Below, piece after piece: positions 1 through 64,000 of a stretch of 64,000 bases of DNA (position 1 is the first letter of the stretch; the number at the start of each line of letters is the position of its first letter). Position numbers and translations under genes: made by a program. Below the pieces are notes generated by a model. It saw only the letters and a list, made by a program, of their open reading frames with translations. It was not told where the DNA came from and ran no database searches. Origin of the DNA: Gammaproteobacteria bacterium. Its GTDB lineage: Bacteria; Pseudomonadota; Gammaproteobacteria; GCA-001735895. The DNA is taken from positions 1 to 64,000 of the forward strand of contig JACNJF010000084.1 in the NCBI GenBank assembly GCA_014382695.1. The letters are read 5' to 3'.

Positions 1-14
1 ATCTTAGTATTCAT
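1..14 (-). CDS. start of an integron cassette gene, cut by window edge
   Basis: On the minus strand an ATG at 14-12 is preceded by a perfect AGGAGG ribosome binding site (21-26) at good spacing. It lies just downstream of the R' core (GTTAGGC) of an attC site, exactly where the first gene of the next cassette should begin. Only four codons (M-N-T-K) are inside the window, so no function can be given. Confidence 0.45.
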
Positions 15-46
15 TCAGAACCTCCTAAATTACGACAATTATTTGA

Positions 47-125
47 GCCTAACGCGAGTGTAAGGGGCTGGCGGTTTTTGCCGGTCCCAGCGACCGAAGG
101 GAGCAACTTGACACCCTTGTTATGT
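47..125 (-). other. attC recombination site of an integron cassette
   Basis: Read on the minus strand, the site runs from ACATAAC (R'' core, imperfect to RYYYAAC) to GTTAGGC (R' core, perfect to GTTRRRY). The segments next to the cores, AGGGTGTCAAG and CTTACACTCGC, pair as L''/L' arms, and the centre folds on itself through GCTGG/CCAGC. Length is about 79 bp. It lies directly after the stop of the 158-604 gene, so it is the attC of that cassette, with cassettes oriented to the minus strand. Confidence 0.8.
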
Positions 126-157
126 GTGTATTTATAGAAGGTACACATTGAAAGAAA

Positions 158-604
158 TTATATATACCATATTTTACTAATAATTTTACTTGCCATACGT
201 TCTGGGGAAACATATCCAAGCATCCCTAAACTAGCGTGGTATTTTTGGCATCTATATGGAAACAATCTAATACTCATGCAGCTATCTTTTGTCGATGATA
301 GAACCCTTGCTCTTTCTTCGTTGTGAAATACTCTAACACCAGTGTCATTACCAAATTTAAAAACTGCAAAAACTGTTGTTTTATACTCTCTATTAAAATC
401 ACCATCGTATACGTCAAGTAAGTCACTAGATACTTCTTGGTAACAAGATTTCTCATCTTCGCTTAGATTACGTAAAACCCCTTGAATATCTTCCTTTGCG
501 TCACCTTCAGTCAACTTAACGGGTTTTACAGTTAATACTCCGAACTTGAATAACAGATCGTTTTTAATTCGCCTGAATACATAAAACATATTGTAATCTA
601 CCAC
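158..604 (-). CDS. unknown cassette protein, third gene of a three-gene cassette
   Basis: A 148-residue protein that I do not recognise. It has no signal peptide or membrane segment, and mixed charged and beta-type composition. The start is GTG at 604, overlapping the end of the upstream gene by 7 bases; an ATG five codons later (589) is an alternative. The overlap suggests translational coupling with the PD-(D/E)XK-like gene upstream. An attC follows the stop within about 35 bases, so this is the last gene of the cassette. Codon use is clearly more AT-rich than the chromosome right of 3.8 kb, as usual for cassette genes. Confidence 0.6.
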   Translation of the reverse strand: MVDYNMFYVFRRIKNDLLFKFGVLTVKPVKLTEGDAKEDIQGVLRNLSEDEKSCYQEVSSDLLDVYDGDFNREYKTTVFAVFKFGNDTGVRVFHNEERARVLSSTKDSCMSIRLFPYRCQKYHASLGMLGYVSPERMASKIISKIWYI

Positions 605-1179
605 AATTTCATAACAGGATAATCAGGAAGGTCTTTATCTGGTGTATAGGAAAAAAGGATATATGCTTCATTTATATTCAATGGAATTTCCCAATTGTGG
701 TTGTTGACAAATTGATTCACCCTCTTGAAGGGAAGCTTAGGCTCATCAGTGAATAAAAGTAAAAATACAGCAGAGTAAGCATCGCTATATACCGCTTCTA
801 GTGATTTTGATTTTTTATTGATAATGTTTTGAATTTCATCCAACGTGTTATCCTTATCCCAACTTACAACCTCAGAAAAATAACTCCTCTTTCCTTGAAT
901 TTGAGAATTTATTGCATCTTCATTTACAAGCTCAGTAAGCTCTAAAGCTATTTTCTCTCCTAAACTATTAAATGCCATAATATCAGGTGGATCATCTCCA
1001 TTTTTTATATTTCTAAACTTTCTACCTTCTAACGAACGTAAACCCTCAAAAAATCTAATAGCTATTGATAATTCTTTAGTTTTTTCATACTTTCTGGGAT
1101 AGTGAAAAAATGATGCATGCTTTCTTATTTGCTTTTTTACGTCCTCTATTAATTCAGTAAAAACTTTTTTCTGGCACAT
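598..1179 (-). CDS. PD-(D/E)XK-like putative nuclease in integron cassette
   Basis: A 193-residue soluble protein, middle gene of the cassette, starting 4 bases after the 1184-1588 stop and overlapping the next gene by 7 bases. Around residues 60-85 it has 'DDPPDI', a short spacer, then a hydrophobic strand ending 'IALELTEL'. This is the layout of PD-(D/E)XK nuclease cores (PD, then a strand with ExK), but the usual lysine is threonine here, as in some uncharacterised branches of the fold. The rest is helical and charged. A nuclease role is inferred from this motif only; no family was assigned. Integron cassettes often carry defence or toxin genes, which fits but does not prove a role. Confidence 0.5.
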   Translation of the reverse strand: MCQKKVFTELIEDVKKQIRKHASFFHYPRKYEKTKELSIAIRFFEGLRSLEGRKFRNIKNGDDPPDIMAFNSLGEKIALELTELVNEDAINSQIQGKRSYFSEVVSWDKDNTLDEIQNIINKKSKSLEAVYSDAYSAVFLLLFTDEPKLPFKRVNQFVNNHNWEIPLNINEAYILFSYTPDKDLPDYPVMKLW

Positions 1180-1183
1180 AATA

Positions 1184-1588
1184 TTAAGAAAAATATAAAA
1201 ACCCCGCTAACATAATAACAGCGGCGACAAAAGCTAATGTGATTCTCTCTTTCCGATCCTTCAATTTTTGAGCTGATGCTTCTTTCTGCGCATCCGAGGC
1301 ATGCTTCAAAATCCAGCTCCTTGCTTCTTCTAAAGTTAATTGGTCTTTTGATACATTAATATCGTTGTAAACGTTATTGAATGTGCCAACATCAAAACGA
1401 TTTTCAAGAACTTCACTTTTGGCGACGACCCAAAATCCTATTCTAAATGCATGAGGGCCTAACAGCTTATTTGATTCAGAATAACGCATAGAAGAATTTT
1501 TAGAGTAATAGTTGCTTTCAGGAAAAAGATCTTTCACTTCGTAAAAGAGTGATCTTATATTGTCTGATGTCACTATTTTAGATTCCAT
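1184..1588 (-). CDS. unknown tail-anchored membrane protein, first gene of cassette
   Basis: A 134-residue protein, unrecognised. The first ~110 residues are soluble and charged, with a helical stretch rich in K, E and A before the membrane ('SDAQKEASAQKLKDRKER'). A single C-terminal hydrophobic helix ('ITLAFVAAVIMLAGFLYF') ends the protein, so it is probably anchored in the inner membrane with its bulk in the cytoplasm. It starts about 65 bases downstream of the attC core on the minus strand and is followed after 4 bases by the PD-(D/E)XK-like gene. The layout suggests one transcript of three genes, whose products may act together at the membrane. Confidence 0.6.
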   Translation of the reverse strand: MESKIVTSDNIRSLFYEVKDLFPESNYYSKNSSMRYSESNKLLGPHAFRIGFWVVAKSEVLENRFDVGTFNNVYNDINVSKDQLTLEEARSWILKHASDAQKEASAQKLKDRKERITLAFVAAVIMLAGFLYFS

Positions 1589-1654
1589 ACCTTGTTTTGG
1601 ACTTAACTCGATTTTAAAAACGGACTTGTAGTCAATGATGTTAATTTTTACTGC

Positions 1655-1742
1655 ACATAACGTCGCAAATCACTGGGAAATTTAGCCGTAGCGACGAAGG
1701 AGCGTAGGTTAAATTTTTCCATGTGAATTTGCCTTGTTATGT
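1655..1742 (-). other. attC recombination site of an integron cassette
   Basis: On the minus strand the 88-bp site runs ACATAAC ... GTTATGT. Next to the cores, AGGCAAATTCAC and AGTGATTTGCG pair as L''/L' arms with an offset base. The centre is a long imperfect palindrome (GGAAAAATTTAACC...GGCTAAATTTCC). This is the typical extrahelical-base hairpin of attC sites. It separates the three-gene cassette (left) from the two-gene cassette (right). Confidence 0.85.
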
Positions 1743-1782
1743 GTTTTTGAATTATGCATATGCTATTGATCTACCCAACAAT

Positions 1783-2661
1783 TCAAAGATTTCTATCATC
1801 TTCGAACGCCCGCAACCTAAAGGCATGTTGAGCATTAAAACCTTCAAAATTGAAACTGATAACATCATAAGGAATACCATTCTGAGAAGATTCATAAGAA
1901 TCTATATATCCAATACCCGTATATTCACCATTATTTATTTGAGAATCGCCACCATTTATGGCATCAGTAGGATCTATTGCCGAGCATGATGAAACCGTTA
2001 CGGTTGCTTTAATAATGCTATCTGTAATGTGCTCGTTAATAATTCCGTCAAACTGGCAACCATTTGTGTCATAGCCATTAAATGAATTAGTTATGAATGA
2101 TAAATTTATATCTTGTTTGTACCAACTAAGGTTTACTCTCTCGACACATCTTCCATTCACTATTAAACCGATGCAACTAACAGCAAAACCAAATTCCATA
2201 AAATAATTAGAAGGGGCGTTACTGAATTTGTATTTAAAATTTAGTGGTTGAGCGAAAGGGTTTAATATCTCACTTAAAGAAATCTGATTTTCGGGAAATT
2301 TTCGGAAGCTACCAAAATAAGGATTAGAGCCTCCCATATCATATGGAAACCCATACTCGTTATAAGTAACTTTAAAGTCATTACTGTCACTTTCATATGT
2401 ACCGCTTAGAGAATAATTTCTGCTTGACCCCAATAAATAAAAATCATTATTGTTATCAACAAATACTTTGCCACTTCTTAAGTTATCACTGCTGTTTTGA
2501 AAGCTAACATAGTAAATACCAGAAGTAGGTGGAATAGGAGTAGATGAAGGTATTGGACTGTTTTGATCTGCATTTGTATCAGAATCTCTCGCGCCACCAC
2601 ATGAAGTTAATGTAAATAAGGAGGTAGCAAAAAGTACATATATTGAAAATATCCTAATCAT
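1783..2661 (-). CDS. secreted lipoprotein, unknown function, cassette-borne
   Basis: The ORF track begins at 2760, but the natural start is the ATG at 2661. There AAGGAA sits 8 bases upstream and the protein opens with a lipoprotein signal ('MIRIFSIYVLFATSLFTLTSCGG', lipobox LTSC) that the longer version would bury. The mature ~270-residue protein begins with a Pro/Ser/Thr linker and is then rich in Tyr, Asn, Ser and Asp in beta-type pattern, with three more Cys. I recognise no family. The start is one base beyond the stop of the 2663-3367 gene, so the two are coupled. It is the last gene of its cassette, followed by attC at 1742. Confidence 0.65.
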   Translation of the reverse strand: MIRIFSIYVLFATSLFTLTSCGGARDSDTNADQNSPIPSSTPIPPTSGIYYVSFQNSSDNLRSGKVFVDNNNDFYLLGSSRNYSLSGTYESDSNDFKVTYNEYGFPYDMGGSNPYFGSFRKFPENQISLSEILNPFAQPLNFKYKFSNAPSNYFMEFGFAVSCIGLIVNGRCVERVNLSWYKQDINLSFITNSFNGYDTNGCQFDGIINEHITDSIIKATVTVSSCSAIDPTDAINGGDSQINNGEYTGIGYIDSYESSQNGIPYDVISFNFEGFNAQHAFRLRAFEDDRNL

Positions 2662-2662
2662 G

Positions 2663-3367
2663 TTATTTATTCCTTGAATCATTATATTCTTTATAAGAGC
2701 AATTATCGTCCCATTCATGCTGAAGGTGATTTGGTAATAATACAACCAAGTTATTCTCACGTAGCTCGCTGAGCGAGCGACTTATTTGCATCATCTGGTA
2801 ACAGCTATGAAGCGCATTGTATGTGCTCATAAAAATCAAACTCTCATCCATATATTCTAGCAATTCATCGTATCGATTTTTATACTTTTCCTGGGAATGA
2901 AAATTGCCGGAATACAACAAAGTATCAATCAGATTTTTGTTAGTTTTAATGGGTCCGGGATAATCTTTACACATTAAAAGTGCGTCCCTATCCAATACTT
3001 CTTTCCAGTTATCTCTCATGTGTCGATTAAATTTTCTGACATGAATATTATTAACGTTCTCCTCCATATAACTACAAACGGAATATATGCTCATACATTC
3101 GCTTTTCATATAAAAAAGCCTTAGAGACCACACGAATGATGCAACATCAGAAATGGATATTGATTGACCCGCACACTCCCAGCGATTTCCGACAAGACGT
3201 CCACTAATATGAGAAAACATCTTTCCCTCTTTTAGAAGGCGATCTGCATGCCTGATAAATTCGCTTTTTACATACCAGAAACTTTCAGGCTTTCCATCTT
3301 CCGGACTTACCTTTGGAAATACAGTACCTGAAATGTCTATAGGTGTTTGTCCATAATTCAAACGCAT
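2663..3367 (-). CDS. unknown cassette protein coupled to a lipoprotein
   Basis: A 234-residue soluble protein with no signal peptide or membrane helix and no recognised domain. It is Met-, Cys- and Tyr-rich with long helical stretches in the second half. It is the first gene of a two-gene cassette: the R' core (GTTATGT) of the cassette boundary is about 27 bases upstream on the minus strand, and the lipoprotein start follows its stop almost directly. Codon use is AT-rich like the other cassette genes. No function can be assigned. Confidence 0.6.
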   Translation of the reverse strand: MRLNYGQTPIDISGTVFPKVSPEDGKPESFWYVKSEFIRHADRLLKEGKMFSHISGRLVGNRWECAGQSISISDVASFVWSLRLFYMKSECMSIYSVCSYMEENVNNIHVRKFNRHMRDNWKEVLDRDALLMCKDYPGPIKTNKNLIDTLLYSGNFHSQEKYKNRYDELLEYMDESLIFMSTYNALHSCYQMMQISRSLSELRENNLVVLLPNHLQHEWDDNCSYKEYNDSRNK

Positions 3368-3393
3368 AACTAGAATATTTCACCTTTATTTAC

Positions 3394-3456
3394 ACATAAC
3401 AGCGAATTCTACAGTTTCTCTGTTCACCGGGTTTTACGGAAACTGTAAAACCCGGT
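3394..3456 (-). other. cassette-array edge: R' core plus two competing hairpins
   Basis: On the minus strand GAATTCGCT-GTTATGT (3394-3408) has the form of an L'/R' integron core, but I find no matching R''/L'' partner to its right. It is therefore a truncated attC or part of an attI. Beside it are two perfect inverted repeats: TACAGTTTC/GAAACTGTA (3410-3418, 3439-3447) and ACCGGGTTTTAC/GTAAAACCCGGT (3426-3437, 3445-3456). They interleave and share bases, so only one can form at a time or they form a pseudoknot. Confidence 0.5.
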
Positions 3457-3588
3457 TTTGGATTGTTTAAAACTGATCCATATTGAACGGGCAATCAAGG
3501 CCAGCAATCGAATAGAGCGGATAGTTTGACGGTGGTAATAACCCGGAATCTGTTTCATTTTGTCCGGGCTTAATAATTGTTTTTCCAT
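3424..3588 (-). CDS. possible small protein (54 aa), doubtful
   Basis: Too short for the ORF track. The minus-strand ATG at 3588 opens 54 codons to a TGA at 3424-3426. The predicted product is basic with a hydrophobic middle ('RSIRLLALIARSIWISF') and a K/R-rich end. The only upstream AGGGA is too far for a good ribosome site. It ends inside the double hairpin at the cassette edge. It may be a remnant or a chance ORF. Confidence 0.2.
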   Translation of the reverse strand: MEKQLLSPDKMKQIPGYYHRQTIRSIRLLALIARSIWISFKQSKTGFYSFRKTR

Positions 3589-3818
3589 GTGTTTTTAGTA
3601 TCCCTGTGGAAAGGTAGTTAATTTTTATAATTTCCATCAGATTACCGCTTTATATATGAGCAGGTCAATGGGGTATTGTTATCTGATCCTTATGGGCTGA
3701 TGAACCGCATTGCAAAATGCGGAATTGATTGCCCATCTGCTTATCTGTCATGGTCAGTTCTGGAGAGCTAAAACGGGTGTTAATCCTGTTTGCCTTGCTC
3801 CCCGCTGCAGCGACTGGC
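3457..3818. other. non-coding stretch between cassette array and chromosome genes
   Basis: About 360 bases, AT-rich, in which an integron integrase would be expected if the array were complete here. None of the tyrosine-recombinase motifs is present on either strand. One short inverted repeat CCCGGA/TCCGGG (around 3542-3567) was seen. The 62-codon ORFs listed here look like chance. Confidence 0.5.
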
Positions 3819-3836
3819 GTACCTGAAATCAGGTAC
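3819..3836. promoter_or_regulatory. perfect palindrome upstream of DUF1428 gene, likely operator
   Basis: GTACCTGA-AA-TCAGGTAC is a perfect inverted repeat with 8-base arms, ending 34 bases before the ATG of the DUF1428 gene. That is the region where RNA polymerase would bind, so a dimeric repressor site is likely. The regulator is not in the window. Confidence 0.4.
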
Positions 3837-3870
3837 ACTGACCTTTCTTTCACAAAAAGGGGGAGTTCGG

Positions 3871-4224
3871 ATGTCTTATATCGATGGTTATGTGGTTGCA
3901 GTGCCTACCCGGAATAAACAGAACTATATCAAGATTGCCACGGAGGCCGCGCAGGTATTCAAGGATCATGGCGCGCTGCGCGTGATGGAAAGCTGGGCGG
4001 ATGATGTGCCTGACGGGAAGCTAACTTCGTTTCCGCTGGCGGTGCAGTGTAAGCCCGATGAGAGCGTGGTGTTTTGCTGGATCGAATGGCCGGATCGTGC
4101 AACTCGCGATCAGGGGATGAAACAGGCGATGGCAGATGCGCGGATGCAGCATGATCCGGCTAAAATGCCGTTCGATGGGCAGCGTATGATTTTCGGTGGA
4201 TTTGACAGCATCGTTGACTGCTAA
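3871..4224 (+). CDS. DUF1428 family protein
   Basis: A 117-residue protein starting at ATG 3871, with AAAAGGGGGA just upstream; the longer ORF start at 3790 is less likely. The pattern 'YIDGYVVAVPTRNK', then 'WADDVPDGKLTSF', 'FCWIEWPD' and a closing 'FDGQRMIFGGF' matches the DUF1428 family. These are small dimeric ferredoxin-like (dimeric alpha/beta barrel) proteins of unknown biochemical role, related in fold to EthD and YCII proteins. It stands alone, convergent with the metal efflux operon. Confidence 0.85.
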   Translation: MSYIDGYVVAVPTRNKQNYIKIATEAAQVFKDHGALRVMESWADDVPDGKLTSFPLAVQCKPDESVVFCWIEWPDRATRDQGMKQAMADARMQHDPAKMPFDGQRMIFGGFDSIVDC

Positions 4225-4254
4225 TGCGAGTGCTATCGTCGGCCTCAATTTGAG

Positions 4255-4285
4255 AGCGGGGATATGGCTGTGCCAGAGCCCCGCT
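4255..4285. terminator. hairpin between convergent genes
   Basis: AGCGGGG (4255-4261) pairs with CCCCGCT (4279-4285), with an inner GGC/GCC. It lies between the convergent DUF1428 and CzcA-type genes. There is only a weak T-run on either side, so it is a possible bidirectional terminator. Confidence 0.45.
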
Positions 4286-4295
4286 CAGAAGTTTA

Positions 4296-7200
4296 TCAGC
4301 GCATCTCTTTCAGTCTGGCGTTGGAAAACCACGCGTACAACACCGGTAACACGAACAGGGTCAGAAAGGTGGCCGTGACCAGACCGCCGACGATCACCGT
4401 GGCCAGCGGGCGCTGAATCTCTGAACCGACACCGTTTGAGAGGATCATCGGAATCAGTCCGAGTGCGGCGACGATGGCGGTCATTAGTACCGGGCGCAGA
4501 CGTGATACCGCACCTTCAAATACGGCTTTGGCGATGTCTTCATTGCCGTACTCGATACGCAGATTAATCGCTTCCACCATCACCACGCCATTCAACACCG
4601 CGACCCCGAACAGAGTGATAAAGCCGATTGAGCTTGGTACCGACAGATACTGTCCAGTCAGGTACAGTGCAAAGATGCCGCCGATCATCGCCAGCGGCAG
4701 GTTAACCAGAATCAGCAATGCCTGTCCTACCGAATGGGTGGCAAAATAAAGTAGCAGAGCAATCAGACCGATCGACAGCGGTACCACGATCATCAGGCGT
4801 TGTTGTGCGCGCTGCTGATTTTCATACTGCCCGCCGATATCGACCGAATAGCCGGGTGGCAGGTCGACCTGTTCGCGCATGGCCTGACGGATGTCCGCCA
4901 CCACGCTGCCCATATCGCGGCCCTGTACATTGGCCTGAATCACCACGCGGCGTTGTACGTCATCGCGCCGCACCTGTGGCGGCCCGGATTCGATGCTGAT
5001 GGCGGCCACATCTCCGAGGCGCACCCAGGCGCCGGTCGGTGACTGCAGACGCAGATCGGCAATCGCCTGCTGGTCTTTACGAAACTCACTGTCGAGGCGC
5101 ACGTAGATATCGTAGCGTTCGTTGCCGTTGATGATCTGACCGGCTTCCACCCCGCCAAGTCCATCGCGAACCAGATCCATCACGTCGCCCACGGCGAGTC
5201 CGTAGCGTGACAGCTGACGCCGGTCCGGTCTGACCACCAGTTGTGCCTCGCCGGCGATCTGTTCCATCGCCACATCGCGCGCACCGGGGATTGCCTGCAC
5301 CACTTTTTCGATGGCCTGGCCCTGTTCGGCGAGTACCTTCAGATCCGGCCCGAACAGCTTGATCGCCAGTTGTGCCTTGACCCCGGACAGCAGTTCATCC
5401 ACACGCGTCGCGATCGGCTGGGAAAAGTTCAGCAACAGGCCGGGAAACTGTTCCAGCCTGTGCTCCATCAGTTCCTGTAGCGCGAGTCGATTACTCGCGC
5501 TGGTCCACTCGGCAGTGGGCCTGAGGCCGATATAGATTTCGATATTATTCACCGGCTCCGGATCGCCGCCGATTTCTGCCCGGCCGATACGACTGGAGGC
5601 ATAGGTGACTTCGGGGAATTCGAGCAGCATGGCTTCCAGTACTGGTGCGACACTGAGTGCGGTATCCAGGCTGGAGGAAGGGGCCAGAGTAGCGCGCAGG
5701 TTGAGGGTGCCTTCTTCCAGTTCGGGCACAAACTCGGTGCCCAGTCTGGGCAGTAATAGCAGCGCCGACAGCAGCAGCCCGAAAGCGCCGATCAGGACCA
5801 GGACTTTAAACCGCATCGCGAAACTCAGCAGCCAGCGATACAGCGTTTCCAGCACCGAGACTAGCGGGCTGGTGCGCGCGCTCAGGCCGCGCTGGAACAG
5901 GTAGCTGGCCAGCGCCGGTACCACGATCAGAGAGACCGCCAGCGAGGCGGCCATTGCGATCATGATACTCACCGCCATCGGTTGAAACATCTTGCCTTCC
6001 ACCCCTTCCAGGCTGAATAGCGGGGCGAACACCACCATGATAATGGTAACGGCGAAGAACACCGGTTTGGCAACTTCGCGTGCTGCCTCCTGAATGCGCA
6101 GCGCGACCGGCCTATCCTGCTCGACGTCGTAGGGATCGGTATCATTCAGTGCAAGGTTTTGTGCATGCTGCTGATCGTGCTGGCGATCCGGGTGGCTCAG
6201 GTGTTTGAAGATATTTTCCATCATCACCACCGCGCCATCGACCATCATACCGATCGCAACCGCCAGTCCACCGAGCGACATCAGATTGGCCGACAGACCG
6301 TAATAAGCCATTACGGTCAGCGCCATGCCGATCGATAGCGGAATCGAAATCAACACCAGTAATACGGCGCGCAGATTGAGCAGGAATAACACCAGCACGA
6401 TCACGATAAACACGAAGGCTTCGACCAGAGCGGTTACTACCGTGCTCACCGCCTTGCTGATTAAATCCGACTGATCGTAAATCGGTTCAAAGCTGACGCC
6501 GGGCGGCAACGCCTGCTGGATCAGGTTGACGCGTTCAAGGATACCGTCGATGGTAGCCTTGGTATTCGCGCCCATGCGTTTCAGTACGATGCCGGAAACC
6601 ACTTCGCCCAGTTGTTCCAGTTCGCCACTGGCGTTACGCCGCGACAGGGTAACGGCACCCTGTCGGATTTCACTGCCGAGTTCAACGGTGGCAACATCGG
6701 CTACCGTAACCACCGCGCTGGCGGATGTTTTGAGCGGAATCTGGCGTAACTCGTCCAGCCCCTGCTGGTCATGGCCGAGCCAGCCTACCGCGCGAATCAC
6801 CAGCTGTTCCTGCCCGCGATCCATATACCAGCCGCCGGCGTTTTCGTTATTTCGCTCAAGCGCTGCGACCACATCACTCTGGCTCAATTCATAGGCGAGC
6901 AGGCGGGCCGGATTGATATTCACCTGATACTGGCGCACATCACCGCCAAACGACAACACATCGGTAACCCCGTCCACCGGCATCAGCAGCAACTTGACCA
7001 CCCAGTCGTTGAGGCTGCGTAAGGCCATCACGTCATAGCCGGAACTGGCTTCGGCCAGCAGCAGGTACTGATAAACCTGACCCAGCCCCGAGGTATTGGG
7101 GCCGATTTCCGGCGTGCCGACGCCAGCCGGAATCAACTCTCTGGCCGATTGCAGGCGCTCGAACACCAGCTGGCGCGCAAAATAGATATCGGTGCCTTCA

Positions 7201-7493
7201 CGGAACACCACGGTAATTCCAGACAGTCCGGTCTTGGAAATAGAGCGTACCTCTTCCACATCGGGCAGCGCGTACATCACCGCTTCGATCGGAAAGGTGA
7301 TTAGCTGCTCGACTTCTTCCGCCGCCAGTCCGGGGGCTTCGGTATTGATCGAAACCTGTACATTGGTGACATCCGGAAACGCATCCAGATTGAGCCGGGG
7401 AATGATGAAGAAAGCCGCGACACTGAATGTCAGTAGTGCAATCACCACCATCAGACGGTTGCTGACCGCCCAGTCGATAACTCGATTTAACAT
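4296..7493 (-). CDS. CzcA/CusA-family heavy-metal efflux RND pump
   Basis: Inner-membrane proton-driven pump of a tripartite metal exporter, 1065 residues, full length for the HME-RND family. The N-terminus 'MLNRVIDWAVSNRLMVV' and 'LDAFPDVTNVQV' are typical. The TM4 region reads 'AVAIGMMVDGAVVMMEN': the second Asp and the Glu of the proton relay are present, but the first Asp of the CzcA-type DFG motif is replaced, as in CusA-like and other non-Czc branches. Metal specificity is therefore open. A histidine-rich cytoplasmic insert lies near residues 428-445 ('HLSHPDRQHDQQHAQ'), which is unusual. It is the last gene of a five-gene operon, 15 bases after the fusion protein gene. Confidence 0.93.
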   Translation of the reverse strand: MLNRVIDWAVSNRLMVVIALLTFSVAAFFIIPRLNLDAFPDVTNVQVSINTEAPGLAAEEVEQLITFPIEAVMYALPDVEEVRSISKTGLSGITVVFREGTDIYFARQLVFERLQSARELIPAGVGTPEIGPNTSGLGQVYQYLLLAEASSGYDVMALRSLNDWVVKLLLMPVDGVTDVLSFGGDVRQYQVNINPARLLAYELSQSDVVAALERNNENAGGWYMDRGQEQLVIRAVGWLGHDQQGLDELRQIPLKTSASAVVTVADVATVELGSEIRQGAVTLSRRNASGELEQLGEVVSGIVLKRMGANTKATIDGILERVNLIQQALPPGVSFEPIYDQSDLISKAVSTVVTALVEAFVFIVIVLVLFLLNLRAVLLVLISIPLSIGMALTVMAYYGLSANLMSLGGLAVAIGMMVDGAVVMMENIFKHLSHPDRQHDQQHAQNLALNDTDPYDVEQDRPVALRIQEAAREVAKPVFFAVTIIMVVFAPLFSLEGVEGKMFQPMAVSIMIAMAASLAVSLIVVPALASYLFQRGLSARTSPLVSVLETLYRWLLSFAMRFKVLVLIGAFGLLLSALLLLPRLGTEFVPELEEGTLNLRATLAPSSSLDTALSVAPVLEAMLLEFPEVTYASSRIGRAEIGGDPEPVNNIEIYIGLRPTAEWTSASNRLALQELMEHRLEQFPGLLLNFSQPIATRVDELLSGVKAQLAIKLFGPDLKVLAEQGQAIEKVVQAIPGARDVAMEQIAGEAQLVVRPDRRQLSRYGLAVGDVMDLVRDGLGGVEAGQIINGNERYDIYVRLDSEFRKDQQAIADLRLQSPTGAWVRLGDVAAISIESGPPQVRRDDVQRRVVIQANVQGRDMGSVVADIRQAMREQVDLPPGYSVDIGGQYENQQRAQQRLMIVVPLSIGLIALLLYFATHSVGQALLILVNLPLAMIGGIFALYLTGQYLSVPSSIGFITLFGVAVLNGVVMVEAINLRIEYGNEDIAKAVFEGAVSRLRPVLMTAIVAALGLIPMILSNGVGSEIQRPLATVIVGGLVTATFLTLFVLPVLYAWFSNARLKEMR

Positions 7494-7508
7494 GGCATTA
7501 TCTCCGCA

Positions 7509-8831
7509 TCAATGATTGTGCGGATCAAAACCGCCCTTGGCGATCTGAGAAGCGACAAAGAAAGCGCCTTCGATCACCACCCTGGTGCCTGCCGCTACGC
7601 CGTTGATTTCTCGCCATTGGCCGAGCGAACGTCCGAGGACCACTTCCTGAGCTTTAAACTGACCCGCTTCGGTTTCCACAAAAACCGTCCAGTCGCCATC
7701 GGCACTGCGCATCAGGGCGGCTTCCGGAACCGCCAGTACCGCATGTTCGGTGGTGAACACAAAGTAAACGTCGGCGAACAGGCCCGGATGCAGTCGATGG
7801 GCATCGTTGTTAACCAGCAGACGGACGACGCGGGTGCGGGTCTGCGGATCAATGGTGTGAGCCTCCTGCGCGACCCGCGCTGCAAACCATTCATTACCGA
7901 CCCTGACCTGAGCCAGGGTGCCGGTCGGCAGCTCCAGGTTGGCGGTGGGTGCCAGACGTGCTTCCACCCAGAGTTCATGCTCATCGGCCAGTTCCATCAG
8001 TGCCTGGCCGGCTTCTACGCGCTGGCCCTGATGAAAATCATCCGACAGTACCGCCCCGGAAATCGCGGCATACAGGGTGTATTCACCGAGATTCTGATTC
8101 TTTCGGGTGAGTGACTGAATCGCGTCCTGCGACAGACCATAAGCGATCAGTCTGCCATACGCGGCTTCGTAATCGGTCTGGGCGGCGATAAAACGCCGGT
8201 CACCGATGGCTTTTTTCCCCAGTTTTTCCACCCGTTGCCATTCTGCATTGGCAACCCGGAACGCGGCCTGAGATTCGGCGACGGTTTCGCTGAACAGGGT
8301 GACCAGCGGCTTGCCCTTTTCGACATGATCGCCGAGTGCGACCGAGCGTCGTAGTACCACCGAGTCGACGCGTGGTGACACCAGATAACTGGTATAACCA
8401 TTGGCCTTGATTTCACCCGGCGCATACACCTGAAAGTCCATCTGTTGCGCGCTCAGGCTTGCGACCCTGATTTTGGCCAGCGACAGTTGCTGGCGGGATA
8501 ATGCGACACCTTCTTCATGATCATCATGGCCCGCATGGCCGTGTCCATCATCGGGTTTGCCTCCAGCGATGTCATCGTGTGCGTGACGGTCGCCATTCTG
8601 ATGCGTGTCTTGCTTCGCGTCACCCATATCAAGGGTGAGTCCTCCATGTCCGGCGTGATCATGGTCAGCATGCTGATCGAGTTCCAGAGCGGGTGCCTGC
8701 CGGCTGATTAGCGTATCTTTGTGACTAGTTTCGTCATGCGCGTGATTGTGTTCCTGCTGAGCGTATAAGCTGCTGCCCAGTGGCAGCAGCAGGCTGCTGA
8801 ACAGAATTAAAGTAAGAGTATTGTTTTTCAT
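7509..8831 (-). CDS. CzcB-type periplasmic adaptor with His-rich N-terminus
   Basis: Membrane fusion protein (440 residues) linking the RND pump to the outer-membrane channel. After a signal peptide ('TLILFSSLLLPLGSSLYA') comes a ~90-residue extension packed with His and Asp ('HADHDHAGHGG', 'HGHAGHDDHEEG') that should bind divalent metal in the periplasm. Then follow the barrel-sandwich/hairpin domains ('YLVSPRVDSVVLRRSVALGDHVEKG') and the beta-barrel and proximal domains. The His-rich part points to zinc, cobalt, cadmium or nickel rather than copper. It is spaced 20 bases from the outer-membrane gene and 15 from the pump gene. Confidence 0.9.
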   Translation of the reverse strand: MKNNTLTLILFSSLLLPLGSSLYAQQEHNHAHDETSHKDTLISRQAPALELDQHADHDHAGHGGLTLDMGDAKQDTHQNGDRHAHDDIAGGKPDDGHGHAGHDDHEEGVALSRQQLSLAKIRVASLSAQQMDFQVYAPGEIKANGYTSYLVSPRVDSVVLRRSVALGDHVEKGKPLVTLFSETVAESQAAFRVANAEWQRVEKLGKKAIGDRRFIAAQTDYEAAYGRLIAYGLSQDAIQSLTRKNQNLGEYTLYAAISGAVLSDDFHQGQRVEAGQALMELADEHELWVEARLAPTANLELPTGTLAQVRVGNEWFAARVAQEAHTIDPQTRTRVVRLLVNNDAHRLHPGLFADVYFVFTTEHAVLAVPEAALMRSADGDWTVFVETEAGQFKAQEVVLGRSLGQWREINGVAAGTRVVIEGAFFVASQIAKGGFDPHNH

Positions 8832-8851
8832 GTGGGATCCGAATTTGGTGA

Positions 8852-10108
8852 TTATTTGAGTTGCTGAAGGGCCGCCAGGATTTGTCCGGTCTGCAGCAGC
8901 CAGTCGATATGGGCCAGCTGGTAGCGGCTATGCAGTTCGAGGCCGGCGATCAATCCTTCGTTAATCTGCTGTAGTGCGAGCAGATAGTCGGTGGTGTTCA
9001 TGTCGCCATTGCTCCACAGCGTCTTGAGCAGGGTTTCGGTGCGTTCGCTGCGTCCCTGCATGATGCGCTGCCAGTGTTCGTAGCGTTGTCGGTATTCATC
9101 CAGCGTGACCTGACTGGATTCGATCGCAAACTGCTGCTGACGGCGCAGCGCGAGATAATCCGCTTCTGCCGCAAGTACCTGCTGCTGAGCGGTTTCAGTC
9201 TCGGCGCTGTAGTTATTGCGCAGTTGCAGTGGCATCGAGAAGGAGAGTGCGAGTACCGTGTCATCACCGGCGGTTCCAGCGTTGATGCCAAAGGTCGGGT
9301 CGGCCCTGTTTTCAACCCTAGTCAGTTGCGCTGACTGCTGGGCCAGTTTCCATTCGGCGCGTGCAGCAAGCACCTCGGGAAATTGATCGACCCATTGCCC
9401 GATCTGTTCGGCATCGGCCGCAGAGCGGTCGATGGCCCCTGCAAGCTGGGTGGGTTGAAGACGTTGAGCAGACCAGTCCGGCAACTGTTGACGCAGACTC
9501 ACCTCCAGCTGTTTCAGCTGAACCACGGCCTGCGCGGTGGTATTCAGTGTTTGCGACAGACTCAGGTACACCAGTTCGGCATCCAGCTGGCCCAGATCAC
9601 CGGCCTGCTGGCGTTGTCTGACCAGTTCGATCAGGGTGCCGAGCTGGTTTTCCTGATTGCGCGCCTGTTGCGCCTGTTCACCGGCGAGCTGCCATTCGAT
9701 CAGAGTCTGTAACGCGGCGGCGGCCTTTTGTTGCAGTAACAATTGATAGGCCTGTTGTGCACTGGTCAGGCTGTGTTGCCCCTGCTGTTGGCGTGCGGCC
9801 TGTTTGTCCCACCAGTCGATGGTTTGACTAACGCCAATACGAATATTGTTATCCGAGCCTTCATGCTCAAGCTCGGTTTCCAGTTCAGGGTTATACAGCG
9901 GCTGTTGATAGCCCTGTGCGATGGCCTGGTTGATTTCGATTTTGTGTCTGGCAGCGATCAGTTCCGGGTGCTGGGTGAGCTGTTCGATCAGCCAGCCTCC
10001 CCAGCCGGACTGGGCTGTTGCGGCCACCGCAGGTCCTGAGATGGAGAAAAGGACGAGCGCAGCCAGGACGACATTTTTTTTCTGCTGTGTAATACGTACA
10101 AGATTCAT
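8852..10108 (-). CDS. CzcC-type outer-membrane efflux protein (TolC family)
   Basis: Outer-membrane channel of the metal exporter, 418 residues, with a signal peptide ending near 'SGPAVAATA'. The long Gln/Ala-rich helices in two repeats (about residues 100-215 and 290-410) are typical of TolC-family OEP domains, with 'PLYNPELETELEHEGSDNNIRIGVSQTIDWWDK' marking the CzcC-like start of the first beta hairpin. It is the third gene of the operon, 20 bases after the small secreted protein and 20 before the adaptor. Confidence 0.9.
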   Translation of the reverse strand: MNLVRITQQKKNVVLAALVLFSISGPAVAATAQSGWGGWLIEQLTQHPELIAARHKIEINQAIAQGYQQPLYNPELETELEHEGSDNNIRIGVSQTIDWWDKQAARQQQGQHSLTSAQQAYQLLLQQKAAAALQTLIEWQLAGEQAQQARNQENQLGTLIELVRQRQQAGDLGQLDAELVYLSLSQTLNTTAQAVVQLKQLEVSLRQQLPDWSAQRLQPTQLAGAIDRSAADAEQIGQWVDQFPEVLAARAEWKLAQQSAQLTRVENRADPTFGINAGTAGDDTVLALSFSMPLQLRNNYSAETETAQQQVLAAEADYLALRRQQQFAIESSQVTLDEYRQRYEHWQRIMQGRSERTETLLKTLWSNGDMNTTDYLLALQQINEGLIAGLELHSRYQLAHIDWLLQTGQILAALQQLK

Positions 10109-10128
10109 GATTGATAGCCCTCTGCATT

Positions 10129-10566
10129 CTACTTGCTGCTGTCAGCAGTCAGCTGCCGGCAGATTTCCGGATCAGACTGAGGGCGTACCTGCCCGCGATG
10201 AAAAGTGACCTTAATGATCGTATCAGTGGGCAGTTGCTGGTTAAACGTAGTCGAAAAGCGGATGCCACCCTGTTTCATTTCACGATGGGTTAAAAAAGGT
10301 GGGGTGTAGTCTGTTGTCGTCAGCGCGATCAGGTCATCGCTGGGTGTGCAGGCAACGATATCCAGATGCCCGGATGGCAGGCCGAAGCGGTGGAAGGCGG
10401 TCAGCAGGCCACTCACCTGCGTACCCTGTGCAGTGCCTTCTACAGAGACATCCTGCAGCTTCCATTTCTGGGCAGGTTTATCGATCAGCTCAATAGTAAG
10501 GGCTTCGTCTGCGTACGCAGCGTTAAGATACAGGGTAGTGAAAAATAGTAGGGTTAAAATTTTCAT
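10129..10566 (-). CDS. small periplasmic protein of the metal efflux operon
   Basis: A 145-residue protein with a signal peptide ('MKILTLLFFTTLYLNAAYA'). The mature part looks like a single beta domain and has two Cys ('VACTPSDD', 'PEICRQL') that could form a disulphide. I do not recognise a family. Its place directly upstream of the channel gene (20 bases) in a metal efflux operon suggests a periplasmic metal-binding or accessory role, which is inference. Confidence 0.7.
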   Translation of the reverse strand: MKILTLLFFTTLYLNAAYADEALTIELIDKPAQKWKLQDVSVEGTAQGTQVSGLLTAFHRFGLPSGHLDIVACTPSDDLIALTTTDYTPPFLTHREMKQGGIRFSTTFNQQLPTDTIIKVTFHRGQVRPQSDPEICRQLTADSSK

Positions 10567-10643
10567 GAATAAACAATCTCATCGTATAAGTCAGATGCCG
10601 GCGACCAGCGAACGGCAGGAATAGAGCTCAGGTGCAGCAGCGA

Positions 10644-11009
10644 CTAAACGATGGGAGGGCGTAGATCAGGGGAAATCAGGAAGGAGAAGTAGCTCGTGCC
10701 AGGCTCCGAGGCAGCCTGTGCGGATTGAGGAATATCGAGAGCGTGATTGCTCACACTGTTTAAAAAGAAATGCACCGCACCATGACAGTGACAGCAGTGA
10801 TGACAGTCGAATTGAGTATCTGCAACAGGGTCCTGTAGGTTCTGCTTATCTGGCTGTGACTGGGTGCTGGCAGGGTGATCGTGGGTGCTGTGATCGAACT
10901 GTAGATGTGCTGTCCCGTTCTGATGGAACTGGTGTTTGTCGGCAATAGCCGCAACCGATTGCAGCGCAATCAGGGCAACTAAAAGTAACGACAGGGATTT
11001 ACGAATCAT
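10644..11009 (-). CDS. small secreted Cys/His-rich protein, first gene of metal operon
   Basis: A 121-residue protein with an N-terminal signal segment ('SLSLLLVALIALQSVAAIA'). The mature part has many His ('DKHQFHQNG', 'DHSTHDHP') and a compact cluster 'CHHCCHCHG', clearly a metal-binding knuckle. A second hydrophobic stretch is absent. Small His-rich secreted proteins at the head of czc/cus-type operons (CzcI/CzcE-like) are thought to tune induction or buffer metal. This one fits by position and composition, not by a family match I can prove. Confidence 0.75.
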   Translation of the reverse strand: MIRKSLSLLLVALIALQSVAAIADKHQFHQNGTAHLQFDHSTHDHPASTQSQPDKQNLQDPVADTQFDCHHCCHCHGAVHFFLNSVSNHALDIPQSAQAASEPGTSYFSFLISPDLRPPIV

Positions 11010-11038
11010 CGGTATAACTTACAGCAGGTTTGAGTTAT

Positions 11039-11067
11039 TGAATATGAAAACGAGCCTAGACTAACAA
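11039..11067 (-). promoter_or_regulatory. possible sigma70 promoter of the metal efflux operon
   Basis: On the minus strand TTGTTA, 17 bases, then TATTCA lies about 30 bases upstream of the first operon gene. Both hexamers are weak, which suits an activated promoter. A short inverted repeat GACT-AACAA-AGTC overlaps the -35. No metal-responsive regulator is in the window. Confidence 0.3.
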
Positions 11068-11252
11068 AGTCGGTCGCTATACTGAAGGAATCATTAAGGT
11101 AATTCATGACATAGGGCAAGTGCGGACGGCTGATGTTTAGTTGTAAACTAGTGTTTGTATAGCGATAGATCGCTGCTAAAGTCTGTCATGCCAGACTGGC
11201 TCGATATCAAATTTTGTAAGCTTTCTACTCTTAAACCCGGCGGTAACCAGGC

Positions 11253-12044
11253 ATGTATCAAGAGGAATTTCTGTACAGTCATAACAGCGTGTTAATCACG
11301 CTCGGACTGTTTATTCTGATTATTATTTTTAATGAATTCGGGTTCCGTATCGGGCGCTTTGTGCAGCATCAGACCAGCGATGAGCTGATGTCGCTGACCG
11401 GCTCGGTGCAGGCCAGCATACTCGGTTTACTGGCGTTGTTACTGGGTTTTACCTTTAGCATGTCGATGCAGCGTTTCGATAACCGGAGTCTGGCCCTGAT
11501 CGACGAAGCCAACGCGATTGGCACTGCCATCTTCAGGGTTGAACTGTTGAATGAACAATTTCAGCAGCCGACCAATAATCTGCTAAAAAAGTACATCGAC
11601 CTGCGCATTGCGATTGGCAAAACCGATCTTACCCGGCAGCAGGAACGCAATGCCTTTAACCAGCAAATTGCCCAGTTGCAGCGTGAGCTGTGGGCGATTG
11701 CGATAGAGGCTGCGAATGTTGATCCGCGTCCGGTCACCACGGGTGCTTTTATCAACTCACTGAATGCGGTATTCGATGCCCAGGGTAAGCGCAATGCCCT
11801 GCTGCATATGCATGTGCCGGAGGTCGTTCTAATCCTGCTGTTTATTGTGTTTATCGCATCGGTGGGCATTATTGGCTATTCCAGTGGGCTGGGTGGCAAG
11901 CGCATGGCGCTACCGACGGTACTGGTCGCCTTTCTGATTTCAATGATTGTATTTATTATTATCGATCTGGATCGGCCCAAGCGGGGCCTGGTTCAGGTTA
12001 ATCAGGCGGTGATGCAGGATTTGCGCCTGAGTGCTTTCGAGTGA
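11253..12044 (+). CDS. DUF4239 (bestrophin-like) membrane protein
   Basis: A 263-residue inner-membrane protein with four hydrophobic segments: one near residues 13-30, one near 52-70 ('SILGLLALLLGFTFSM'), and two near 190-245. A long helical cytoplasmic stretch lies between pairs two and three. 'SVQASILGLLALLLGFTFSMSMQRFD' is the hallmark of the DUF4239 family, a bestrophin-like group suspected to form ion channels. The substrate is unknown. It is divergent from the metal operon and followed 74 bases later by the cytochrome gene. Confidence 0.8.
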   Translation: MYQEEFLYSHNSVLITLGLFILIIIFNEFGFRIGRFVQHQTSDELMSLTGSVQASILGLLALLLGFTFSMSMQRFDNRSLALIDEANAIGTAIFRVELLNEQFQQPTNNLLKKYIDLRIAIGKTDLTRQQERNAFNQQIAQLQRELWAIAIEAANVDPRPVTTGAFINSLNAVFDAQGKRNALLHMHVPEVVLILLFIVFIASVGIIGYSSGLGGKRMALPTVLVAFLISMIVFIIIDLDRPKRGLVQVNQAVMQDLRLSAFE

Positions 12045-12118
12045 GCGCGGTATTTTTTCGCTGCCGCAGGTCGTTCTGACCCGCTTTAATCAAATTAACG
12101 CTGTATAGGAAAAACGTG

Positions 12119-12553
12119 ATGAGCTGGATTAATCGATATTTACTACCCGCGCTGCTGCTGATGGCGGGCGGTTTTCGCCTGGCAGCAGCAGCCGATGATT
12201 CTCGCCAGCTGGTGCAACTGCCGCCGATGATGCAGCAGCATATGCTGTCGAACATGCGCGATCACCTGCAGGCAATCGATGAAATACTGATTGCGATGGG
12301 TAAGGATGAGCTGGATCAGGCCGCCGAGATTGCTGAACAACGGCTGGGGATGAGCTCTCTACAGTCGCACGGTGCCGGGCATATGGCGCCGTTTATGCCG
12401 GAAGCGATGCGTGCGAGCGGAACCTCCATGCATAAGGCCGCCAGTCGCTTTGCATTAAAAGCGCAGGAAGGGGAAGCGCTGGCGGCTTATCGATTACTGG
12501 CAGAGATCACTTCCAGCTGTGTTGCCTGTCATGCGGGCTTTCGTATTCAATAG
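12119..12553 (+). CDS. cytochrome c'-like protein
   Basis: A 144-residue secreted protein; GTG at 12116 and ATG at 12119 are both possible, and AGGA spacing fits the ATG. It has a signal peptide ('LLPALLLMAGGFRLAAAA'), a mainly helical body, and a single haem attachment motif CVACH near the C-terminus. This late position is typical of cytochrome c' (class II, four-helix) proteins. Met-rich helices ('MMQQHMLSNMRDH') precede the haem. Role in electron transfer or gas binding cannot be told from sequence. Confidence 0.8.
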   Translation: MSWINRYLLPALLLMAGGFRLAAAADDSRQLVQLPPMMQQHMLSNMRDHLQAIDEILIAMGKDELDQAAEIAEQRLGMSSLQSHGAGHMAPFMPEAMRASGTSMHKAASRFALKAQEGEALAAYRLLAEITSSCVACHAGFRIQ

Positions 12554-12747
12554 ACACCCGGCTTCCAGCGCAAGAGCGATGCGTTGAGTCCCGCTGGTAG
12601 ATAAAACTGAACTGAAATACCCGGTTTATAACGCGGATCTATTGAAGTTCAAAAAGTACAGGCCTATAGTTTGCCCGATTTCAATTTTACGCCAGCCATC
12701 GTCAATAATTCTGTCGGTCACTGTTACCACCTCAAAGAAGGCCAAAG

Positions 12748-14454
12748 ATGTTTTATGCCATTAAACAAACGATAAGAAACCAGCCAACATTCGCTGATAT
12801 ACAGGCCGATATTCTGGCTGGCTTAACGGTTGGCATCATTGCACTGCCCTTATCCATGGCGCTTGCGATTGCCAGCGGTGTCGCACCCCAGCATGGGCTG
12901 TATACCGCTATCGTCGCCGGTATCCTGATTGCGCTCACCGGTGGTTCGAAGGTTAGTGTGTCCGGTCCTACCGCAGCGTTTGTGGTGGTACTGTTACCGA
13001 TTGCGCAGCAGTTTGGGCTGGGCGGGTTGCTGTTAAGCGGGTTTATGGCAGGCATCATTCTGGTTGCGATGGGCGTGGCGAAGCTCGGCAAGCTGATCGA
13101 GGTGATTCCCTATCCGGTCGTGATCGGTTTTACCACCGGCATCGGGGTGGTGATCGCGACCTTTCAGATCAAGGATTTTTTAGGGCTGACGATCACTTCA
13201 GGTGAAGGCCATTATCTGGAAAAGCTGATGGCGATTGTGCAGGCGCTTCCCACTATCCATCTGCAGGATTTGCTGATCGGCGCGCTAACCTTAAGCGTGC
13301 TGCTGCTCTGGCCGCGCATGAATTCAAAAATACCGGGCCATCTGATTGCGCTGCTGACCGGTTCTGTCTGCGCCTGGCTGGCGACTCAGCTGTTTCAGGA
13401 TTTTTCGGTCGCGACCATTGGCAGTCGCTTTCAGTATGAACTGAATGGCATCGCGGGCAACGGTATCCCACCGTTTGCGCCCGAATTTAACTGGCCGTGG
13501 AATCTTCCTGGCGGCAACGGTGAGCCAATCGGCATCAGCTGGGAGCTGATCCGTGCATTGATGCCGGCGGCGATTACGATTGCGGTGCTGGGTGCACTCG
13601 AATCGCTGTTATGTGCAGTGATTGCGGATGGCATGTCGGGCAAAAAACACGACTCCAACGACGAGCTGATCGGGCAGGGTCTGGGTAATCTGCTCGCACC
13701 TTTACTGGGCGGCATTCCGGCTACCGCTGCGATTGCGCGCACGACGGCGAACATCAAGGCGGGTGGACGCTCCCCGCTTTCCTCCGTGGTACATGGTGTG
13801 TTTATCCTGATTGCGATTCTGTCGCTATCCCCGTTGCTGTCGTATATCCCGATGGCTTCGATGGCCGCGCTGTTACTGATGGTGGCGTGGAATATGAGTG
13901 AGGTGAAGCACTTTTTCCGCACCGTGCGGGTTGCACCGGGCAGTGATGTGGCGGTGCTGATCATCTGCTTTCTGCTCACCGTATTATTCGACATGACGAT
14001 AGCGGTGGGGGTTGGTGTGAGTCTGGCCTCAATCCTGTTTATCCATAAAAGCATCAGCCTGACCACTACCACCAAGATTGAAAAGCATCATCAGGACGCG
14101 CTTGATTTACCTGAACAATTCGCGATTTATGACGTGAATGGGTCGTTGTTCTTCGGCTCCGCGCAGAAGGCCATGCGCAGCATCGCTTCGGTGACGCCGG
14201 AGGTGCGGGTGGTGATCCTGGATATGGCGGAAGTCAATATGATCGATATGAGTGCCATTATTGCGATGGAATCGATCAGCCGGAATCTGCATAAGGCCGG
14301 TGTCTCTCTGGTTATCAATCAGCTGCAACCGAGGATGATACTTAAGCTGCGTAGAGCCGGGCTGCGCAAACAGCTGGGAAAGGTGGCGTTTTCCCGATCG
14401 ATTCCTGAGGCCCTGCAAAAAGCACACAAAATGCTGCAGTATACGCCTGCCTGA
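12748..14454 (+). CDS. SulP family anion transporter with STAS domain
   Basis: A 568-residue inner-membrane transporter. The start 'DIQADILAGLTVGIIALPLSMALAIASGV' and 'GLYTAIVAGILIALTGGSKVSVSGPTAAFV' are the conserved SulP N-terminus. About 12 membrane segments follow, then a C-terminal STAS domain (about 445-555, 'VRVVILDMAEVNMIDMSA'). Substrates in the family are sulfate, bicarbonate or dicarboxylates; none can be chosen here. It has a ribosome site (AAGAAGG) and its own 190-base upstream gap. Confidence 0.92.
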   Translation: MFYAIKQTIRNQPTFADIQADILAGLTVGIIALPLSMALAIASGVAPQHGLYTAIVAGILIALTGGSKVSVSGPTAAFVVVLLPIAQQFGLGGLLLSGFMAGIILVAMGVAKLGKLIEVIPYPVVIGFTTGIGVVIATFQIKDFLGLTITSGEGHYLEKLMAIVQALPTIHLQDLLIGALTLSVLLLWPRMNSKIPGHLIALLTGSVCAWLATQLFQDFSVATIGSRFQYELNGIAGNGIPPFAPEFNWPWNLPGGNGEPIGISWELIRALMPAAITIAVLGALESLLCAVIADGMSGKKHDSNDELIGQGLGNLLAPLLGGIPATAAIARTTANIKAGGRSPLSSVVHGVFILIAILSLSPLLSYIPMASMAALLLMVAWNMSEVKHFFRTVRVAPGSDVAVLIICFLLTVLFDMTIAVGVGVSLASILFIHKSISLTTTTKIEKHHQDALDLPEQFAIYDVNGSLFFGSAQKAMRSIASVTPEVRVVILDMAEVNMIDMSAIIAMESISRNLHKAGVSLVINQLQPRMILKLRRAGLRKQLGKVAFSRSIPEALQKAHKMLQYTPA

Positions 14455-14634
14455 TACTGCCGTTGGCGAGGTCAAGGGGCGCCGCCAGTGCAGCAGAATC
14501 AATCGCTCAGGTTTATGCTTAAATGCTGTAGCCGTGAACCGCTGATTTATTAAAGGTTGCTTCAATATTGAGCTGAAACCCTGCTAAAGTTATTTGAACA
14601 GAAAAAAAATTGTCCGATAGATGAAAGGCTCTGC

Positions 14635-15672
14635 ATGCAGAAAATAAGAAAACGCGCTTTTGAAATACTTGATGTAGGTGCCAGAGGTGATCGCCTGAGT
14701 CGATTTATCGATATCTTCCTGATCTGTCTGATCTCGCTGAATGTACTGTCGGTGATACTGGAAACGCTGCCGTTTCTGCAGAACCGCTACCGCTTTTTCT
14801 TTTCAGGCTTTGAAACATTTTCGGTCATCATCTTCAGCATCGAGTATCTAACGCGGGTCTGGTGTGCGATCGAAAACCCTGATTCCGATCATAGCCATCC
14901 GTTCTGGGGGCGGTTGCGTTATATGCTGACGCCGATGGCGCTGATCGACCTGATTGTGATCCTGCCGTTTTATCTGACGCTGTTCATTACCGTTGACCTG
15001 CGCTTTTTGCGGGTATTGCGGTTGCTGCGGGTGTTTCGTCTGACGCGTTACTCTTCATCCATGTCGCTGCTGCTGAAGGTACTCAAGGATGAGGCGAAAT
15101 CGATTGGAGCGGCTCTGTTTGTGCTGTGTATGCTGGTCATCATGGCTTCCAGTCTGACCTATCTGGCTGAGCATGAAGCACAGCCCGAGAGCTTCAAGAG
15201 TATTCCACATGCGATGTGGTGGGCGATTATTACCATGACCAGCGTCGGCTACGGGGATGTTACTCCGGTTACCGTGCTGGGCAAGACACTGGCATCGGTA
15301 ATCAGTATCATCAGCGTCGGCCTGGTGGCGCTACCGGCCGGGATACTGGCTTCCGGCTTCAGCGAAGCGATCCATCAGCGCCGTGCACAGTTCGAAAAAA
15401 TTGTTGATAATGCACTGAAAGATGGCGTGATTACCGCAGAAGAGGAGCTGGAGCTGAAGGAGTCACGCGAAACACTGGGGCTGGATCCGGATGAAGCAGA
15501 AACCATACTCGATAGCAGTCGCAACCGTAAGATCGAAAAAGAAATCGGGCAGATGATCAGTGTGGAAGAACGCGAGATGAAAACAGCGCTCAACAACCGC
15601 TGCCCTCATTGCGGGAAAGTAGTCGACTGGCGGCATGAAAAAAGGAACCGACTGCGCGACCAGATAGAATAA
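14635..15672 (+). CDS. voltage-gated potassium channel (Kv type)
   Basis: A 345-residue six-helix channel. S4 carries spaced arginines ('RFLRVLRLLRVFRLTRY', about 123-140) as the voltage sensor. The pore loop has the filter 'TMTSVGYGDVTP' near residue 202. The cytoplasmic tail is acidic and helical and ends with a lone CPHC motif ('NRCPHCGKVVDW') that could be half of a zinc site formed between subunits. It is convergent with the LysR gene, two bases apart, with no obvious terminator between them. Confidence 0.92.
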   Translation: MQKIRKRAFEILDVGARGDRLSRFIDIFLICLISLNVLSVILETLPFLQNRYRFFFSGFETFSVIIFSIEYLTRVWCAIENPDSDHSHPFWGRLRYMLTPMALIDLIVILPFYLTLFITVDLRFLRVLRLLRVFRLTRYSSSMSLLLKVLKDEAKSIGAALFVLCMLVIMASSLTYLAEHEAQPESFKSIPHAMWWAIITMTSVGYGDVTPVTVLGKTLASVISIISVGLVALPAGILASGFSEAIHQRRAQFEKIVDNALKDGVITAEEELELKESRETLGLDPDEAETILDSSRNRKIEKEIGQMISVEEREMKTALNNRCPHCGKVVDWRHEKRNRLRDQIE

Positions 15673-15674
15673 GA

Positions 15675-16613
15675 TTAATCCTGTGACTGGGTCACTTCGA
15701 CGATCAGCCGGCGCATCCATTGATGGCCCGGATTATTCTGTAACAGCGGGCTCCAGGCCATTTTTAGCTCCATCGCTGGAATGCTGAACGGCGGTTCTCG
15801 CAGAATCACACGCGGATTCTGCTGCTTCAGGTGGGCTGCCCGGGTCGGTAACGTAACAATCAAATCTTTCTGCTCAGCCAGTAACATCGCCGCCTGATAG
15901 TGACGCGTAAAAATCGTGATGTGACGTTTTTTACCCAGTTTAGTCAGGGCTTCATCCACCCAGCCCAGGCGCTGCACATCATCTGGATCGATACCGACAC
16001 CGACGCCCATGCCGGTTTTACTCACCCACACATGCTGCGCTTCCAGATAGGTCTTCAGGTTAAAGTTATCACGAATCGGATTTTCGGCACTGAACAGACA
16101 GGTAAAGCTATCGTTCCAGATCAGCTTCTGATGAAACGACTGAGGAATACTGTCGAAGCGATTGATCACCATATCGACCTTGCCCTGTTCCACATCGAGG
16201 AAGCTGACATCACTCGGGGTCATGATATCGAGCACGATGCCGGGTGCTTCTTCACGCAGGCGGTGCAGGATACGCGGAATAATGGTGGATTCGGCGTAGT
16301 CGCTGGCCATGATGCGAAATACCCTTTCGGTGGTCGCCGGCTCAAACGCCGCTTGCGGCTGGATCGCCTTATCCACCTGAGCCAGGGCTTCGCGGATTAG
16401 TGGCTGTAACTCCAGCGCACGTTCGGTTGGTGTCATGCCCTCGCTGGTACGCACCAGCAGCGGATCATTAAACATCAGTCGCAGACGGCGCAGGCCGTTA
16501 CTCATCGCCGGTTGACTCAGGCCCAGATAGCTGGCGGCACGGGTCACGTTGCGTTCGCGCAATAGTACATCCAGGTACTCCAGCAGGTTGAGGTCGATAC
16601 GTTCGTTTTGCAT
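15675..16613 (-). CDS. LysR-type regulator, probably of isocitrate lyase
   Basis: A 312-residue transcription factor. The N-terminal winged HTH reads 'RNVTRAASYLGLSQPAMSNGLRRLRLMF' (about 20-50), followed by the linker helix and a type 2 periplasmic-binding-like effector domain. It resembles the NahR/NodD-like branch of LysR proteins. It is divergently transcribed from the isocitrate lyase gene 122 bases away, and a LysR-type dyad lies in between, so it most likely controls that gene. The effector is unknown. Confidence 0.88.
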   Translation of the reverse strand: MQNERIDLNLLEYLDVLLRERNVTRAASYLGLSQPAMSNGLRRLRLMFNDPLLVRTSEGMTPTERALELQPLIREALAQVDKAIQPQAAFEPATTERVFRIMASDYAESTIIPRILHRLREEAPGIVLDIMTPSDVSFLDVEQGKVDMVINRFDSIPQSFHQKLIWNDSFTCLFSAENPIRDNFNLKTYLEAQHVWVSKTGMGVGVGIDPDDVQRLGWVDEALTKLGKKRHITIFTRHYQAAMLLAEQKDLIVTLPTRAAHLKQQNPRVILREPPFSIPAMELKMAWSPLLQNNPGHQWMRRLIVEVTQSQD

Positions 16614-16641
16614 GTTGGGCTCGGCGATGACTATTTGTCTG

Positions 16642-16669
16642 ATGAATAGTAAGTATAATCGCTATTTAT
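16642..16669. promoter_or_regulatory. LysR-type operator and -10 box between regulator and isocitrate lyase gene
   Basis: ATGAATAG-N12-CTATTTAT is a dyad with 7 of 8 matching bases, containing the LysR-type T-N11-A pattern. A perfect TATAAT (16654-16659) sits in its middle, about 75 bases before the isocitrate lyase ATG. Confidence 0.5.
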
Positions 16670-16735
16670 TTCAATTATGATGTGCAAAGCCATACTATGG
16701 CGTGGTTACCCATTCCAAACACTTAGGATTAACTT

Positions 16736-18331
16736 ATGACTCAATACAAACAAGACATCCAGACCGCCGCTAGCCTGTGCGCTCAAAACGGCGATAGCTG
16801 GAATGCGATCAATCCTGAATCTGTTGCCCGTATGCGTGCCCAGAACCGTTTCAAAACAGGTCTGGATATAGCTAAATATACCGCCGGAATCATGCGTGCC
16901 GATATGGCTGCCTATGATGCCGATTCATCTCAGTACACCCAGTCACTGGGCTGCTGGCATGGTTTTATCGGTCAGCAAAAAATGATCTCAATCAAGAAGC
17001 ATTTCGGTACTACCAAGAAGAGCTACCTCTACCTGTCCGGCTGGATGGTTGCAGCGCTGCGCTCAGAATTCGGTCCGTTACCGGATCAGTCGATGCACGA
17101 AAAAACCTCAGTTGCAGCCCTGATCGAAGAGCTTTACACCTTCCTGCGTCAGGCGGATGCACGCGTCCTGGGTGGACTGTTTCGTGAGCTCGACTCGGCC
17201 CGTGCTGCTGGCGATAACGTAAAAGAAAAAGATATCCAGAACCAGATCGATAACTTCGAAACCCACGTGGTGCCGATTGTTGCCGACATCGATGCCGGTT
17301 TCGGTAACGCCGAAGCAACCTACCTGATGGCGAAGCAGATGATCGAAGCCGGTGCCTGCTGTATCCAGATCGAAAACCAGGTATCTGATGAAAAGCAGTG
17401 CGGTCACCAGGATGGCAAGGTAACCGTTCCACATGAAGACTTCCTCGCCAAGGTACGTGCGATACGTTACGCCTTCCTTGAGCTGGGTGTCGACGATGGT
17501 GTTATCGTAGCGCGTACCGATTCCCTCGGTGCCGGCCTGACCAAGCAGATTGCCGTTTCCAACGAGCCGGGCGATCTGGGCGATCAGTACAACAGCTTCC
17601 TCGATGTGGAAGAAGTGACCCCTGAAACGATGATGAACGGTGATGTGATCATCAACCGTAACGGCAAGCTGGTACGTCCAAAGCGTCTGCCCAGCAACCT
17701 GTTCCAGTTCCGTTCGGGCACTGGCGAAGATCGCTGTGTACTGGATTGCATCACTTCGCTGCAAAACGGCGCAGACATGATCTGGATCGAAACTGAAAAG
17801 CCGCATATCGGTCAAATCGGTGGCATGGTCAATCGGGTACGTGAAGCGGTTCCGAATGCGAAGCTGGTTTACAACAATTCACCTTCCTTCAACTGGACAT
17901 TGAATTTCCGTCAACAGGTTTTCGATGCATGGAGTGAAGAAGGTAAGGATGTCTCTGCCTACGATCGTGCCAAGCTGATGAGCGTTGATTATGATGCGAC
18001 AGAACTGGCCGTTGTTGCGGATGAAAAAATCCGTACCTTCCAGGCTGATTCTTCGCGTGATGCCGGTATTTTCCATCACCTGATTACACTGCCGACTTAC
18101 CACACCGCTGCACTGTCTACCGACAATCTGGCCAAAGAATACTTCGGCGAGCAGGGCATGCTGGGCTATGTACTGGGTGTGCAGCGTAAGGAAATCCGTG
18201 AAGGGATTGCCTGCGTCAAGCATCAGAACATGTCAGGTTCTGATATGGGCGATGATCACAAGGAGTATTTCGCGGGTGAAGCCGCACTCAAAGCTGGCGG
18301 TGCCGACAACACCATGAATCAGTTTTCCTGA
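16736..18331 (+). CDS. aceA: isocitrate lyase (531-residue type)
   Basis: Splits isocitrate into succinate and glyoxylate, the first step of the glyoxylate shunt used on acetate or fatty acids. The 531-residue length and sequence match the large Pseudomonas-type lyase rather than the 430-residue E. coli form. The catalytic signature 'KQCGHQDGK' (about 220-228) and the metal/substrate region 'VPIVADIDAGFGNAEATY' are intact. Upstream lie the LysR operator and TATAAT; downstream is a strong terminator. Malate synthase is not in the window, but aceK is, at 32-34 kb. Confidence 0.95.
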   Translation: MTQYKQDIQTAASLCAQNGDSWNAINPESVARMRAQNRFKTGLDIAKYTAGIMRADMAAYDADSSQYTQSLGCWHGFIGQQKMISIKKHFGTTKKSYLYLSGWMVAALRSEFGPLPDQSMHEKTSVAALIEELYTFLRQADARVLGGLFRELDSARAAGDNVKEKDIQNQIDNFETHVVPIVADIDAGFGNAEATYLMAKQMIEAGACCIQIENQVSDEKQCGHQDGKVTVPHEDFLAKVRAIRYAFLELGVDDGVIVARTDSLGAGLTKQIAVSNEPGDLGDQYNSFLDVEEVTPETMMNGDVIINRNGKLVRPKRLPSNLFQFRSGTGEDRCVLDCITSLQNGADMIWIETEKPHIGQIGGMVNRVREAVPNAKLVYNNSPSFNWTLNFRQQVFDAWSEEGKDVSAYDRAKLMSVDYDATELAVVADEKIRTFQADSSRDAGIFHHLITLPTYHTAALSTDNLAKEYFGEQGMLGYVLGVQRKEIREGIACVKHQNMSGSDMGDDHKEYFAGEAALKAGGADNTMNQFS

Positions 18332-18413
18332 GCCTGATTTGAACAAGTTGTGTAACAAAGGAGGCTAAGTGGAAAAACGCTTAATATAAAGCTTTTCGAC
18401 AGTCTCCAGCAGA

Positions 18414-18446
18414 AAGCCCCTGTAAGCCGTTACAGGGGCTTTTTTT
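18414..18446 (+). terminator. rho-independent terminator of aceA
   Basis: AAGCCCCTGTAA-GCCG-TTACAGGGGCTT is a perfect 12-bp stem followed by a run of T. It lies 80 bases after aceA and its T-run touches the stop codon of the convergent gene. Confidence 0.92.
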
Positions 18447-19227
18447 ATGTATTATTTTCAAAGTACAGAAAGTCAATCAGGAATACGGCGCCAAGCAGGA
18501 TGTATTTTGAATTTTTATCAATATCCTTATTAAACTTCACGCCAAAGATGTCAGCGTCGGTATAGATCTCTTTCAGGAGCCCGCCCCATTGTTTGCTGAT
18601 CTTGCCAATCTCCCGCTCAGCCCTTTTCACAAAAAAAGTCCACGGTCGGATCAAAGGGCCGTGAATGCTCATGATCTGTTTGCCTCTGCCATCCAGTACG
18701 CTAAATTTTTTATTAATAATAGAGAACTCACGCACGATAGTGCCGACCTTTATCTCAGCGCCATCTGCAATGCTCATTTTATGAAAATAAAACCGGAAAG
18801 GACGTTTTAATTCCAGAATATGGTTGTTCTGCAGGTCCCATAGATTTATTTCAAACGGACGATATGCCGATAAAAAACTGCGTGTGAGCAAACTGATCGG
18901 ACCCAGCCAGATATAACTGCATTTGGGGCATTTATCGATGGTAGTTTTAGGTTTCAGTCTGCCATACGCTATTTTTTGCATGGATACATTACAGGTGGGG
19001 CAGTTGCGTAACTTTTCTCGCGAGTCAGCTTGAGCAGGCTGTTTGCTGGTAGACGCTTGCGCTGCCGTTACGGTTTCAATTCTGAGAAGAATTTCTTCGT
19101 CGATGAGTTTTCCATGACAGCTGGAGCAGTGCAAAAAATTAAAACCTTGATTGGCGGTAGAGACCAGTTGACCACTGCAGTCAGGACATTGCATAGAAGA
19201 ATTCCATGTATGTAAACAGCGCATCAT
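18445..19227 (-). CDS. zinc-ribbon protein fused to a scramblase/LURP-like domain
   Basis: A 260-residue protein; the start may be M1 or the later Met before 'QCPDCSGQL'. Residues ~13-40 hold a CPDC...CSSC ribbon of the TFIIB-like zinc-binding type, and residues ~74-105 a second one (CPTC...CPKC). From ~128 on, 'LELKRPFRFYFHKMSI', 'VREFSIINKKFSVLD' and 'IRPWTFFVK' follow the phospholipid scramblase / LURP-one-like beta-barrel pattern. A weak hydrophobic segment ends the protein, which fits the C-terminal helix of that fold. It has no signal peptide. The role is unknown. Confidence 0.7.
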   Translation of the reverse strand: MMRCLHTWNSSMQCPDCSGQLVSTANQGFNFLHCSSCHGKLIDEEILLRIETVTAAQASTSKQPAQADSREKLRNCPTCNVSMQKIAYGRLKPKTTIDKCPKCSYIWLGPISLLTRSFLSAYRPFEINLWDLQNNHILELKRPFRFYFHKMSIADGAEIKVGTIVREFSIINKKFSVLDGRGKQIMSIHGPLIRPWTFFVKRAEREIGKISKQWGGLLKEIYTDADIFGVKFNKDIDKNSKYILLGAVFLIDFLYFENNT

Positions 19228-19303
19228 GCATGGCTATTTAAAGAGGGTCAATGTTTCAGCTGTGGCAGAGACATGATGTAGAGATCGTACACTCCATGCC
19301 TCA

Positions 19304-19738
19304 TCAAACAGGATAAACAATAAATTCACTGCTGCTATTCATCAGTCGAATATTTTCAATGCCCTTGATGTGGCACGCGCACTGACGTAACTGATTTAAC
19401 ATGCGCATCACCAGCATTTTATCGGAGCGATTACCCTGCGAAGAGTACTCATAATCCACCGCGATGTGGATCACTATCAGCGACTCAACGGATATCCGAG
19501 AATAAACCAGTACTGCTGCCAGCGTATCATCATCTAGTACAAATAGAGTCTGTACATCATGGAGCTTTTCAACTTTGATACGCAATCGATCCTGATCGAT
19601 ATATAAACTGGGTTGACCAAATTTTTCTACCGAATCCATTATGGTGGCGAGAGCCGTTTGTTGACCCGGATTGAAGAACATCAGTCGTTCCAGTTCTGCG
19701 CCATATTCCGGCCTTAAGTTTGAGGTGTATCTTATCAC
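19304..19738 (-). CDS. unknown small protein, possibly GNAT-like
   Basis: A 144-residue soluble protein. The middle has two adjacent hydrophobic strands ('LAAVLVYSRI', 'SLIVIHIAVDYEYSSQG') followed by a helix ('MLVMRMLNQLRQCA'). This order resembles the core of GNAT acetyltransferases with the acetyl-CoA loop before the helix, but the usual (R/Q)xxGxG/A is not clear. I treat the family as unproven. It stands alone on the minus strand beside the repeat region. Confidence 0.5.
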   Translation of the reverse strand: MIRYTSNLRPEYGAELERLMFFNPGQQTALATIMDSVEKFGQPSLYIDQDRLRIKVEKLHDVQTLFVLDDDTLAAVLVYSRISVESLIVIHIAVDYEYSSQGNRSDKMLVMRMLNQLRQCACHIKGIENIRLMNSSSEFIVYPV

Positions 19739-19835
19739 GAGGTTCCTGTCCTATGAATAATTTGCCGGTACTGAAACAGGCTATCCAGGCCAATTTTAGT
19801 GGTATGCAATGTCGTCACCTGTTCTGCCTACGTGT

Positions 19836-20157
19836 CACCGGTTTAATTCCGCTTTAGCATGTCCAGTTGCTGATGTTACTTGTATTGTTCAGGTACTTTA
19901 AAAGTGCTCCTGCTAGTAAGGCTAGCGCTATAACATTAAGGCGTCAATGCCGGGTATTATGGATTGCTGCAACGGGCGTGTTTTCGGCATTTTGTTAGCC
20001 GGAATCTATCTCTGGATGGGGTGGGAATTTTAAAGTTTAGAGTGTGAAACAATTACTCGGTCAGGGACGGAAGGAAAATTGCTGGTTACCCGTTTCTGCA
20101 CTCAGGCTAAAAGCTGACGCTGAACCCCGTCGTGGTTTCAGGGCTTTAATTAGTGGG
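19836..20157. repeat. 322-bp direct repeat, copy 1
   Basis: Identical by eye, base for base, to 20190-20511, with a period of 354 bases. No ORF with coding character lies inside. It contains a short stem GCTAG/CTAGC and an imperfect hairpin CTGAACC/GGTTTCAG. The copy ends in GGGCTTTAATTAGTGGG, which is itself tandemly doubled (20141-20157 and 20158-20174). Confidence 0.95.
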
Positions 20158-20189
20158 GGGCTTTAATTAGTGGGTGTCCGGGATTTTTC

Positions 20190-20511
20190 CACCGGTTTAA
20201 TTCCGCTTTAGCATGTCCAGTTGCTGATGTTACTTGTATTGTTCAGGTACTTTAAAAGTGCTCCTGCTAGTAAGGCTAGCGCTATAACATTAAGGCGTCA
20301 ATGCCGGGTATTATGGATTGCTGCAACGGGCGTGTTTTCGGCATTTTGTTAGCCGGAATCTATCTCTGGATGGGGTGGGAATTTTAAAGTTTAGAGTGTG
20401 AAACAATTACTCGGTCAGGGACGGAAGGAAAATTGCTGGTTACCCGTTTCTGCACTCAGGCTAAAAGCTGACGCTGAACCCCGTCGTGGTTTCAGGGCTT
20501 TAATTAGTGGG
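20190..20511. repeat. 322-bp direct repeat, copy 2
   Basis: Second copy of the 322-bp unit. The lack of any difference between copies points to a recent tandem duplication (or a collapsed/expanded assembly repeat). The copies are separated by 32 bases that contain GTGGGTGTCCGGGATTTT. Confidence 0.95.
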
Positions 20512-20568
20512 TGTCCGGGATTTTCGTGGGTGTCCGGGATTTTCGGGATTTTGCTCGGGATTTTGCTG
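20507..20568. repeat. nested short tandem repeats after copy 2
   Basis: GTGGGTGTCCGGGATTTT occurs at 20507-20524 and 20526-20543 (19-base period) and once more between the two large copies at 20170-20187. It is followed by GGGATTTTGCTC / GGGATTTTGCTG (20545-20556, 20557-20568). The overlapping ORFs of about 90-100 codons owe their length to this repetition and are not credited as genes. Confidence 0.9.
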
Positions 20569-20749
20569 AGTTGCGGTTGCGCTGTCTGGTACTGGAAGCA
20601 ATATCCCACCATAGTCGGTTGCACCAGGTATTCAGCCGCATGCCTGGTTTTGCATGACGATGCCATAAGTCGGGAACAGGCCCCTCTGTTCACCCGATAA
20701 TGAACCGTTCAAGGACTTAATATTCATATGTCTTAATACCTAAAACTGA

Positions 20750-20779
20750 TTAAGTGAACAATTATGCTGGTGCTATACT
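20750..20779 (+). promoter_or_regulatory. extended -10 promoter of leuC
   Basis: TGCTATACT (20771-20779) is an extended -10 element 57 bases upstream of the leuC ATG, with TTAAGT at -35 (18-base spacing). No leader-peptide attenuator rich in Leu or Ile codons was seen between it and the gene. Confidence 0.5.
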
Positions 20780-20836
20780 GCATGCCTGAAAATCGGTCTC
20801 GCCGATAGTGAAAAGCTAATTTAAGAGAGAATTCGC

Positions 20837-22234
20837 ATGAAAAAAACGATGTATGAGAAAATCTGGGCCGACCATATGGTGCATGAACCTGAAGGCGAAG
20901 CTCCGATGCTGTATATAGACCGGCATCTTCTGCACGAAGTGACCAGTCCGCAGGCATTTGAAGGGTTGCGCAATGCGAGCCGGCAGGTGCGCCGCACCGC
21001 TGCGAATCTGGCGACGCTGGATCATTGCGTCCCGACCACGAATCGCGATAAGCCGATTAAGGATCCGATCGCGCGCATCCAGGTTGAAACCATGATGAAG
21101 AATTGTGCCGATACCGGTCTGCGTCTGTACGATATGGAAAGCCCGAATAACGGCATCATCCATATCGTGGTGCCGGAACATGGCTTTGTGCATCCCGGTA
21201 TGACGGTGGTGTGCGGAGATAGCCATACCGCGACGCACGGGGCATTTGGTGCGCTGGCGTTTGGTATCGGTACCTCCGAGGTGGAGCATGTGTTGTCGAC
21301 CCAGACCCTGCGCCAGAAGAAGGCTAAAACCATGCGCATCAATGTCGATGGCGAATTGTCGGAATTCTGTACCGCCAAGGATATCGCGCTTTCCATCATC
21401 GGCCACATCGGTACCGCTGGTGGCACCGGTTATGTAATCGAGTATACCGGACCGGCGATTACCGGTTTATCGATGGAAGGTCGCATGACCCTGTGTAATC
21501 TGGCGATAGAAAGTGGTGCCCGAGCCGGGCTGGTTGCACCGGACGAAAAAACCTTCGAGTTTCTGCAGGGGCGTGAATTTGCACCTAAAGCTGATGCCTG
21601 GGACGCGGCGCTAAGCTACTGGAAAAGCATCGTCACCGATGCAGGCGCAGAGTTCGACAAGGTGATCGAACTGCACGCCGATGATATTGCTCCGCAGGTT
21701 TCCTGGGGTACATCGCCCGAGCAGGTTATTGGGGTGGACAGGCAGGTACCCGACCCGAAGGATTTTGCCGACGAAGAAAAACAGCATGCCTGTGCCAGTG
21801 CGTTAAATTATATGGGTCTGCAGGCGCATACCAATATTACCGACATCAAGGTGGATTATATTTTTATCGGTTCCTGCACCAATGGTCGTATCGAAGATTT
21901 ACGCGCGGCGGCTAAAGTCGCTAAAGGTACCAAGGTGGCTAGCGGCGTTACTGCGATCGTGGTGCCGGGTTCCTACTGGGTTAAGAAACAGGCTGAACAG
22001 GAAGGTCTGGATCAGGTGTTTCTGGACGCAGGCTGGCAATGGCGCGAGCCGGGTTGCTCGATGTGTCTGGCAATGAATGGTGATGAACTGAAACCCGGTG
22101 AACGCTGTGCCTCGACCTCCAACCGCAATTTTGAAGGGCGTCAGGGCAAAGGTGGGCGTACCCATCTTGTTTCGCCAGCGATGGCAGCAGCGGCAGCAGC
22201 GGCGGGTCGATTCGTCGATATTCGCAAGCTTTAG
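20837..22234 (+). CDS. leuC: isopropylmalate/citramalate isomerase, large subunit
   Basis: With LeuD, isomerises 2- to 3-isopropylmalate, and (R)-citramalate to 3-methylmalate. 465 residues, the usual LeuC length. The [4Fe-4S] cysteines are in place: '[12 protein letters not shown]' (about 346) and 'GCSMCLAMN' (about 404-410). The C-terminus '[19 protein letters not shown]' is typical. It is the first gene of leuC-leuD-cimA, 50 bases before leuD. Confidence 0.96.
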
Positions 22235-22284
22235 TAAGCCACATTGACTGCGTAATCAAAATACAGAATTAACAGAGAGTAGCT

Positions 22285-22905
22285 ATGAAACCTTATACCA
22301 ATCACACCAGCATCGCCGCGTTAATGGACCGCAGTAACGTGGATACCGATCAGATTATTCCGAAACAGTTTCTGAAGAAAGTGGAGCGCTCAGGATTTGG
22401 CGTGCATCTGTTTGATGACTGGCGCTTTAACGCCGATGGCAGCGAGAATGCTGAGTTTGAATTGAATAATCCAGCCTTTAAAGGGGCCAGAATCCTCGTC
22501 ACGGGTGATAACTTCGGTTGTGGCTCTTCGCGCGAACACGCACCGTGGGCGATCGAAGACTTCGGGCTTAACACCATCATTTCGACCAGTTTTGCGGATA
22601 TTTTCTATAACAACTGCTTCAAGAATGGCATTTTACCGATCGTGGTTTCGCGCCAGGCACTGGATCAACTGATGCAGGAAATTCGCGCTAACGAGGGTGT
22701 CAGCTTTACCATCGATCTGCCCGCGCAGACGATTACTACTGGCGCCGGCAATAGTGTTGAGTTCGACATTGATGCCTTTCGTAAGCAGAACCTGCTGCTC
22801 GGTCTGGATGATATCGGCCTGACCCTTAAAAACGTGGATAAGATCGATGCCTTCGAAGCCCGCCAGCAACAGTCACATCCCTGGTTATGGACTGAGTCTG
22901 CGTAA
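22285..22905 (+). CDS. leuD: isopropylmalate/citramalate isomerase, small subunit
   Basis: Small subunit completing the isomerase. 206 residues, with 'RSNVDTDQIIPKQFLK' and 'DNFGCGSSREHAPWA' (about 73-88), the conserved swivelling-domain motifs of bacterial LeuD. The stop is 45 bases before the citramalate synthase start, so the three genes form one operon. Confidence 0.96.
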   Translation: MKPYTNHTSIAALMDRSNVDTDQIIPKQFLKKVERSGFGVHLFDDWRFNADGSENAEFELNNPAFKGARILVTGDNFGCGSSREHAPWAIEDFGLNTIISTSFADIFYNNCFKNGILPIVVSRQALDQLMQEIRANEGVSFTIDLPAQTITTGAGNSVEFDIDAFRKQNLLLGLDDIGLTLKNVDKIDAFEARQQQSHPWLWTESA

Positions 22906-22950
22906 TGAATTCGGCGTGCATGAATCCTCTGGCTGGATGATGGTTTCGTG

Positions 22951-24510
22951 ATGACGACAGGCGTCCGCCATATTGAACTGATGGATACCACCCTGCGCGA
23001 TGGCGAGCAGACTCAGGGTGTTTCCTTCACCCCGGAAGAAAAGGTCAACATCGCCAAGGCGCTATTGCAGAAGCTGGGCGTTGACCGAATCGAGGTAGCC
23101 TCGGCCAAGGTCTCGGACGGTGAAAAGCAGGCGGTTTCGAACCTCAACGTCTGGGCTGCCGAACAGGGTTATCTGGAACGCATTGAAGTGCTGGGCTTTG
23201 TGGACAATTGCCGCAGTGTAGACTGGATTGTAGAAACCGGTGGGCGCACCATGAATCTGCTGACCAAGGGCAGCGAAAATCATTGTCGCAATCAGCTCAA
23301 GCAGGAACTGGCGGAGCATGCTGCGAATATCTGTGAAACCATCGCTTACGCCGCTGGCAAAGGTCTCAGCGTGAATATGTATCTGGAAGACTGGTCGAAC
23401 GGTTACCGGGATAATCCCGCCTATGTATATGGCCTGATGGATGCGGTCAAAGACTGTGGGGTGCAGCGTTTTTTACTGCCCGATACGCTGGGGGTCATGT
23501 CACCCGCCGAAGTGACGGTGGCGATTGGCGATATGGTGTCGCGTTATCCCGCACAGAAATTTGATTTCCATGCACACAATGATTACGGGCTGGCGACGGC
23601 GAATGCGCTGGCTGCAGTAGGCGCCGGTGCCAGCGCGGTACACTGTACCCTGAATGGTCTGGGTGAGCGTGCCGGTAATGCCTCACTGGCCGAGGTTGCG
23701 GTTGCGCTGAAAGATAAAATGGGCATGCAGCTGTCGATCAATGAGCAGCACATCATTACCTTAAGCAATATGGTTGAGCGCTTTTCCGGCAAGTCTATCA
23801 GCGACAACACACCGGTGGTGGGGCGTAATGTATTTACCCAGACGGCCGGCATCCATGCTGATGGTGATCACAAGGGCGGTCTGTACGAAAGCCAGCTGAG
23901 CCCGGAGCGGTTTGCGCGCAAACGCAGCTATGCGCTGGGTAAGATGAGTGGCAAGGCTTCGCTACTTAAAAATCTGGAAAAAATGAATCTAAGCCTGAGT
24001 CCGGAGAATCAGAAAAAGGTGCTCAGGCGCATCGTTAAACTGGGTGACTCGAAACAAACCATAACCCCCGAAGACCTGCCGTTTATCATCGCCGATGTGA
24101 TGGAAAGTAGTGATTATCATCATATCAAACTGGTCAACTGCTCGATCACCAGCGGGCTCAATCTGGATTCAACGGTGAGTATTGCGGTCGAGCTGGAAGG
24201 TAAATTGCAAAAATCGACCGGTTCCGGTAATGGTGGTTTCGATGCGTTCATTAATGCGATCGACAAGATATTTGCTTCGCATGCCTACTCTTTGCCCAAG
24301 CTGGAAGATTTTGAAGTGCGCATCCCGCGTGGTGGCAATACCAATGCATTGACCGAATGCGTGATTACCTGGCAAACCAAAGGCAAAACGATCCGCACGC
24401 GAGGGGTACATGCGAATCAGGTATTTGCCGCCATCCTCGCCACTACCCGTGTGATCAATCTGCAATTACATGAGCTGGCAGCAGCGGCGCAAAAACCGGC
24501 TCAGCTCTGA
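22951..24510 (+). CDS. cimA: (R)-citramalate synthase, Leptospira type
   Basis: Condenses pyruvate with acetyl-CoA to (R)-citramalate, opening a threonine-independent route to isoleucine. 519 residues from ATG 22951 (a GTG lies one codon earlier). The catalytic TIM barrel starts 'MDTTLRDGEQTQGVSF', metal ligands are in 'FDFHAHNDYGLA', and the C-terminal third is the LeuA/CimA allosteric dimer domain. It follows the Leptospira CimA pattern closely ('GRKRSYALGK', 'TPEDLPFIIADV'). The residues known there for pyruvate choice keep their context: 'VLGFVD', 'NLLTKGS' and 'YLEDWSNG'. This argues against isopropylmalate synthase. It is the third gene after leuCD. Confidence 0.82.
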   Translation: MTTGVRHIELMDTTLRDGEQTQGVSFTPEEKVNIAKALLQKLGVDRIEVASAKVSDGEKQAVSNLNVWAAEQGYLERIEVLGFVDNCRSVDWIVETGGRTMNLLTKGSENHCRNQLKQELAEHAANICETIAYAAGKGLSVNMYLEDWSNGYRDNPAYVYGLMDAVKDCGVQRFLLPDTLGVMSPAEVTVAIGDMVSRYPAQKFDFHAHNDYGLATANALAAVGAGASAVHCTLNGLGERAGNASLAEVAVALKDKMGMQLSINEQHIITLSNMVERFSGKSISDNTPVVGRNVFTQTAGIHADGDHKGGLYESQLSPERFARKRSYALGKMSGKASLLKNLEKMNLSLSPENQKKVLRRIVKLGDSKQTITPEDLPFIIADVMESSDYHHIKLVNCSITSGLNLDSTVSIAVELEGKLQKSTGSGNGGFDAFINAIDKIFASHAYSLPKLEDFEVRIPRGGNTNALTECVITWQTKGKTIRTRGVHANQVFAAILATTRVINLQLHELAAAAQKPAQL

Positions 24511-24627
24511 ACCGGGCATCGGGCTGTCAACGGTTATGCGCTGGCACCTTTAATTTATATAAAGTCAGGTCCAGCAAATTATTTTTAGTTTCGTACTGAG
24601 TTCGATGATCAGACTGAAATGAAGATG

Positions 24628-27423
24628 TCAGCGCAGCAAAATCTGGCTGGACTCTGGCCCCGGGTTGATATCGAGCAGCAGATAGGTTCCTTCCGATGTG
24701 CCATCAGTGCGCCATAACTCATGTCCATGCACGCCGTCCTGTGCACTGAAATAGATGCTGCTGCCACGCCTGAACAGTGATTCGGGAAAAGAGCCCGCAA
24801 CTCCTGGATAGATATCCTTCAACAGTCGAGTACCTCCAGCCGTTCCATCACTGACCCACAACTCGCGGTCATCGATCAATTGATCCTGTGCTGCACTGAA
24901 ATAAAACAGTTCATTCATACCGGCAAAAGTCTGTGAGCGAAATATATCGTTGATGGCATCGAACGCTGCCCCGATATCACCTGTCGCCAGTAGCCACCTT
25001 GCTGGTTCCCTATCAAAATCCAGTGACACATCCTTGATCAGCGAAGTAGCTGTTGCGCTGCCATTCGAAGCCCATAATTTATTTTGGCCCAGTGTAAACA
25101 GATTGTTAAAAGAGGGGTTCTGAAGAATAAACGTAAACTCGTCGTTGTGCCCGACAAACTGAGATCCAGCCTCTTCATCCGCGAATGTATAATATTTGAG
25201 CGTGCCCTGTTCGGTGCCATCGGATTTCCACAGCCCCGGGCCAGAGCCATCATCCGCGATCAGGTTAAGCATTCCATTTATCGAGGTTATGGAGTCTATG
25301 GTCTGAAACGTTTTCAGCCGAACTGTGCCCGCTGCACTGCCATCGCTGGACCACAGGCTCACATCATCATAAGAGTCTCGGGCAGAAAAGATCAGGCGAT
25401 CAGCGTAAACAGTCAGGTTCGCCGGATCAGAAGAAGCATTTCCGCTAAACAGATCCTTGAGCAGCTGAGTTCCTGTCAGCGTGCCATCCGTTTTCCACAG
25501 TTCCTGACCGGTTTCATTCTGATGTTCTTCAAAATATAAATGATTGTTAAAAGCCGTCAAGCCGCGGAAGAGGGAAAAATTCAGATTCGAGACCTTCCTC
25601 AGTTTCACAGTACCGGACTCCGTACCATCGCTACGCCACAGATAGAGGCCGTCCACCGTACTTTCTGATGCGAAGAAAAACAGTGCTCCGTTCATTACGC
25701 TCAAAGAGCGCGGGTTAGAAGAGGAAAAGCCACTAAAGATATCCCTGACCAGAGCAGTGCCCTGTTGGGTACCGTCTGTGCGCCACAGTTCGACGCCATG
25801 CACGCCATCGTTGGCAGTGAAGTAATAGGTATCGCCCACATAAGCGCCGCGCTCTGTGAGCGCGTCATCCGCAAATGCAGAGCGTGTTGCCAGATTGATA
25901 TTTGCCGCCTGCACGGAGCCTGCGAGTGTACCGTCCGAGCTCCATAACTCAAATCCGGAACTGGAGTCATCGGCACTGAAGTAGAGATGATTGTCGAGCG
26001 CAATCACATCCTGCCAGTCCGGAGGAGTGAAAGGAAAGGGTGCACCGAAGAGCAACGCCGGATTCTGATCTGTTTCAACGTCAGACTGGATGGTGGCGAT
26101 AGTTCGGGTACCCTGTTCCGAGCCATCCGATATCCACAGGCTCTGATGCATGTTCTGGTCGTTGATCTTGAAAATGACGTTGTTGCCAAAAGCCTGCAGG
26201 CCATTGTGAAGCAAACTGGCATTTTCCTGCATTATTGTCCTGATCCGCACAGTACCTGCATCCGTTCCGTCAGAGCGCCACAGATCCACCCCTTGAATTC
26301 CGCTAAACGAGGACATCAGGAAGTAGAGCTGGTCGTTGACGGTCGCCGTGGAAAAAAAGTGTGGTGTTGATGACACCTGTCTGACTAGCAACGTACCCGC
26401 TTCTGTACCATTCGAGAGCCATAACTCATTACCCCCAGAGCCTCTGGAAAAAAACATCAGCCGGTCTCCGAGCGCGCTGGGATAAAGCACCGGTGTTTGT
26501 TTTACCAGTACGGTGCCCGCAACGCTGCCATCCGTTTTCCACAGGCTGCGCTGATTTAAGGAGAAGAATATCTGTCCCCCGGCAAGCGTCAGCGAGGGCT
26601 GCGAAGGTCCAAATATATCGACTTTGTCCTGTGCTAGCAGCTGTGTTTCGGCGGCTTCACCGCTAGAAACCCACAGCTCATTTCCGCTCAGATCATTGGT
26701 CAGGATAAAAAATAATTGATCTGAAGTTGAGGCCGTCGCCGAGATACGCGTTAGCCGGGTAAAGTTATTATCGTCGACTACATGCTGGAGGTCCTTGAGG
26801 AGCAGGGTACCCGACTCAGTGCCATCCGTAACCCATAGATCACGGTCGGTGGTTGCGGTTTTAGCCGTGAAATAAAGTCGACCACCAGCCGCAACCAGGT
26901 CTTCAGGTTCGCTGGCACGTAAACCCGCGTAAAGATCGCTGATCATCATAGTGCCCGCGGCGGTGCCGTCCGATTTCCACAGTTCACGCCCGTTTACGCC
27001 ATCGTCGGCGCTGAAAAAAAGGGTTTCACCCAGCACCGTGAGATGATCCGGTGCAACGTTCGGCCTCGGGCTAATATTTTTGACCAGGCCTGTCTCACCA
27101 CTGGCAATTACATACTTCCATAGCTCTCTGCCGGAGAGGCCGTCATTCGCCACAAAATAAAGTACACCGTTGATTTCGACGAACTGCTGTGGACGCGATC
27201 CCTGTTCCAGGCGATTGATATCCTTGACCCGGTAAGTACTCGCTGAAGATCCATTCGAGCGCCACAATTCGAGTCCCGACTGACCATCATCTGCAGCGAA
27301 GTAAAACGTCTCATTCAAGTCTGATGGTGATTGATTTGCGCTATCACAACTCGCTAGGAATACAAAGAGCAATGAAATAAGGGTGTAGGTGATAGCGAGG
27401 GAATGAATTGAATGATCCTTCAC
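24628..27423 (-). CDS. ELWxxDGT-repeat lipoprotein
   Basis: A 931-residue secreted protein with a lipoprotein signal ('LISLLFVFLASCDSANQ', lipobox LASC). I count 18 recognisable copies of the motif (E/S/D)LW-x-x-DG(T/S)-x-x-GT, about every 45-50 residues, each followed by 'L(L/V)KD' and preceded by 'LYF(S/T)A.D'. This is the ELWxxDGT repeat family, predicted to fold as beta-propellers displayed at the cell surface. Function is unknown; such proteins are often very long and variable. It is convergent with cimA. Confidence 0.88.
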   Translation of the reverse strand: MKDHSIHSLAITYTLISLLFVFLASCDSANQSPSDLNETFYFAADDGQSGLELWRSNGSSASTYRVKDINRLEQGSRPQQFVEINGVLYFVANDGLSGRELWKYVIASGETGLVKNISPRPNVAPDHLTVLGETLFFSADDGVNGRELWKSDGTAAGTMMISDLYAGLRASEPEDLVAAGGRLYFTAKTATTDRDLWVTDGTESGTLLLKDLQHVVDDNNFTRLTRISATASTSDQLFFILTNDLSGNELWVSSGEAAETQLLAQDKVDIFGPSQPSLTLAGGQIFFSLNQRSLWKTDGSVAGTVLVKQTPVLYPSALGDRLMFFSRGSGGNELWLSNGTEAGTLLVRQVSSTPHFFSTATVNDQLYFLMSSFSGIQGVDLWRSDGTDAGTVRIRTIMQENASLLHNGLQAFGNNVIFKINDQNMHQSLWISDGSEQGTRTIATIQSDVETDQNPALLFGAPFPFTPPDWQDVIALDNHLYFSADDSSSGFELWSSDGTLAGSVQAANINLATRSAFADDALTERGAYVGDTYYFTANDGVHGVELWRTDGTQQGTALVRDIFSGFSSSNPRSLSVMNGALFFFASESTVDGLYLWRSDGTESGTVKLRKVSNLNFSLFRGLTAFNNHLYFEEHQNETGQELWKTDGTLTGTQLLKDLFSGNASSDPANLTVYADRLIFSARDSYDDVSLWSSDGSAAGTVRLKTFQTIDSITSINGMLNLIADDGSGPGLWKSDGTEQGTLKYYTFADEEAGSQFVGHNDEFTFILQNPSFNNLFTLGQNKLWASNGSATATSLIKDVSLDFDREPARWLLATGDIGAAFDAINDIFRSQTFAGMNELFYFSAAQDQLIDDRELWVSDGTAGGTRLLKDIYPGVAGSFPESLFRRGSSIYFSAQDGVHGHELWRTDGTSEGTYLLLDINPGPESSQILLR

Positions 27424-27531
27424 GGGGAGAAGTCCTTGTGATTCAAAACGGCATGCTAGCGGCGATACAGGGTACTGTCAAATCAGCGCTAGCGGCTAAA
27501 CCGGCGTTGCTGAAATGGATCGCTTTCAGGT

Positions 27532-28251
27532 TTAATCTGACAGGTAATACTCAACCGTTGATACGACGCGGATTTTCTTGATATGAGGATTGTTTTTGTC
27601 TCGTTCGCTGATACTGAACTGACCCTGCGAGGCACTTTTGATCTTGCCAAGTTTGCTGTCAGAGTCTGATGCAAATTTCTCAGCGACTTCCCTGGCCTTT
27701 CTGGTGGCCTGTTCGATCATTTCCGGTTTAATTTCATTCAGTCGGGTAAAGATATATTCGGTCTGTGATTGATAATTATCCCCGGTAAAGACAATGCCCT
27801 GCTGGCCCAGCTCCGACAATGAACTCATCACCGATCTTACCGCACCAATGTTACTGGAATAAACGGTTACGCTCTGCACCGCAGTGTAGCGGAATTCTGG
27901 TTTGGCACTATTGCCGTATTGATTGGCCGATTTATCGGTAATAGCCGGAGAGGCCAGGGTGATTTCTTCAGGACTGATGCTGTTACTGGCAAGAAAGGTC
28001 TTTATCTGTGCAGTGTTTTTCTGGATCGATTTGTACAGGCTATCCAGTTCATTGGCCGTTACTGAAAATTGAATCGGCCAGATCACAATATCGGCTTCAA
28101 ACTCCCTTTCAGACAGACCTTTTACCGTTACGCTGCGATCATACTGCTTAAATTCAAGCGCTGCTTTTCCCAGTAGATAGCCGAGGGTGCTCAATCCGGC
28201 GAATATAAAAACGCCGATGATGAAAGCACTGGCTTTGTAATTCTGTTGCAC
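27532..28251 (-). CDS. SIMPL (DUF541) domain protein
   Basis: A 239-residue envelope protein with one N-terminal membrane helix ('AFIIGVFIFAGLSTLGYLLG', about 9-28) followed by the SIMPL domain. 'RSVTVKGLSEREFEADIVIWPI' is the classic start, and 'VQSVTVYSSNIGAVRSVMSSLSELG' and 'ARKAREVAEKFASDSDSKLGKI' lie further on. The family is found in periplasm and outer envelope of many bacteria, without an agreed biochemical role. A single gene, 141 bases downstream of the LeuB-like gene on the same strand. Confidence 0.85.
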   Translation of the reverse strand: MQQNYKASAFIIGVFIFAGLSTLGYLLGKAALEFKQYDRSVTVKGLSEREFEADIVIWPIQFSVTANELDSLYKSIQKNTAQIKTFLASNSISPEEITLASPAITDKSANQYGNSAKPEFRYTAVQSVTVYSSNIGAVRSVMSSLSELGQQGIVFTGDNYQSQTEYIFTRLNEIKPEMIEQATRKAREVAEKFASDSDSKLGKIKSASQGQFSISERDKNNPHIKKIRVVSTVEYYLSD

Positions 28252-28392
28252 GAGAGTCTCCTTCGGTTGTCTGAGCCAGCTTCAGCGTATCAAGGCACGG
28301 TGAGGATTATACGACCATTATCGCGCCCAACAGCCCGTGTAATTCGCCTTCGATTACACGGGCTGCAAACGGACGCTGCTGTATCAATGCGG

Positions 28393-29493
28393 CTAAAGTT
28401 TGTTGAGTTCCTGAACCACCAGATCACCAAAGGCATCGGTATTGATCATCTTCACGCCACTGCCGGGCTTGGATAAATCGGGTGTTGAAAAGCCTTGGGC
28501 ATACACGCTCTGGATCGCTTTCCATACATTCTGTGATTCTTCCAGCATACCGAAACTGTGTTCCAGCATCATCGCGACGGAACCGATCATGGAGTAAGGG
28601 TTAGCGATATTTTTACCGGCGATATCGGGGGCGGAGCCATGTGAAGGTTCGTAATAGGCAGTGCCATCACCCAGGCAGGCAGAAGGCATCAGGCCGAGAG
28701 AGCCCAGAATGCCACCGCCCTGATCGCTCAGGATATCGCCAAACATATTTTCCATCACCATCACGTCGAACTGGTTAGGATCCAGACAGAGCAGGGTCGC
28801 AGCCGAGTCAACCAGCTGATGTCTGACTTCAACTTCCGGGTAATTAGGCGCGATTTCTTCCACGATTTGATTCCACAGTACGCTCGATTTGAGCACGTTG
28901 CTTTTATGGATATTGTGCAGCACCTTTTTGCGCTGCATCGCCTGTTTGAACGCGAAATCAATGATCTGAGCAATCTGCTTTTCATCGTATTCGAGGGTTT
29001 CGCGAACATAGCGCAGGCCCTGTTCATTCACGCCGGTTTCCTTGCTGCCGAAATACAGGCCGCCCACCAGTTCACGAATCATCAGGATATCGATGCCTTC
29101 ACCGACGATTTCGGGCTTCAGCGGCGAAAAATGGGCCAGACTCTTGGGCAGGTAGACCGGGCGCAGATTGGCATAGGTATTCAGGTGTTTGCGCAGCGGT
29201 AAAATAGCACCACGTTCGGGTTGCATATCGACCGGAATCTTCTGGGTTTCTTCGTAACTGAGGCCAACCGGGCCTTTTAAAACGGCGTCAGCTTCATCAC
29301 AGATTTTTTTAGTTTCATCCGGAAACGCATTGCCGACTTTAAAATACGCGCTGGCTCCAAAGTCTGCGTGAATCAGTTCAAACTGAATATCTTTGTTGCG
29401 GGCTTCCACGGCTTTAAGCACTTTAACCGCTTCTTTCATGCATTCCGGGCCGATGGCGTCGCCATCCAGCAGAGCAATTTTGTATTTTTTCAT
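28393..29493 (-). CDS. 3-isopropylmalate dehydrogenase-like enzyme
   Basis: NAD-dependent beta-decarboxylating dehydrogenase of the IMDH/ICDH fold, 366 residues. Seen are 'GDAIGPE', the substrate-arginine region 'QPERGAILPLRKHLNTYANLRP', 'RELVGGLYFG', the catalytic Lys/Tyr context, the metal aspartates ('ENMFGDILSDQGGG') and the nucleotide loop 'EPSHGSAPDIAGKNIANP'. LeuB is the natural choice, and the same enzyme can oxidise 3-methylmalate in the citramalate route. The divergent N-terminus ('LLDGDAIGPECMKEA') and 'FGSKETG' leave room for a related hydroxyacid dehydrogenase. Confidence 0.8.
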   Translation of the reverse strand: MKKYKIALLDGDAIGPECMKEAVKVLKAVEARNKDIQFELIHADFGASAYFKVGNAFPDETKKICDEADAVLKGPVGLSYEETQKIPVDMQPERGAILPLRKHLNTYANLRPVYLPKSLAHFSPLKPEIVGEGIDILMIRELVGGLYFGSKETGVNEQGLRYVRETLEYDEKQIAQIIDFAFKQAMQRKKVLHNIHKSNVLKSSVLWNQIVEEIAPNYPEVEVRHQLVDSAATLLCLDPNQFDVMVMENMFGDILSDQGGGILGSLGLMPSACLGDGTAYYEPSHGSAPDIAGKNIANPYSMIGSVAMMLEHSFGMLEESQNVWKAIQSVYAQGFSTPDLSKPGSGVKMINTDAFGDLVVQELNKL

Positions 29494-29594
29494 AACTATA
29501 TAATTTAAAGGTTAGTGTTAATAATCAGTAAACTGTTTATCTCAGGTCGCGCTATTTTACAGTAACGGTGCGGATTCTGATTCATTTTTATCAT

Positions 29595-29645
29595 AAAAAA
29601 AGGCGGGAGTACGGCTTTCTGCGGTTAGAAAGCTGTGTCCCCGCC
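29595..29645 (-). terminator. rho-independent terminator after prpE
   Basis: On the minus strand a long stem (GGCGGGGACACAGCTTTCT ... AGAAAGCCGTACTCCCGCC, few mismatches) is followed directly by TTTTTTT. It lies about 70 bases beyond the prpE stop. Confidence 0.9.
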
Positions 29646-29714
29646 CCGTATGCTGTGATTTTCTTGTCTGTGCAATTCGGTGATGAACCAGAGTGGTCCA
29701 TCCCCGAAACAGTT

Positions 29715-31610
29715 TTAGCTGTTGGCGTAACCCAGAGCCTGCAGCGCCGCTTTGACTTCGTCAAGGATAGCCGGGTCATCGATAGTGGCGGGCATTTTCC
29801 ACTCGGTGTTATCGGCGATGCTGACCATGGTGCCGCGCAGGATTTTTCCGGAGCGGGTTTTGGGCAGACGCTTGACGATTCGGGCCTGCTTGAACGCAGC
29901 AACCGGCCCGATCTGGTCACGCACGCGCTTGATCAGTTCCTTGATGATGTCTTCTTCAGGGCGGTCGACACCAGATTTCAGGACCACCAGGCCGAGTGGC
30001 ATCTGACCCTTGAGTGCATCGGCCACACCGATGACCGCACATTCGGCCACATCTGGATGTCCGGACAGCACTTCTTCCATCGCGCCGGTGGAGAGGCGAT
30101 GGCCGGCAACGTTGATCACGTCATCGGTACGGCTCATGATCCACAGGTAGTTATCGGCGTCCTTGAAGCCGGCATCGCCGGTCAGGTAGTAGCCTTCGTA
30201 CTTGGATAGATAGGCATCAATAAAGCGCTGATCATTGCCCCACAGGCTGGGCAGACAGGATGGTGGTAACGGCAGTTTGATGACGATATTACCCATTTCA
30301 CCGGCCGGCATCTGCGCGCCTTCTTCGGACAGAATCTGTACATCGTAGCCGGGCATCGCGACGGTTGGGGAGCCGGGCTTGATCGGCAGTTCTTCGATAC
30401 CGAGCGGATTGGCGGCAATGCCCCAGCCGGTTTCGGTCTGCCACCAGTGGTCAACCACCGGCTTGTTGAGTTTTTCACGCGCCCAGAACAGGGTGTCAGG
30501 GTCGCAACGCTCACCGGCCAGAAACAGCGACTGCATGCAGGACAGATCGTATTTTTTCAGGTACTCACCATTCGGATCTTCTTTCTTGATCGCACGGAAT
30601 GCGGTCGGTGCAGTAAATAGAATTTTAACCTTATGCTCGCTGATCACGCGCCAGAAAGCGCCCGGATCAGGTGTGCCGACCGGTTTGCCTTCGTACATGA
30701 TGGTGGTGCAGCCTTTCAGCAGCGGGGCGTAGACGATATAGCTGTGGCCAACCACCCAGCCCACATCGGAAGCGGCCCAGTACACATCACCGGGTTCAAC
30801 GTTATAGATGTTTTTCATTGACCAGTGCATGGCGACCGCATGTCCACCGTTATCACGGATTACGCCCTTGGGCTGGCCGGTGGTGCCGGAGGTGTACAGG
30901 ATATACAGCGGATCGGTCGCGGCGACGGGGACGCAGTCGGCCGGAGTGGCGGCAGCGGCTTCGCTATCCCAGTCGTAGTCGCGTCCTTGCTGCATGCTGG
31001 CCGTGGCCTGAGGTCTGGCTTTTAATACGCAGGCGGTGACCTTGTGTTTGGCCAGACGCATGGCTTCGTCCAGCAACGGCTTGTATTCAACCACGCGACC
31101 GGGTTCGATACCGCAACTGGTGCTGACGATGATATTCGGTTTGGCATCGTCGATCCGGGTGGCCAGCTCATTTGCGGCAAAGCCGCCGAATACCACCGAG
31201 TGGATTGCGCCGATACGCGCACAGGCCAGCATCGCAACCGCCGCTTCGGGAATCATCGGCATATAGATGATGACTCGATCGCCTTTTCTGGCACCGAGTT
31301 TAACCAGTACACCGGCAAAGCTGGCAACCTGCTGTTGCAGCTCTGCATAGGAAATTTTGCGTTGTTGTTTGGTAATCGGTGAATCGTAGATGATGGCGGT
31401 CTGATTGCCACGTCCGGTTTCTACATGACGATCCACGGCGTTGTAACAGGTATTGATTTCGGCACCAGGAAACCAGCGTGGAACTGGCTTTGCCTGCATG
31501 TCGAGTACCCGGTCCCATTTTTTAATCCAGTGCAGGCCTTCGGCAGCTTCGCCCCAGAAGGTTTCCGGATCGGTAATGGATTGCTGGTAAATTTCGTTGT
31601 AACTAGTCAT
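29715..31610 (-). CDS. prpE: propionyl-CoA synthetase
   Basis: AMP-forming ligase that activates propionate (and more weakly acetate) to the CoA ester. 631 residues, the PrpE length. Seen are the N-terminal 'ITDPETFWGEAAEGLHW', the adenylate loop 'LYTSGTTGQPKGV' (about 240), 'DHWWQTETGWGI' in the acid pocket region, and 'LPKTRSGKILRG' near 595 with the lysine usually controlled by acylation. The sequence follows PrpE rather than Acs in its N-terminus. It is preceded by a 239-base gap and ends in a strong terminator, so it may be its own unit. Confidence 0.9.
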   Translation of the reverse strand: MTSYNEIYQQSITDPETFWGEAAEGLHWIKKWDRVLDMQAKPVPRWFPGAEINTCYNAVDRHVETGRGNQTAIIYDSPITKQQRKISYAELQQQVASFAGVLVKLGARKGDRVIIYMPMIPEAAVAMLACARIGAIHSVVFGGFAANELATRIDDAKPNIIVSTSCGIEPGRVVEYKPLLDEAMRLAKHKVTACVLKARPQATASMQQGRDYDWDSEAAAATPADCVPVAATDPLYILYTSGTTGQPKGVIRDNGGHAVAMHWSMKNIYNVEPGDVYWAASDVGWVVGHSYIVYAPLLKGCTTIMYEGKPVGTPDPGAFWRVISEHKVKILFTAPTAFRAIKKEDPNGEYLKKYDLSCMQSLFLAGERCDPDTLFWAREKLNKPVVDHWWQTETGWGIAANPLGIEELPIKPGSPTVAMPGYDVQILSEEGAQMPAGEMGNIVIKLPLPPSCLPSLWGNDQRFIDAYLSKYEGYYLTGDAGFKDADNYLWIMSRTDDVINVAGHRLSTGAMEEVLSGHPDVAECAVIGVADALKGQMPLGLVVLKSGVDRPEEDIIKELIKRVRDQIGPVAAFKQARIVKRLPKTRSGKILRGTMVSIADNTEWKMPATIDDPAILDEVKAALQALGYANS

Positions 31611-31849
31611 GGTTCTGTCTCCTCGGTCTCTGGTTTTTATAGGCGTTTAGCACGAAGCAGCACGATATAGAAAGAAGGGAAAAACAGTATTCAGATTTAA
31701 AATGAATAGCTAACGTCAATACTGCGGGTCAGGGGCTGGGCCCTGACATCCGGGTCAACCGTTACTATCAAGCTTAATCTTCGTATCCTTCGTGTGATTC
31801 GTTTTACAAATTTCTGATCGTTGTTGATCAGTTTTTTAGTTGGTATCAG
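31611..31849. other. intergenic region between rraA and prpE
   Basis: Holds two small inverted repeats: GTCAGGG/CCCTGAC (around 31729-31748) and CTGATC-GTTGTT-GATCAG followed by TTTTTT on the plus strand (31814-31837). The latter faces away from both genes, so it is not their obvious terminator. The prpE promoter is expected here but is not clear. Confidence 0.4.
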
Positions 31850-32344
31850 TTATTTTAATGGTAATTCGGTGTGGCTGAGTATGATGCCATCGTGATCGGC
31901 ATACACGTAGTCGCCCGGTTTAAACGTAACCCCGGAAAAAGTAACGGACATATCGATAAAGCCCATATTCTTTTTTTCGCTTTTCTTCGGGTGAGTGCCC
32001 AGAGCTTTAACTCCGATCGGCATACGGCTGATGTCGTCGCTATCGCGGATCAGTCCATACATGATGACGCCGGCCCAGCCATTATCGACGCCTTTCTGTG
32101 CCAGCAGGTCACCCAGCATCGCACAACGTTTTGAGCCACCCGCATCGACCACGAGTACACGCCCATGGCCGGGTTCAGACAGCTGTTCACGTACTTTGGA
32201 GTTGTCTTCAAAGCATTTGATGGTGCTTACCGGGCCATAAAAAGCGGCCAGTCCGCCGAAGCTTAGATAGCCGGGTTCGACGATCTCCAGCTGATCGGAG
32301 TAATCATCGCACAGGTCTGCTGTTTTAAAGTTTATTGTGCTCAT
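31850..32344 (-). CDS. rraA: RraA-family protein (regulator of RNase E or HMG/CHA aldolase-like)
   Basis: A 164-residue protein matching the RraA trimer fold: 'TADLCDDYSDQLEIVEPG', 'GRVLVVDAGGSKRCAMLGDLLAQKG' and 'WAGVIMYGLIRDSDDI'. In E. coli RraA binds and inhibits RNase E. The retained 'G-D-L' and 'G-x-I-R-D' residues are shared with related aldolases, so an enzymatic role cannot be excluded. Its ATG overlaps the aceK stop by four bases (ATGA), so it is translated from the aceK message. Confidence 0.88.
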   Translation of the reverse strand: MSTINFKTADLCDDYSDQLEIVEPGYLSFGGLAAFYGPVSTIKCFEDNSKVREQLSEPGHGRVLVVDAGGSKRCAMLGDLLAQKGVDNGWAGVIMYGLIRDSDDISRMPIGVKALGTHPKKSEKKNMGFIDMSVTFSGVTFKPGDYVYADHDGIILSHTELPLK

Positions 32345-34086
32345 TCGCAGTTTTCCGTTAAAGCGTAAATGTTTTTAAATCTAATTTTGGTGGAATAGGG
32401 AAAGACATCATGATAGCGGTGATCGTGTATGTCCTGCTGCACTGATTTCCAATAGTCGGCATTAAAAAGCTCACTCGCATGCGCTACGATGAGTTTGCGC
32501 AGTTGCAGATTACCGGTCATGAATTGCAGGAACTCTTCCGGGAATACGTCGTGATCACCGATTGGATACCAGGGTTCGGATGACATTTCCTGTTCTTCGG
32601 TCATGGCTTCGGGGATATGACGGAAGTTCATATCGGTCATGAATTCGATTTCATCGTAATCGTAGAAGATGACGCGCCCATGACGCGTGACTCCGAAATT
32701 TTTCAGCAGTAGATCACCGGCGAAGATATTGGCTGCAGCCATATCCTTGATCGACTGGGCATAATCCAGCGTGACCGCTTCCAGATCCTGGATATTCGGA
32801 TTCGCCAGATACAGGTTAAGTGGCTCCAGGCGGCGTTCAATATACAGGTGACGGATGATCAGCATGTTGTCTTCGATTTCCATACTGGAGGGGATTTTAT
32901 CTTTGAACTCATCCATCAACTCTTTCGAGATCCGATCCAGCGGGAATGCGGCGTAGGAGTATTCCAGCGTATCGGCCATGCGCCCGACGCGGTCATGCAT
33001 CTTGATGATCAGGTATTTTTCCTTGACCCGTTCGCGCGTGGTTTTCTTGGGCGGCGCAAAGCGATCGTTGATGACCTTGAATACATACGGGTAGGAGGGC
33101 AGGTTGAACACGGTCATGACCATGCCCTTGATACCGGGTGCGATTTCCAGCTGATCGGAGGAATGGCGCAGATGATGCAGGAAATTTCGGTAAAATTCAG
33201 TTTTGCCCTGCTTTTGCAGGCCGATCGAGGTATAGATGTCGGCCTTCGATTTGGCCGGCAGCATACGCAGCAGAAACTCTACTACCGCGTTCGGTGTCTG
33301 CGTATCGACCATAAAGTAACTACGCGCAAAACTGAACAGGTTGGTGATGTCATCCCATTCGTGGATCAGTGCATCGACATAGATGGCCCCTTTTTCATTG
33401 TTCAACAGGGGTAGTGCGAAGGGGATAATTTCATCGCCATTTACGCCCATGCCGATGATGTAGCCTGCCTTGTTACGGAAAAAAATACAGGTCAGTATGC
33501 GGATCTGGAAATGGATACGGAATTTGAGTTTGGGCAGGATTTCCTTTTTGATGCAGCATACGATACGGCGCACATCGCGGTTCAGATCTTCGTACGGCAG
33601 CGACAGTTGATGCAGCTGTAAAATCTTGCGCACAGTGCGGGTCAGGCCGTCACGCGTGGGATAAAGCCCGATATAGGTCGGCCGCTCATCATCCATGTAT
33701 TCGGTGGAAAGCGTTGGGCGAACAAAGATATTATCGTTGTTGTAGTTGCGCCGGTGAAACAGGGTGGTGAACACCGAATTGAAAAAGGTTTCAGCCAGTT
33801 CTGGCTGTTTATGCTGATACAGCAGGTGAACATATTCTATTTTCACCTCTTTCCATAAGGCTTCGTCAAACTGTTCCAGATCGAACTGTTGTTTCAGTTC
33901 ACTGATGGCTTCATCTACGCGCTGGGTATACAGGGTAATACGTTTTTTAGCAGACTGGCTGTCCTGCGGCCAGTCACATTGTTCAAAGCGCTGACGTGCA
34001 CCACGAGTGATTTCGAGAAAGATCCGATAATGTTTATCAAAACCCTGCAGGGTAGTACGGGCGATTAACTGGGCAGCATTTTGCAT
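32341..34086 (-). CDS. aceK: isocitrate dehydrogenase kinase/phosphatase
   Basis: Bifunctional enzyme that phosphorylates and dephosphorylates isocitrate dehydrogenase, steering isocitrate into the glyoxylate shunt. 581 residues from the ATG at 34086 ('MQNAAQLIA'); the ORF track start at 34110 is a TTG and less likely. 'FGVTRHGRVIFYDYDEIEFM' near 475 carries the DYDE metal motif of the kinase fold, and 'SEPWYPIGDHDVFPEEF' is conserved. It is far from aceA here, unlike the aceBAK operon of enterics, and is instead joined to rraA. Confidence 0.94.
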   Translation of the reverse strand: MQNAAQLIARTTLQGFDKHYRIFLEITRGARQRFEQCDWPQDSQSAKKRITLYTQRVDEAISELKQQFDLEQFDEALWKEVKIEYVHLLYQHKQPELAETFFNSVFTTLFHRRNYNNDNIFVRPTLSTEYMDDERPTYIGLYPTRDGLTRTVRKILQLHQLSLPYEDLNRDVRRIVCCIKKEILPKLKFRIHFQIRILTCIFFRNKAGYIIGMGVNGDEIIPFALPLLNNEKGAIYVDALIHEWDDITNLFSFARSYFMVDTQTPNAVVEFLLRMLPAKSKADIYTSIGLQKQGKTEFYRNFLHHLRHSSDQLEIAPGIKGMVMTVFNLPSYPYVFKVINDRFAPPKKTTRERVKEKYLIIKMHDRVGRMADTLEYSYAAFPLDRISKELMDEFKDKIPSSMEIEDNMLIIRHLYIERRLEPLNLYLANPNIQDLEAVTLDYAQSIKDMAAANIFAGDLLLKNFGVTRHGRVIFYDYDEIEFMTDMNFRHIPEAMTEEQEMSSEPWYPIGDHDVFPEEFLQFMTGNLQLRKLIVAHASELFNADYWKSVQQDIHDHRYHDVFPYSTKIRFKNIYALTENCE

Positions 34087-34457
34087 ATTAATAGAGCCGT
34101 GTGAGAGCAAAAAAAGAAGTGATCAAAACTTGAAACTACCGGCACGTGATGGGCGATTTAAGTGCTGTCGACTGGCCTGCAGTGATTTGCCTGCATGGCT
34201 GGTTTGTGGATGTGTTAGCGGTTGAGCTCTAATCATAGTATGACTGTGTGCTGGATATAATTAAGGATACTAAAAAAAGAACTCAGAAATTAACTTTGAG
34301 GCCACTTAAAAGCAACCTTAATAGTAGCAGCTGCAGGCTTTTTATCTAAATACTCTGTATTGAAAATATAAATCAGTTAGTATTTATAGGCGCAAAAACT
34401 AGATGAATATGTGCGAAAGTGATTAAATAGCCAGGGTTCACCACGAGTACTAATTTA
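34087..34457. other. divergent intergenic region, promoters only
   Basis: About 370 bases between aceK and the secreted protein gene. AT-rich. A plausible plus-strand promoter (TTGAAA ... TATTTAT, about 34360-34388) precedes the right-hand gene. No ORF or repeat was seen. Confidence 0.35.
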
Positions 34458-35180
34458 ATGAGCAAGTTTGTTTTCAGAGTATTGATTCTCCAGCTTTTTT
34501 TGATTGCCAGCCCGTTACAGGCACTGGAAGATCAGGGGCTTAGTTCGATCATGTCGATCATCGATAAGGCGGTGGAAGAATTCAGCAAGGTCACTCAGGA
34601 TCAGGAATTGCCCGAACCGGATAAGCTGGCCAAAACGAAATCAACTTCATCCACCATCGTTAACCTGGCACGTACTCTGGGCAAGCTGAGCTATTCACGC
34701 CTGCAATGCGGTCAGGCCGATGTGCTGGCCGAGTTTACTCAGCGCGTACAGAATATGCCGGCCGATTTCCGTGACCCGATGCGCGATGCTTTTCAGCTTG
34801 GGTTCGATAAAAGCAAGGCGGAAACCGCACTGCTTTCTGCGGATGAGTGTGAACGCCTGACCCAGTCACGTACTCTGGGTGAGAAAAAGCTGGAAGCCAA
34901 TGTCGAAGAGCTGCCGCAGGAGACGCCGCTAAAAGAGGTGGAAAAACCGAAACCGGTGGTCGACCCGAAGCTTAAGCATCTGCGCCTGGCCGAGCTGACG
35001 GGACAACTGGCCTACAAAAGAAAATTCTGCGGTGATAATAAAGTGATCAATCGCGACTTTAATGAAGTTATTTCCAACATGCCGCAGGAGTTTCAGGAAG
35101 AGGCAAAGGCGTCCTACTGGAAAGGCTATCAGCATGGCAAACGCCTGAATTCGAGCTTGAGCAAGCAGGGCTGCCTGTAA
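34458..35180 (+). CDS. secreted protein with an internal duplication, unknown function
   Basis: A 240-residue protein with a signal peptide ('VLILQLFLIASPLQALE'). The mature part contains two homologous units of about 60 residues. Unit 1 opens 'ARTLGKLSYSRLQCG' and has 'NMPADFRDPMRDAFQLGF'; unit 2 opens 'AELTGQLAYKRKFCG' and has 'NMPQEFQEEAKASYWKGY'. Each has two Cys at matching places (QCG...DEC, FCG...QGC), probably one disulphide per unit. They are joined by a Lys/Glu/Pro linker. I recognise no family; a periplasmic helical-repeat binding protein is a guess. Confidence 0.7.
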   Translation: MSKFVFRVLILQLFLIASPLQALEDQGLSSIMSIIDKAVEEFSKVTQDQELPEPDKLAKTKSTSSTIVNLARTLGKLSYSRLQCGQADVLAEFTQRVQNMPADFRDPMRDAFQLGFDKSKAETALLSADECERLTQSRTLGEKKLEANVEELPQETPLKEVEKPKPVVDPKLKHLRLAELTGQLAYKRKFCGDNKVINRDFNEVISNMPQEFQEEAKASYWKGYQHGKRLNSSLSKQGCL

Positions 35181-35217
35181 AAATCCCGATCCATAATCTT
35201 AATTGCCAGTACCCTTT

Positions 35218-35238
35218 ATCCCGTAGACGCTACGGGAT
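35218..35238 (+). terminator. hairpin downstream of the duplicated-domain gene
   Basis: ATCCCGTAG-ACG-CTACGGGAT is a perfect 9-bp stem 37 bases past the stop. No T-run follows, so termination is only possible; it could also be an RNA-stabilising hairpin. Confidence 0.4.
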
Positions 35239-35396
35239 GATGCCAGCCCATCGCATAATCCCATAGTCCATCATCCTGCTCGTGCGCTTGCAGTATGCTT
35301 ATCTATCCGACTTAGGCTTTAGTCTCTTACCTGAAATCGGTATCAATGCTATTTTCATCAGCCGATGCGAACTGCTGCTTTTTCCGATTTGAATCT

Positions 35397-37691
35397 ATGC
35401 TGTTAACAAGTCCAGTTATTAAAGCCATCCTGACCTTTTCCTTGAGTATCCTGCTGGCGGGTGTGTCGGCCTGTGGAGGTGGTGGTGGTGATAGTGCGCC
35501 GGTTGTGCCGCTCCAGTCATTCCAGCGTATCGCACATTTTCCGGTCTATCTGAATAGCCAGTATGAGCATAAAACCTCTGCGCAGATGGTGGCTGCGACG
35601 GTGGATGGCAATACGCTGGTGTATACCGACCGGGCGCTGGAAGGCATCGGGCTGGTGGATATACGGAATCCAGCGGCACCGGCTAAATCGGTTATCATCC
35701 CGCTCGGGGCTGAGCCGACGGCCGTGGTGGTGCGTGGCGACCAGCTGCTGGTGACGCTGGACACTTCACTCGATTTTGTCAATGTCAGTGGCAAACTGGT
35801 GCTGATCGATCTGATTACGCGGCAACAGCAGGGTAGCATCGAGCTGAGCGGGCAACCGGATGCGATGGCGTTATCGCCGGATGGGCGCTTTGTCGCGATC
35901 GTGATCGAAAACCGGCGTGACCCGAACCTGAATAATGGCGAATCGGTCCAGGCGCCAGCCGGTCTGCTACAGATTGTCGATGTTTCTGGCGCGCTGGCGG
36001 AGTGGGCCAGCACTGAGGTCAGCCTGACTGGGCTGGCCGGGTTGCTGGCGGATGATCCCGAGCCGGTATCGGTCGATATCAATAGCAATAATATTGCAGT
36101 AGTCACGCTACAGAAAAATAACCACATCGTACTGGTGAACTTGAGCGATGGCTCGGTGCTACGCCATTTCAGTGCCGGCCAGCTTGATTTTAAGCAGGTG
36201 GATCTGAAGCAGGATGGAGTGATTGCGATGAGCCAGAATCAGGCCGGGGTTTTACGCGAACCGGATGGCGTGCGCTGGCTCGACACCGAGCGTTTTGCCA
36301 CGGCCGATGTGAAGGGCGGTCATGGCGGGTTTACCATCTTTGATCGCAACGGCAAGGTACTGTTTGAACCCGCCGAAAACTTTAGCCACATCGTTGCACA
36401 GCACGGGCATTTCCCGGAGCGGCTGTCCGCAACCAAACGCCTGCAGTCGGAAAGCCTGGAATTTGTGCAGTATGCGGATCAGGCCTTGCTGCTGGTCGGT
36501 TTTGAGCGTGCGGGTGCGCTACTGGTATATCGCCTGAGTGCAAATAATCGCGTCGAGTTTGTGCAGCTACTGCCTTCCGGGGTGAGTCCGCATGGATTGC
36601 TCGCGCTCCCCGGGCGTGAGTTGCTGGTATCCGCCGCCAGCGACGATGATCGCAATCAACATATCCGCTCCGGCCTGACTCTCTACCAGTTACAGCAGGG
36701 TGCTGTGGCGTATCCAACGATCGTTTCCGGCACCGATGCGGATGGTCTGCCGATCGGCTTCGGCGCTTTATCCGGACTAGCCATGGATGCGCTGGATAGC
36801 TCGATTGCGTACACCTTAGCGGATGCATTTTACCGCTCCAGCCGCATCTTCGAGCTGGATATTTCGCGCTCACCTGCGCTGATCCGGCGTGCCATCGTGA
36901 TCACGGATAGCAAGGGTGTGCTGGTGGCAGAAAATGTGGGTATGGTGAATGCGGATGACGTCAACAGCGTCAATATCGATCCGGAAGGTATCACCCGTGC
37001 CGCTGCCGGCGGCTTCTGGATTGCTGCCGAAGGCAAGGGCGACTGGACTGGCAGCCCGGCTTTTGAGTATCCAAACTATCTGCTGCGCGTATCCAGCGCA
37101 GGGGTGATCGAGCAACTGGTCAAACTGCCGGATGCAGTAGCACAGCGCCAGCGCGATGCGGGTTTTGAAGGCGTGGCGTCGGTGATGGATGGCAATGTCG
37201 AGATGCTGTACGTTGCGTTTCAGGGCGAGTGGGATGGTGATACCAGCAACTTTGTGCGCATCGGCCAGTACAATACGCTCACCGATGCGTGGAAGTTTTT
37301 TAATTATGCACTGGATCGTGTTGACCCGGCGCTTGGCGGTAAGGTCGGTCTATCCGATATTTGCGCACTGAGTAATCAGGAACTCATCGTCATCGAGCGC
37401 GACAATAACAGTGGACTGCGAGCCGGCATCAAACGCCTGTATAAGTTTTCGATCGCCGGGCTGGAAGCGGAGACCGACGATGGGACTAAAAATGTACATT
37501 TTCCGGAGCTCAACAAGGTACTGGTGGTGGATCTGCTGGATCGGTTGAAAGCGACCGGCGGCGCGGTTCTGGAAAAGATCGAGGGGGTCACGCTGACGCC
37601 GGATGGGACGCTGCTGATCGTTAACGATAACGATGGTGTCGGTCGATCGAATGGAGAAACGCAGCTATTGCGCTTGAAGGGTCTGCTCTAA
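35397..37691 (+). CDS. lipoprotein with esterase-like phytase domain
   Basis: A 764-residue protein from ATG 35397; the listed ORF start at 35346 would place 17 residues before the signal. Lipobox 'LLAGVSACGGGGG' gives a Gly-rich lipoprotein N-terminus. Residues ~40-400 form a beta-propeller-like region ('GQPDAMALSPDGRFVAIV'). The C-terminal ~330 residues match the 'esterase-like activity of phytase' family: 'FGALSGLAMDALDSSIAY', 'IDPEGITRAAAGGFWIAAEGKG', and the closing 'KIEGVTLTPDGTLLIVNDND'. The substrate is unknown; phosphate-ester release outside the cell is possible. Confidence 0.85.
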   Translation: MLLTSPVIKAILTFSLSILLAGVSACGGGGGDSAPVVPLQSFQRIAHFPVYLNSQYEHKTSAQMVAATVDGNTLVYTDRALEGIGLVDIRNPAAPAKSVIIPLGAEPTAVVVRGDQLLVTLDTSLDFVNVSGKLVLIDLITRQQQGSIELSGQPDAMALSPDGRFVAIVIENRRDPNLNNGESVQAPAGLLQIVDVSGALAEWASTEVSLTGLAGLLADDPEPVSVDINSNNIAVVTLQKNNHIVLVNLSDGSVLRHFSAGQLDFKQVDLKQDGVIAMSQNQAGVLREPDGVRWLDTERFATADVKGGHGGFTIFDRNGKVLFEPAENFSHIVAQHGHFPERLSATKRLQSESLEFVQYADQALLLVGFERAGALLVYRLSANNRVEFVQLLPSGVSPHGLLALPGRELLVSAASDDDRNQHIRSGLTLYQLQQGAVAYPTIVSGTDADGLPIGFGALSGLAMDALDSSIAYTLADAFYRSSRIFELDISRSPALIRRAIVITDSKGVLVAENVGMVNADDVNSVNIDPEGITRAAAGGFWIAAEGKGDWTGSPAFEYPNYLLRVSSAGVIEQLVKLPDAVAQRQRDAGFEGVASVMDGNVEMLYVAFQGEWDGDTSNFVRIGQYNTLTDAWKFFNYALDRVDPALGGKVGLSDICALSNQELIVIERDNNSGLRAGIKRLYKFSIAGLEAETDDGTKNVHFPELNKVLVVDLLDRLKATGGAVLEKIEGVTLTPDGTLLIVNDNDGVGRSNGETQLLRLKGLL

Positions 37692-37738
37692 CTGATGCAT
37701 ACTCAATCTGACACCTTTTATATAATTTGATCATAACC

Positions 37739-39031
37739 ATGAGCAGTGTCAGTTTCCCTCCCGCACGCCTGGCCTGGACTATCTGGGGTCTTGGAGCTGC
37801 GCTCTATCTGTTTGCCTTTTTTCAGCGCGTCGCACCGGGGGTAATGACCACCGAGCTGAGTGCTGATTTCGCTCTGACCGCGTCTGCGCTGGGCAATCTA
37901 TCGGCGTTTTATTTTTACAGCTATGTCGCGATGCAGATCCCGACCGGTATTCTGGCCGATGTGTGGGGCCCGCGCCGACTGCTCACCAGCGGGGCGATGG
38001 TGGCCGCGGTTGGCACCCTGTTTTTCGCGTTTTCCGACAGTCTGTTGCTGGCGTCGCTGGGACGCTTTCTGATTGGCGGTTCAGTGGCGGTGGCTTTTGT
38101 GTGTATGTTGAAGCTGTCGCACCACTGGTTTGTACCGCGTCAGTTTGCGCTTGCCTCCGGCCTGGCGCTATTCATCGATATTGTCGGTGCGGTGTTTGCC
38201 GGGGTACCACTGCACTGGCTGGTGGTGGATTATGGCTGGCGTCCGGTGATGGCAGTTTCCGCTGTTTTTCCGTTTCTGGTCGGTATTCTGATCTGGCTGT
38301 ATGTACGTGATGATCCAGCAGAAAAAGGCTTTCAAACCCATATTACGCATGCCGTGTCGCCACCTCAGCGTCCCTGGTCGCGCGCCATCAGCGGTCTGCT
38401 GGAAGTTTTCCGTTACCGTAATACCTGGCTGCTGATGCTGGTTCCGGGCGGTGCGGCGGGTAGTATTCTGACTTTTTCCGGCCTCTGGGGCGTACCATTT
38501 TTAACCACCCATCATGCCATGAGCAAAGGCGATGCCGCCGCCGTCTGTTCGGCGATGCTGATCGCCTGGGCCATCGGCGGGCCGGTATTTGGAGCGCTGT
38601 CCGACCGGCTGGGATTGCGCCGGCCGCTGTATATTGCCGGTAGCGCCGTCATTACGCTGTGCTGGGGATTGATTGTGCTATGGCCGGATATGCCGCTCAG
38701 CTTACTGGTGGGCGTACTGATACTGTCCGGGTTTGCCTCCGGCTGTATGATTATTGGCTTTGCGTTTGCCAAGGAGTCGGTACCGGGTCGGCTGGCGGGA
38801 ACCGTTTCCGGGGTGGTCAATATGGGGGTGATGATGGGCCCGATGTTTCTGCAGCCAGCGGTGGGCTGGATGCTGGATCGTGGCTGGCAGACCGAACTAC
38901 TGCATGGCGTCAGGGTGTTTGGGGTATCCGCCTATCAGGGTGGCTTTGTGCTGTTACTGGCATGGGCAGGCGCTTCATTGCTGCTGATCATGTTTACCCA
39001 CGAAACGGGGGCGACTCAGGCAGCACATTAG
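37739..39031 (+). CDS. MFS transporter
   Basis: Inner-membrane permease of 430 residues with 12 hydrophobic segments. The start is taken at ATG 37739 rather than the TTG at 37727. The MFS loop 2-3 signature appears as 'GILADVWGPRRLLTSG', and loop 8-9 as 'GALSDRLGLRRPLY'. The N-terminal 'FFQRVAPGVMTTELSADF' is typical of the hexuronate/nitrate-like anion branch with unknown substrates. It is 47 bases downstream of the phytase-like gene and could be cotranscribed, perhaps for uptake of a released product. Confidence 0.85.
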   Translation: MSSVSFPPARLAWTIWGLGAALYLFAFFQRVAPGVMTTELSADFALTASALGNLSAFYFYSYVAMQIPTGILADVWGPRRLLTSGAMVAAVGTLFFAFSDSLLLASLGRFLIGGSVAVAFVCMLKLSHHWFVPRQFALASGLALFIDIVGAVFAGVPLHWLVVDYGWRPVMAVSAVFPFLVGILIWLYVRDDPAEKGFQTHITHAVSPPQRPWSRAISGLLEVFRYRNTWLLMLVPGGAAGSILTFSGLWGVPFLTTHHAMSKGDAAAVCSAMLIAWAIGGPVFGALSDRLGLRRPLYIAGSAVITLCWGLIVLWPDMPLSLLVGVLILSGFASGCMIIGFAFAKESVPGRLAGTVSGVVNMGVMMGPMFLQPAVGWMLDRGWQTELLHGVRVFGVSAYQGGFVLLLAWAGASLLLIMFTHETGATQAAH

Positions 39032-39196
39032 GGGACTGCCTGATTCAGCGTTGCGGCTACTGAGAGTAAACTAATGCCTGGAGCCTGTCGGACGGCGCTG
39101 GTTTTAAACAGTTGATGTTTGTTACCATGTTTATTCCGGTGTACAGGTTCGCTATGTACTACACTTAATCACCTCACACTAACCAGGGAGCAGATG

Positions 39197-39457
39197 ATGA
39201 AATTAACCAAAGTAGCACATAAAGCCGCCGCAGAAGCCAGTCAGGCACTGGGTGCCAAGTTTACCGAAGAAGAGCTGGAAATGGTCACTTCAATCATTGC
39301 CAAGGCGATGGAAAAAGCGGTGGATGAAGTGAGTAAGCAGCATGCAGAAGCCTGTGGCGATTTCCTCAACCATGAGGTTGATCTGGCGCATAAAATGCGA
39401 GAAGAAATTGAGCGTAAACGAATTGCATTACTGGCCAATCTATCCAGCCTGCGCTAG
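39197..39457 (+). CDS. small helical protein, unknown
   Basis: An 86-residue protein; ATG 39197 has AGGGAG at 7 bases, better than the ATG one codon earlier or the distant ORF start. It is almost entirely helical and charged ('FTEEELEMVTSIIAKAMEKAVDEVSKQHAEAC'), soluble, with one Cys. It appears to be a coiled-coil or helical-bundle dimer. No family recognised. Confidence 0.6.
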   Translation: MKLTKVAHKAAAEASQALGAKFTEEELEMVTSIIAKAMEKAVDEVSKQHAEACGDFLNHEVDLAHKMREEIERKRIALLANLSSLR

Positions 39458-39545
39458 GACTCGCACACGCTTAAACGAAGCCACTCCCAGGCTTCAGCGG
39501 TGCATGCCGAACACTGGCCGATGACATGACCGAGCCGTCTGATCG

Positions 39546-41168
39546 TTGATACACTATTTCTCCCCTCAGCCGGCAATTGCGGATATCCCGCCGGTGCTGC
39601 CAAACCCGTTACAGCATCATCCTCATCCACTCGCGTTGCAGGCCAGTCAGCAACTGATGCAACGGTTACAGCAGCATACAGAACTATCGAAATCACTTTT
39701 TCTGCGCGCTAACGGCAAGATGTTTGGTGTGCTGGTGGTGCGGGACGCGTGCGGAAAGTATGGCTTTCTAAGTGCCTTTTCCGGCCAGCTCAACCAGCAG
39801 TGGCTGCTGGCGGGGTTTGTGCCACCGGTGTTTGACATCGAGCAGCGGCAGCACTTGCTGGCGGCAGGGGAAGCGCGCCTGGCGCAGATGACGCATCAGA
39901 TCGAGCAGCTTGCCGGCAGTCCGGCCCGGGCCGCTTCTCTGCAGCAGCGGCTCGATCTGGAGCAGCAACAGGCAAAGGCTCAGCAGGCGTTAAAGGCGCG
40001 CCATCAGCACAATCGGCTTGAACGTCAAGCAGCGCGGGTCGCGGCTCAACTTAATGAGCCGCGCCTGCAGCAACTGTCGCTGCTAAGTCAGCACGACAAG
40101 CGTGAATGGAAGCAGTGCAAACAGTTCTGGGATGACAAGATCAGCCTGGCACAGCAGGCTTTCGAGCGTGCATTTGAGCAGCCGATAAATACCCTGATGG
40201 AACAGCGTAAAAGTCTTTCCCGGTCGCTCCACCATCAGGTATTCGATCAGTACCATCTGCACAGTTTTGGTGGTGAAACTAGCACCATGCAGGCGCTATT
40301 TGGTGAGCGGGCGCCCCCCGGTGGTGCGGGCGATTGCGCGGCGCCCAAATTGTTGCAGTATGCCCAGCGTCATTATCTAATACCGGTTGCATTAGCAGAG
40401 TTCTGGTGGGGTGCTGAGCCGCTAACAGAGGTGCGTCATCATGGCAATTTTTATCCACCGTGTCGGGGTAAATGCGAGGTTATTCTGCCCTTCATGCTAC
40501 AGGGACTGAAACTGAAACAGCGCTTTGAGGATGTACCGGATAACGCGCCTGAACCGGAGTTGGTGTATGAAGATGCGAGTTTGCTGGTACTGAATAAACC
40601 GGCCGGGATGTTATCGATACCGGGTAAACAGGCGCGTGATTCGGTATTGGGCTGGCTACAGCGGCGCTATCCGCAGGCAACTGGGCCGCTACTGGTACAC
40701 CGGCTGGATATGGCGACATCCGGATTATTACTGGTGGCCAAAACGGGTGCCGTGCATAAACACCTGCAACGGCAGTTTATCCGGCGCACGATTAAAAAGC
40801 GTTATGTGGCGATTTTGTCGCGTGCGCTCGATCAGCAGGAATGCCGCATCGAACTGCCATTACGGGTCGATCTGGATGACCGCCCACGTCAGATGGTGTG
40901 TTATCAGCATGGCCGGCAGGCGATTACGGATGTGCGTGTTATCGCAACGGATGGGCACACCAGTCGGGTCTATTTTTATCCGCTGACCGGGCGCACGCAT
41001 CAGCTGCGCGTGCACGCCGCACATGCGCTGGGACTGGCGGCGCCGATCGTGGGCGATGCGCTGTACGGTACGCAGCAGCAGAGACTGATGCTGCATGCCG
41101 AAAGGATTAGTTTTGAGCACCCGTTAACAGCGGAAAGGATAGAGCTTGCCTGCGCGGTACCGTTTTAA
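39546..41168 (+). CDS. RluA-family pseudouridine synthase with long N-terminal region
   Basis: A 540-residue enzyme, start TTG at 39546 ('MIHYFSPQP'). The C-terminal ~210 residues are a complete RluA catalytic domain: 'LVYEDASLLVLNKPAGMLSIPG', catalytic Asp in 'LVHRLDMATSGLLLVAK' (about 385-392), and 'PLTGRTHQLRVHAAH'. The first ~330 residues hold a small alpha/beta part, a Gln/Ala/Arg-rich coiled coil (about 115-225) and a Cys-containing segment ('HGNFYPPCRGKCEVILPFM'). This long form is a known RluA subgroup; its RNA target (rRNA or tRNA uridine) is not settled. Confidence 0.88.
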   Translation: MIHYFSPQPAIADIPPVLPNPLQHHPHPLALQASQQLMQRLQQHTELSKSLFLRANGKMFGVLVVRDACGKYGFLSAFSGQLNQQWLLAGFVPPVFDIEQRQHLLAAGEARLAQMTHQIEQLAGSPARAASLQQRLDLEQQQAKAQQALKARHQHNRLERQAARVAAQLNEPRLQQLSLLSQHDKREWKQCKQFWDDKISLAQQAFERAFEQPINTLMEQRKSLSRSLHHQVFDQYHLHSFGGETSTMQALFGERAPPGGAGDCAAPKLLQYAQRHYLIPVALAEFWWGAEPLTEVRHHGNFYPPCRGKCEVILPFMLQGLKLKQRFEDVPDNAPEPELVYEDASLLVLNKPAGMLSIPGKQARDSVLGWLQRRYPQATGPLLVHRLDMATSGLLLVAKTGAVHKHLQRQFIRRTIKKRYVAILSRALDQQECRIELPLRVDLDDRPRQMVCYQHGRQAITDVRVIATDGHTSRVYFYPLTGRTHQLRVHAAHALGLAAPIVGDALYGTQQQRLMLHAERISFEHPLTAERIELACAVPF

Positions 41169-41274
41169 CATGACTGATAAAGTAATGTCGGCGCAGAATC
41201 CCTGAAATACATCGGGCTGTTTACGGTTTTATTAGCACGGCATTTGAATCAATGTTTAACCGGAGAAACCTATC

Positions 41275-43410
41275 GTGGAGCCGCAAGACTCTAATTTTGA
41301 TGCTGCTGTCGAGGCTCATGATCGAGAGATACAGAAGCGTAAGCTGGACATCTGGGTGGGTGCTGAACCGACCTTTACCAATCGGCTGTCGCAGAATCCC
41401 GAGTGGCTCAGCGATGCGCTGGGCAAAACCAAGTACGGCTATGCACTGGGCGTTCTTCGGCGCCTGAAACAGCAGCATGCCAACGCTCTGATCCTGCGCA
41501 CGCTGGGGCGACAGTATGCAAATGAAGATTATCCACGCTGGAATCTGGGGCTATATCAGCGCCGCGACGGGCAGCCACTCGCCATCGGGCTCCCTGCAGA
41601 TCCGTTGATCAGTGAGCACACCGCGACGGCCCAAACGCTCACCGACTTCTGGCATCAACTGCAGCCTTTACTGGATAGTGAGGGCTGGCATGCGCGCAGC
41701 TTTGAGCTGCAGCAGCCGATGGGAATGCGGATTTTATTACGCATCGATCAACAGCCATTCGATACCGATAGCCAGCGCGATCCACGCCTGGGCCGACCCT
41801 CGATACAGGATCATCCGGTACCCATCAGCGGTGCTGAGGATGATCTGGCCAGCGAGGGTTTCTATCTCGTTACCCTCGGTATGCTGGCGGATAAGCAGGA
41901 GCCGCTGCGATTCCATCCCTGTATCGAAATCCCGGCCTTTGCGACAGTGGCCCTGTTTATGGATTTTTTACAGCGCGTCGCACAGGCGGCCCAGCACAGC
42001 GGACTGCAAAGCCTGATCTGGCGAGGCTTTCCTCCACCGGTCGATGAACATATCGCGTGGACTACGATTACCCCAGATCCCGCAGTGGTCGAGGTGAATC
42101 AGGCTCCGGCAAGCTGTGTCAGCGAGTTCCTGCAATCCAACCGGCAGCTGTTTGCACTGGCTGCAGAAGAAAGTCTGGCCCCTTATCGTCTGCAGTATAC
42201 CGGTCAAATCTCGGATAGTGGTGGTGGCGGACAGTTTACCTTGGGTGGCCCTGACCCGTTACGCAGCCCATTCTTCAAAGCACCTCAGTTGTTGCCACGC
42301 CTGATACGTTATCTGAATAATCATCCGGTGCTGTCTTACTGGTTTGCGCCGTCTTATCTGGGCAGTTACAGCCAGTCGCCACGTGCGGATGAAAACGTGC
42401 GTGAGTCGTTGAGTGAGCTTGGATTGGCGCTGTACCATCTATCCAGGGTTGAGCATCCTGAGCCGGAGTTTATCTGGCGCAGCCTGAGCCCGTTTCTGGT
42501 GGATACCTCGGGCAACGCGCATCGCAGTGAACTTAATATAGAAAAGCTGTGGAACCCTTATCTGCCGGGCCGAGGTTGCCTGGGGCTGGTCGAGTTCAGA
42601 GCGTTTCGAATGTCACATGATGCCGAAAGCATGACCTCGATTGCGCTGCTATTGCGCTCCATTGTGGCAATGCTGAGTGAACGCGATGTCCGGCCTGAGC
42701 TGGTGGACTGGGGCAGTCGCCTGCATGACCGCTTTTCGCTGCCGTTTTATCTGCGCCAGGATCTGGATCAGGTGCTGCAGGAACTGGACGATGCCGGGTT
42801 GCATCCGGGTGCGGCGGTGACCCAGCGGATCGGTGATGATAGTTCCCGTCTGCTGGGGCAGATTGAGTTTAGCGGGGTACGCCTGGAAGTCAGCCAGGCG
42901 CTGGAATTCTGGCCTTTGCTGGGTGATGCGGCAACGCATACCGGGGGATCACGGCTGGTCGATGCGAGTACCAGTCGCCTGCAGGTGACACTGCGCGCCA
43001 CGGCCAACCCTGATGCTGCGACGGACCTGCGGGACTGGATATTGATGGCCGCTAGTTACCGCTTGTCGCTGCGTGCAGAACAGCACGACAATGAAACCGT
43101 TTATGTGAAGGGCGTGCGTTATCGAAGTTTCGAACCGTTTGCCGGTCTACATCCCGGCATCGGCGCGCAGGGCCCTATCGTGCTGTACCTGATTGGACCG
43201 GCAGCAGAAACCGGTTTACGTATCACTCTGCATGAATGGCAACCTCAAAGATTGCCTTACGATGGGCTGCCGGTATCGGTGGAACAGGCCAAACAACGTA
43301 TCTATGAACGCTTTGTGGTGGAACAGATCCGGCGCGCGGAATTTCCTCCGGCACTTGCCCCGCCAGCAGGTGCACAGACGGATTACTGTCTAGATTTACG
43401 GCGTTGTTAA
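41275..43410 (+). CDS. stand-alone DUF2126 (putative amidoligase) protein
   Basis: A 711-residue protein starting at GTG 41275 with GGAG 9 bases upstream. 'LDIWVGAEPTFTNR', 'VVEVNQAP', 'GGPDPLRSPFFKAPQLLPRLIRY', 'EFRAFRM' and 'GGSRLVDASTSRLQVTL' follow the DUF2126 family, proposed amidoligases. Members usually form the C-terminal part of ~1100-residue proteins behind a transglutaminase-like protease domain; that half is absent here. The usual genomic partners (circularly permuted ATP-grasp, alpha-E and transglutaminase genes) are also not next to it. It may be a split version whose partner lies elsewhere. Confidence 0.82.
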   Translation: MEPQDSNFDAAVEAHDREIQKRKLDIWVGAEPTFTNRLSQNPEWLSDALGKTKYGYALGVLRRLKQQHANALILRTLGRQYANEDYPRWNLGLYQRRDGQPLAIGLPADPLISEHTATAQTLTDFWHQLQPLLDSEGWHARSFELQQPMGMRILLRIDQQPFDTDSQRDPRLGRPSIQDHPVPISGAEDDLASEGFYLVTLGMLADKQEPLRFHPCIEIPAFATVALFMDFLQRVAQAAQHSGLQSLIWRGFPPPVDEHIAWTTITPDPAVVEVNQAPASCVSEFLQSNRQLFALAAEESLAPYRLQYTGQISDSGGGGQFTLGGPDPLRSPFFKAPQLLPRLIRYLNNHPVLSYWFAPSYLGSYSQSPRADENVRESLSELGLALYHLSRVEHPEPEFIWRSLSPFLVDTSGNAHRSELNIEKLWNPYLPGRGCLGLVEFRAFRMSHDAESMTSIALLLRSIVAMLSERDVRPELVDWGSRLHDRFSLPFYLRQDLDQVLQELDDAGLHPGAAVTQRIGDDSSRLLGQIEFSGVRLEVSQALEFWPLLGDAATHTGGSRLVDASTSRLQVTLRATANPDAATDLRDWILMAASYRLSLRAEQHDNETVYVKGVRYRSFEPFAGLHPGIGAQGPIVLYLIGPAAETGLRITLHEWQPQRLPYDGLPVSVEQAKQRIYERFVVEQIRRAEFPPALAPPAGAQTDYCLDLRRC

Positions 43411-43440
43411 AGTGCTGCTGCAGATGTTCCAGAGGTTTAC

Positions 43441-43471
43441 TCCGTCAGGGATGTGCGGTTTACCTGACGGA
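43441..43471. terminator. hairpin between convergent genes
   Basis: TCCGTCAGG-N13-CCTGACGGA is a perfect 9-bp stem lying between the DUF2126 stop and the stop of the convergent ABC permease gene. No long T-run flanks it. A bidirectional terminator is likely from its position. Confidence 0.55.
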
Positions 43472-43480
43472 TGGACGGGA

Positions 43481-44242
43481 CTACTGCTTGAGGCGATAAC
43501 CGGTCTTGAACATCCACCACACCAGTGCACTGCAAAGGCTGAGAAACAGCAGGATAACGCTCAGGCTGATGCCGACATTGACGTCTGAAACTTCAAAAAA
43601 ACTCCAGCGGAAACCGCTTACCAGATACAGCACCGGGTTAAACAGGGTGATGGTCTGCCACATCGGCGGTAGCATACTGACCGAATAAAAGGTGCCACCG
43701 AGAAACACCAGTGGAGTGATCACCAGTAGCGGCACGATCTGCAGTTTTTCAAAGTTGGTCGCCCACAGCCCGATGATAAAGCCGAACAAACTGAAAGAGA
43801 TACAGGTCAGGATCAGGAAGGTCACCATCCAGACCGGATGCGCGATCTGCAGGTCGACAAAAAAGCCGGCAGTAAGCAGGATGATCAAGCCGATAATCAG
43901 GGACTTGGTCGCTGCTGCGCCGACATAGCCGATCAGTATTTCATAGAACGAGATGGGGGCGGACATCACTTCATACACGGTGCCGGTAAACTTCGGGAAG
44001 AAGATACCAAACGACGCGTTTGAGACGCTTTGTGTCAGCAGCGACAGCATCATCAGGCCGGGTACGATGAATGAGCCGTAGGGAACCCCTTCGATGGCTT
44101 CAATGCGTGAACCGATGGCAGAGCCGAACACGATAAAATACAGTGCGGTCGACAGAACCGGGGACGCGATACTCTGAAACAGGGTGTTCCAGGTGCGCAA
44201 CATTTCGTATTTATAGATGACTTTTATGGCCTGGATATTCAT
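43481..44242 (-). CDS. ABC-2 type transporter permease
   Basis: A 253-residue inner-membrane protein with six hydrophobic segments, matching the ABC-2 export permease family (YadH-like): '[15 protein letters not shown]', '[19 protein letters not shown]' and '[16 protein letters not shown]'. It shares one base with the preceding ATPase gene stop (ATGA-like overlap at 44242), so the pair is one exporter. The cargo is unknown. Confidence 0.9.
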
Positions 44243-45165
44243 CAGCGTGCGCGCACCAGGTTTACGAAGATATCCTGTAGCGAACTCTGTGTCGTGTTCA
44301 GGTCTTTCATCGACAGGCCTGCACCATGCATGGCCTGCAGCAGGGCGGTGATGCCGGTGCTGTTGCTCTGCGTATCGTAGGTATAGGTCAGCTGCTGGCC
44401 ATCGGGGGATAATTCCAGCGCATAGCTCAACATCGATTCGGGCAGGTGCTGGATCGGTTCCTTGAGCTCGATAATCAGTTTCTTTTGCCCCAGTTTTTGC
44501 ATCAGGATATGTTTTCCTTCCACCAGCAATAGCTCTCCGCCATGCATGATACCGACACGATCCGCAATTTCTTCTGCCTCTTCGATGTAATGTGTGGTCA
44601 GAATGATAGTGACGCCGGATTCACGCAGGCGATGCACGATCTGCCACATATCTTTACGTAGCTCAACATCGACACCGGCCGTGGGTTCATCCAGAAACAG
44701 AATCTGCGGCTGATGTGACAGCGCCTTGGCAATCAGCACGCGCCGTTTCATGCCGCCGGAAAGGGTGCGCAGCTCGCTGTTGCGCTTGTCATACAGCGAC
44801 AGGTCCTTGAGCAATTTTTCAAGATAGGCCGGGTCGGGCTTTTTGCCGAACAGACCTCGACTGAAACAGAGCGTATTCCACACCGTATCAAACGCCGCCA
44901 GGGTCAGTTCCTGTGGCACCAGTCCGATGCGTGAACGGGTCTGGCGAAAATCATCGATAATGTCAAAGCCATCCACCGTTACGTGGCCGTTGGTGGGTGA
45001 GACCAGCCCACAGATGATCGAAATCAGGGTGGTTTTTCCGGCCCCATTAGGACCGAGCAGGGCGAGGATTTCGCCCCTTTTAATATCCAGATTGATCTGC
45101 TTCAGGGCTTGATGCCCACCTTCATAGGTTTTGGAAAGGCCAGAAATTGAAATAATTGTTGTCAT
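44242..45165 (-). CDS. ABC transporter ATP-binding protein (export type)
   Basis: A 307-residue ATPase of the YadG/CcmA-like group. Walker A 'GPNGAGKTT' (about 37-45), signature 'LSGGMKRR' (about 131) and Walker B '[12 protein letters not shown]' (about 152) are all present, with the switch His in 'ILTTHY'. The C-terminal ~80 residues are the short regulatory tail of this group. It pairs with the overlapping permease gene. Confidence 0.93.
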
Positions 45166-45329
45166 GGCTGAATCATACTGGATAAGCGGAGGATACGGCT
45201 AGCGGCAGGCACATGTTTTATTGCGGGTTTTATCCAGATGGGTTAAGCGGTCGGTTGAAATTGTGTTGTAGCACTAAACGCTATATAGTTTTTACTTCGC
45301 TTTTAGTGCATCCTCAGGATTAAAGCCCG

Positions 45330-45596
45330 ATGAGTAAGACCCCTATATTAATCAGTGCTGTGCTGGTACTGCTAACGCTACCCGCTGTTGCCAGTGCCTT
45401 CCGTTTTCCTGAGATCAGTTTCTGCCCGTTGGGCGGGCCTCCGGGCTGGTTCAACCGCATCAGTGGTGAGCATGATCGCCGGTATTATCCACCACCAGTC
45501 ATGCCTCCCCGTTATTATCCAGCTGTGGCACCTTATGGCTGGCCGGGGCCCACTCAGGGTTACTCACCAGCCACGCCACCGATTTACTATCGATAA
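45330..45596 (+). CDS. small secreted Pro/Tyr-rich protein
   Basis: An 88-residue protein with a clean signal peptide ('LISAVLVLLTLPAVASA'). The mature 65 residues are rich in Pro, Tyr, Gly and Trp ('RRYYPPPVMPPRYYPAVAPYGW'), with one Cys. Composition resembles small envelope or sulfur-globule-type proteins of sulfur bacteria, but no specific family can be shown. It is transcribed on its own strand between two minus-strand operons. Confidence 0.6.
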   Translation: MSKTPILISAVLVLLTLPAVASAFRFPEISFCPLGGPPGWFNRISGEHDRRYYPPPVMPPRYYPAVAPYGWPGPTQGYSPATPPIYYR

Positions 45597-45622
45597 GGAG
45601 TCGCTTTGGGGCTAGTGGCTGT

Positions 45623-46030
45623 TTACGACAAGCGGTCGCGCACGCCGCGCAATACGATATCGGTATAGCCGATGATGCCGATGATTTTCTTGTTTTCCAG
45701 CACTGGCGCACGGCTCAGGCCGAAATTCTCAAACAGTCTGGTGCAGTAACGTATATCCATATCCGGGTCGACACTGATCACCGGTTTGGACATGATTTCA
45801 TAGATATTGATACGCTCAGGCGATTTATCCCGCGCCAGCACTTTTTTGGCAATATCGGATAACAGTACGAGGCCGTATTCGTCATCATCGTTACGACGGT
45901 CCACGATAAAACATTTGCTTTCCGCGAATTCGGAGGTTTTCAATACTTCGGCAACCGTCGACATACCGTTGACCAGATCGAAATCTTTCTTCATGACGTC
46001 TCTAACACGTACCAGTTGTTTCTGGCTCAT
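45623..46030 (-). CDS. CBS-domain protein of the DUF1538 operon
   Basis: A 135-residue protein consisting of a pair of CBS motifs (about 8-65 and 75-130; 'VRDVMKKDFDLVNGMSTVAEVLKTSE', 'RAPVLENKKIIGIIGYTDIVLRG'). Such Bateman modules bind adenine nucleotides and tune partner proteins. Its start overlaps the PII-like gene stop by four bases. It is the last gene of the four-gene unit, so it probably senses energy state for the transporter. Confidence 0.85.
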   Translation of the reverse strand: MSQKQLVRVRDVMKKDFDLVNGMSTVAEVLKTSEFAESKCFIVDRRNDDDEYGLVLLSDIAKKVLARDKSPERINIYEIMSKPVISVDPDMDIRYCTRLFENFGLSRAPVLENKKIIGIIGYTDIVLRGVRDRLS

Positions 46031-46377
46031 AATTCTTCCTCGACTTTTTCAGTTAATTGACTCATCTGATGTGATATGCCAACCGCATCATCCACATCGA
46101 TACTAAAAGCGATACCCGTACCGGGACTTTCATCAAACTCACCGGCTTCTGCAATCGCTTCCAGTATTTCCCGGGTCAGATGTTCTTCGACCAGAAATAA
46201 AACAACATCACGTTGAGTCTCCAGACTCAGCCCGAGAAAGGTCTTGGAGGCATTCATGCCTTCGCCCCGTGCGTTGGTAATGACGGTAGAGCCGGTAGCG
46301 CCTTTTTCTCTGGCGGCATGTACGATTTTATCGGTAATCGTGTCTTCGGTTAAGGCGACAATCAGTTTAAAGTGCAT
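46027..46377 (-). CDS. PII-like (GlnB fold) regulator
   Basis: A 116-residue protein with the PII-type ferredoxin-like fold: 'FKLIVALTEDTITDKIVHAAREKGATGSTVITNARGEG' and 'DVVLFLVEEHLTREILEAIAEAGEF...GTGIAFSIDV'. The uridylylated T-loop tyrosine of GlnB is absent, so it is a PII-like relative (as in the carboxysome- or transporter-linked groups). It overlaps both neighbours in the operon by a few bases. By analogy to AmtB-GlnK it may gate the adjacent DUF1538 membrane proteins. Confidence 0.82.
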   Translation of the reverse strand: MHFKLIVALTEDTITDKIVHAAREKGATGSTVITNARGEGMNASKTFLGLSLETQRDVVLFLVEEHLTREILEAIAEAGEFDESPGTGIAFSIDVDDAVGISHQMSQLTEKVEEEL

Positions 46378-47164
46378 TTCTAGTCTCTTCAGTTAAATGT
46401 TTTTTCGCGCGCAGTGCTTTCCATTCAGATATCTGAGCATAAACCATGACAGATATTATCGGGAACAGGCTGGCGAAGGCAATCAGGCCAAAGCCATCGA
46501 GTAACGGGCTACGGCCGGGAACGGTACTGGAGAGACCCAGCCCGAGAGCGGCAACCAGTGGTACGGTTACGGTTGAGGTGGTCACGCCGCCCGAGTCGTA
46601 GGCCAGCGCAATAATCATGCGCGGAGCATAAAGGGTCTGGATCACCACAAACACATAGCCGGTGATGATATACCAGTACAGTGGTGTACCGGTCACGATA
46701 CGGAAAACTCCCAGCGAAATGCCGACCGCAACCCCAATCGCGACCGCGATGCGCAGGCCCCAGATGCCGATACTACCCGCCGAAACCTGGTTCGCCTTGA
46801 TCGCGACCGCAAGCAGGGATGGCTCTGCGATGGTGGTGGAAAAGCCGATTGCGAAGGCGAATAGATAAACCCATTTATAACTCCACCAGGTAATCCCTTC
46901 GGCGGAACTGTAGGAAGCTATAAAAGCTGGGTCGGTTAACTGTTCCGCCATCAGCTTGCCCAACGGGAACAGGGCTGCTTCAAGGCCCTCCAGAAAGAAT
47001 CCCAGCCCCAGCAGCACCAGTAAAAACCCCATCAGGATTTTTTTCAGGTTGGGGATCGCCTTTCTCAATACAAACAGTTGGAAGCCGAAAATAATCAGCG
47101 CAATCGGCAGCACATCCCAGATAGTGGCGAGTATGGTATAAAACAGGTCGACCAGAATATGCAT
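46367..47164 (-). CDS. DUF1538 membrane protein, second of pair
   Basis: A 265-residue inner-membrane protein with about seven hydrophobic segments. The repeated-type motifs 'GFSTTIAEPSLLAVAI', '[33 protein letters not shown]' and '[18 protein letters not shown]' define DUF1538. The family is an uncharacterised transporter-like group. It is homologous to the upstream 47166-47897 product, one base apart, and both have the same Gly/Thr-rich reentrant-looking loop. The two probably form one heteromeric transporter. Confidence 0.85.
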   Translation of the reverse strand: MHILVDLFYTILATIWDVLPIALIIFGFQLFVLRKAIPNLKKILMGFLLVLLGLGFFLEGLEAALFPLGKLMAEQLTDPAFIASYSSAEGITWWSYKWVYLFAFAIGFSTTIAEPSLLAVAIKANQVSAGSIGIWGLRIAVAIGVAVGISLGVFRIVTGTPLYWYIITGYVFVVIQTLYAPRMIIALAYDSGGVTTSTVTVPLVAALGLGLSSTVPGRSPLLDGFGLIAFASLFPIISVMVYAQISEWKALRAKKHLTEETRNAL

Positions 47165-47165
47165 G

Positions 47166-47897
47166 CTAAACCACCATCCCGTAGCCCATCACAAAAATCA
47201 TCGGGGTGAGCGAGGCAAAGGCGATCAGGCCGAAGCCATCGATCATCGGGTTGCGCCCCTTGATCGAGCTGGCCAGACCGACGCCAAGAGCGGTTACCAG
47301 CGGTACCGTAATGGTGGATGTGGTAACGCCTCCAGAATCGTAGGCGATGCCGATGATTTCTTTGGGGGCAAACATGGTCATGATCACGACACCGATGTAG
47401 CCGCCAATGATCAGGTATTGCAGCGGCCAGCCCTTGATGATGCGTAATACGCCGATCAGAATGGCAAAGCCCACCGAAACCGCGACCGTGATGCGCAGTC
47501 CAAAAGCGTAAGAGGATTTGGATTCTTTACTGTCTTCAATCATGTGACCGCTGGCGGCTACCCTGGCGGCTTCATCGGCTACCGCAATCAGTGCGGGTTC
47601 GGCCACTGTGGTACCAAATCCGAGGGCAAAGGCAAACAGCAGTAACCAGAGCACACTACCTTTTTTGGCAAACGCATAGGCCATGCTTTCCCCGATCGGG
47701 AACAGTCCCAGATTAAGGCCGTGTACAAACAGGGTCAGACCGATCACTACGAACACGATACCGGTAGCGATCTCGCCGAAATTTGGGATGGGTTGCTGCA
47801 GCACAATTAACTGAAAAAAGGCGATGACGCCGATGATGGGCAGAAGATCGCGCAGACTATCCAGTAATGATTTAAGTATTGCCCTGATTGCCTTCAT
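47166..47897 (-). CDS. DUF1538 membrane protein, first of pair
   Basis: A 243-residue inner-membrane protein, first gene of the unit. It carries the same motifs as its neighbour: '[16 protein letters not shown]', '[33 protein letters not shown]' and '[19 protein letters not shown]'. The 'AEPAL' and '[10 protein letters not shown]' stretches are likely part of the transport path. The neighbouring gene (one base apart) looks like an ancient duplicate of it. Confidence 0.85.
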
Positions 47898-48078
47898 TAA
47901 TTATTTTTTGATCCTGTTTTATTGCAGGTTATTTTTAGTGTTTCAGTGCGTTGTCTGCATCAACTCGAACGATGGAAATACAGGGGGTTCCCTGATGGTT
48001 GAAGGGCCCTCTGGCTACTGAACAGCGCTAAATCTAGCATAGATTGTGAACCACCGACTTGATTGAGGGCATTTAAGT

Positions 48079-48759
48079 TTACTTCTGTTTACTCAGGTTA
48101 GCGCCATTTTTGAGATCAATCATTTCGCCAATGATCGCATATTGGCCATCTTCGGTTAGATACAAATATTTGTCATTAAACTGAATCTGATACAGTTGCT
48201 TCACCGGCGAAAGTATCGGAGTGCCGATCTCGACGCCCTGCAGGCGTTGTTTCAGATAGGCCAGATCAGGTTTTTTGTTGAGCAATCGAGCGAGGTCATC
48301 GATTGAGGGCAGGGTGTCGCCAGCGCTAAACTTGCCGCTCCATTTTTGATAGACCTCATCCGGCCATTGGGATTGAAAGTAGGCAATCACGCTATCGATC
48401 TGAGGCGCATCCAGAAGCTGTGCGAAAGGCGGCATCTGCCCACCCAGTTTCTGTCCGCCTTCGCGTATGGTGCGCTGTAGCAGGGGGAGATCGTGATGCC
48501 AGGCATGCGCCGAACCATTCAACGGTGGCGGCGGGTAATGGCCATTCGCATCGGGCTGCTGCCAGTTGCTGGTGCCTTCTGCACGGGGACCGTGGCAAAC
48601 GGCACAGTGTTGCAGAAACAGTGTCCTGCCCTGCTCCAGCTGTTGCAGGCTATACCAGCGTGTTGCAGAGGCGGCCGCCACCGACTGCGTCAGACCTGCA
48701 CCGATGAGAAGGGCAGGGATCAAAAGCTTTAAGTGCTGCACAGTTCTGATCAAGTTCAT
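48079..48759 (-). CDS. c-type cytochrome, single haem
   Basis: A 226-residue secreted protein with a signal peptide ('LLIPALLIGAGLTQSVAAASA'). The haem motif CAVCH lies near residue 53, and a likely axial Met in 'GGQMPPFAQLL' further on, as in class I cytochromes c. The C-terminal ~90 residues are an extra domain without cysteines ('PILSPVKQLYQIQFNDKYLYLTEDGQYAIIGEMIDLKNGANL'), which looks like the N-terminal domain of DsbC-type disulphide isomerases. The fusion is odd. It lies 30 bases after the cyclase-domain gene. Confidence 0.8.
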   Translation of the reverse strand: MNLIRTVQHLKLLIPALLIGAGLTQSVAAASATRWYSLQQLEQGRTLFLQHCAVCHGPRAEGTSNWQQPDANGHYPPPPLNGSAHAWHHDLPLLQRTIREGGQKLGGQMPPFAQLLDAPQIDSVIAYFQSQWPDEVYQKWSGKFSAGDTLPSIDDLARLLNKKPDLAYLKQRLQGVEIGTPILSPVKQLYQIQFNDKYLYLTEDGQYAIIGEMIDLKNGANLSKQK

Positions 48760-48789
48760 CGTAGGATATCCTCGGCTTAACGGGCTGGC

Positions 48790-49614
48790 TTATTGATAAC
48801 CGCTATAGCCATAAGATTTTAGATACGGGTCAAAGCTATAGCGATCGTCGGCAGACTTGATCTCTTTTAACAGCAGTTCGCACAGTTGTTTAAGTGTCGA
48901 TGCCTGTTGCATGGTCTGCTGCAGAATGCGCTCACCCTCCGCGCGACTGATATACATGGCGTATTCATGACTGATTTTTTTGATCGCTTCGGGATCAAAT
49001 TTTGGTTCTGCAAGTGAACCGGACGGGGCTGCTGCAGGGCTGCTAGTAAAAGCTCCATTCGGATTATTGACCCGCACCAGTTCGACCGCGAGTTCATAGA
49101 TATCGTGCTGCTGATGATGCTTATTAGCACGAAGTCTCAGATGCTGCAGTTCACGTGAATAGTCCTGCGACAATTTATTCACCATCTCAAAATACGATTT
49201 GGACACCAGCAGCTGATTTTCGGCCGCAAACGACATCACGCGTTCTGCATCCGTGATGCCGGAGCCAAGGCTGTTGCGTTTATGGTTCAGATCTTCCACG
49301 ATTTTAACCGGCCCCAGATTCAGCCCGAGTCGTACCTTGTAGGAGCAGTCGGGGCTGTCAGCCTGTGAAATAAACGCGTCACGCAGATTTCTGGCGATCG
49401 GGTAAAGCCGTTCCGGATCGCCCAGATAACAGATGGCCATGCCATCACCGGTATCCAGGCGGATGGTATCGCCGTCATCCAGACTTGCGATCTGGATGGA
49501 TACCAGACCCTGGAAGTGGCGCTTAACCTTGAGCTGCTGGTCGACGGGAATGGTCGAAAATTTAAATATATCGAGAAATAATACGCTGACTAACCAGGTA
49601 CGATCTTGATTCAT
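48790..49614 (-). CDS. class III nucleotide cyclase-domain protein
   Basis: A 274-residue cytoplasmic protein with one adenylate/guanylate cyclase homology domain (about 5-170). The metal-binding Asp of strand 1 is D15 ('LFLDIFKF') and the second is D57 ('DTGDGMA'). The later transition-state Asn/Arg pair is not in its normal spacing ('GITDAERVMSF' instead of N-x3-R), so activity is uncertain. A C-terminal helical extension ('YSFDPYLKSYGYSGYQ' at the end) follows a Pro/Ala linker. It is probably cotranscribed with the cytochrome gene downstream. Confidence 0.75.
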   Translation of the reverse strand: MNQDRTWLVSVLFLDIFKFSTIPVDQQLKVKRHFQGLVSIQIASLDDGDTIRLDTGDGMAICYLGDPERLYPIARNLRDAFISQADSPDCSYKVRLGLNLGPVKIVEDLNHKRNSLGSGITDAERVMSFAAENQLLVSKSYFEMVNKLSQDYSRELQHLRLRANKHHQQHDIYELAVELVRVNNPNGAFTSSPAAAPSGSLAEPKFDPEAIKKISHEYAMYISRAEGERILQQTMQQASTLKQLCELLLKEIKSADDRYSFDPYLKSYGYSGYQ

Positions 49615-49749
49615 GAGTTATCCCCTGCGATGGTTCAATTGCGTGATTCAAGAACCACGCTGCGCCCATTTTTATTCTTGCTGATAAGCGCCTGATGTTG
49701 AATTCTTGGTTGTGCGCAAGTATTGCATGACCGCGCTCAGGATGCAGCC
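49615..49749. other. non-coding region left of a decayed ABC gene
   Basis: No ORF or repeat seen; together with the pseudogene that follows it makes up a 440-base gap in intact genes. Confidence 0.3.
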
Positions 49750-49882
49750 TTAATCCATTAGAATGATATGGCCGGTATCGATTTTTAATCCGACCGTATC
49801 ACCAGCCCGAGGCTGATGTTTTGTTGCGACTAAAGACTTCATCCAGCTTCAGATGTTCAGGAGTGAGTCCATCTGCTAAATC
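49750..49882 (-). pseudogene. remnant of a sugar-type ABC transporter ATPase (TOBE end)
   Basis: On the minus strand one frame reads 'GLTPEHLKLDEVFSRNK', like the 'GIRPEHL' motif of MalK/UgpC-type ATPases, then breaks off. Another frame resumes with 'RAGDTVGLKIDTGHIILMD' and a stop, like the C-terminal end of the TOBE domain of the same family. The middle of the domain is lost and a frameshift separates the parts. No upstream part of the gene remains. It is evidence that an ABC gene once lay here. Confidence 0.55.
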
Positions 49883-49980
49883 TCGAACACAAGAAAACCA
49901 CCAGGATCATAGCGCTGTCAATGCTAAAGCGGTGGCCCGAAGCGTTGCGCGTATGAATGGTTCAGCTGTTGCATAAATCA

Positions 49981-49998
49981 TGTTTCCAAAAGGAAACA
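49981..49998. promoter_or_regulatory. operator TGTTTCC-AAAA-GGAAACA of the XRE-cupin gene
   Basis: Perfect 7-base-arm inverted repeat, ending 8 bases before a perfect TATAAT (50007-50012), so it covers the -35 region of the regulator's promoter. The same repeat, different only in the spacer (AATA), lies in front of gcvT. It is probably bound by the regulator itself to repress. Confidence 0.75.
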
Positions 49999-50006
49999 AA
50001 CGTGGC

Positions 50007-50012
50007 TATAAT
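50007..50012 (+). promoter_or_regulatory. -10 box of the XRE-cupin regulator gene
   Basis: TATAAT within GGCTATAATGC, 44 bases before the ATG at 50056. The matching -35 (TTCCAA, 17-base spacing) falls inside the operator. Confidence 0.6.
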
Positions 50013-50055
50013 GCACACCTTGCGAATTCGGGATGTCCAGATTGAGCTTTATACG

Positions 50056-50649
50056 ATGAAAACAGACGCACTATTTCAACCCCTGAAGCTGGGTGAAAAG
50101 GTCCGTGAGATCCGTCTGCGTAACCGTTGGACGCTGGAAGAAGCTGGTAAGCGCGCCGGGCTGGCCAAATCGACCCTGTCCAAGATTGAAAACGAACAGA
50201 TCTCGCCCTCGTTTGATGTGGTGCAGAAACTGGCGGCCGGGCTCGGTATCGATGTGCCGCAGCTGTTTGTGTCGAGTAGCGATGCGCTGATTTCGGGACG
50301 CCGTTCCTGCACCCTGAAGGGACAGGGCAAGCCGCATCCTACCCGCACCTACGATCATGAATTGCTCGCGACTGAGCTAACGCAAAAGAAAATGGTGCCG
50401 TTTAAAAGCACTATCCATGCCCGATCATTTGATGATTTCTCGGACTGGATCAGGCACTCTGGCGAAGAATTTTTACTGGTCCTGTCCGGGGTCATTACTT
50501 TTTTCAGTGAATTCTACGAACCTGTACGACTGGAGCAGGGTGATTCGATATATTATGACGCCGGCATGGGGCATGTCTGTATTTCGGAAAGTGAACAGGA
50601 TGCCCAGATTTTATGGGTTTGTACGCCATCAGATGACCTGATGATTTGA
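50056..50649 (+). CDS. XRE-cupin transcriptional regulator, probable regulator of glycine genes
   Basis: A 197-residue protein from ATG 50056; the listed ORF start at 49957 would translate through the operator and promoter. The N-terminal HTH is XRE-type ('KVREIRLRNRWTLEEAGKRAGLAKSTLSKIENEQISP', about 12-48). The C-terminal ~75 residues are a single cupin barrel ('GEEFLLVLSGVITFFSEFYEPVRLEQGDSIYYDAGMGH') likely to hold the effector. Its operator also precedes gcvT, 117 bases after its stop. I infer that it senses glycine or a related metabolite; the ligand is unknown. Confidence 0.85.
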   Translation: MKTDALFQPLKLGEKVREIRLRNRWTLEEAGKRAGLAKSTLSKIENEQISPSFDVVQKLAAGLGIDVPQLFVSSSDALISGRRSCTLKGQGKPHPTRTYDHELLATELTQKKMVPFKSTIHARSFDDFSDWIRHSGEEFLLVLSGVITFFSEFYEPVRLEQGDSIYYDAGMGHVCISESEQDAQILWVCTPSDDLMI

Positions 50650-50719
50650 ATGCGCCGGGTACCCTGTCTTATAAATAGACAGTCGCATCGATTAAATGGG
50701 TTGACGGCGAAACTAAAAA

Positions 50720-50737
50720 TGTTTCCAATAGGAAACA
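50720..50737. promoter_or_regulatory. operator TGTTTCC-AATA-GGAAACA of gcvT
   Basis: Second copy of the inverted repeat, 29 bases before the gcvT ATG. TTGACG (50701-50706) with 17-base spacing puts a weak -10 (TCCAAT) inside the repeat, so a bound dimer would block the promoter. It is the only regulatory signal before gcvT; no glycine riboswitch is present. Confidence 0.75.
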
Positions 50738-50766
50738 AAGAAGTCGTAAATGAATGAGGATTCCTT

Positions 50767-51891
50767 ATGAGTGACACCAACGAACAGATTCAACACACGG
50801 CGCTATACGACTTGCATGTCGAGCTGGACGCTAAAATGGTTCCTTTTGCGGGCTATCAGATGCCGATTCAATACCCGCTCGGCATCGTCAAGGAACACCT
50901 GCAAACACGCTCCAGCGCTGGACTGTTTGATGTTTCTCACATGGGCCAGATCCGCCTCAGGGGTGAGCATGCGGCGCAGGCCCTGGAAACCCTGATGCCG
51001 GTGGATATCGTTGGACTTGAACCGATGAAGCAACGCTATGCGCTGTTTACCAACGAGCGTGGCGGTGTGATGGATGACCTGATGGTAACGAATGCCGGTG
51101 ATCATCTGTTCGTGGTGGTCAACGCCGCCTGCAAGGAACAGGATATCAATCATCTGCGTGAGCATATCGGCGATGTCTGTGAAATCGAAGTGCTGGACGA
51201 TTATGCGCTGCTGGCACTGCAGGGCCCGCAGGCCGGAGCGGTGATGGCGCGGCTCGATAGTGCCAGTAAAGCGCTGGTCTTTATGACGGCCGCCAAGTTG
51301 GAGATCGACGGTATCGAATGCTTTGTGACGCGTTCAGGCTATTCCGGAGAAGATGGGTTTGAAATCTCGGTGCATAACGATGATGCCAGAAGACTGGCCA
51401 GAACCCTGCTGGCACAGCCGGAAGTCGAGGCGATCGGGCTGGGTGCACGGGATACGCTGCGTCTGGAAGCCGGTCTGTGTCTGTACGGACATGATCTGGA
51501 TAGCCAGACCACACCGGTAGAATCCAGCCTGTTATGGGCGCTTTCGCGCCCACGCCGTGCCGATGGCGAAAGACCGGGCGGATATCCGGGCGCGGATATC
51601 ATCATGGCGCAGATTGCGAATGGGGTTGAGCGCAAGCGCGTGGGTATTCAGGCCGAAGGGCGTATGCCGGTGCGCGAAGGCGCGATACTGATGGATGAAG
51701 ACGATAATGAAATCGGCATCGTGACCAGTGGTGGTTTCGGACCAAGCGTGAACGGGCCGATTGCGATGGGCTATGTGAAGATGCCGTACACGGCCATCGA
51801 TACCCCATTGTTTGCGCTGGTGCGCGGAAAAAAGATCCCGGTAAAGGTAGTAAAATTACCGTTTGTTAAGCAGAATTATTATCGCGGTTAG
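50767..51891 (+). CDS. gcvT: glycine cleavage system T protein (aminomethyltransferase)
   Basis: Transfers the methylene group from aminomethyl-lipoyl GcvH to tetrahydrofolate, releasing ammonia. 374 residues. The folate-binding part is recognised by 'TALYDLHVELDAKMVPFAGYQMP', 'GLFDVSHMGQIRL' and 'GYSGEDGFEISV'. It is the first gene of the glycine cluster; gcvH follows after 32 bases. No riboswitch; an operator shared with the XRE-cupin gene lies upstream. Confidence 0.96.
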   Translation: MSDTNEQIQHTALYDLHVELDAKMVPFAGYQMPIQYPLGIVKEHLQTRSSAGLFDVSHMGQIRLRGEHAAQALETLMPVDIVGLEPMKQRYALFTNERGGVMDDLMVTNAGDHLFVVVNAACKEQDINHLREHIGDVCEIEVLDDYALLALQGPQAGAVMARLDSASKALVFMTAAKLEIDGIECFVTRSGYSGEDGFEISVHNDDARRLARTLLAQPEVEAIGLGARDTLRLEAGLCLYGHDLDSQTTPVESSLLWALSRPRRADGERPGGYPGADIIMAQIANGVERKRVGIQAEGRMPVREGAILMDEDDNEIGIVTSGGFGPSVNGPIAMGYVKMPYTAIDTPLFALVRGKKIPVKVVKLPFVKQNYYRG

Positions 51892-51923
51892 TGAGTTACA
51901 TTTTAAATCTAGAGGAATAAATA

Positions 51924-52298
51924 ATGAGCACGTTAAAATTTACAGAAGATCATGAGTGGGTATTAACCGCCGATGATGGTACCGCATTGATTGGTATCAC
52001 CGATTATGCGCAGGAGCAGCTGGGCGAACTGGTGTATATCGAATTACCCGAAGTGGGCGCAGAAGTGGAAAAGGGTGATGCGGTTGCGGTCATCGAATCG
52101 GTCAAGTCTGCCAGCGATCTGCTGATGCCGATTTCCGGAGAGATTCTGGAAGTCAACGAAGAACTGGATGGCGACCCGGGTAAGGTCAACGAAGATGCAA
52201 TGGGTGCTGGCTGGTTTCTCAAGGTCAGAATGTCGGATGAGTCAGAGCTGAGTGAACTGATGGATGCTGACAGTTATCACGATCTGCTGGAAGAGTAG
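51924..52298 (+). CDS. gcvH: glycine cleavage system H protein
   Basis: Lipoyl carrier of the complex, 124 residues. The barrel-sandwich fold is clear ('FTEDHEWVLTADDG', 'GDAVAVIESVKSASDLLMPISG'). The lysine of 'ESVKSA' (about residue 62) is the lipoylation site. gcvP follows after 49 bases. Length and spacing are normal. Confidence 0.97.
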   Translation: MSTLKFTEDHEWVLTADDGTALIGITDYAQEQLGELVYIELPEVGAEVEKGDAVAVIESVKSASDLLMPISGEILEVNEELDGDPGKVNEDAMGAGWFLKVRMSDESELSELMDADSYHDLLEE

Positions 52299-52347
52299 CA
52301 GGCTGGCTTCGTCATCTGAACAGACATTAGATTTTAGTGAGTGAAAT

Positions 52348-55230
<2,883 letters not shown>

Positions 55231-55257
55231 TCAATACGGTATAAAGAGGAACAGGAT

Positions 55258-55770
55258 ATGATGAAATCTCTGGTAATAACCCTGAATGGTGATGATCGTT
55301 CCGGTATTGTTGAATCGCTGTCAAAGATTATTGTGCAGCATCAGGGTGAATGGGTGGAAAGCCGCATGGCAAATCTGTCCGGCAAGTTCGCCGGAATCCT
55401 GCTGGCAAAACTGCCGGAGGAAAACTGTGATACTTTCAAGGCGACCCTGAAAGCGTCCCTGCAGGATCTGAATATTACGATCGAATCGGCCGATTCCAGC
55501 AAGGCTCAGAACCAGCAGCAATGCTACAAACTAAATCTGGTCGGCCAGGATAGACCCGGTATTATTCATCGTATTTCTTCGCTATTGGTTAAGAATGGTG
55601 CCACAGTAGAAGATCTTGAAAGCGAAGTGATCGATGCATCGATGTCGGGTGAACAGCTGTTCAAGGCGAATATCACGCTGTGTCTGGCAGAAGGTTACAC
55701 CATCGAAGCACTGGGTGAAGCGCTGGAACAGCTGGCGAATGAGCTGATCGTCGATATCGAACTGGGGTAA
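55258..55770 (+). CDS. GcvR-like double ACT-domain protein
   Basis: A 170-residue protein with two ACT domains (about 4-85 and 92-165): 'SLVITLNGDDRSGIVESLSKI' and 'LNLVGQDRPGIIHRISSLLVKNGATVEDLESEV'. This is the GcvR layout, which in E. coli binds glycine and antagonises the activator GcvA. No GcvA-type LysR protein is next to it here, so it may act on the XRE-cupin regulator or another partner. It is the last gene before the MITE-like element. Confidence 0.85.
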   Translation: MMKSLVITLNGDDRSGIVESLSKIIVQHQGEWVESRMANLSGKFAGILLAKLPEENCDTFKATLKASLQDLNITIESADSSKAQNQQQCYKLNLVGQDRPGIIHRISSLLVKNGATVEDLESEVIDASMSGEQLFKANITLCLAEGYTIEALGEALEQLANELIVDIELG

Positions 55771-55822
55771 AGGTTTACACGCGCTCTGTTCGTGCTGAAT
55801 CGGCGTGCTGCAAACGACAGAA

Positions 55823-55981
55823 TTAAGGAAGCTCTGAATAATTCATCCGTGAATTCTCAGGGCACGGAATTCGAAAAATGTGATTTTCGAGTTCCTCTCA
55901 AAATCAATGACTTGCAGTCATCAATTTTGGCGGCACATCCTTGTGCCGCAGGAACCTCTGAATTGATCAGAGGTTCCTTAA
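55823..55981. mobile_element. MITE-like element with 22-bp terminal inverted repeats
   Basis: A 159-bp segment bounded by TTAAGGAAGCTCTGAATAATTC (left) and the reverse complement of TTAAGGAACCTCTGATCAATTC (right), matching at 19 of 22 positions by eye. TTAA at both ends may be the target duplication. Inside are further hairpins: CAAAATCAATGACT/AGTCATCAATTTTG, GCGGCACA/TGTGCCGC and AGGAACCTCTGA/TCAGAGGTTCCT. It has no coding capacity; the ORF of 75 codons over it is chance. It sits between the ACT gene and glyA. Confidence 0.7.
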
Positions 55982-56011
55982 CAAAACAGTTAAAAATTAA
56001 GGTGGAAAATT

Positions 56012-57268
56012 ATGTTTAGTAAGAATGATCGAATTGAAGGTTACGATAACGAACTGTGGGCCGCGATAGAGTCTGAAAACAGACGTCAGGAAGAGCATAT
56101 CGAACTGATCGCTTCTGAAAACTATACCAGCCCGCGCGTGATGCAGGCCCAGGGTTCACAGCTTACTAACAAGTACGCCGAAGGTTATCCGGGCAAGCGT
56201 TATTACGGTGGTTGTGAATTTGTCGATATTGCAGAACGACTGGCGATTGAACGCGCCAAACAGTTGTTCGGCGCGGATTATGCGAATGTGCAGCCGCATT
56301 CCGGTTCACAGGCCAATACCGCCGTGTATATGGCGCTGGTGCAACCGGGTGATACCGTGCTCGGCATGAGTCTGGCGCATGGTGGTCATTTAACCCACGG
56401 CGCGAAGCCCAACTTCTCCGGCAAAATCTATCATGCGGTGCAGTATGGATTGAACCAAGCCACCGGTGAAATCGATTACGAGCAGGTAGCGGCGCTGGCC
56501 AAAGAACATCAGCCGAAGATGATCGTCGCCGGCTTCTCTGCCTATTCACGCATTATTGACTGGCAGCGTTTTCGCGATATTGCCGATTCGGTCGGAGCCT
56601 ATCTGTTTGTCGATATGGCGCATGTGGCGGGTCTGATTGCCGCTGGTATCTATCCTAATCCGGTACCTTTTGCCGACGTGGTCACTACCACCACGCATAA
56701 AACCCTGAGAGGTCCGCGCGGCGGACTGATTCTGTGTAAGGCGAATGAAGTGCTGGAAAAGAAATTTAACTCGATCGTATTTCCCGGTATTCAGGGTGGC
56801 CCCTTAATGCATGTGATTGCCGCCAAGGCGGTCGCTTTCAAGGAAGCGCTGGAACCGGAATTCAAGGTTTATCAGCAGCAGGTGGTGGATAACGCCAGAG
56901 CGATGGTGGATGTGTTTCTGCAGCGTGGTTTCGATATTGTTTCCGGTGGCACCGATGATCACCTATTCCTGGTCGACTTCATCAAACGTGGTCTGACCGG
57001 TAAGGCAGCCGATGCGGCGCTTGGTGCAGCGAATATTACGGTCAACATGAATGCGGTACCGAACGATCCGCAGTCACCGTTTGTGACCAGTGGCATTCGT
57101 GTCGGCACCCCGGCGATTACCACACGTGGTCTGGGCGTTGCAGAATCAAAACAGCTGGCCGGCTGGATGTGTGACATTCTGGATGATCTGGAGAATAAGC
57201 AGGTTATCGAAGCGGTGAAGCTGAAGGTGCTGGAATTGTGTAAGCGCTTTCCGGTGTATCAGGCGTAA
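56012..57268 (+). CDS. glyA: serine hydroxymethyltransferase
   Basis: PLP enzyme that joins glycine with methylene-tetrahydrofolate to make serine, using the one-carbon units made by GcvTHP. 418 residues, standard. The start ATG has AAGGTGG 7 bases upstream. '[34 protein letters not shown]' and the PLP lysine in '[14 protein letters not shown]' (about 230) are intact. The MITE-like element ends 31 bases before the start, so glyA may be read through it or from a promoter of its own. Confidence 0.97.
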
Positions 57269-57297
57269 TCAGTCTGCTGACTGCTTAGTTCAAGAGC

Positions 57298-58680
57298 ATG
57301 GCTATCAGCGTGTTCGATCTGTTTAAAATCGGTATCGGCCCTTCCAGCTCGCATACGGTAGGGCCGATGCGTGCAGCCAGAATATTTGCCGAGCTGTTGA
57401 AGCAGCAGGGCATGTTGCAACACACGGCACGCGTGCAGATTAATCTGTTCGGTTCACTGGGTGCAACCGGTAAGGGGCATGGAACCGATCGGGCCGTGAT
57501 TCTCGGATTACAGGGTGAGCAACCCGATCAGATCGATCCGCAAACCATAGAGCCCACACTGGAATGTATACGCCGCGACAAAACGCTCTGCCTGTTTTCT
57601 GAACAGTGCATCCCCTTCGATGAATCCGTCGATCTGGTTTTCCTGCCGAAAAAAAATCTGCCTTACCATACCAACGGACTTGAGTTCATTGCTCGGAATG
57701 CGCAGGGTGAATTACTCCATTCCGCGATCTATTATTCGGTCGGGGGCGGGTTTGTAGTGGAGCAAGCGGCAGCAAAAAAAGATCTTATCGATGATGGTGA
57801 TAAAACCGAGCAGGCCTATCCGTTTAATTCGATGCAACAGCTGTTGCAGTATTGTCAGCAGCACCAGCTGTCGATCAGCCAGATTATGCTGGAAAATGAA
57901 AAAGCCTGGCGTAGCGAAGCCGAGATCCGTAGCGGATTGCTTAAGATCTGGCAGGTGATGCTGGATTGCATCCGTGCCGGGTGTGCCAACGAAGGTATTT
58001 TGCCGGGCGGACTGAAGGTCCGGCGACGTGCACCCGCACTGTATCAAAAACTGCGTGATCAACAGGAGGCCGCACTGCGCGATCCGCTGACCACGATGGA
58101 CTGGGTTAATCTGTACGCGATTGCGGTGAACGAAGAAAATGCCGCCGGCGGACGTGTCGTTACCGCACCGACCAATGGCGCAGCAGGCATCATTCCGGCC
58201 GTACTCAAGTATTACGAGCGCTTTACCGCGAATGCCAGTGAAGATGGCATCGTGCGCTTTTTACTGACGGCCGGTGCTATCGGCATCCTGTATAAAATGA
58301 ATGCATCCATCTCCGGAGCCGAAGTCGGCTGCCAGGGTGAAGTTGGTTCGGCCTGTTCGATGGCGGCTGCCGGGCTTGCAGAAGTCAGCGGGGGGACGCC
58401 GGAGCAGGTTGAAAATGCGGCAGAGATTGGGATGGAACATAATCTCGGTCTGACCTGTGACCCGATCAATGGGCTGGTACAGGTTCCCTGTATCGAACGC
58501 AATGCGATGGGAGCGATCAAGGCCATCAATGCCAAACGGCTGGCGCTGAACGGCGATGGACAGCACTTCGTCTCACTCGATAAAGTGATCAGAACCATGC
58601 GTGACACCGGTCGCGATATGAAGAGTAAATACAAGGAAACCGCACGTGGTGGTCTGGCGGTGAATGTGATCGAGTGTTAG
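57298..58680 (+). CDS. sdaA: L-serine dehydratase (iron-sulfur type)
   Basis: Deaminates L-serine to pyruvate and ammonia with a [4Fe-4S] cluster. 460 residues, single-chain form with the beta domain first ('[18 protein letters not shown]'). The cluster cysteines are in '[13 protein letters not shown]', '[22 protein letters not shown]'. It is 29 bases after glyA and closes the route glycine to serine to pyruvate. The sequence is typical and complete. Confidence 0.96.
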
Positions 58681-58756
58681 CTTATGGCGGGCACAAGGGC
58701 GTTACCAGCTAGAGGAGTGCACGCTTATCAGCCCGTTTAAAACAAAAATAAATCTG

Positions 58757-59491
58757 ATGATTGTATGCCTGTTGATATTGAATGGCTGCGATCGTTCAAG
58801 CCCCGAAATTACACGCCTACAGGCACGCCCTGGCATACCGACTGTTGCCATCGAGTCGGGTGAGCATGCGCTTGGACTGGGTGGGATGCGGCTGGTAAAT
58901 CGCGGAGTGATCTGGCGCGATGGCGTTTTCTATGTTCCGGCGCTATCCGACACAGACAAACCGTTGCCGCTGCTGGTGTGGTTGCACGGCGGGGGTGGGC
59001 GTGCCGATGCCTTTCGCTATATGTTTCCGCTGGCGCAGGAGTCAGGCGTGGTCATTCTTGCGCTGGATGCGCGTCATAATACCTGGGATGGTATCGATAG
59101 TGGCTTCGGCCCGGATGTTGAGTTTATGGATGCCGCTTTGCAATTTATTTTTCAGCGTGTGGCGATAGATCCAGACAGAATCGCTTTGGGAGGCCTGTCG
59201 GATGGCGGGGCTTATGCACTCGCGCTAGGTCGTGCAAACGGGGATCTTTTCACCCATCTGGTCGCTTTCGCACCCGGTGGCCTTAATCCACCATCCGCGC
59301 CGATCGGGCAACCTAAAATCTTTGTTGCACATGGCACCCACGACAATGTTTACCACATATCAGGGTCCAGGCATTATATTGTGCCGCGACTGAAGAGCGC
59401 AGCTTACGATGTCAGTTTCGTTGAATTCGATGGACCGCACTGGGCTCCTGCTCCAATTGTGAGCCAGGTGCTCAAGTGGCTTAAGCAATAG
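58757..59491 (+). CDS. lipoprotein alpha/beta-hydrolase (LpqC/polyhydroxybutyrate depolymerase-like)
   Basis: A 244-residue exported hydrolase; lipobox 'LLILNGC' near residue 10. The oxyanion region 'LLVWLHGGGGRADAFRY', the nucleophile elbow 'GLSDGG' (about 144) and a late His in 'DGPHWAPAP' complete a Ser-Asp-His triad with Asp in 'HGTHDNV'. Substrate unknown; short polyesters or acyl esters are typical. The signal sequence is short from ATG 58757, and a good GAGGAG site lies upstream of codons that lack a normal start, so the true N-terminus may be longer. Confidence 0.8.
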   Translation: MIVCLLILNGCDRSSPEITRLQARPGIPTVAIESGEHALGLGGMRLVNRGVIWRDGVFYVPALSDTDKPLPLLVWLHGGGGRADAFRYMFPLAQESGVVILALDARHNTWDGIDSGFGPDVEFMDAALQFIFQRVAIDPDRIALGGLSDGGAYALALGRANGDLFTHLVAFAPGGLNPPSAPIGQPKIFVAHGTHDNVYHISGSRHYIVPRLKSAAYDVSFVEFDGPHWAPAPIVSQVLKWLKQ

Positions 59492-59564
59492 CCTTGCGCC
59501 AAACTGAATACCCGCCAGGGATTTGCCCAATGGCTGGACGTAGTAAGTTTCATCCAGTTGACGG

Positions 59565-61724
59565 TTATATCTTGAACTGGCTCATTAAGCCCTGCAGCTT
59601 CGAACTTAATTCGGATAAATTGGTTCCAGAGTGTGCAATTTTGTCAGCGCCCACTACGGTTCGGTCGCCAATTTTCCTGATCTGATCGACATAGGCATCA
59701 ATCTGCGTCGATACTATCGACTGCTGTTCAGCAGCTTGCGCGATGGCGTCATTCATTTCAAAAATAGAATTCATTGCACCGGTGATTTTGGTTAAAGAGT
59801 GTGCGGCTAAAGTGGCGCGTTCGACCGTGCTACTCGCTCTGTCATTGCCTTCCTGAATGGAGCTGACGGCATATTGGGTACTTTGCTGCAATTGCTCAAT
59901 CATAGCTTCGATCTCCAGCGTAGAGTCCTGGGTGCGTCTTGCCAGCGATCTAACCTCGTCAGCAACCACGGCGAATCCACGTCCATGCTCACCCGCTCTG
60001 GCCGCTTCAATGGCGGCATTCAGGGCAAGTAGATTGGTCTGTTTGGTGATGCTTCTGATGACATCGAGCACAACGCCAATCGAAGTGCTCAATTGTTCAA
60101 GATTCAGAATTTTCTGACAGGTTTGCTCAATCTGCCCCGCTAGTTTGGTCAGGTCGGAGGCAACATCATTGACGATCTGATTACTGTGTTTGGATTCATC
60201 ACGAACCTCCAGGCTGGAAACACGCGCATTTTCTGAAATAGTGGCAATATCTCTGTTTGATTGCGTCATTTTAAGGAATGCAGTCGCAGCCCGGCGGGTT
60301 TCATTCTGTTGCTGCTGAATTTCGATGCGGGTTTCTGTGGAGATATCCTGGAGTGTTCCGGATGCCGTAAACAAACTAGTGCTGGCCGCATTTACCTGAT
60401 TGATGGCAGAACCGATTTTTTGCATAAAGTCATTGAAGTTTTGCGCAATCTTCGCAAGCTCTCTGACGTTCCCTATTTTAAGTCGCTGAGTTAAGTCACC
60501 ACTACCCTGCGCGATTTCATGAACGGCATCGGAAAGGTCCTGTAATGGCTTGCTGATGTTGCGCACGGTGAATAAGGTGAGCGCCACCAGCAGGATAAAA
60601 ACACTAAAGGTGATGCTGCTGACGAGCACATAACTGGAGTTGATCTGTTGCTGACTGTGGCGTGAAATATGCTCCCTGTTGCTGAGTACGACAGCGGATA
60701 GTTGTTCAATGGTCTGATTCATTGCGCTGGCATGAACCGCCGATACCTTGAGCAGCACATTTTGCTGTTGAGTATGATTAATTTTATCGCTCTGTATGTG
60801 ATAGATTGACCGGTCAGAGAGTATCGATAGCTGAAACAGTTTTTCCAGACTACCAGTTAAAGAGTTGCTGAGTTCAGCAAGCTCAGACTCCGACTCCAGC
60901 GATTGCCCCAGCTTCTGCACCAGCTGGCGGGTATTATCGATGTTTTGAATGATTTTATTGTTGCGCAAATTAAACAGCATATCGGCTCCAGGCGCGCTCA
61001 ATAATAGCCTGATGTCGGTGGAAAGTTTGAGTGTCATGAGCTGTATCTGGTTAATCGTCTCCAGTTGAATGGATTCTTTACGAGTGACGAGTGCGTTAAT
61101 TTGATGGCTAAGATTTGAGTTGCTGGAGGATTCAGCGGCTGTGCCAAGCAACTGTTTTAATCTGCGCGCAGTTCTGGTTTCGGCTAATCGAAGCTTGCCG
61201 CTGATTGAGCCTGTCTGCGTGTCCAGTTCATCAAGATGTTGATCGATTTCATGAACTTTTTGCTGAAGAAGACGGTCTTCCGTCAGTAGCTTATGGGTAC
61301 TTTGCAGGATTAATTGATCGGTCTGTGCATACGCCTGAAAGTGATCATCCAGCGTGTTTATGACCTGCTTAAGCTGACTATTACTGGTGGTGAGCTTTCG
61401 TAGCGATAGACTGGCCTGCTGATACTGAGCGATTAAGTTCTGGTTGAGATGAATGGCTTCCAGTTGTTCGAGCGAACGGGTTGCGAGAATTTCAGCCTGA
61501 CGACTCTGAAAGTTGACCAGGGATTCAGTGACGTTTGCACTGACTTGCTGAATCGCAGAAATATTTATCAGCTTACCCTGCTCAACCCCAAGATTGCGAT
61601 AGCTTGAGATGGTCGACAGGCTCAGTATCATGCTGGCAAGAATGCCGACGCTTGCCAGCATGATGACGAGGAAACGAATGGATAGTGTGGTGCGTATTGA
61701 AAACATACGTTTTACTCTGGGCAA
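59565..61724 (-). CDS. methyl-accepting chemotaxis protein
   Basis: A 719-residue transmembrane receptor. TM1 is near the N-terminus ('[19 protein letters not shown]'), followed by an unusually long helical periplasmic domain (~330 residues, no recognised sensor fold), TM2 ('[20 protein letters not shown]', about 370-390), a HAMP domain and the signalling hairpin with tip '[19 protein letters not shown]' near 590. No C-terminal CheR/CheB tether. It lies 72 bases after a substrate-binding protein gene, which may act as its ligand carrier. Confidence 0.9.
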
Positions 61725-61796
61725 TGGTAAAATAGCAGGGGCAAAATATCGGAATCCGGCAGCATCCAGTCACTGTTTTTAGAGCACGCTGTAAAT

Positions 61797-62969
61797 CTAT
61801 AAATCCTTCCAGTCAAAAGAGACAAAGTGACCTCCTGAAATTCTAGTTGGCCAGACACTGTGGCTTGCCTGATGCTCTGTGGTGGAAAGCCGTTGTGCAG
61901 AACCTAGTCCCAGTTCGAATGAGCCCATTGACTCAAGACTATCGATGATCGATTCTCGATTCAGAGAAGTGGTTCTTTTAACACCCTCGACCAGTATGCG
62001 AGCGACAATATAACCCTCCAGAGATAAAAAGCCTGGCTCCAGCCTGGGTTCAAAAGCAGCAAGATGCTGTCTGAACTGTTTAACACCGGCTAACTCACTC
62101 TCAAAGTGAGGAACCACCTGGGTGACGATGACTCCCTCCGCCTGTTCGCCGAGTTCCTGCAGCAAGGGTATACTGCCGACAAAAGAGACATTCAGAAAAA
62201 GAGTTTGGGGTAAATCCTGTTTAGCCAGAGCTATAAATTTTGCACAGGGCTTATAGGCTCCCACCATGATAATGGCGCGCGGGTCGGTGCTAGAATTCAG
62301 AATGGTACTCAGAGCATCCTCTACATTCAGGGTGTTTCGCTTGTAGCGGCCCTGGATAATTTTCTGGGTATCGGTAAATCCATGCTTCTTGAGTGCGGCT
62401 ATGGCACCATTATAGCCGGCGTCACCGTAGCCATCGTTCTGAGTAAATAACGCGATCTCAGTGGGCTTGATGCCGGCTTTTAACAGACCCTCAATCATGG
62501 CCGCCGTTTCTTCCGCATAACTGGCCCTGTAGTTGATGATGTAACGATCCGGCGGCGATTTTCTGAGCAGTCCGGCACCGCTTACGGCACCTAACAGCAG
62601 GGTTTTATGTTGATTCGCGATGGGGACAGTGACCACTGCGGTTGGCGTGCCAACATTTCCAATAACGGCCACGACTTTTTCTTCGTCGATCAGTTTACGC
62701 ATATTGGTTCCGGCACGTTCCGGCTCGTAACCGTCATCCAGAGCGATCAGTTCGAGCTGTTTCCCGTTAACCCCTCCCTGCCGGTTGATGTGATTGAGGT
62801 AGGTATCAATACCGAGTTTTATATTCGCTCCCAGACCTTTGGCCGGGCCTTCCAGCGCCGTTGTCATACCAATCTTAATCGTATCGGCCATACTATTAAA
62901 AGACAGCACGATAGAAAAAAGGAGAATACTAAGTGGTTTGAAAAACCTTATCACTAGCGCATGCCTCAT
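61797..62969 (-). CDS. periplasmic substrate-binding protein (branched-chain amino-acid type)
   Basis: A 390-residue exported protein of the Leu/Ile/Val-binding (type 1 periplasmic) fold, with a signal peptide ('PLSILLFSIVLSFNSMA'). 'IKIGMTTALEGPAKGLGANIKLGIDTYLNHINRQGGVNGKQLEL' and 'VAVIGNVGTPTAVVTVPIA' are typical of the Peripla_BP_6 family. No permease or ATPase genes accompany it; instead the MCP gene follows. That suggests a sensory rather than transport role. Ligand unknown (amino acids, urea and aromatic acids are all used in the family). Confidence 0.88.
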   Translation of the reverse strand: MRHALVIRFFKPLSILLFSIVLSFNSMADTIKIGMTTALEGPAKGLGANIKLGIDTYLNHINRQGGVNGKQLELIALDDGYEPERAGTNMRKLIDEEKVVAVIGNVGTPTAVVTVPIANQHKTLLLGAVSGAGLLRKSPPDRYIINYRASYAEETAAMIEGLLKAGIKPTEIALFTQNDGYGDAGYNGAIAALKKHGFTDTQKIIQGRYKRNTLNVEDALSTILNSSTDPRAIIMVGAYKPCAKFIALAKQDLPQTLFLNVSFVGSIPLLQELGEQAEGVIVTQVVPHFESELAGVKQFRQHLAAFEPRLEPGFLSLEGYIVARILVEGVKRTTSLNRESIIDSLESMGSFELGLGSAQRLSTTEHQASHSVWPTRISGGHFVSFDWKDL

Positions 62970-63245
62970 ACAGCTGATCTCTGATTTTATAACTATAATC
63001 GTAATCTATTTACCCTATAAAGCAGAATTATTAGATGAATGGCTGTTTGCCGGATGAGTGCGCTGAAATAGCGGAAATTATTCAATAGGGGGTATTTGAT
63101 CCGTGCGTCTTCAGGATGGAGAAGGCTGGAGAGGATAAGCGGGCGCGAAGGCGAAAATAAATGCTCAAGTTATGGTATATGTGCTATAGGTATACCCTTG
63201 GTCTTTAGGTGTAGGGATATACATTCATTCAAGCAGTATGAGAAT
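62970..63245. other. divergent intergenic region
   Basis: About 275 bases between two divergent genes. AT-rich; nothing more than promoters is expected. No repeat or ORF supported. Confidence 0.3.
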
Positions 63246-64000
63246 ATGGTCAACCTGAATCAGAGCCCGCAACAACCCGTGAATCATCGTTTAAGTATTG
63301 CTTCGGCAATCCTGCGTACTCTGGCAGTCATCCTCGCGCTAAAAGTCGTTCTGATGTGGCTGTTTAACATTGCAGGCCTTGATCCGACCCAGCCCTTTGC
63401 CATTTTACTGGATTCTGTGCTGCTCGCCTTATGCTCCGCCGCACTGCTCTATTTCTGGGTATTCCGGCCGCTGTTTAACGAGCGAAGTGAGATTCAACAA
63501 AAACTCAGTTCAAGTACTGACAAGCTGGATGAGGTGCAGGCCATTGCGCTGATGGGGCATTGGGAACTCGATATCAGCGCCCAACAGGCCGACTGGTCGA
63601 AACAGATCCACCAGCTGTTCGGCACCAGCTCAACACAAATTTGCGGGCCGGCTTTACTTGAAGAGTTTGTTCATCCGGAAGACTGGCCGGTCCTGGCCGC
63701 TTCGCTGGATGCAGCGATGCATGACGGAAAAAAACATGAAATCGAATACCGCATTAATCTGGCAGATGGGCAGCAGCGCTGGATATACTGCAAAGCAAAA
63801 AGTATCGACCATAGCGTCGCTGACCCAACAAAACTGTATGGCATCGTGCAGGATATTACCGCGCGTAAAACCTCAGAGCTTGCCTTAACTGAAAGCCAGT
63901 CACGTTTAACGGAGGTGACCCAGCTGTTGCCGGGTGCCATCTACATCTCCTTACCACCCGACTTCAAGACCATCTATATCAGCTCCGGTATCCAGCACAT
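63246..64000 (+). CDS. membrane-bound PAS sensor protein, cut by window end
   Basis: Not in the ORF track because it runs off the window. From ATG 63246 at least 251 codons are open. Two membrane helices (about 20-42 and 51-72) precede a PAS fold of the PAS_3 type ('ALMGHWELDISAQQADWSKQIHQLFG', 'LADGQQRWIYCKAKSID', 'VQDITARKTSE'). A second PAS domain begins at about 230 ('QLLPGAIYISLPPDFKTIYIS'). The output domain (histidine kinase, GGDEF or EAL) is beyond the end. It is divergent from the substrate-binding protein. Confidence 0.85.
   Translation, partial: MVNLNQSPQQPVNHRLSIASAILRTLAVILALKVVLMWLFNIAGLDPTQPFAILLDSVLLALCSAALLYFWVFRPLFNERSEIQQKLSSSTDKLDEVQAIALMGHWELDISAQQADWSKQIHQLFGTSSTQICGPALLEEFVHPEDWPVLAASLDAAMHDGKKHEIEYRINLADGQQRWIYCKAKSIDHSVADPTKLYGIVQDITARKTSELALTESQSRLTEVTQLLPGAIYISLPPDFKTIYISSGIQH

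Follow-up and report, generated by a model that had tools for sequence, protein, structure and literature searches.

Shedu (SduA) is a defence system in which a single gene encodes a PD-(D/E)XK nuclease. Integron cassettes with anti-phage activity are reportedly the subject of studies by Darracq, Getz and Kieffer, all from 2025, and most integron cassettes encode proteins without an assigned fold. As cited in PMC12444791, the anti-phage cassettes are small genes of unassigned function in attC arrays, frequently with a single gene to a cassette. Of the V. cholerae cassettes that lack a predicted function, about 20% are reportedly anti-phage (PMC12444791, citing Darracq et al. 2025). Within the PD-(D/E)XK superfamily, the DUF1626, DUF506 and DUF790 families have a migrated lysine: they keep the core topology and the D of motif II, read (D/E)x(non-K) in motif III and bear a basic side chain on the helix of motif IV (PMC1913061). 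In DUF1626, motif III often has a Thr and the lysine has migrated to the motif IV helix within the same topology; this family is also described with coiled-coil similarity (PMC1913061).

The main gene of a three-gene integron cassette at the start of the window (the whole 64,000-nucleotide stretch of DNA analysed here) can be placed against these systems, as a member of an uncatalogued PD-(D/E)XK family with an apparently relocated active-site lysine. The family resembles DUF1626, DUF506 and DUF790 in its predicted core topology, the D of motif II, a motif III without K and a basic residue in the helix of motif IV, and DUF1626 also in the Thr of motif III; however, it has no Pfam match to any of the three, and it is a single small domain, unlike DUF1626 with its coiled-coil similarity. 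It shares the small size, lack of assigned function and attC setting of the integron anti-phage genes, but PADLOC does not match it and its activity here is predicted only. Shedu is used as a working analogy for the window protein, although neither Pfam nor PADLOC links the latter to SduA.

The cassette lies on the minus strand at about 53-1660, some 1608 bp between the predicted G/TT recombination points of two attC sites. The downstream boundary is the cassette's own attC (50-122, minus strand, 73 nt), and the upstream boundary is the attC of the upstream cassette (1658-1739, minus strand, 82 nt). Both are attC-like hairpin sites and begin on the minus strand with CATAACAAGG (2 found vs 0.21 expected). 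The attC at 1658-1739 folds much better than shuffled sequences (z -4.2), and the one at 50-122, folded with DNA parameters, is not distinct from shuffles. Inspection of the sequence finds the arms of both sites asymmetric, one side having an additional base; this places the array direction on the minus strand, matching the genes. The three genes are flanked by attC sites in array orientation and read toward their own attC. No attC was found between them, and the earlier note's description of three tightly coupled genes in one cassette holds, all three ORFs being at the positions it gave. The array region has a GC content of 34.5%, against 52.3% in the rest of the window. Window base 1 is also base 1 of its contig (C130, 68 kb, in a draft genome of 238 contigs), and the array is therefore truncated on that side. 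No integrase was found at the proximal side of the array (3400-3870). At the start of contig C134 (L013, 3-353), an IntI-like protein (175 bits against a cut-off of 265 bits) is truncated by the end of the contig, so that only its C-terminal third is present; it is not joined to the window array.

The first gene of the cassette (1184-1588, minus strand, ATG start) encodes a 134-aa protein, the second (598-1179, minus strand, ATG start) a 193-aa predicted PD-(D/E)XK nuclease, and the third (158-604, minus strand, GTG start) a 148-aa protein. A 4-nt gap separates the first two and the third overlaps the stop of the nuclease gene by 7 nt. All three ORF lengths are beyond chance expectation in a shuffled cassette: in shuffled cassettes of the same composition, an ORF of at least 134 aa arose in 0.15% of trials and one of at least 148 aa in 0 of 2000. 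No good promoter was found ahead of the first gene. At the extreme C-terminus of the 134-aa protein, a basic stretch is followed by a single hydrophobic 19-mer (KD 2.27, windows 113-116; segment about 113-134). This is consistent with a tail anchor, and the protein does look tail-anchored, as first proposed.

Searched by itself, the 193-aa protein has no above-threshold match in Pfam, PADLOC, NCBIfam or PHROGs, and it found nothing in a scan of genome contigs or by tblastn of the plasmid and phage collections. A genome search yielded one distant relative, a two-row profile a second, integron-borne one, and a three-row profile 35 loci, including both earlier relatives. In total 36 relatives were collected. 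In an alignment of 33 sequences, eight columns are invariant (E36, P65, D66, E80, E83, L84, V85 and K123), and the columns of E36, P65, D66, E80 and K123 are recovered in a second alignment. None of the 33 members matches a PADLOC model, and none matches a Pfam family above its cut-off, DUF1626 included. Weak Pfam matches to Sulf_coat_C (E 0.023, below its cut-off) and DUF7079 (3 of 33 members, best E 0.011) were rejected.

These columns correspond to the predicted PD-(D/E)XK active site as E36 (motif I), P65-D66 (motif II), E80-L-T82 (motif III) and K123 (motif IV helix). The Asp of motif II and the acidic residue of motif III, by which members of the superfamily are recognised, are thus invariant in all 33 sequences. 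Motif III reads ExT, and from the alignment and an AlphaFold model its lysine seems to be relocated to the helix that follows, as the invariant K123. The model of the window protein (pLDDT 86.2, pTM 0.80) has a helix at 29-51, strands at 56-60, 67-70 and 76-83, a helix at 109-127, a strand at 137-144, a helix at 151-158 and a strand at 171-176, which as predicted is the secondary structure of a PD-(D/E)XK core. E36 is placed in the first helix, D66 in the second strand, E80 in the third strand and K123 in the following helix. A second model, of a Pseudomonas subflava relative (pLDDT 84.1), agrees with it.

Compared with the PDB, about 27 of the first 50 matches of the window model are PD-(D/E)XK nucleases by description, including NotI, EcoO109I, PspGI, NucS/EndoMS, EcoRV and RecB; those of the second model include EXO5, NotI, SfsA, YaeQ and LmuA. 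The best E-values for the two models are 0.017 and 0.016, TM-scores are low, and no match of either model reaches E 0.001. NucS/EndoMS, NotI, EcoO109I, SfsA and XisH are the best structural neighbours by fold, but at E 0.016 or worse and about 10-17% identity. Acetyl-CoA carboxylase domains, which turn up repeatedly in the Foldseek results, were set aside for want of a sequence motif that would support kinship. Weak as the individual structural matches are, the nuclease reading is well supported by the conserved motifs and the models together: a PD-(D/E)XK fold is very likely from the predicted structures, and catalysis is likely. The earlier note had called this protein PD-(D/E)XK-like, and the structure prediction that it proposed as a check gives a nuclease fold in two models, with a conserved, putative four-residue active site. 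Its motif wording needs amendment: the signature is better given as P65-D66...E80-x-T82 plus K123, and 'IALELTEL' is a motif III without the lysine.

The closest relative (L072, IMGVR_UViG_3300032273_000080) is 36% identical over 169 aa. There the family gene is a single-gene cassette in an array whose consecutive, mutually unrelated ORFs are separated by attC-like repeats of about 120 nt. The record is filed as viral, yet it reads as an integron cassette array over the 10.5-kb stretch read. Nine relatives are integron-borne (L072, L017, L018, L019, L020, L022, L023, L024 and L032), with both attCs seen for L072 and L017/L018 and at least one for the others. A first attC scan was too strict, and a second was noisy outside the window, where a shuffled G+C-rich locus gave 5 sites per 8 kb by chance. 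For this reason the attCs at L019, L020, L022-L024 and L032 were assessed visually, with less certainty than in the window, and those of L023 and L024 are clear on one side only. The integrons concerned belong to Burkholderiales, Pseudomonas, Methylococcales and Thiodiazotropha, with one superintegron-like array in addition. In the tree these members cluster across bacterial orders (5 label changes vs 8.0 in shuffles) and a Pseudomonas/Methylomicrobium pair is 72% identical, which together point to exchange of family members between integrons. The window protein itself is on a long branch and its exact placement is unsure.

Other members have different surroundings. In Methylococcaceae, two chromosomal positions recur, one beside an ABC transporter pair (L027/L030/L034 and L036/L042) and the other beside a predicted permease (L028/L037/L041), and neither is a defence island. 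In a Zhongshania and a Spongiibacteraceae MAG, a family member (L040, 3947-4570; L043, 3947-4573) follows HsdR of a type I restriction operon by 3-10 nt in both Spongiibacteraceae genomes, and may possibly be an accessory restriction subunit. The window cassette differs in having no HsdR, HsdM or HsdS, and the 193-aa protein is not a motor protein. In L040, a HipA-like gene comes next after the family member. In L050, a member follows a restriction-helicase-like gene. Two copies are decayed, one by a frameshift (L021, 3968-4576) and one by an internal in-frame TAG (L045, 3947-4534; the same locus as L002). The family is rare and patchy, with 3 of 369 gammaproteobacterial genomes positive, a count that takes in the genome of the window itself and a marginal match at L003 (E 0.0098) that was rejected as chance. 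One distant member was found in the plasmid collection (Microvirga) and none among the phage records.

The two partner genes behave differently from the nuclease. They are absent from all loci that carry the nuclease family, and relatives of the 134-aa and 148-aa proteins were found neither in the plasmid, phage and viral-contig collections nor in 185 gammaproteobacterial plus 399 proteobacterial genomes (584 draws from samples that may overlap). Marginal genome matches of the 148-aa protein (E 0.004-0.007) were rejected as chance. In the collections searched, the trio is thus not supported as a recurring system, though further copies may exist in unsampled arrays. Other integron arrays carry the nuclease gene with neither partner, so that elsewhere it evidently does not need them. 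The orphans are probably either optional accessories, for example in membrane tethering or control, or co-captured passengers.

The reading preferred here, which we rate at about even, is that the 193-aa protein is an integron-borne, restriction-like PD-(D/E)XK nuclease that acts alone on phage or plasmid DNA, the two neighbours being accessories or passengers. The working part of the cassette would be this protein, from an unnamed family of small PD-(D/E)XK proteins that is often found as a single-gene integron cassette. From the conservation and fold, we infer metal-dependent phosphodiester cleavage, in which E36, D66 and E80 would hold a divalent metal and K123, relocated from motif III to the following helix, would position the water that cuts DNA. 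With no methyltransferase partner, it would act alone against phage or plasmid DNA in a restriction-like way, and would recognise its target through a modification, the structure of the DNA or some activating signal instead of a self/non-self methyl mark. The most likely role, restriction of foreign DNA by this enzyme alone, is suggested by the occurrence of the family in integrons and beside restriction operons, by its patchy distribution and by the share of V. cholerae cassettes without predicted function that is reported as anti-phage. The weak structural scores, the lack of a PADLOC match, the fixed positions in Methylococcaceae and the lack of a good promoter count against it. While the cassette, the family, its conserved residues and the predicted fold are direct results, DNA as the substrate, like catalysis, is inferred, and a defence role of the cassette is plausible. 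These data do not make the cassette a new defence system; its predicted nuclease belongs to a family that is new and uncatalogued, while the superfamily and the type of mobile element are both known ones. The family is a good source of candidates for single-gene, methylation-independent restriction, and it offers specific point mutants that can be tested.

The conserved chromosomal positions in methanotrophs make a housekeeping or DNA-repair role the main rival. The nuclease would then act on the cell's own DNA, at mismatches, branches or damaged ends, in the manner of NucS or MmcB, and integrons would merely carry copies. The sites beside the ABC transporter pair and the predicted permease agree with this, and so does the list of weak structural matches, in which NucS/EndoMS, SfsA and MmcB-like proteins appear. 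However, the few hits among gammaproteobacterial genomes (the 3 of 369 counted above), the integron and restriction-operon settings and the two decayed copies, as in accessory genes, speak against it, and we consider this role doubtful.

Toxin-antitoxin cassettes are usual in large integrons, and the tight coupling of the three genes, like a HigA-like cassette on contig C25 of the same genome, could suggest an addiction module, in which the nuclease is a toxin neutralised by the 148-aa or 134-aa partner and the array is thereby stabilised. The gene has no partner in its closest relative or in the other integron arrays, so a dedicated antitoxin is not needed, and both candidates for that part are orphans; addiction is thus improbable.

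The lack of a lysine in motif III and the weak structural scores would also suit a non-catalytic protein of PD-(D/E)XK shape that binds DNA or protein. YaeQ, a match of the second model, is a relative by fold for which, to our knowledge, nuclease activity is not established. If there were no active site, however, the invariance of all four of E36, D66, E80 and K123 would be difficult to account for, and we rate this reading as very improbable.

A true three-component system, with the 134-aa protein as membrane-anchored sensor, the 193-aa nuclease as effector, the 148-aa protein as regulator and other copies outside the searched collections, would fit the 4-nt gap and 7-nt overlap in one shared cassette, the tail-anchor signature and the undersampling of cassette databases, but is highly improbable given that the trio never recurs, that the nuclease stands alone in other integrons, and that the partners lack relatives in the 584 proteobacterial genome draws and the plasmid, phage and viral collections. 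Remoter still is a self-contained three-part immune module derived from the wider family of single-gene nuclease cassettes, in which the tail-anchored sensor would recruit or release the methylation-independent nuclease on entry of phage or plasmid DNA and the 148-aa protein would control it. The earlier suggestion of a conserved three-gene system is therefore not borne out: nine integron-borne nuclease relatives lack the partners, the partners have no relatives anywhere searched, and homologues never occur together in that material, which is the outcome that the earlier note named as refuting. The PADLOC search that it proposed as a further check gives no match. A multi-gene cassette without recurrence should not be read as a system.

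Beyond the upstream attC, the next cassette (1783-3367, minus strand) apparently has two genes without an attC between them. One encodes a 234-aa protein, and the other, which overlaps the end of the first, a probable lipoprotein of about 290 aa (lipobox-like TLTSCGG). Neither has a significant family match; a prok_STING match of the 234-aa protein (E 0.05, 14 bits against a cut-off of 27 bits) was rejected. A fragment of an attC array is also present at the end of contig C25 (L071, 2851-3669), where one cassette encodes a HigA-like antitoxin and another a 145-aa protein. The same genome thus has attC cassettes on more than one contig.
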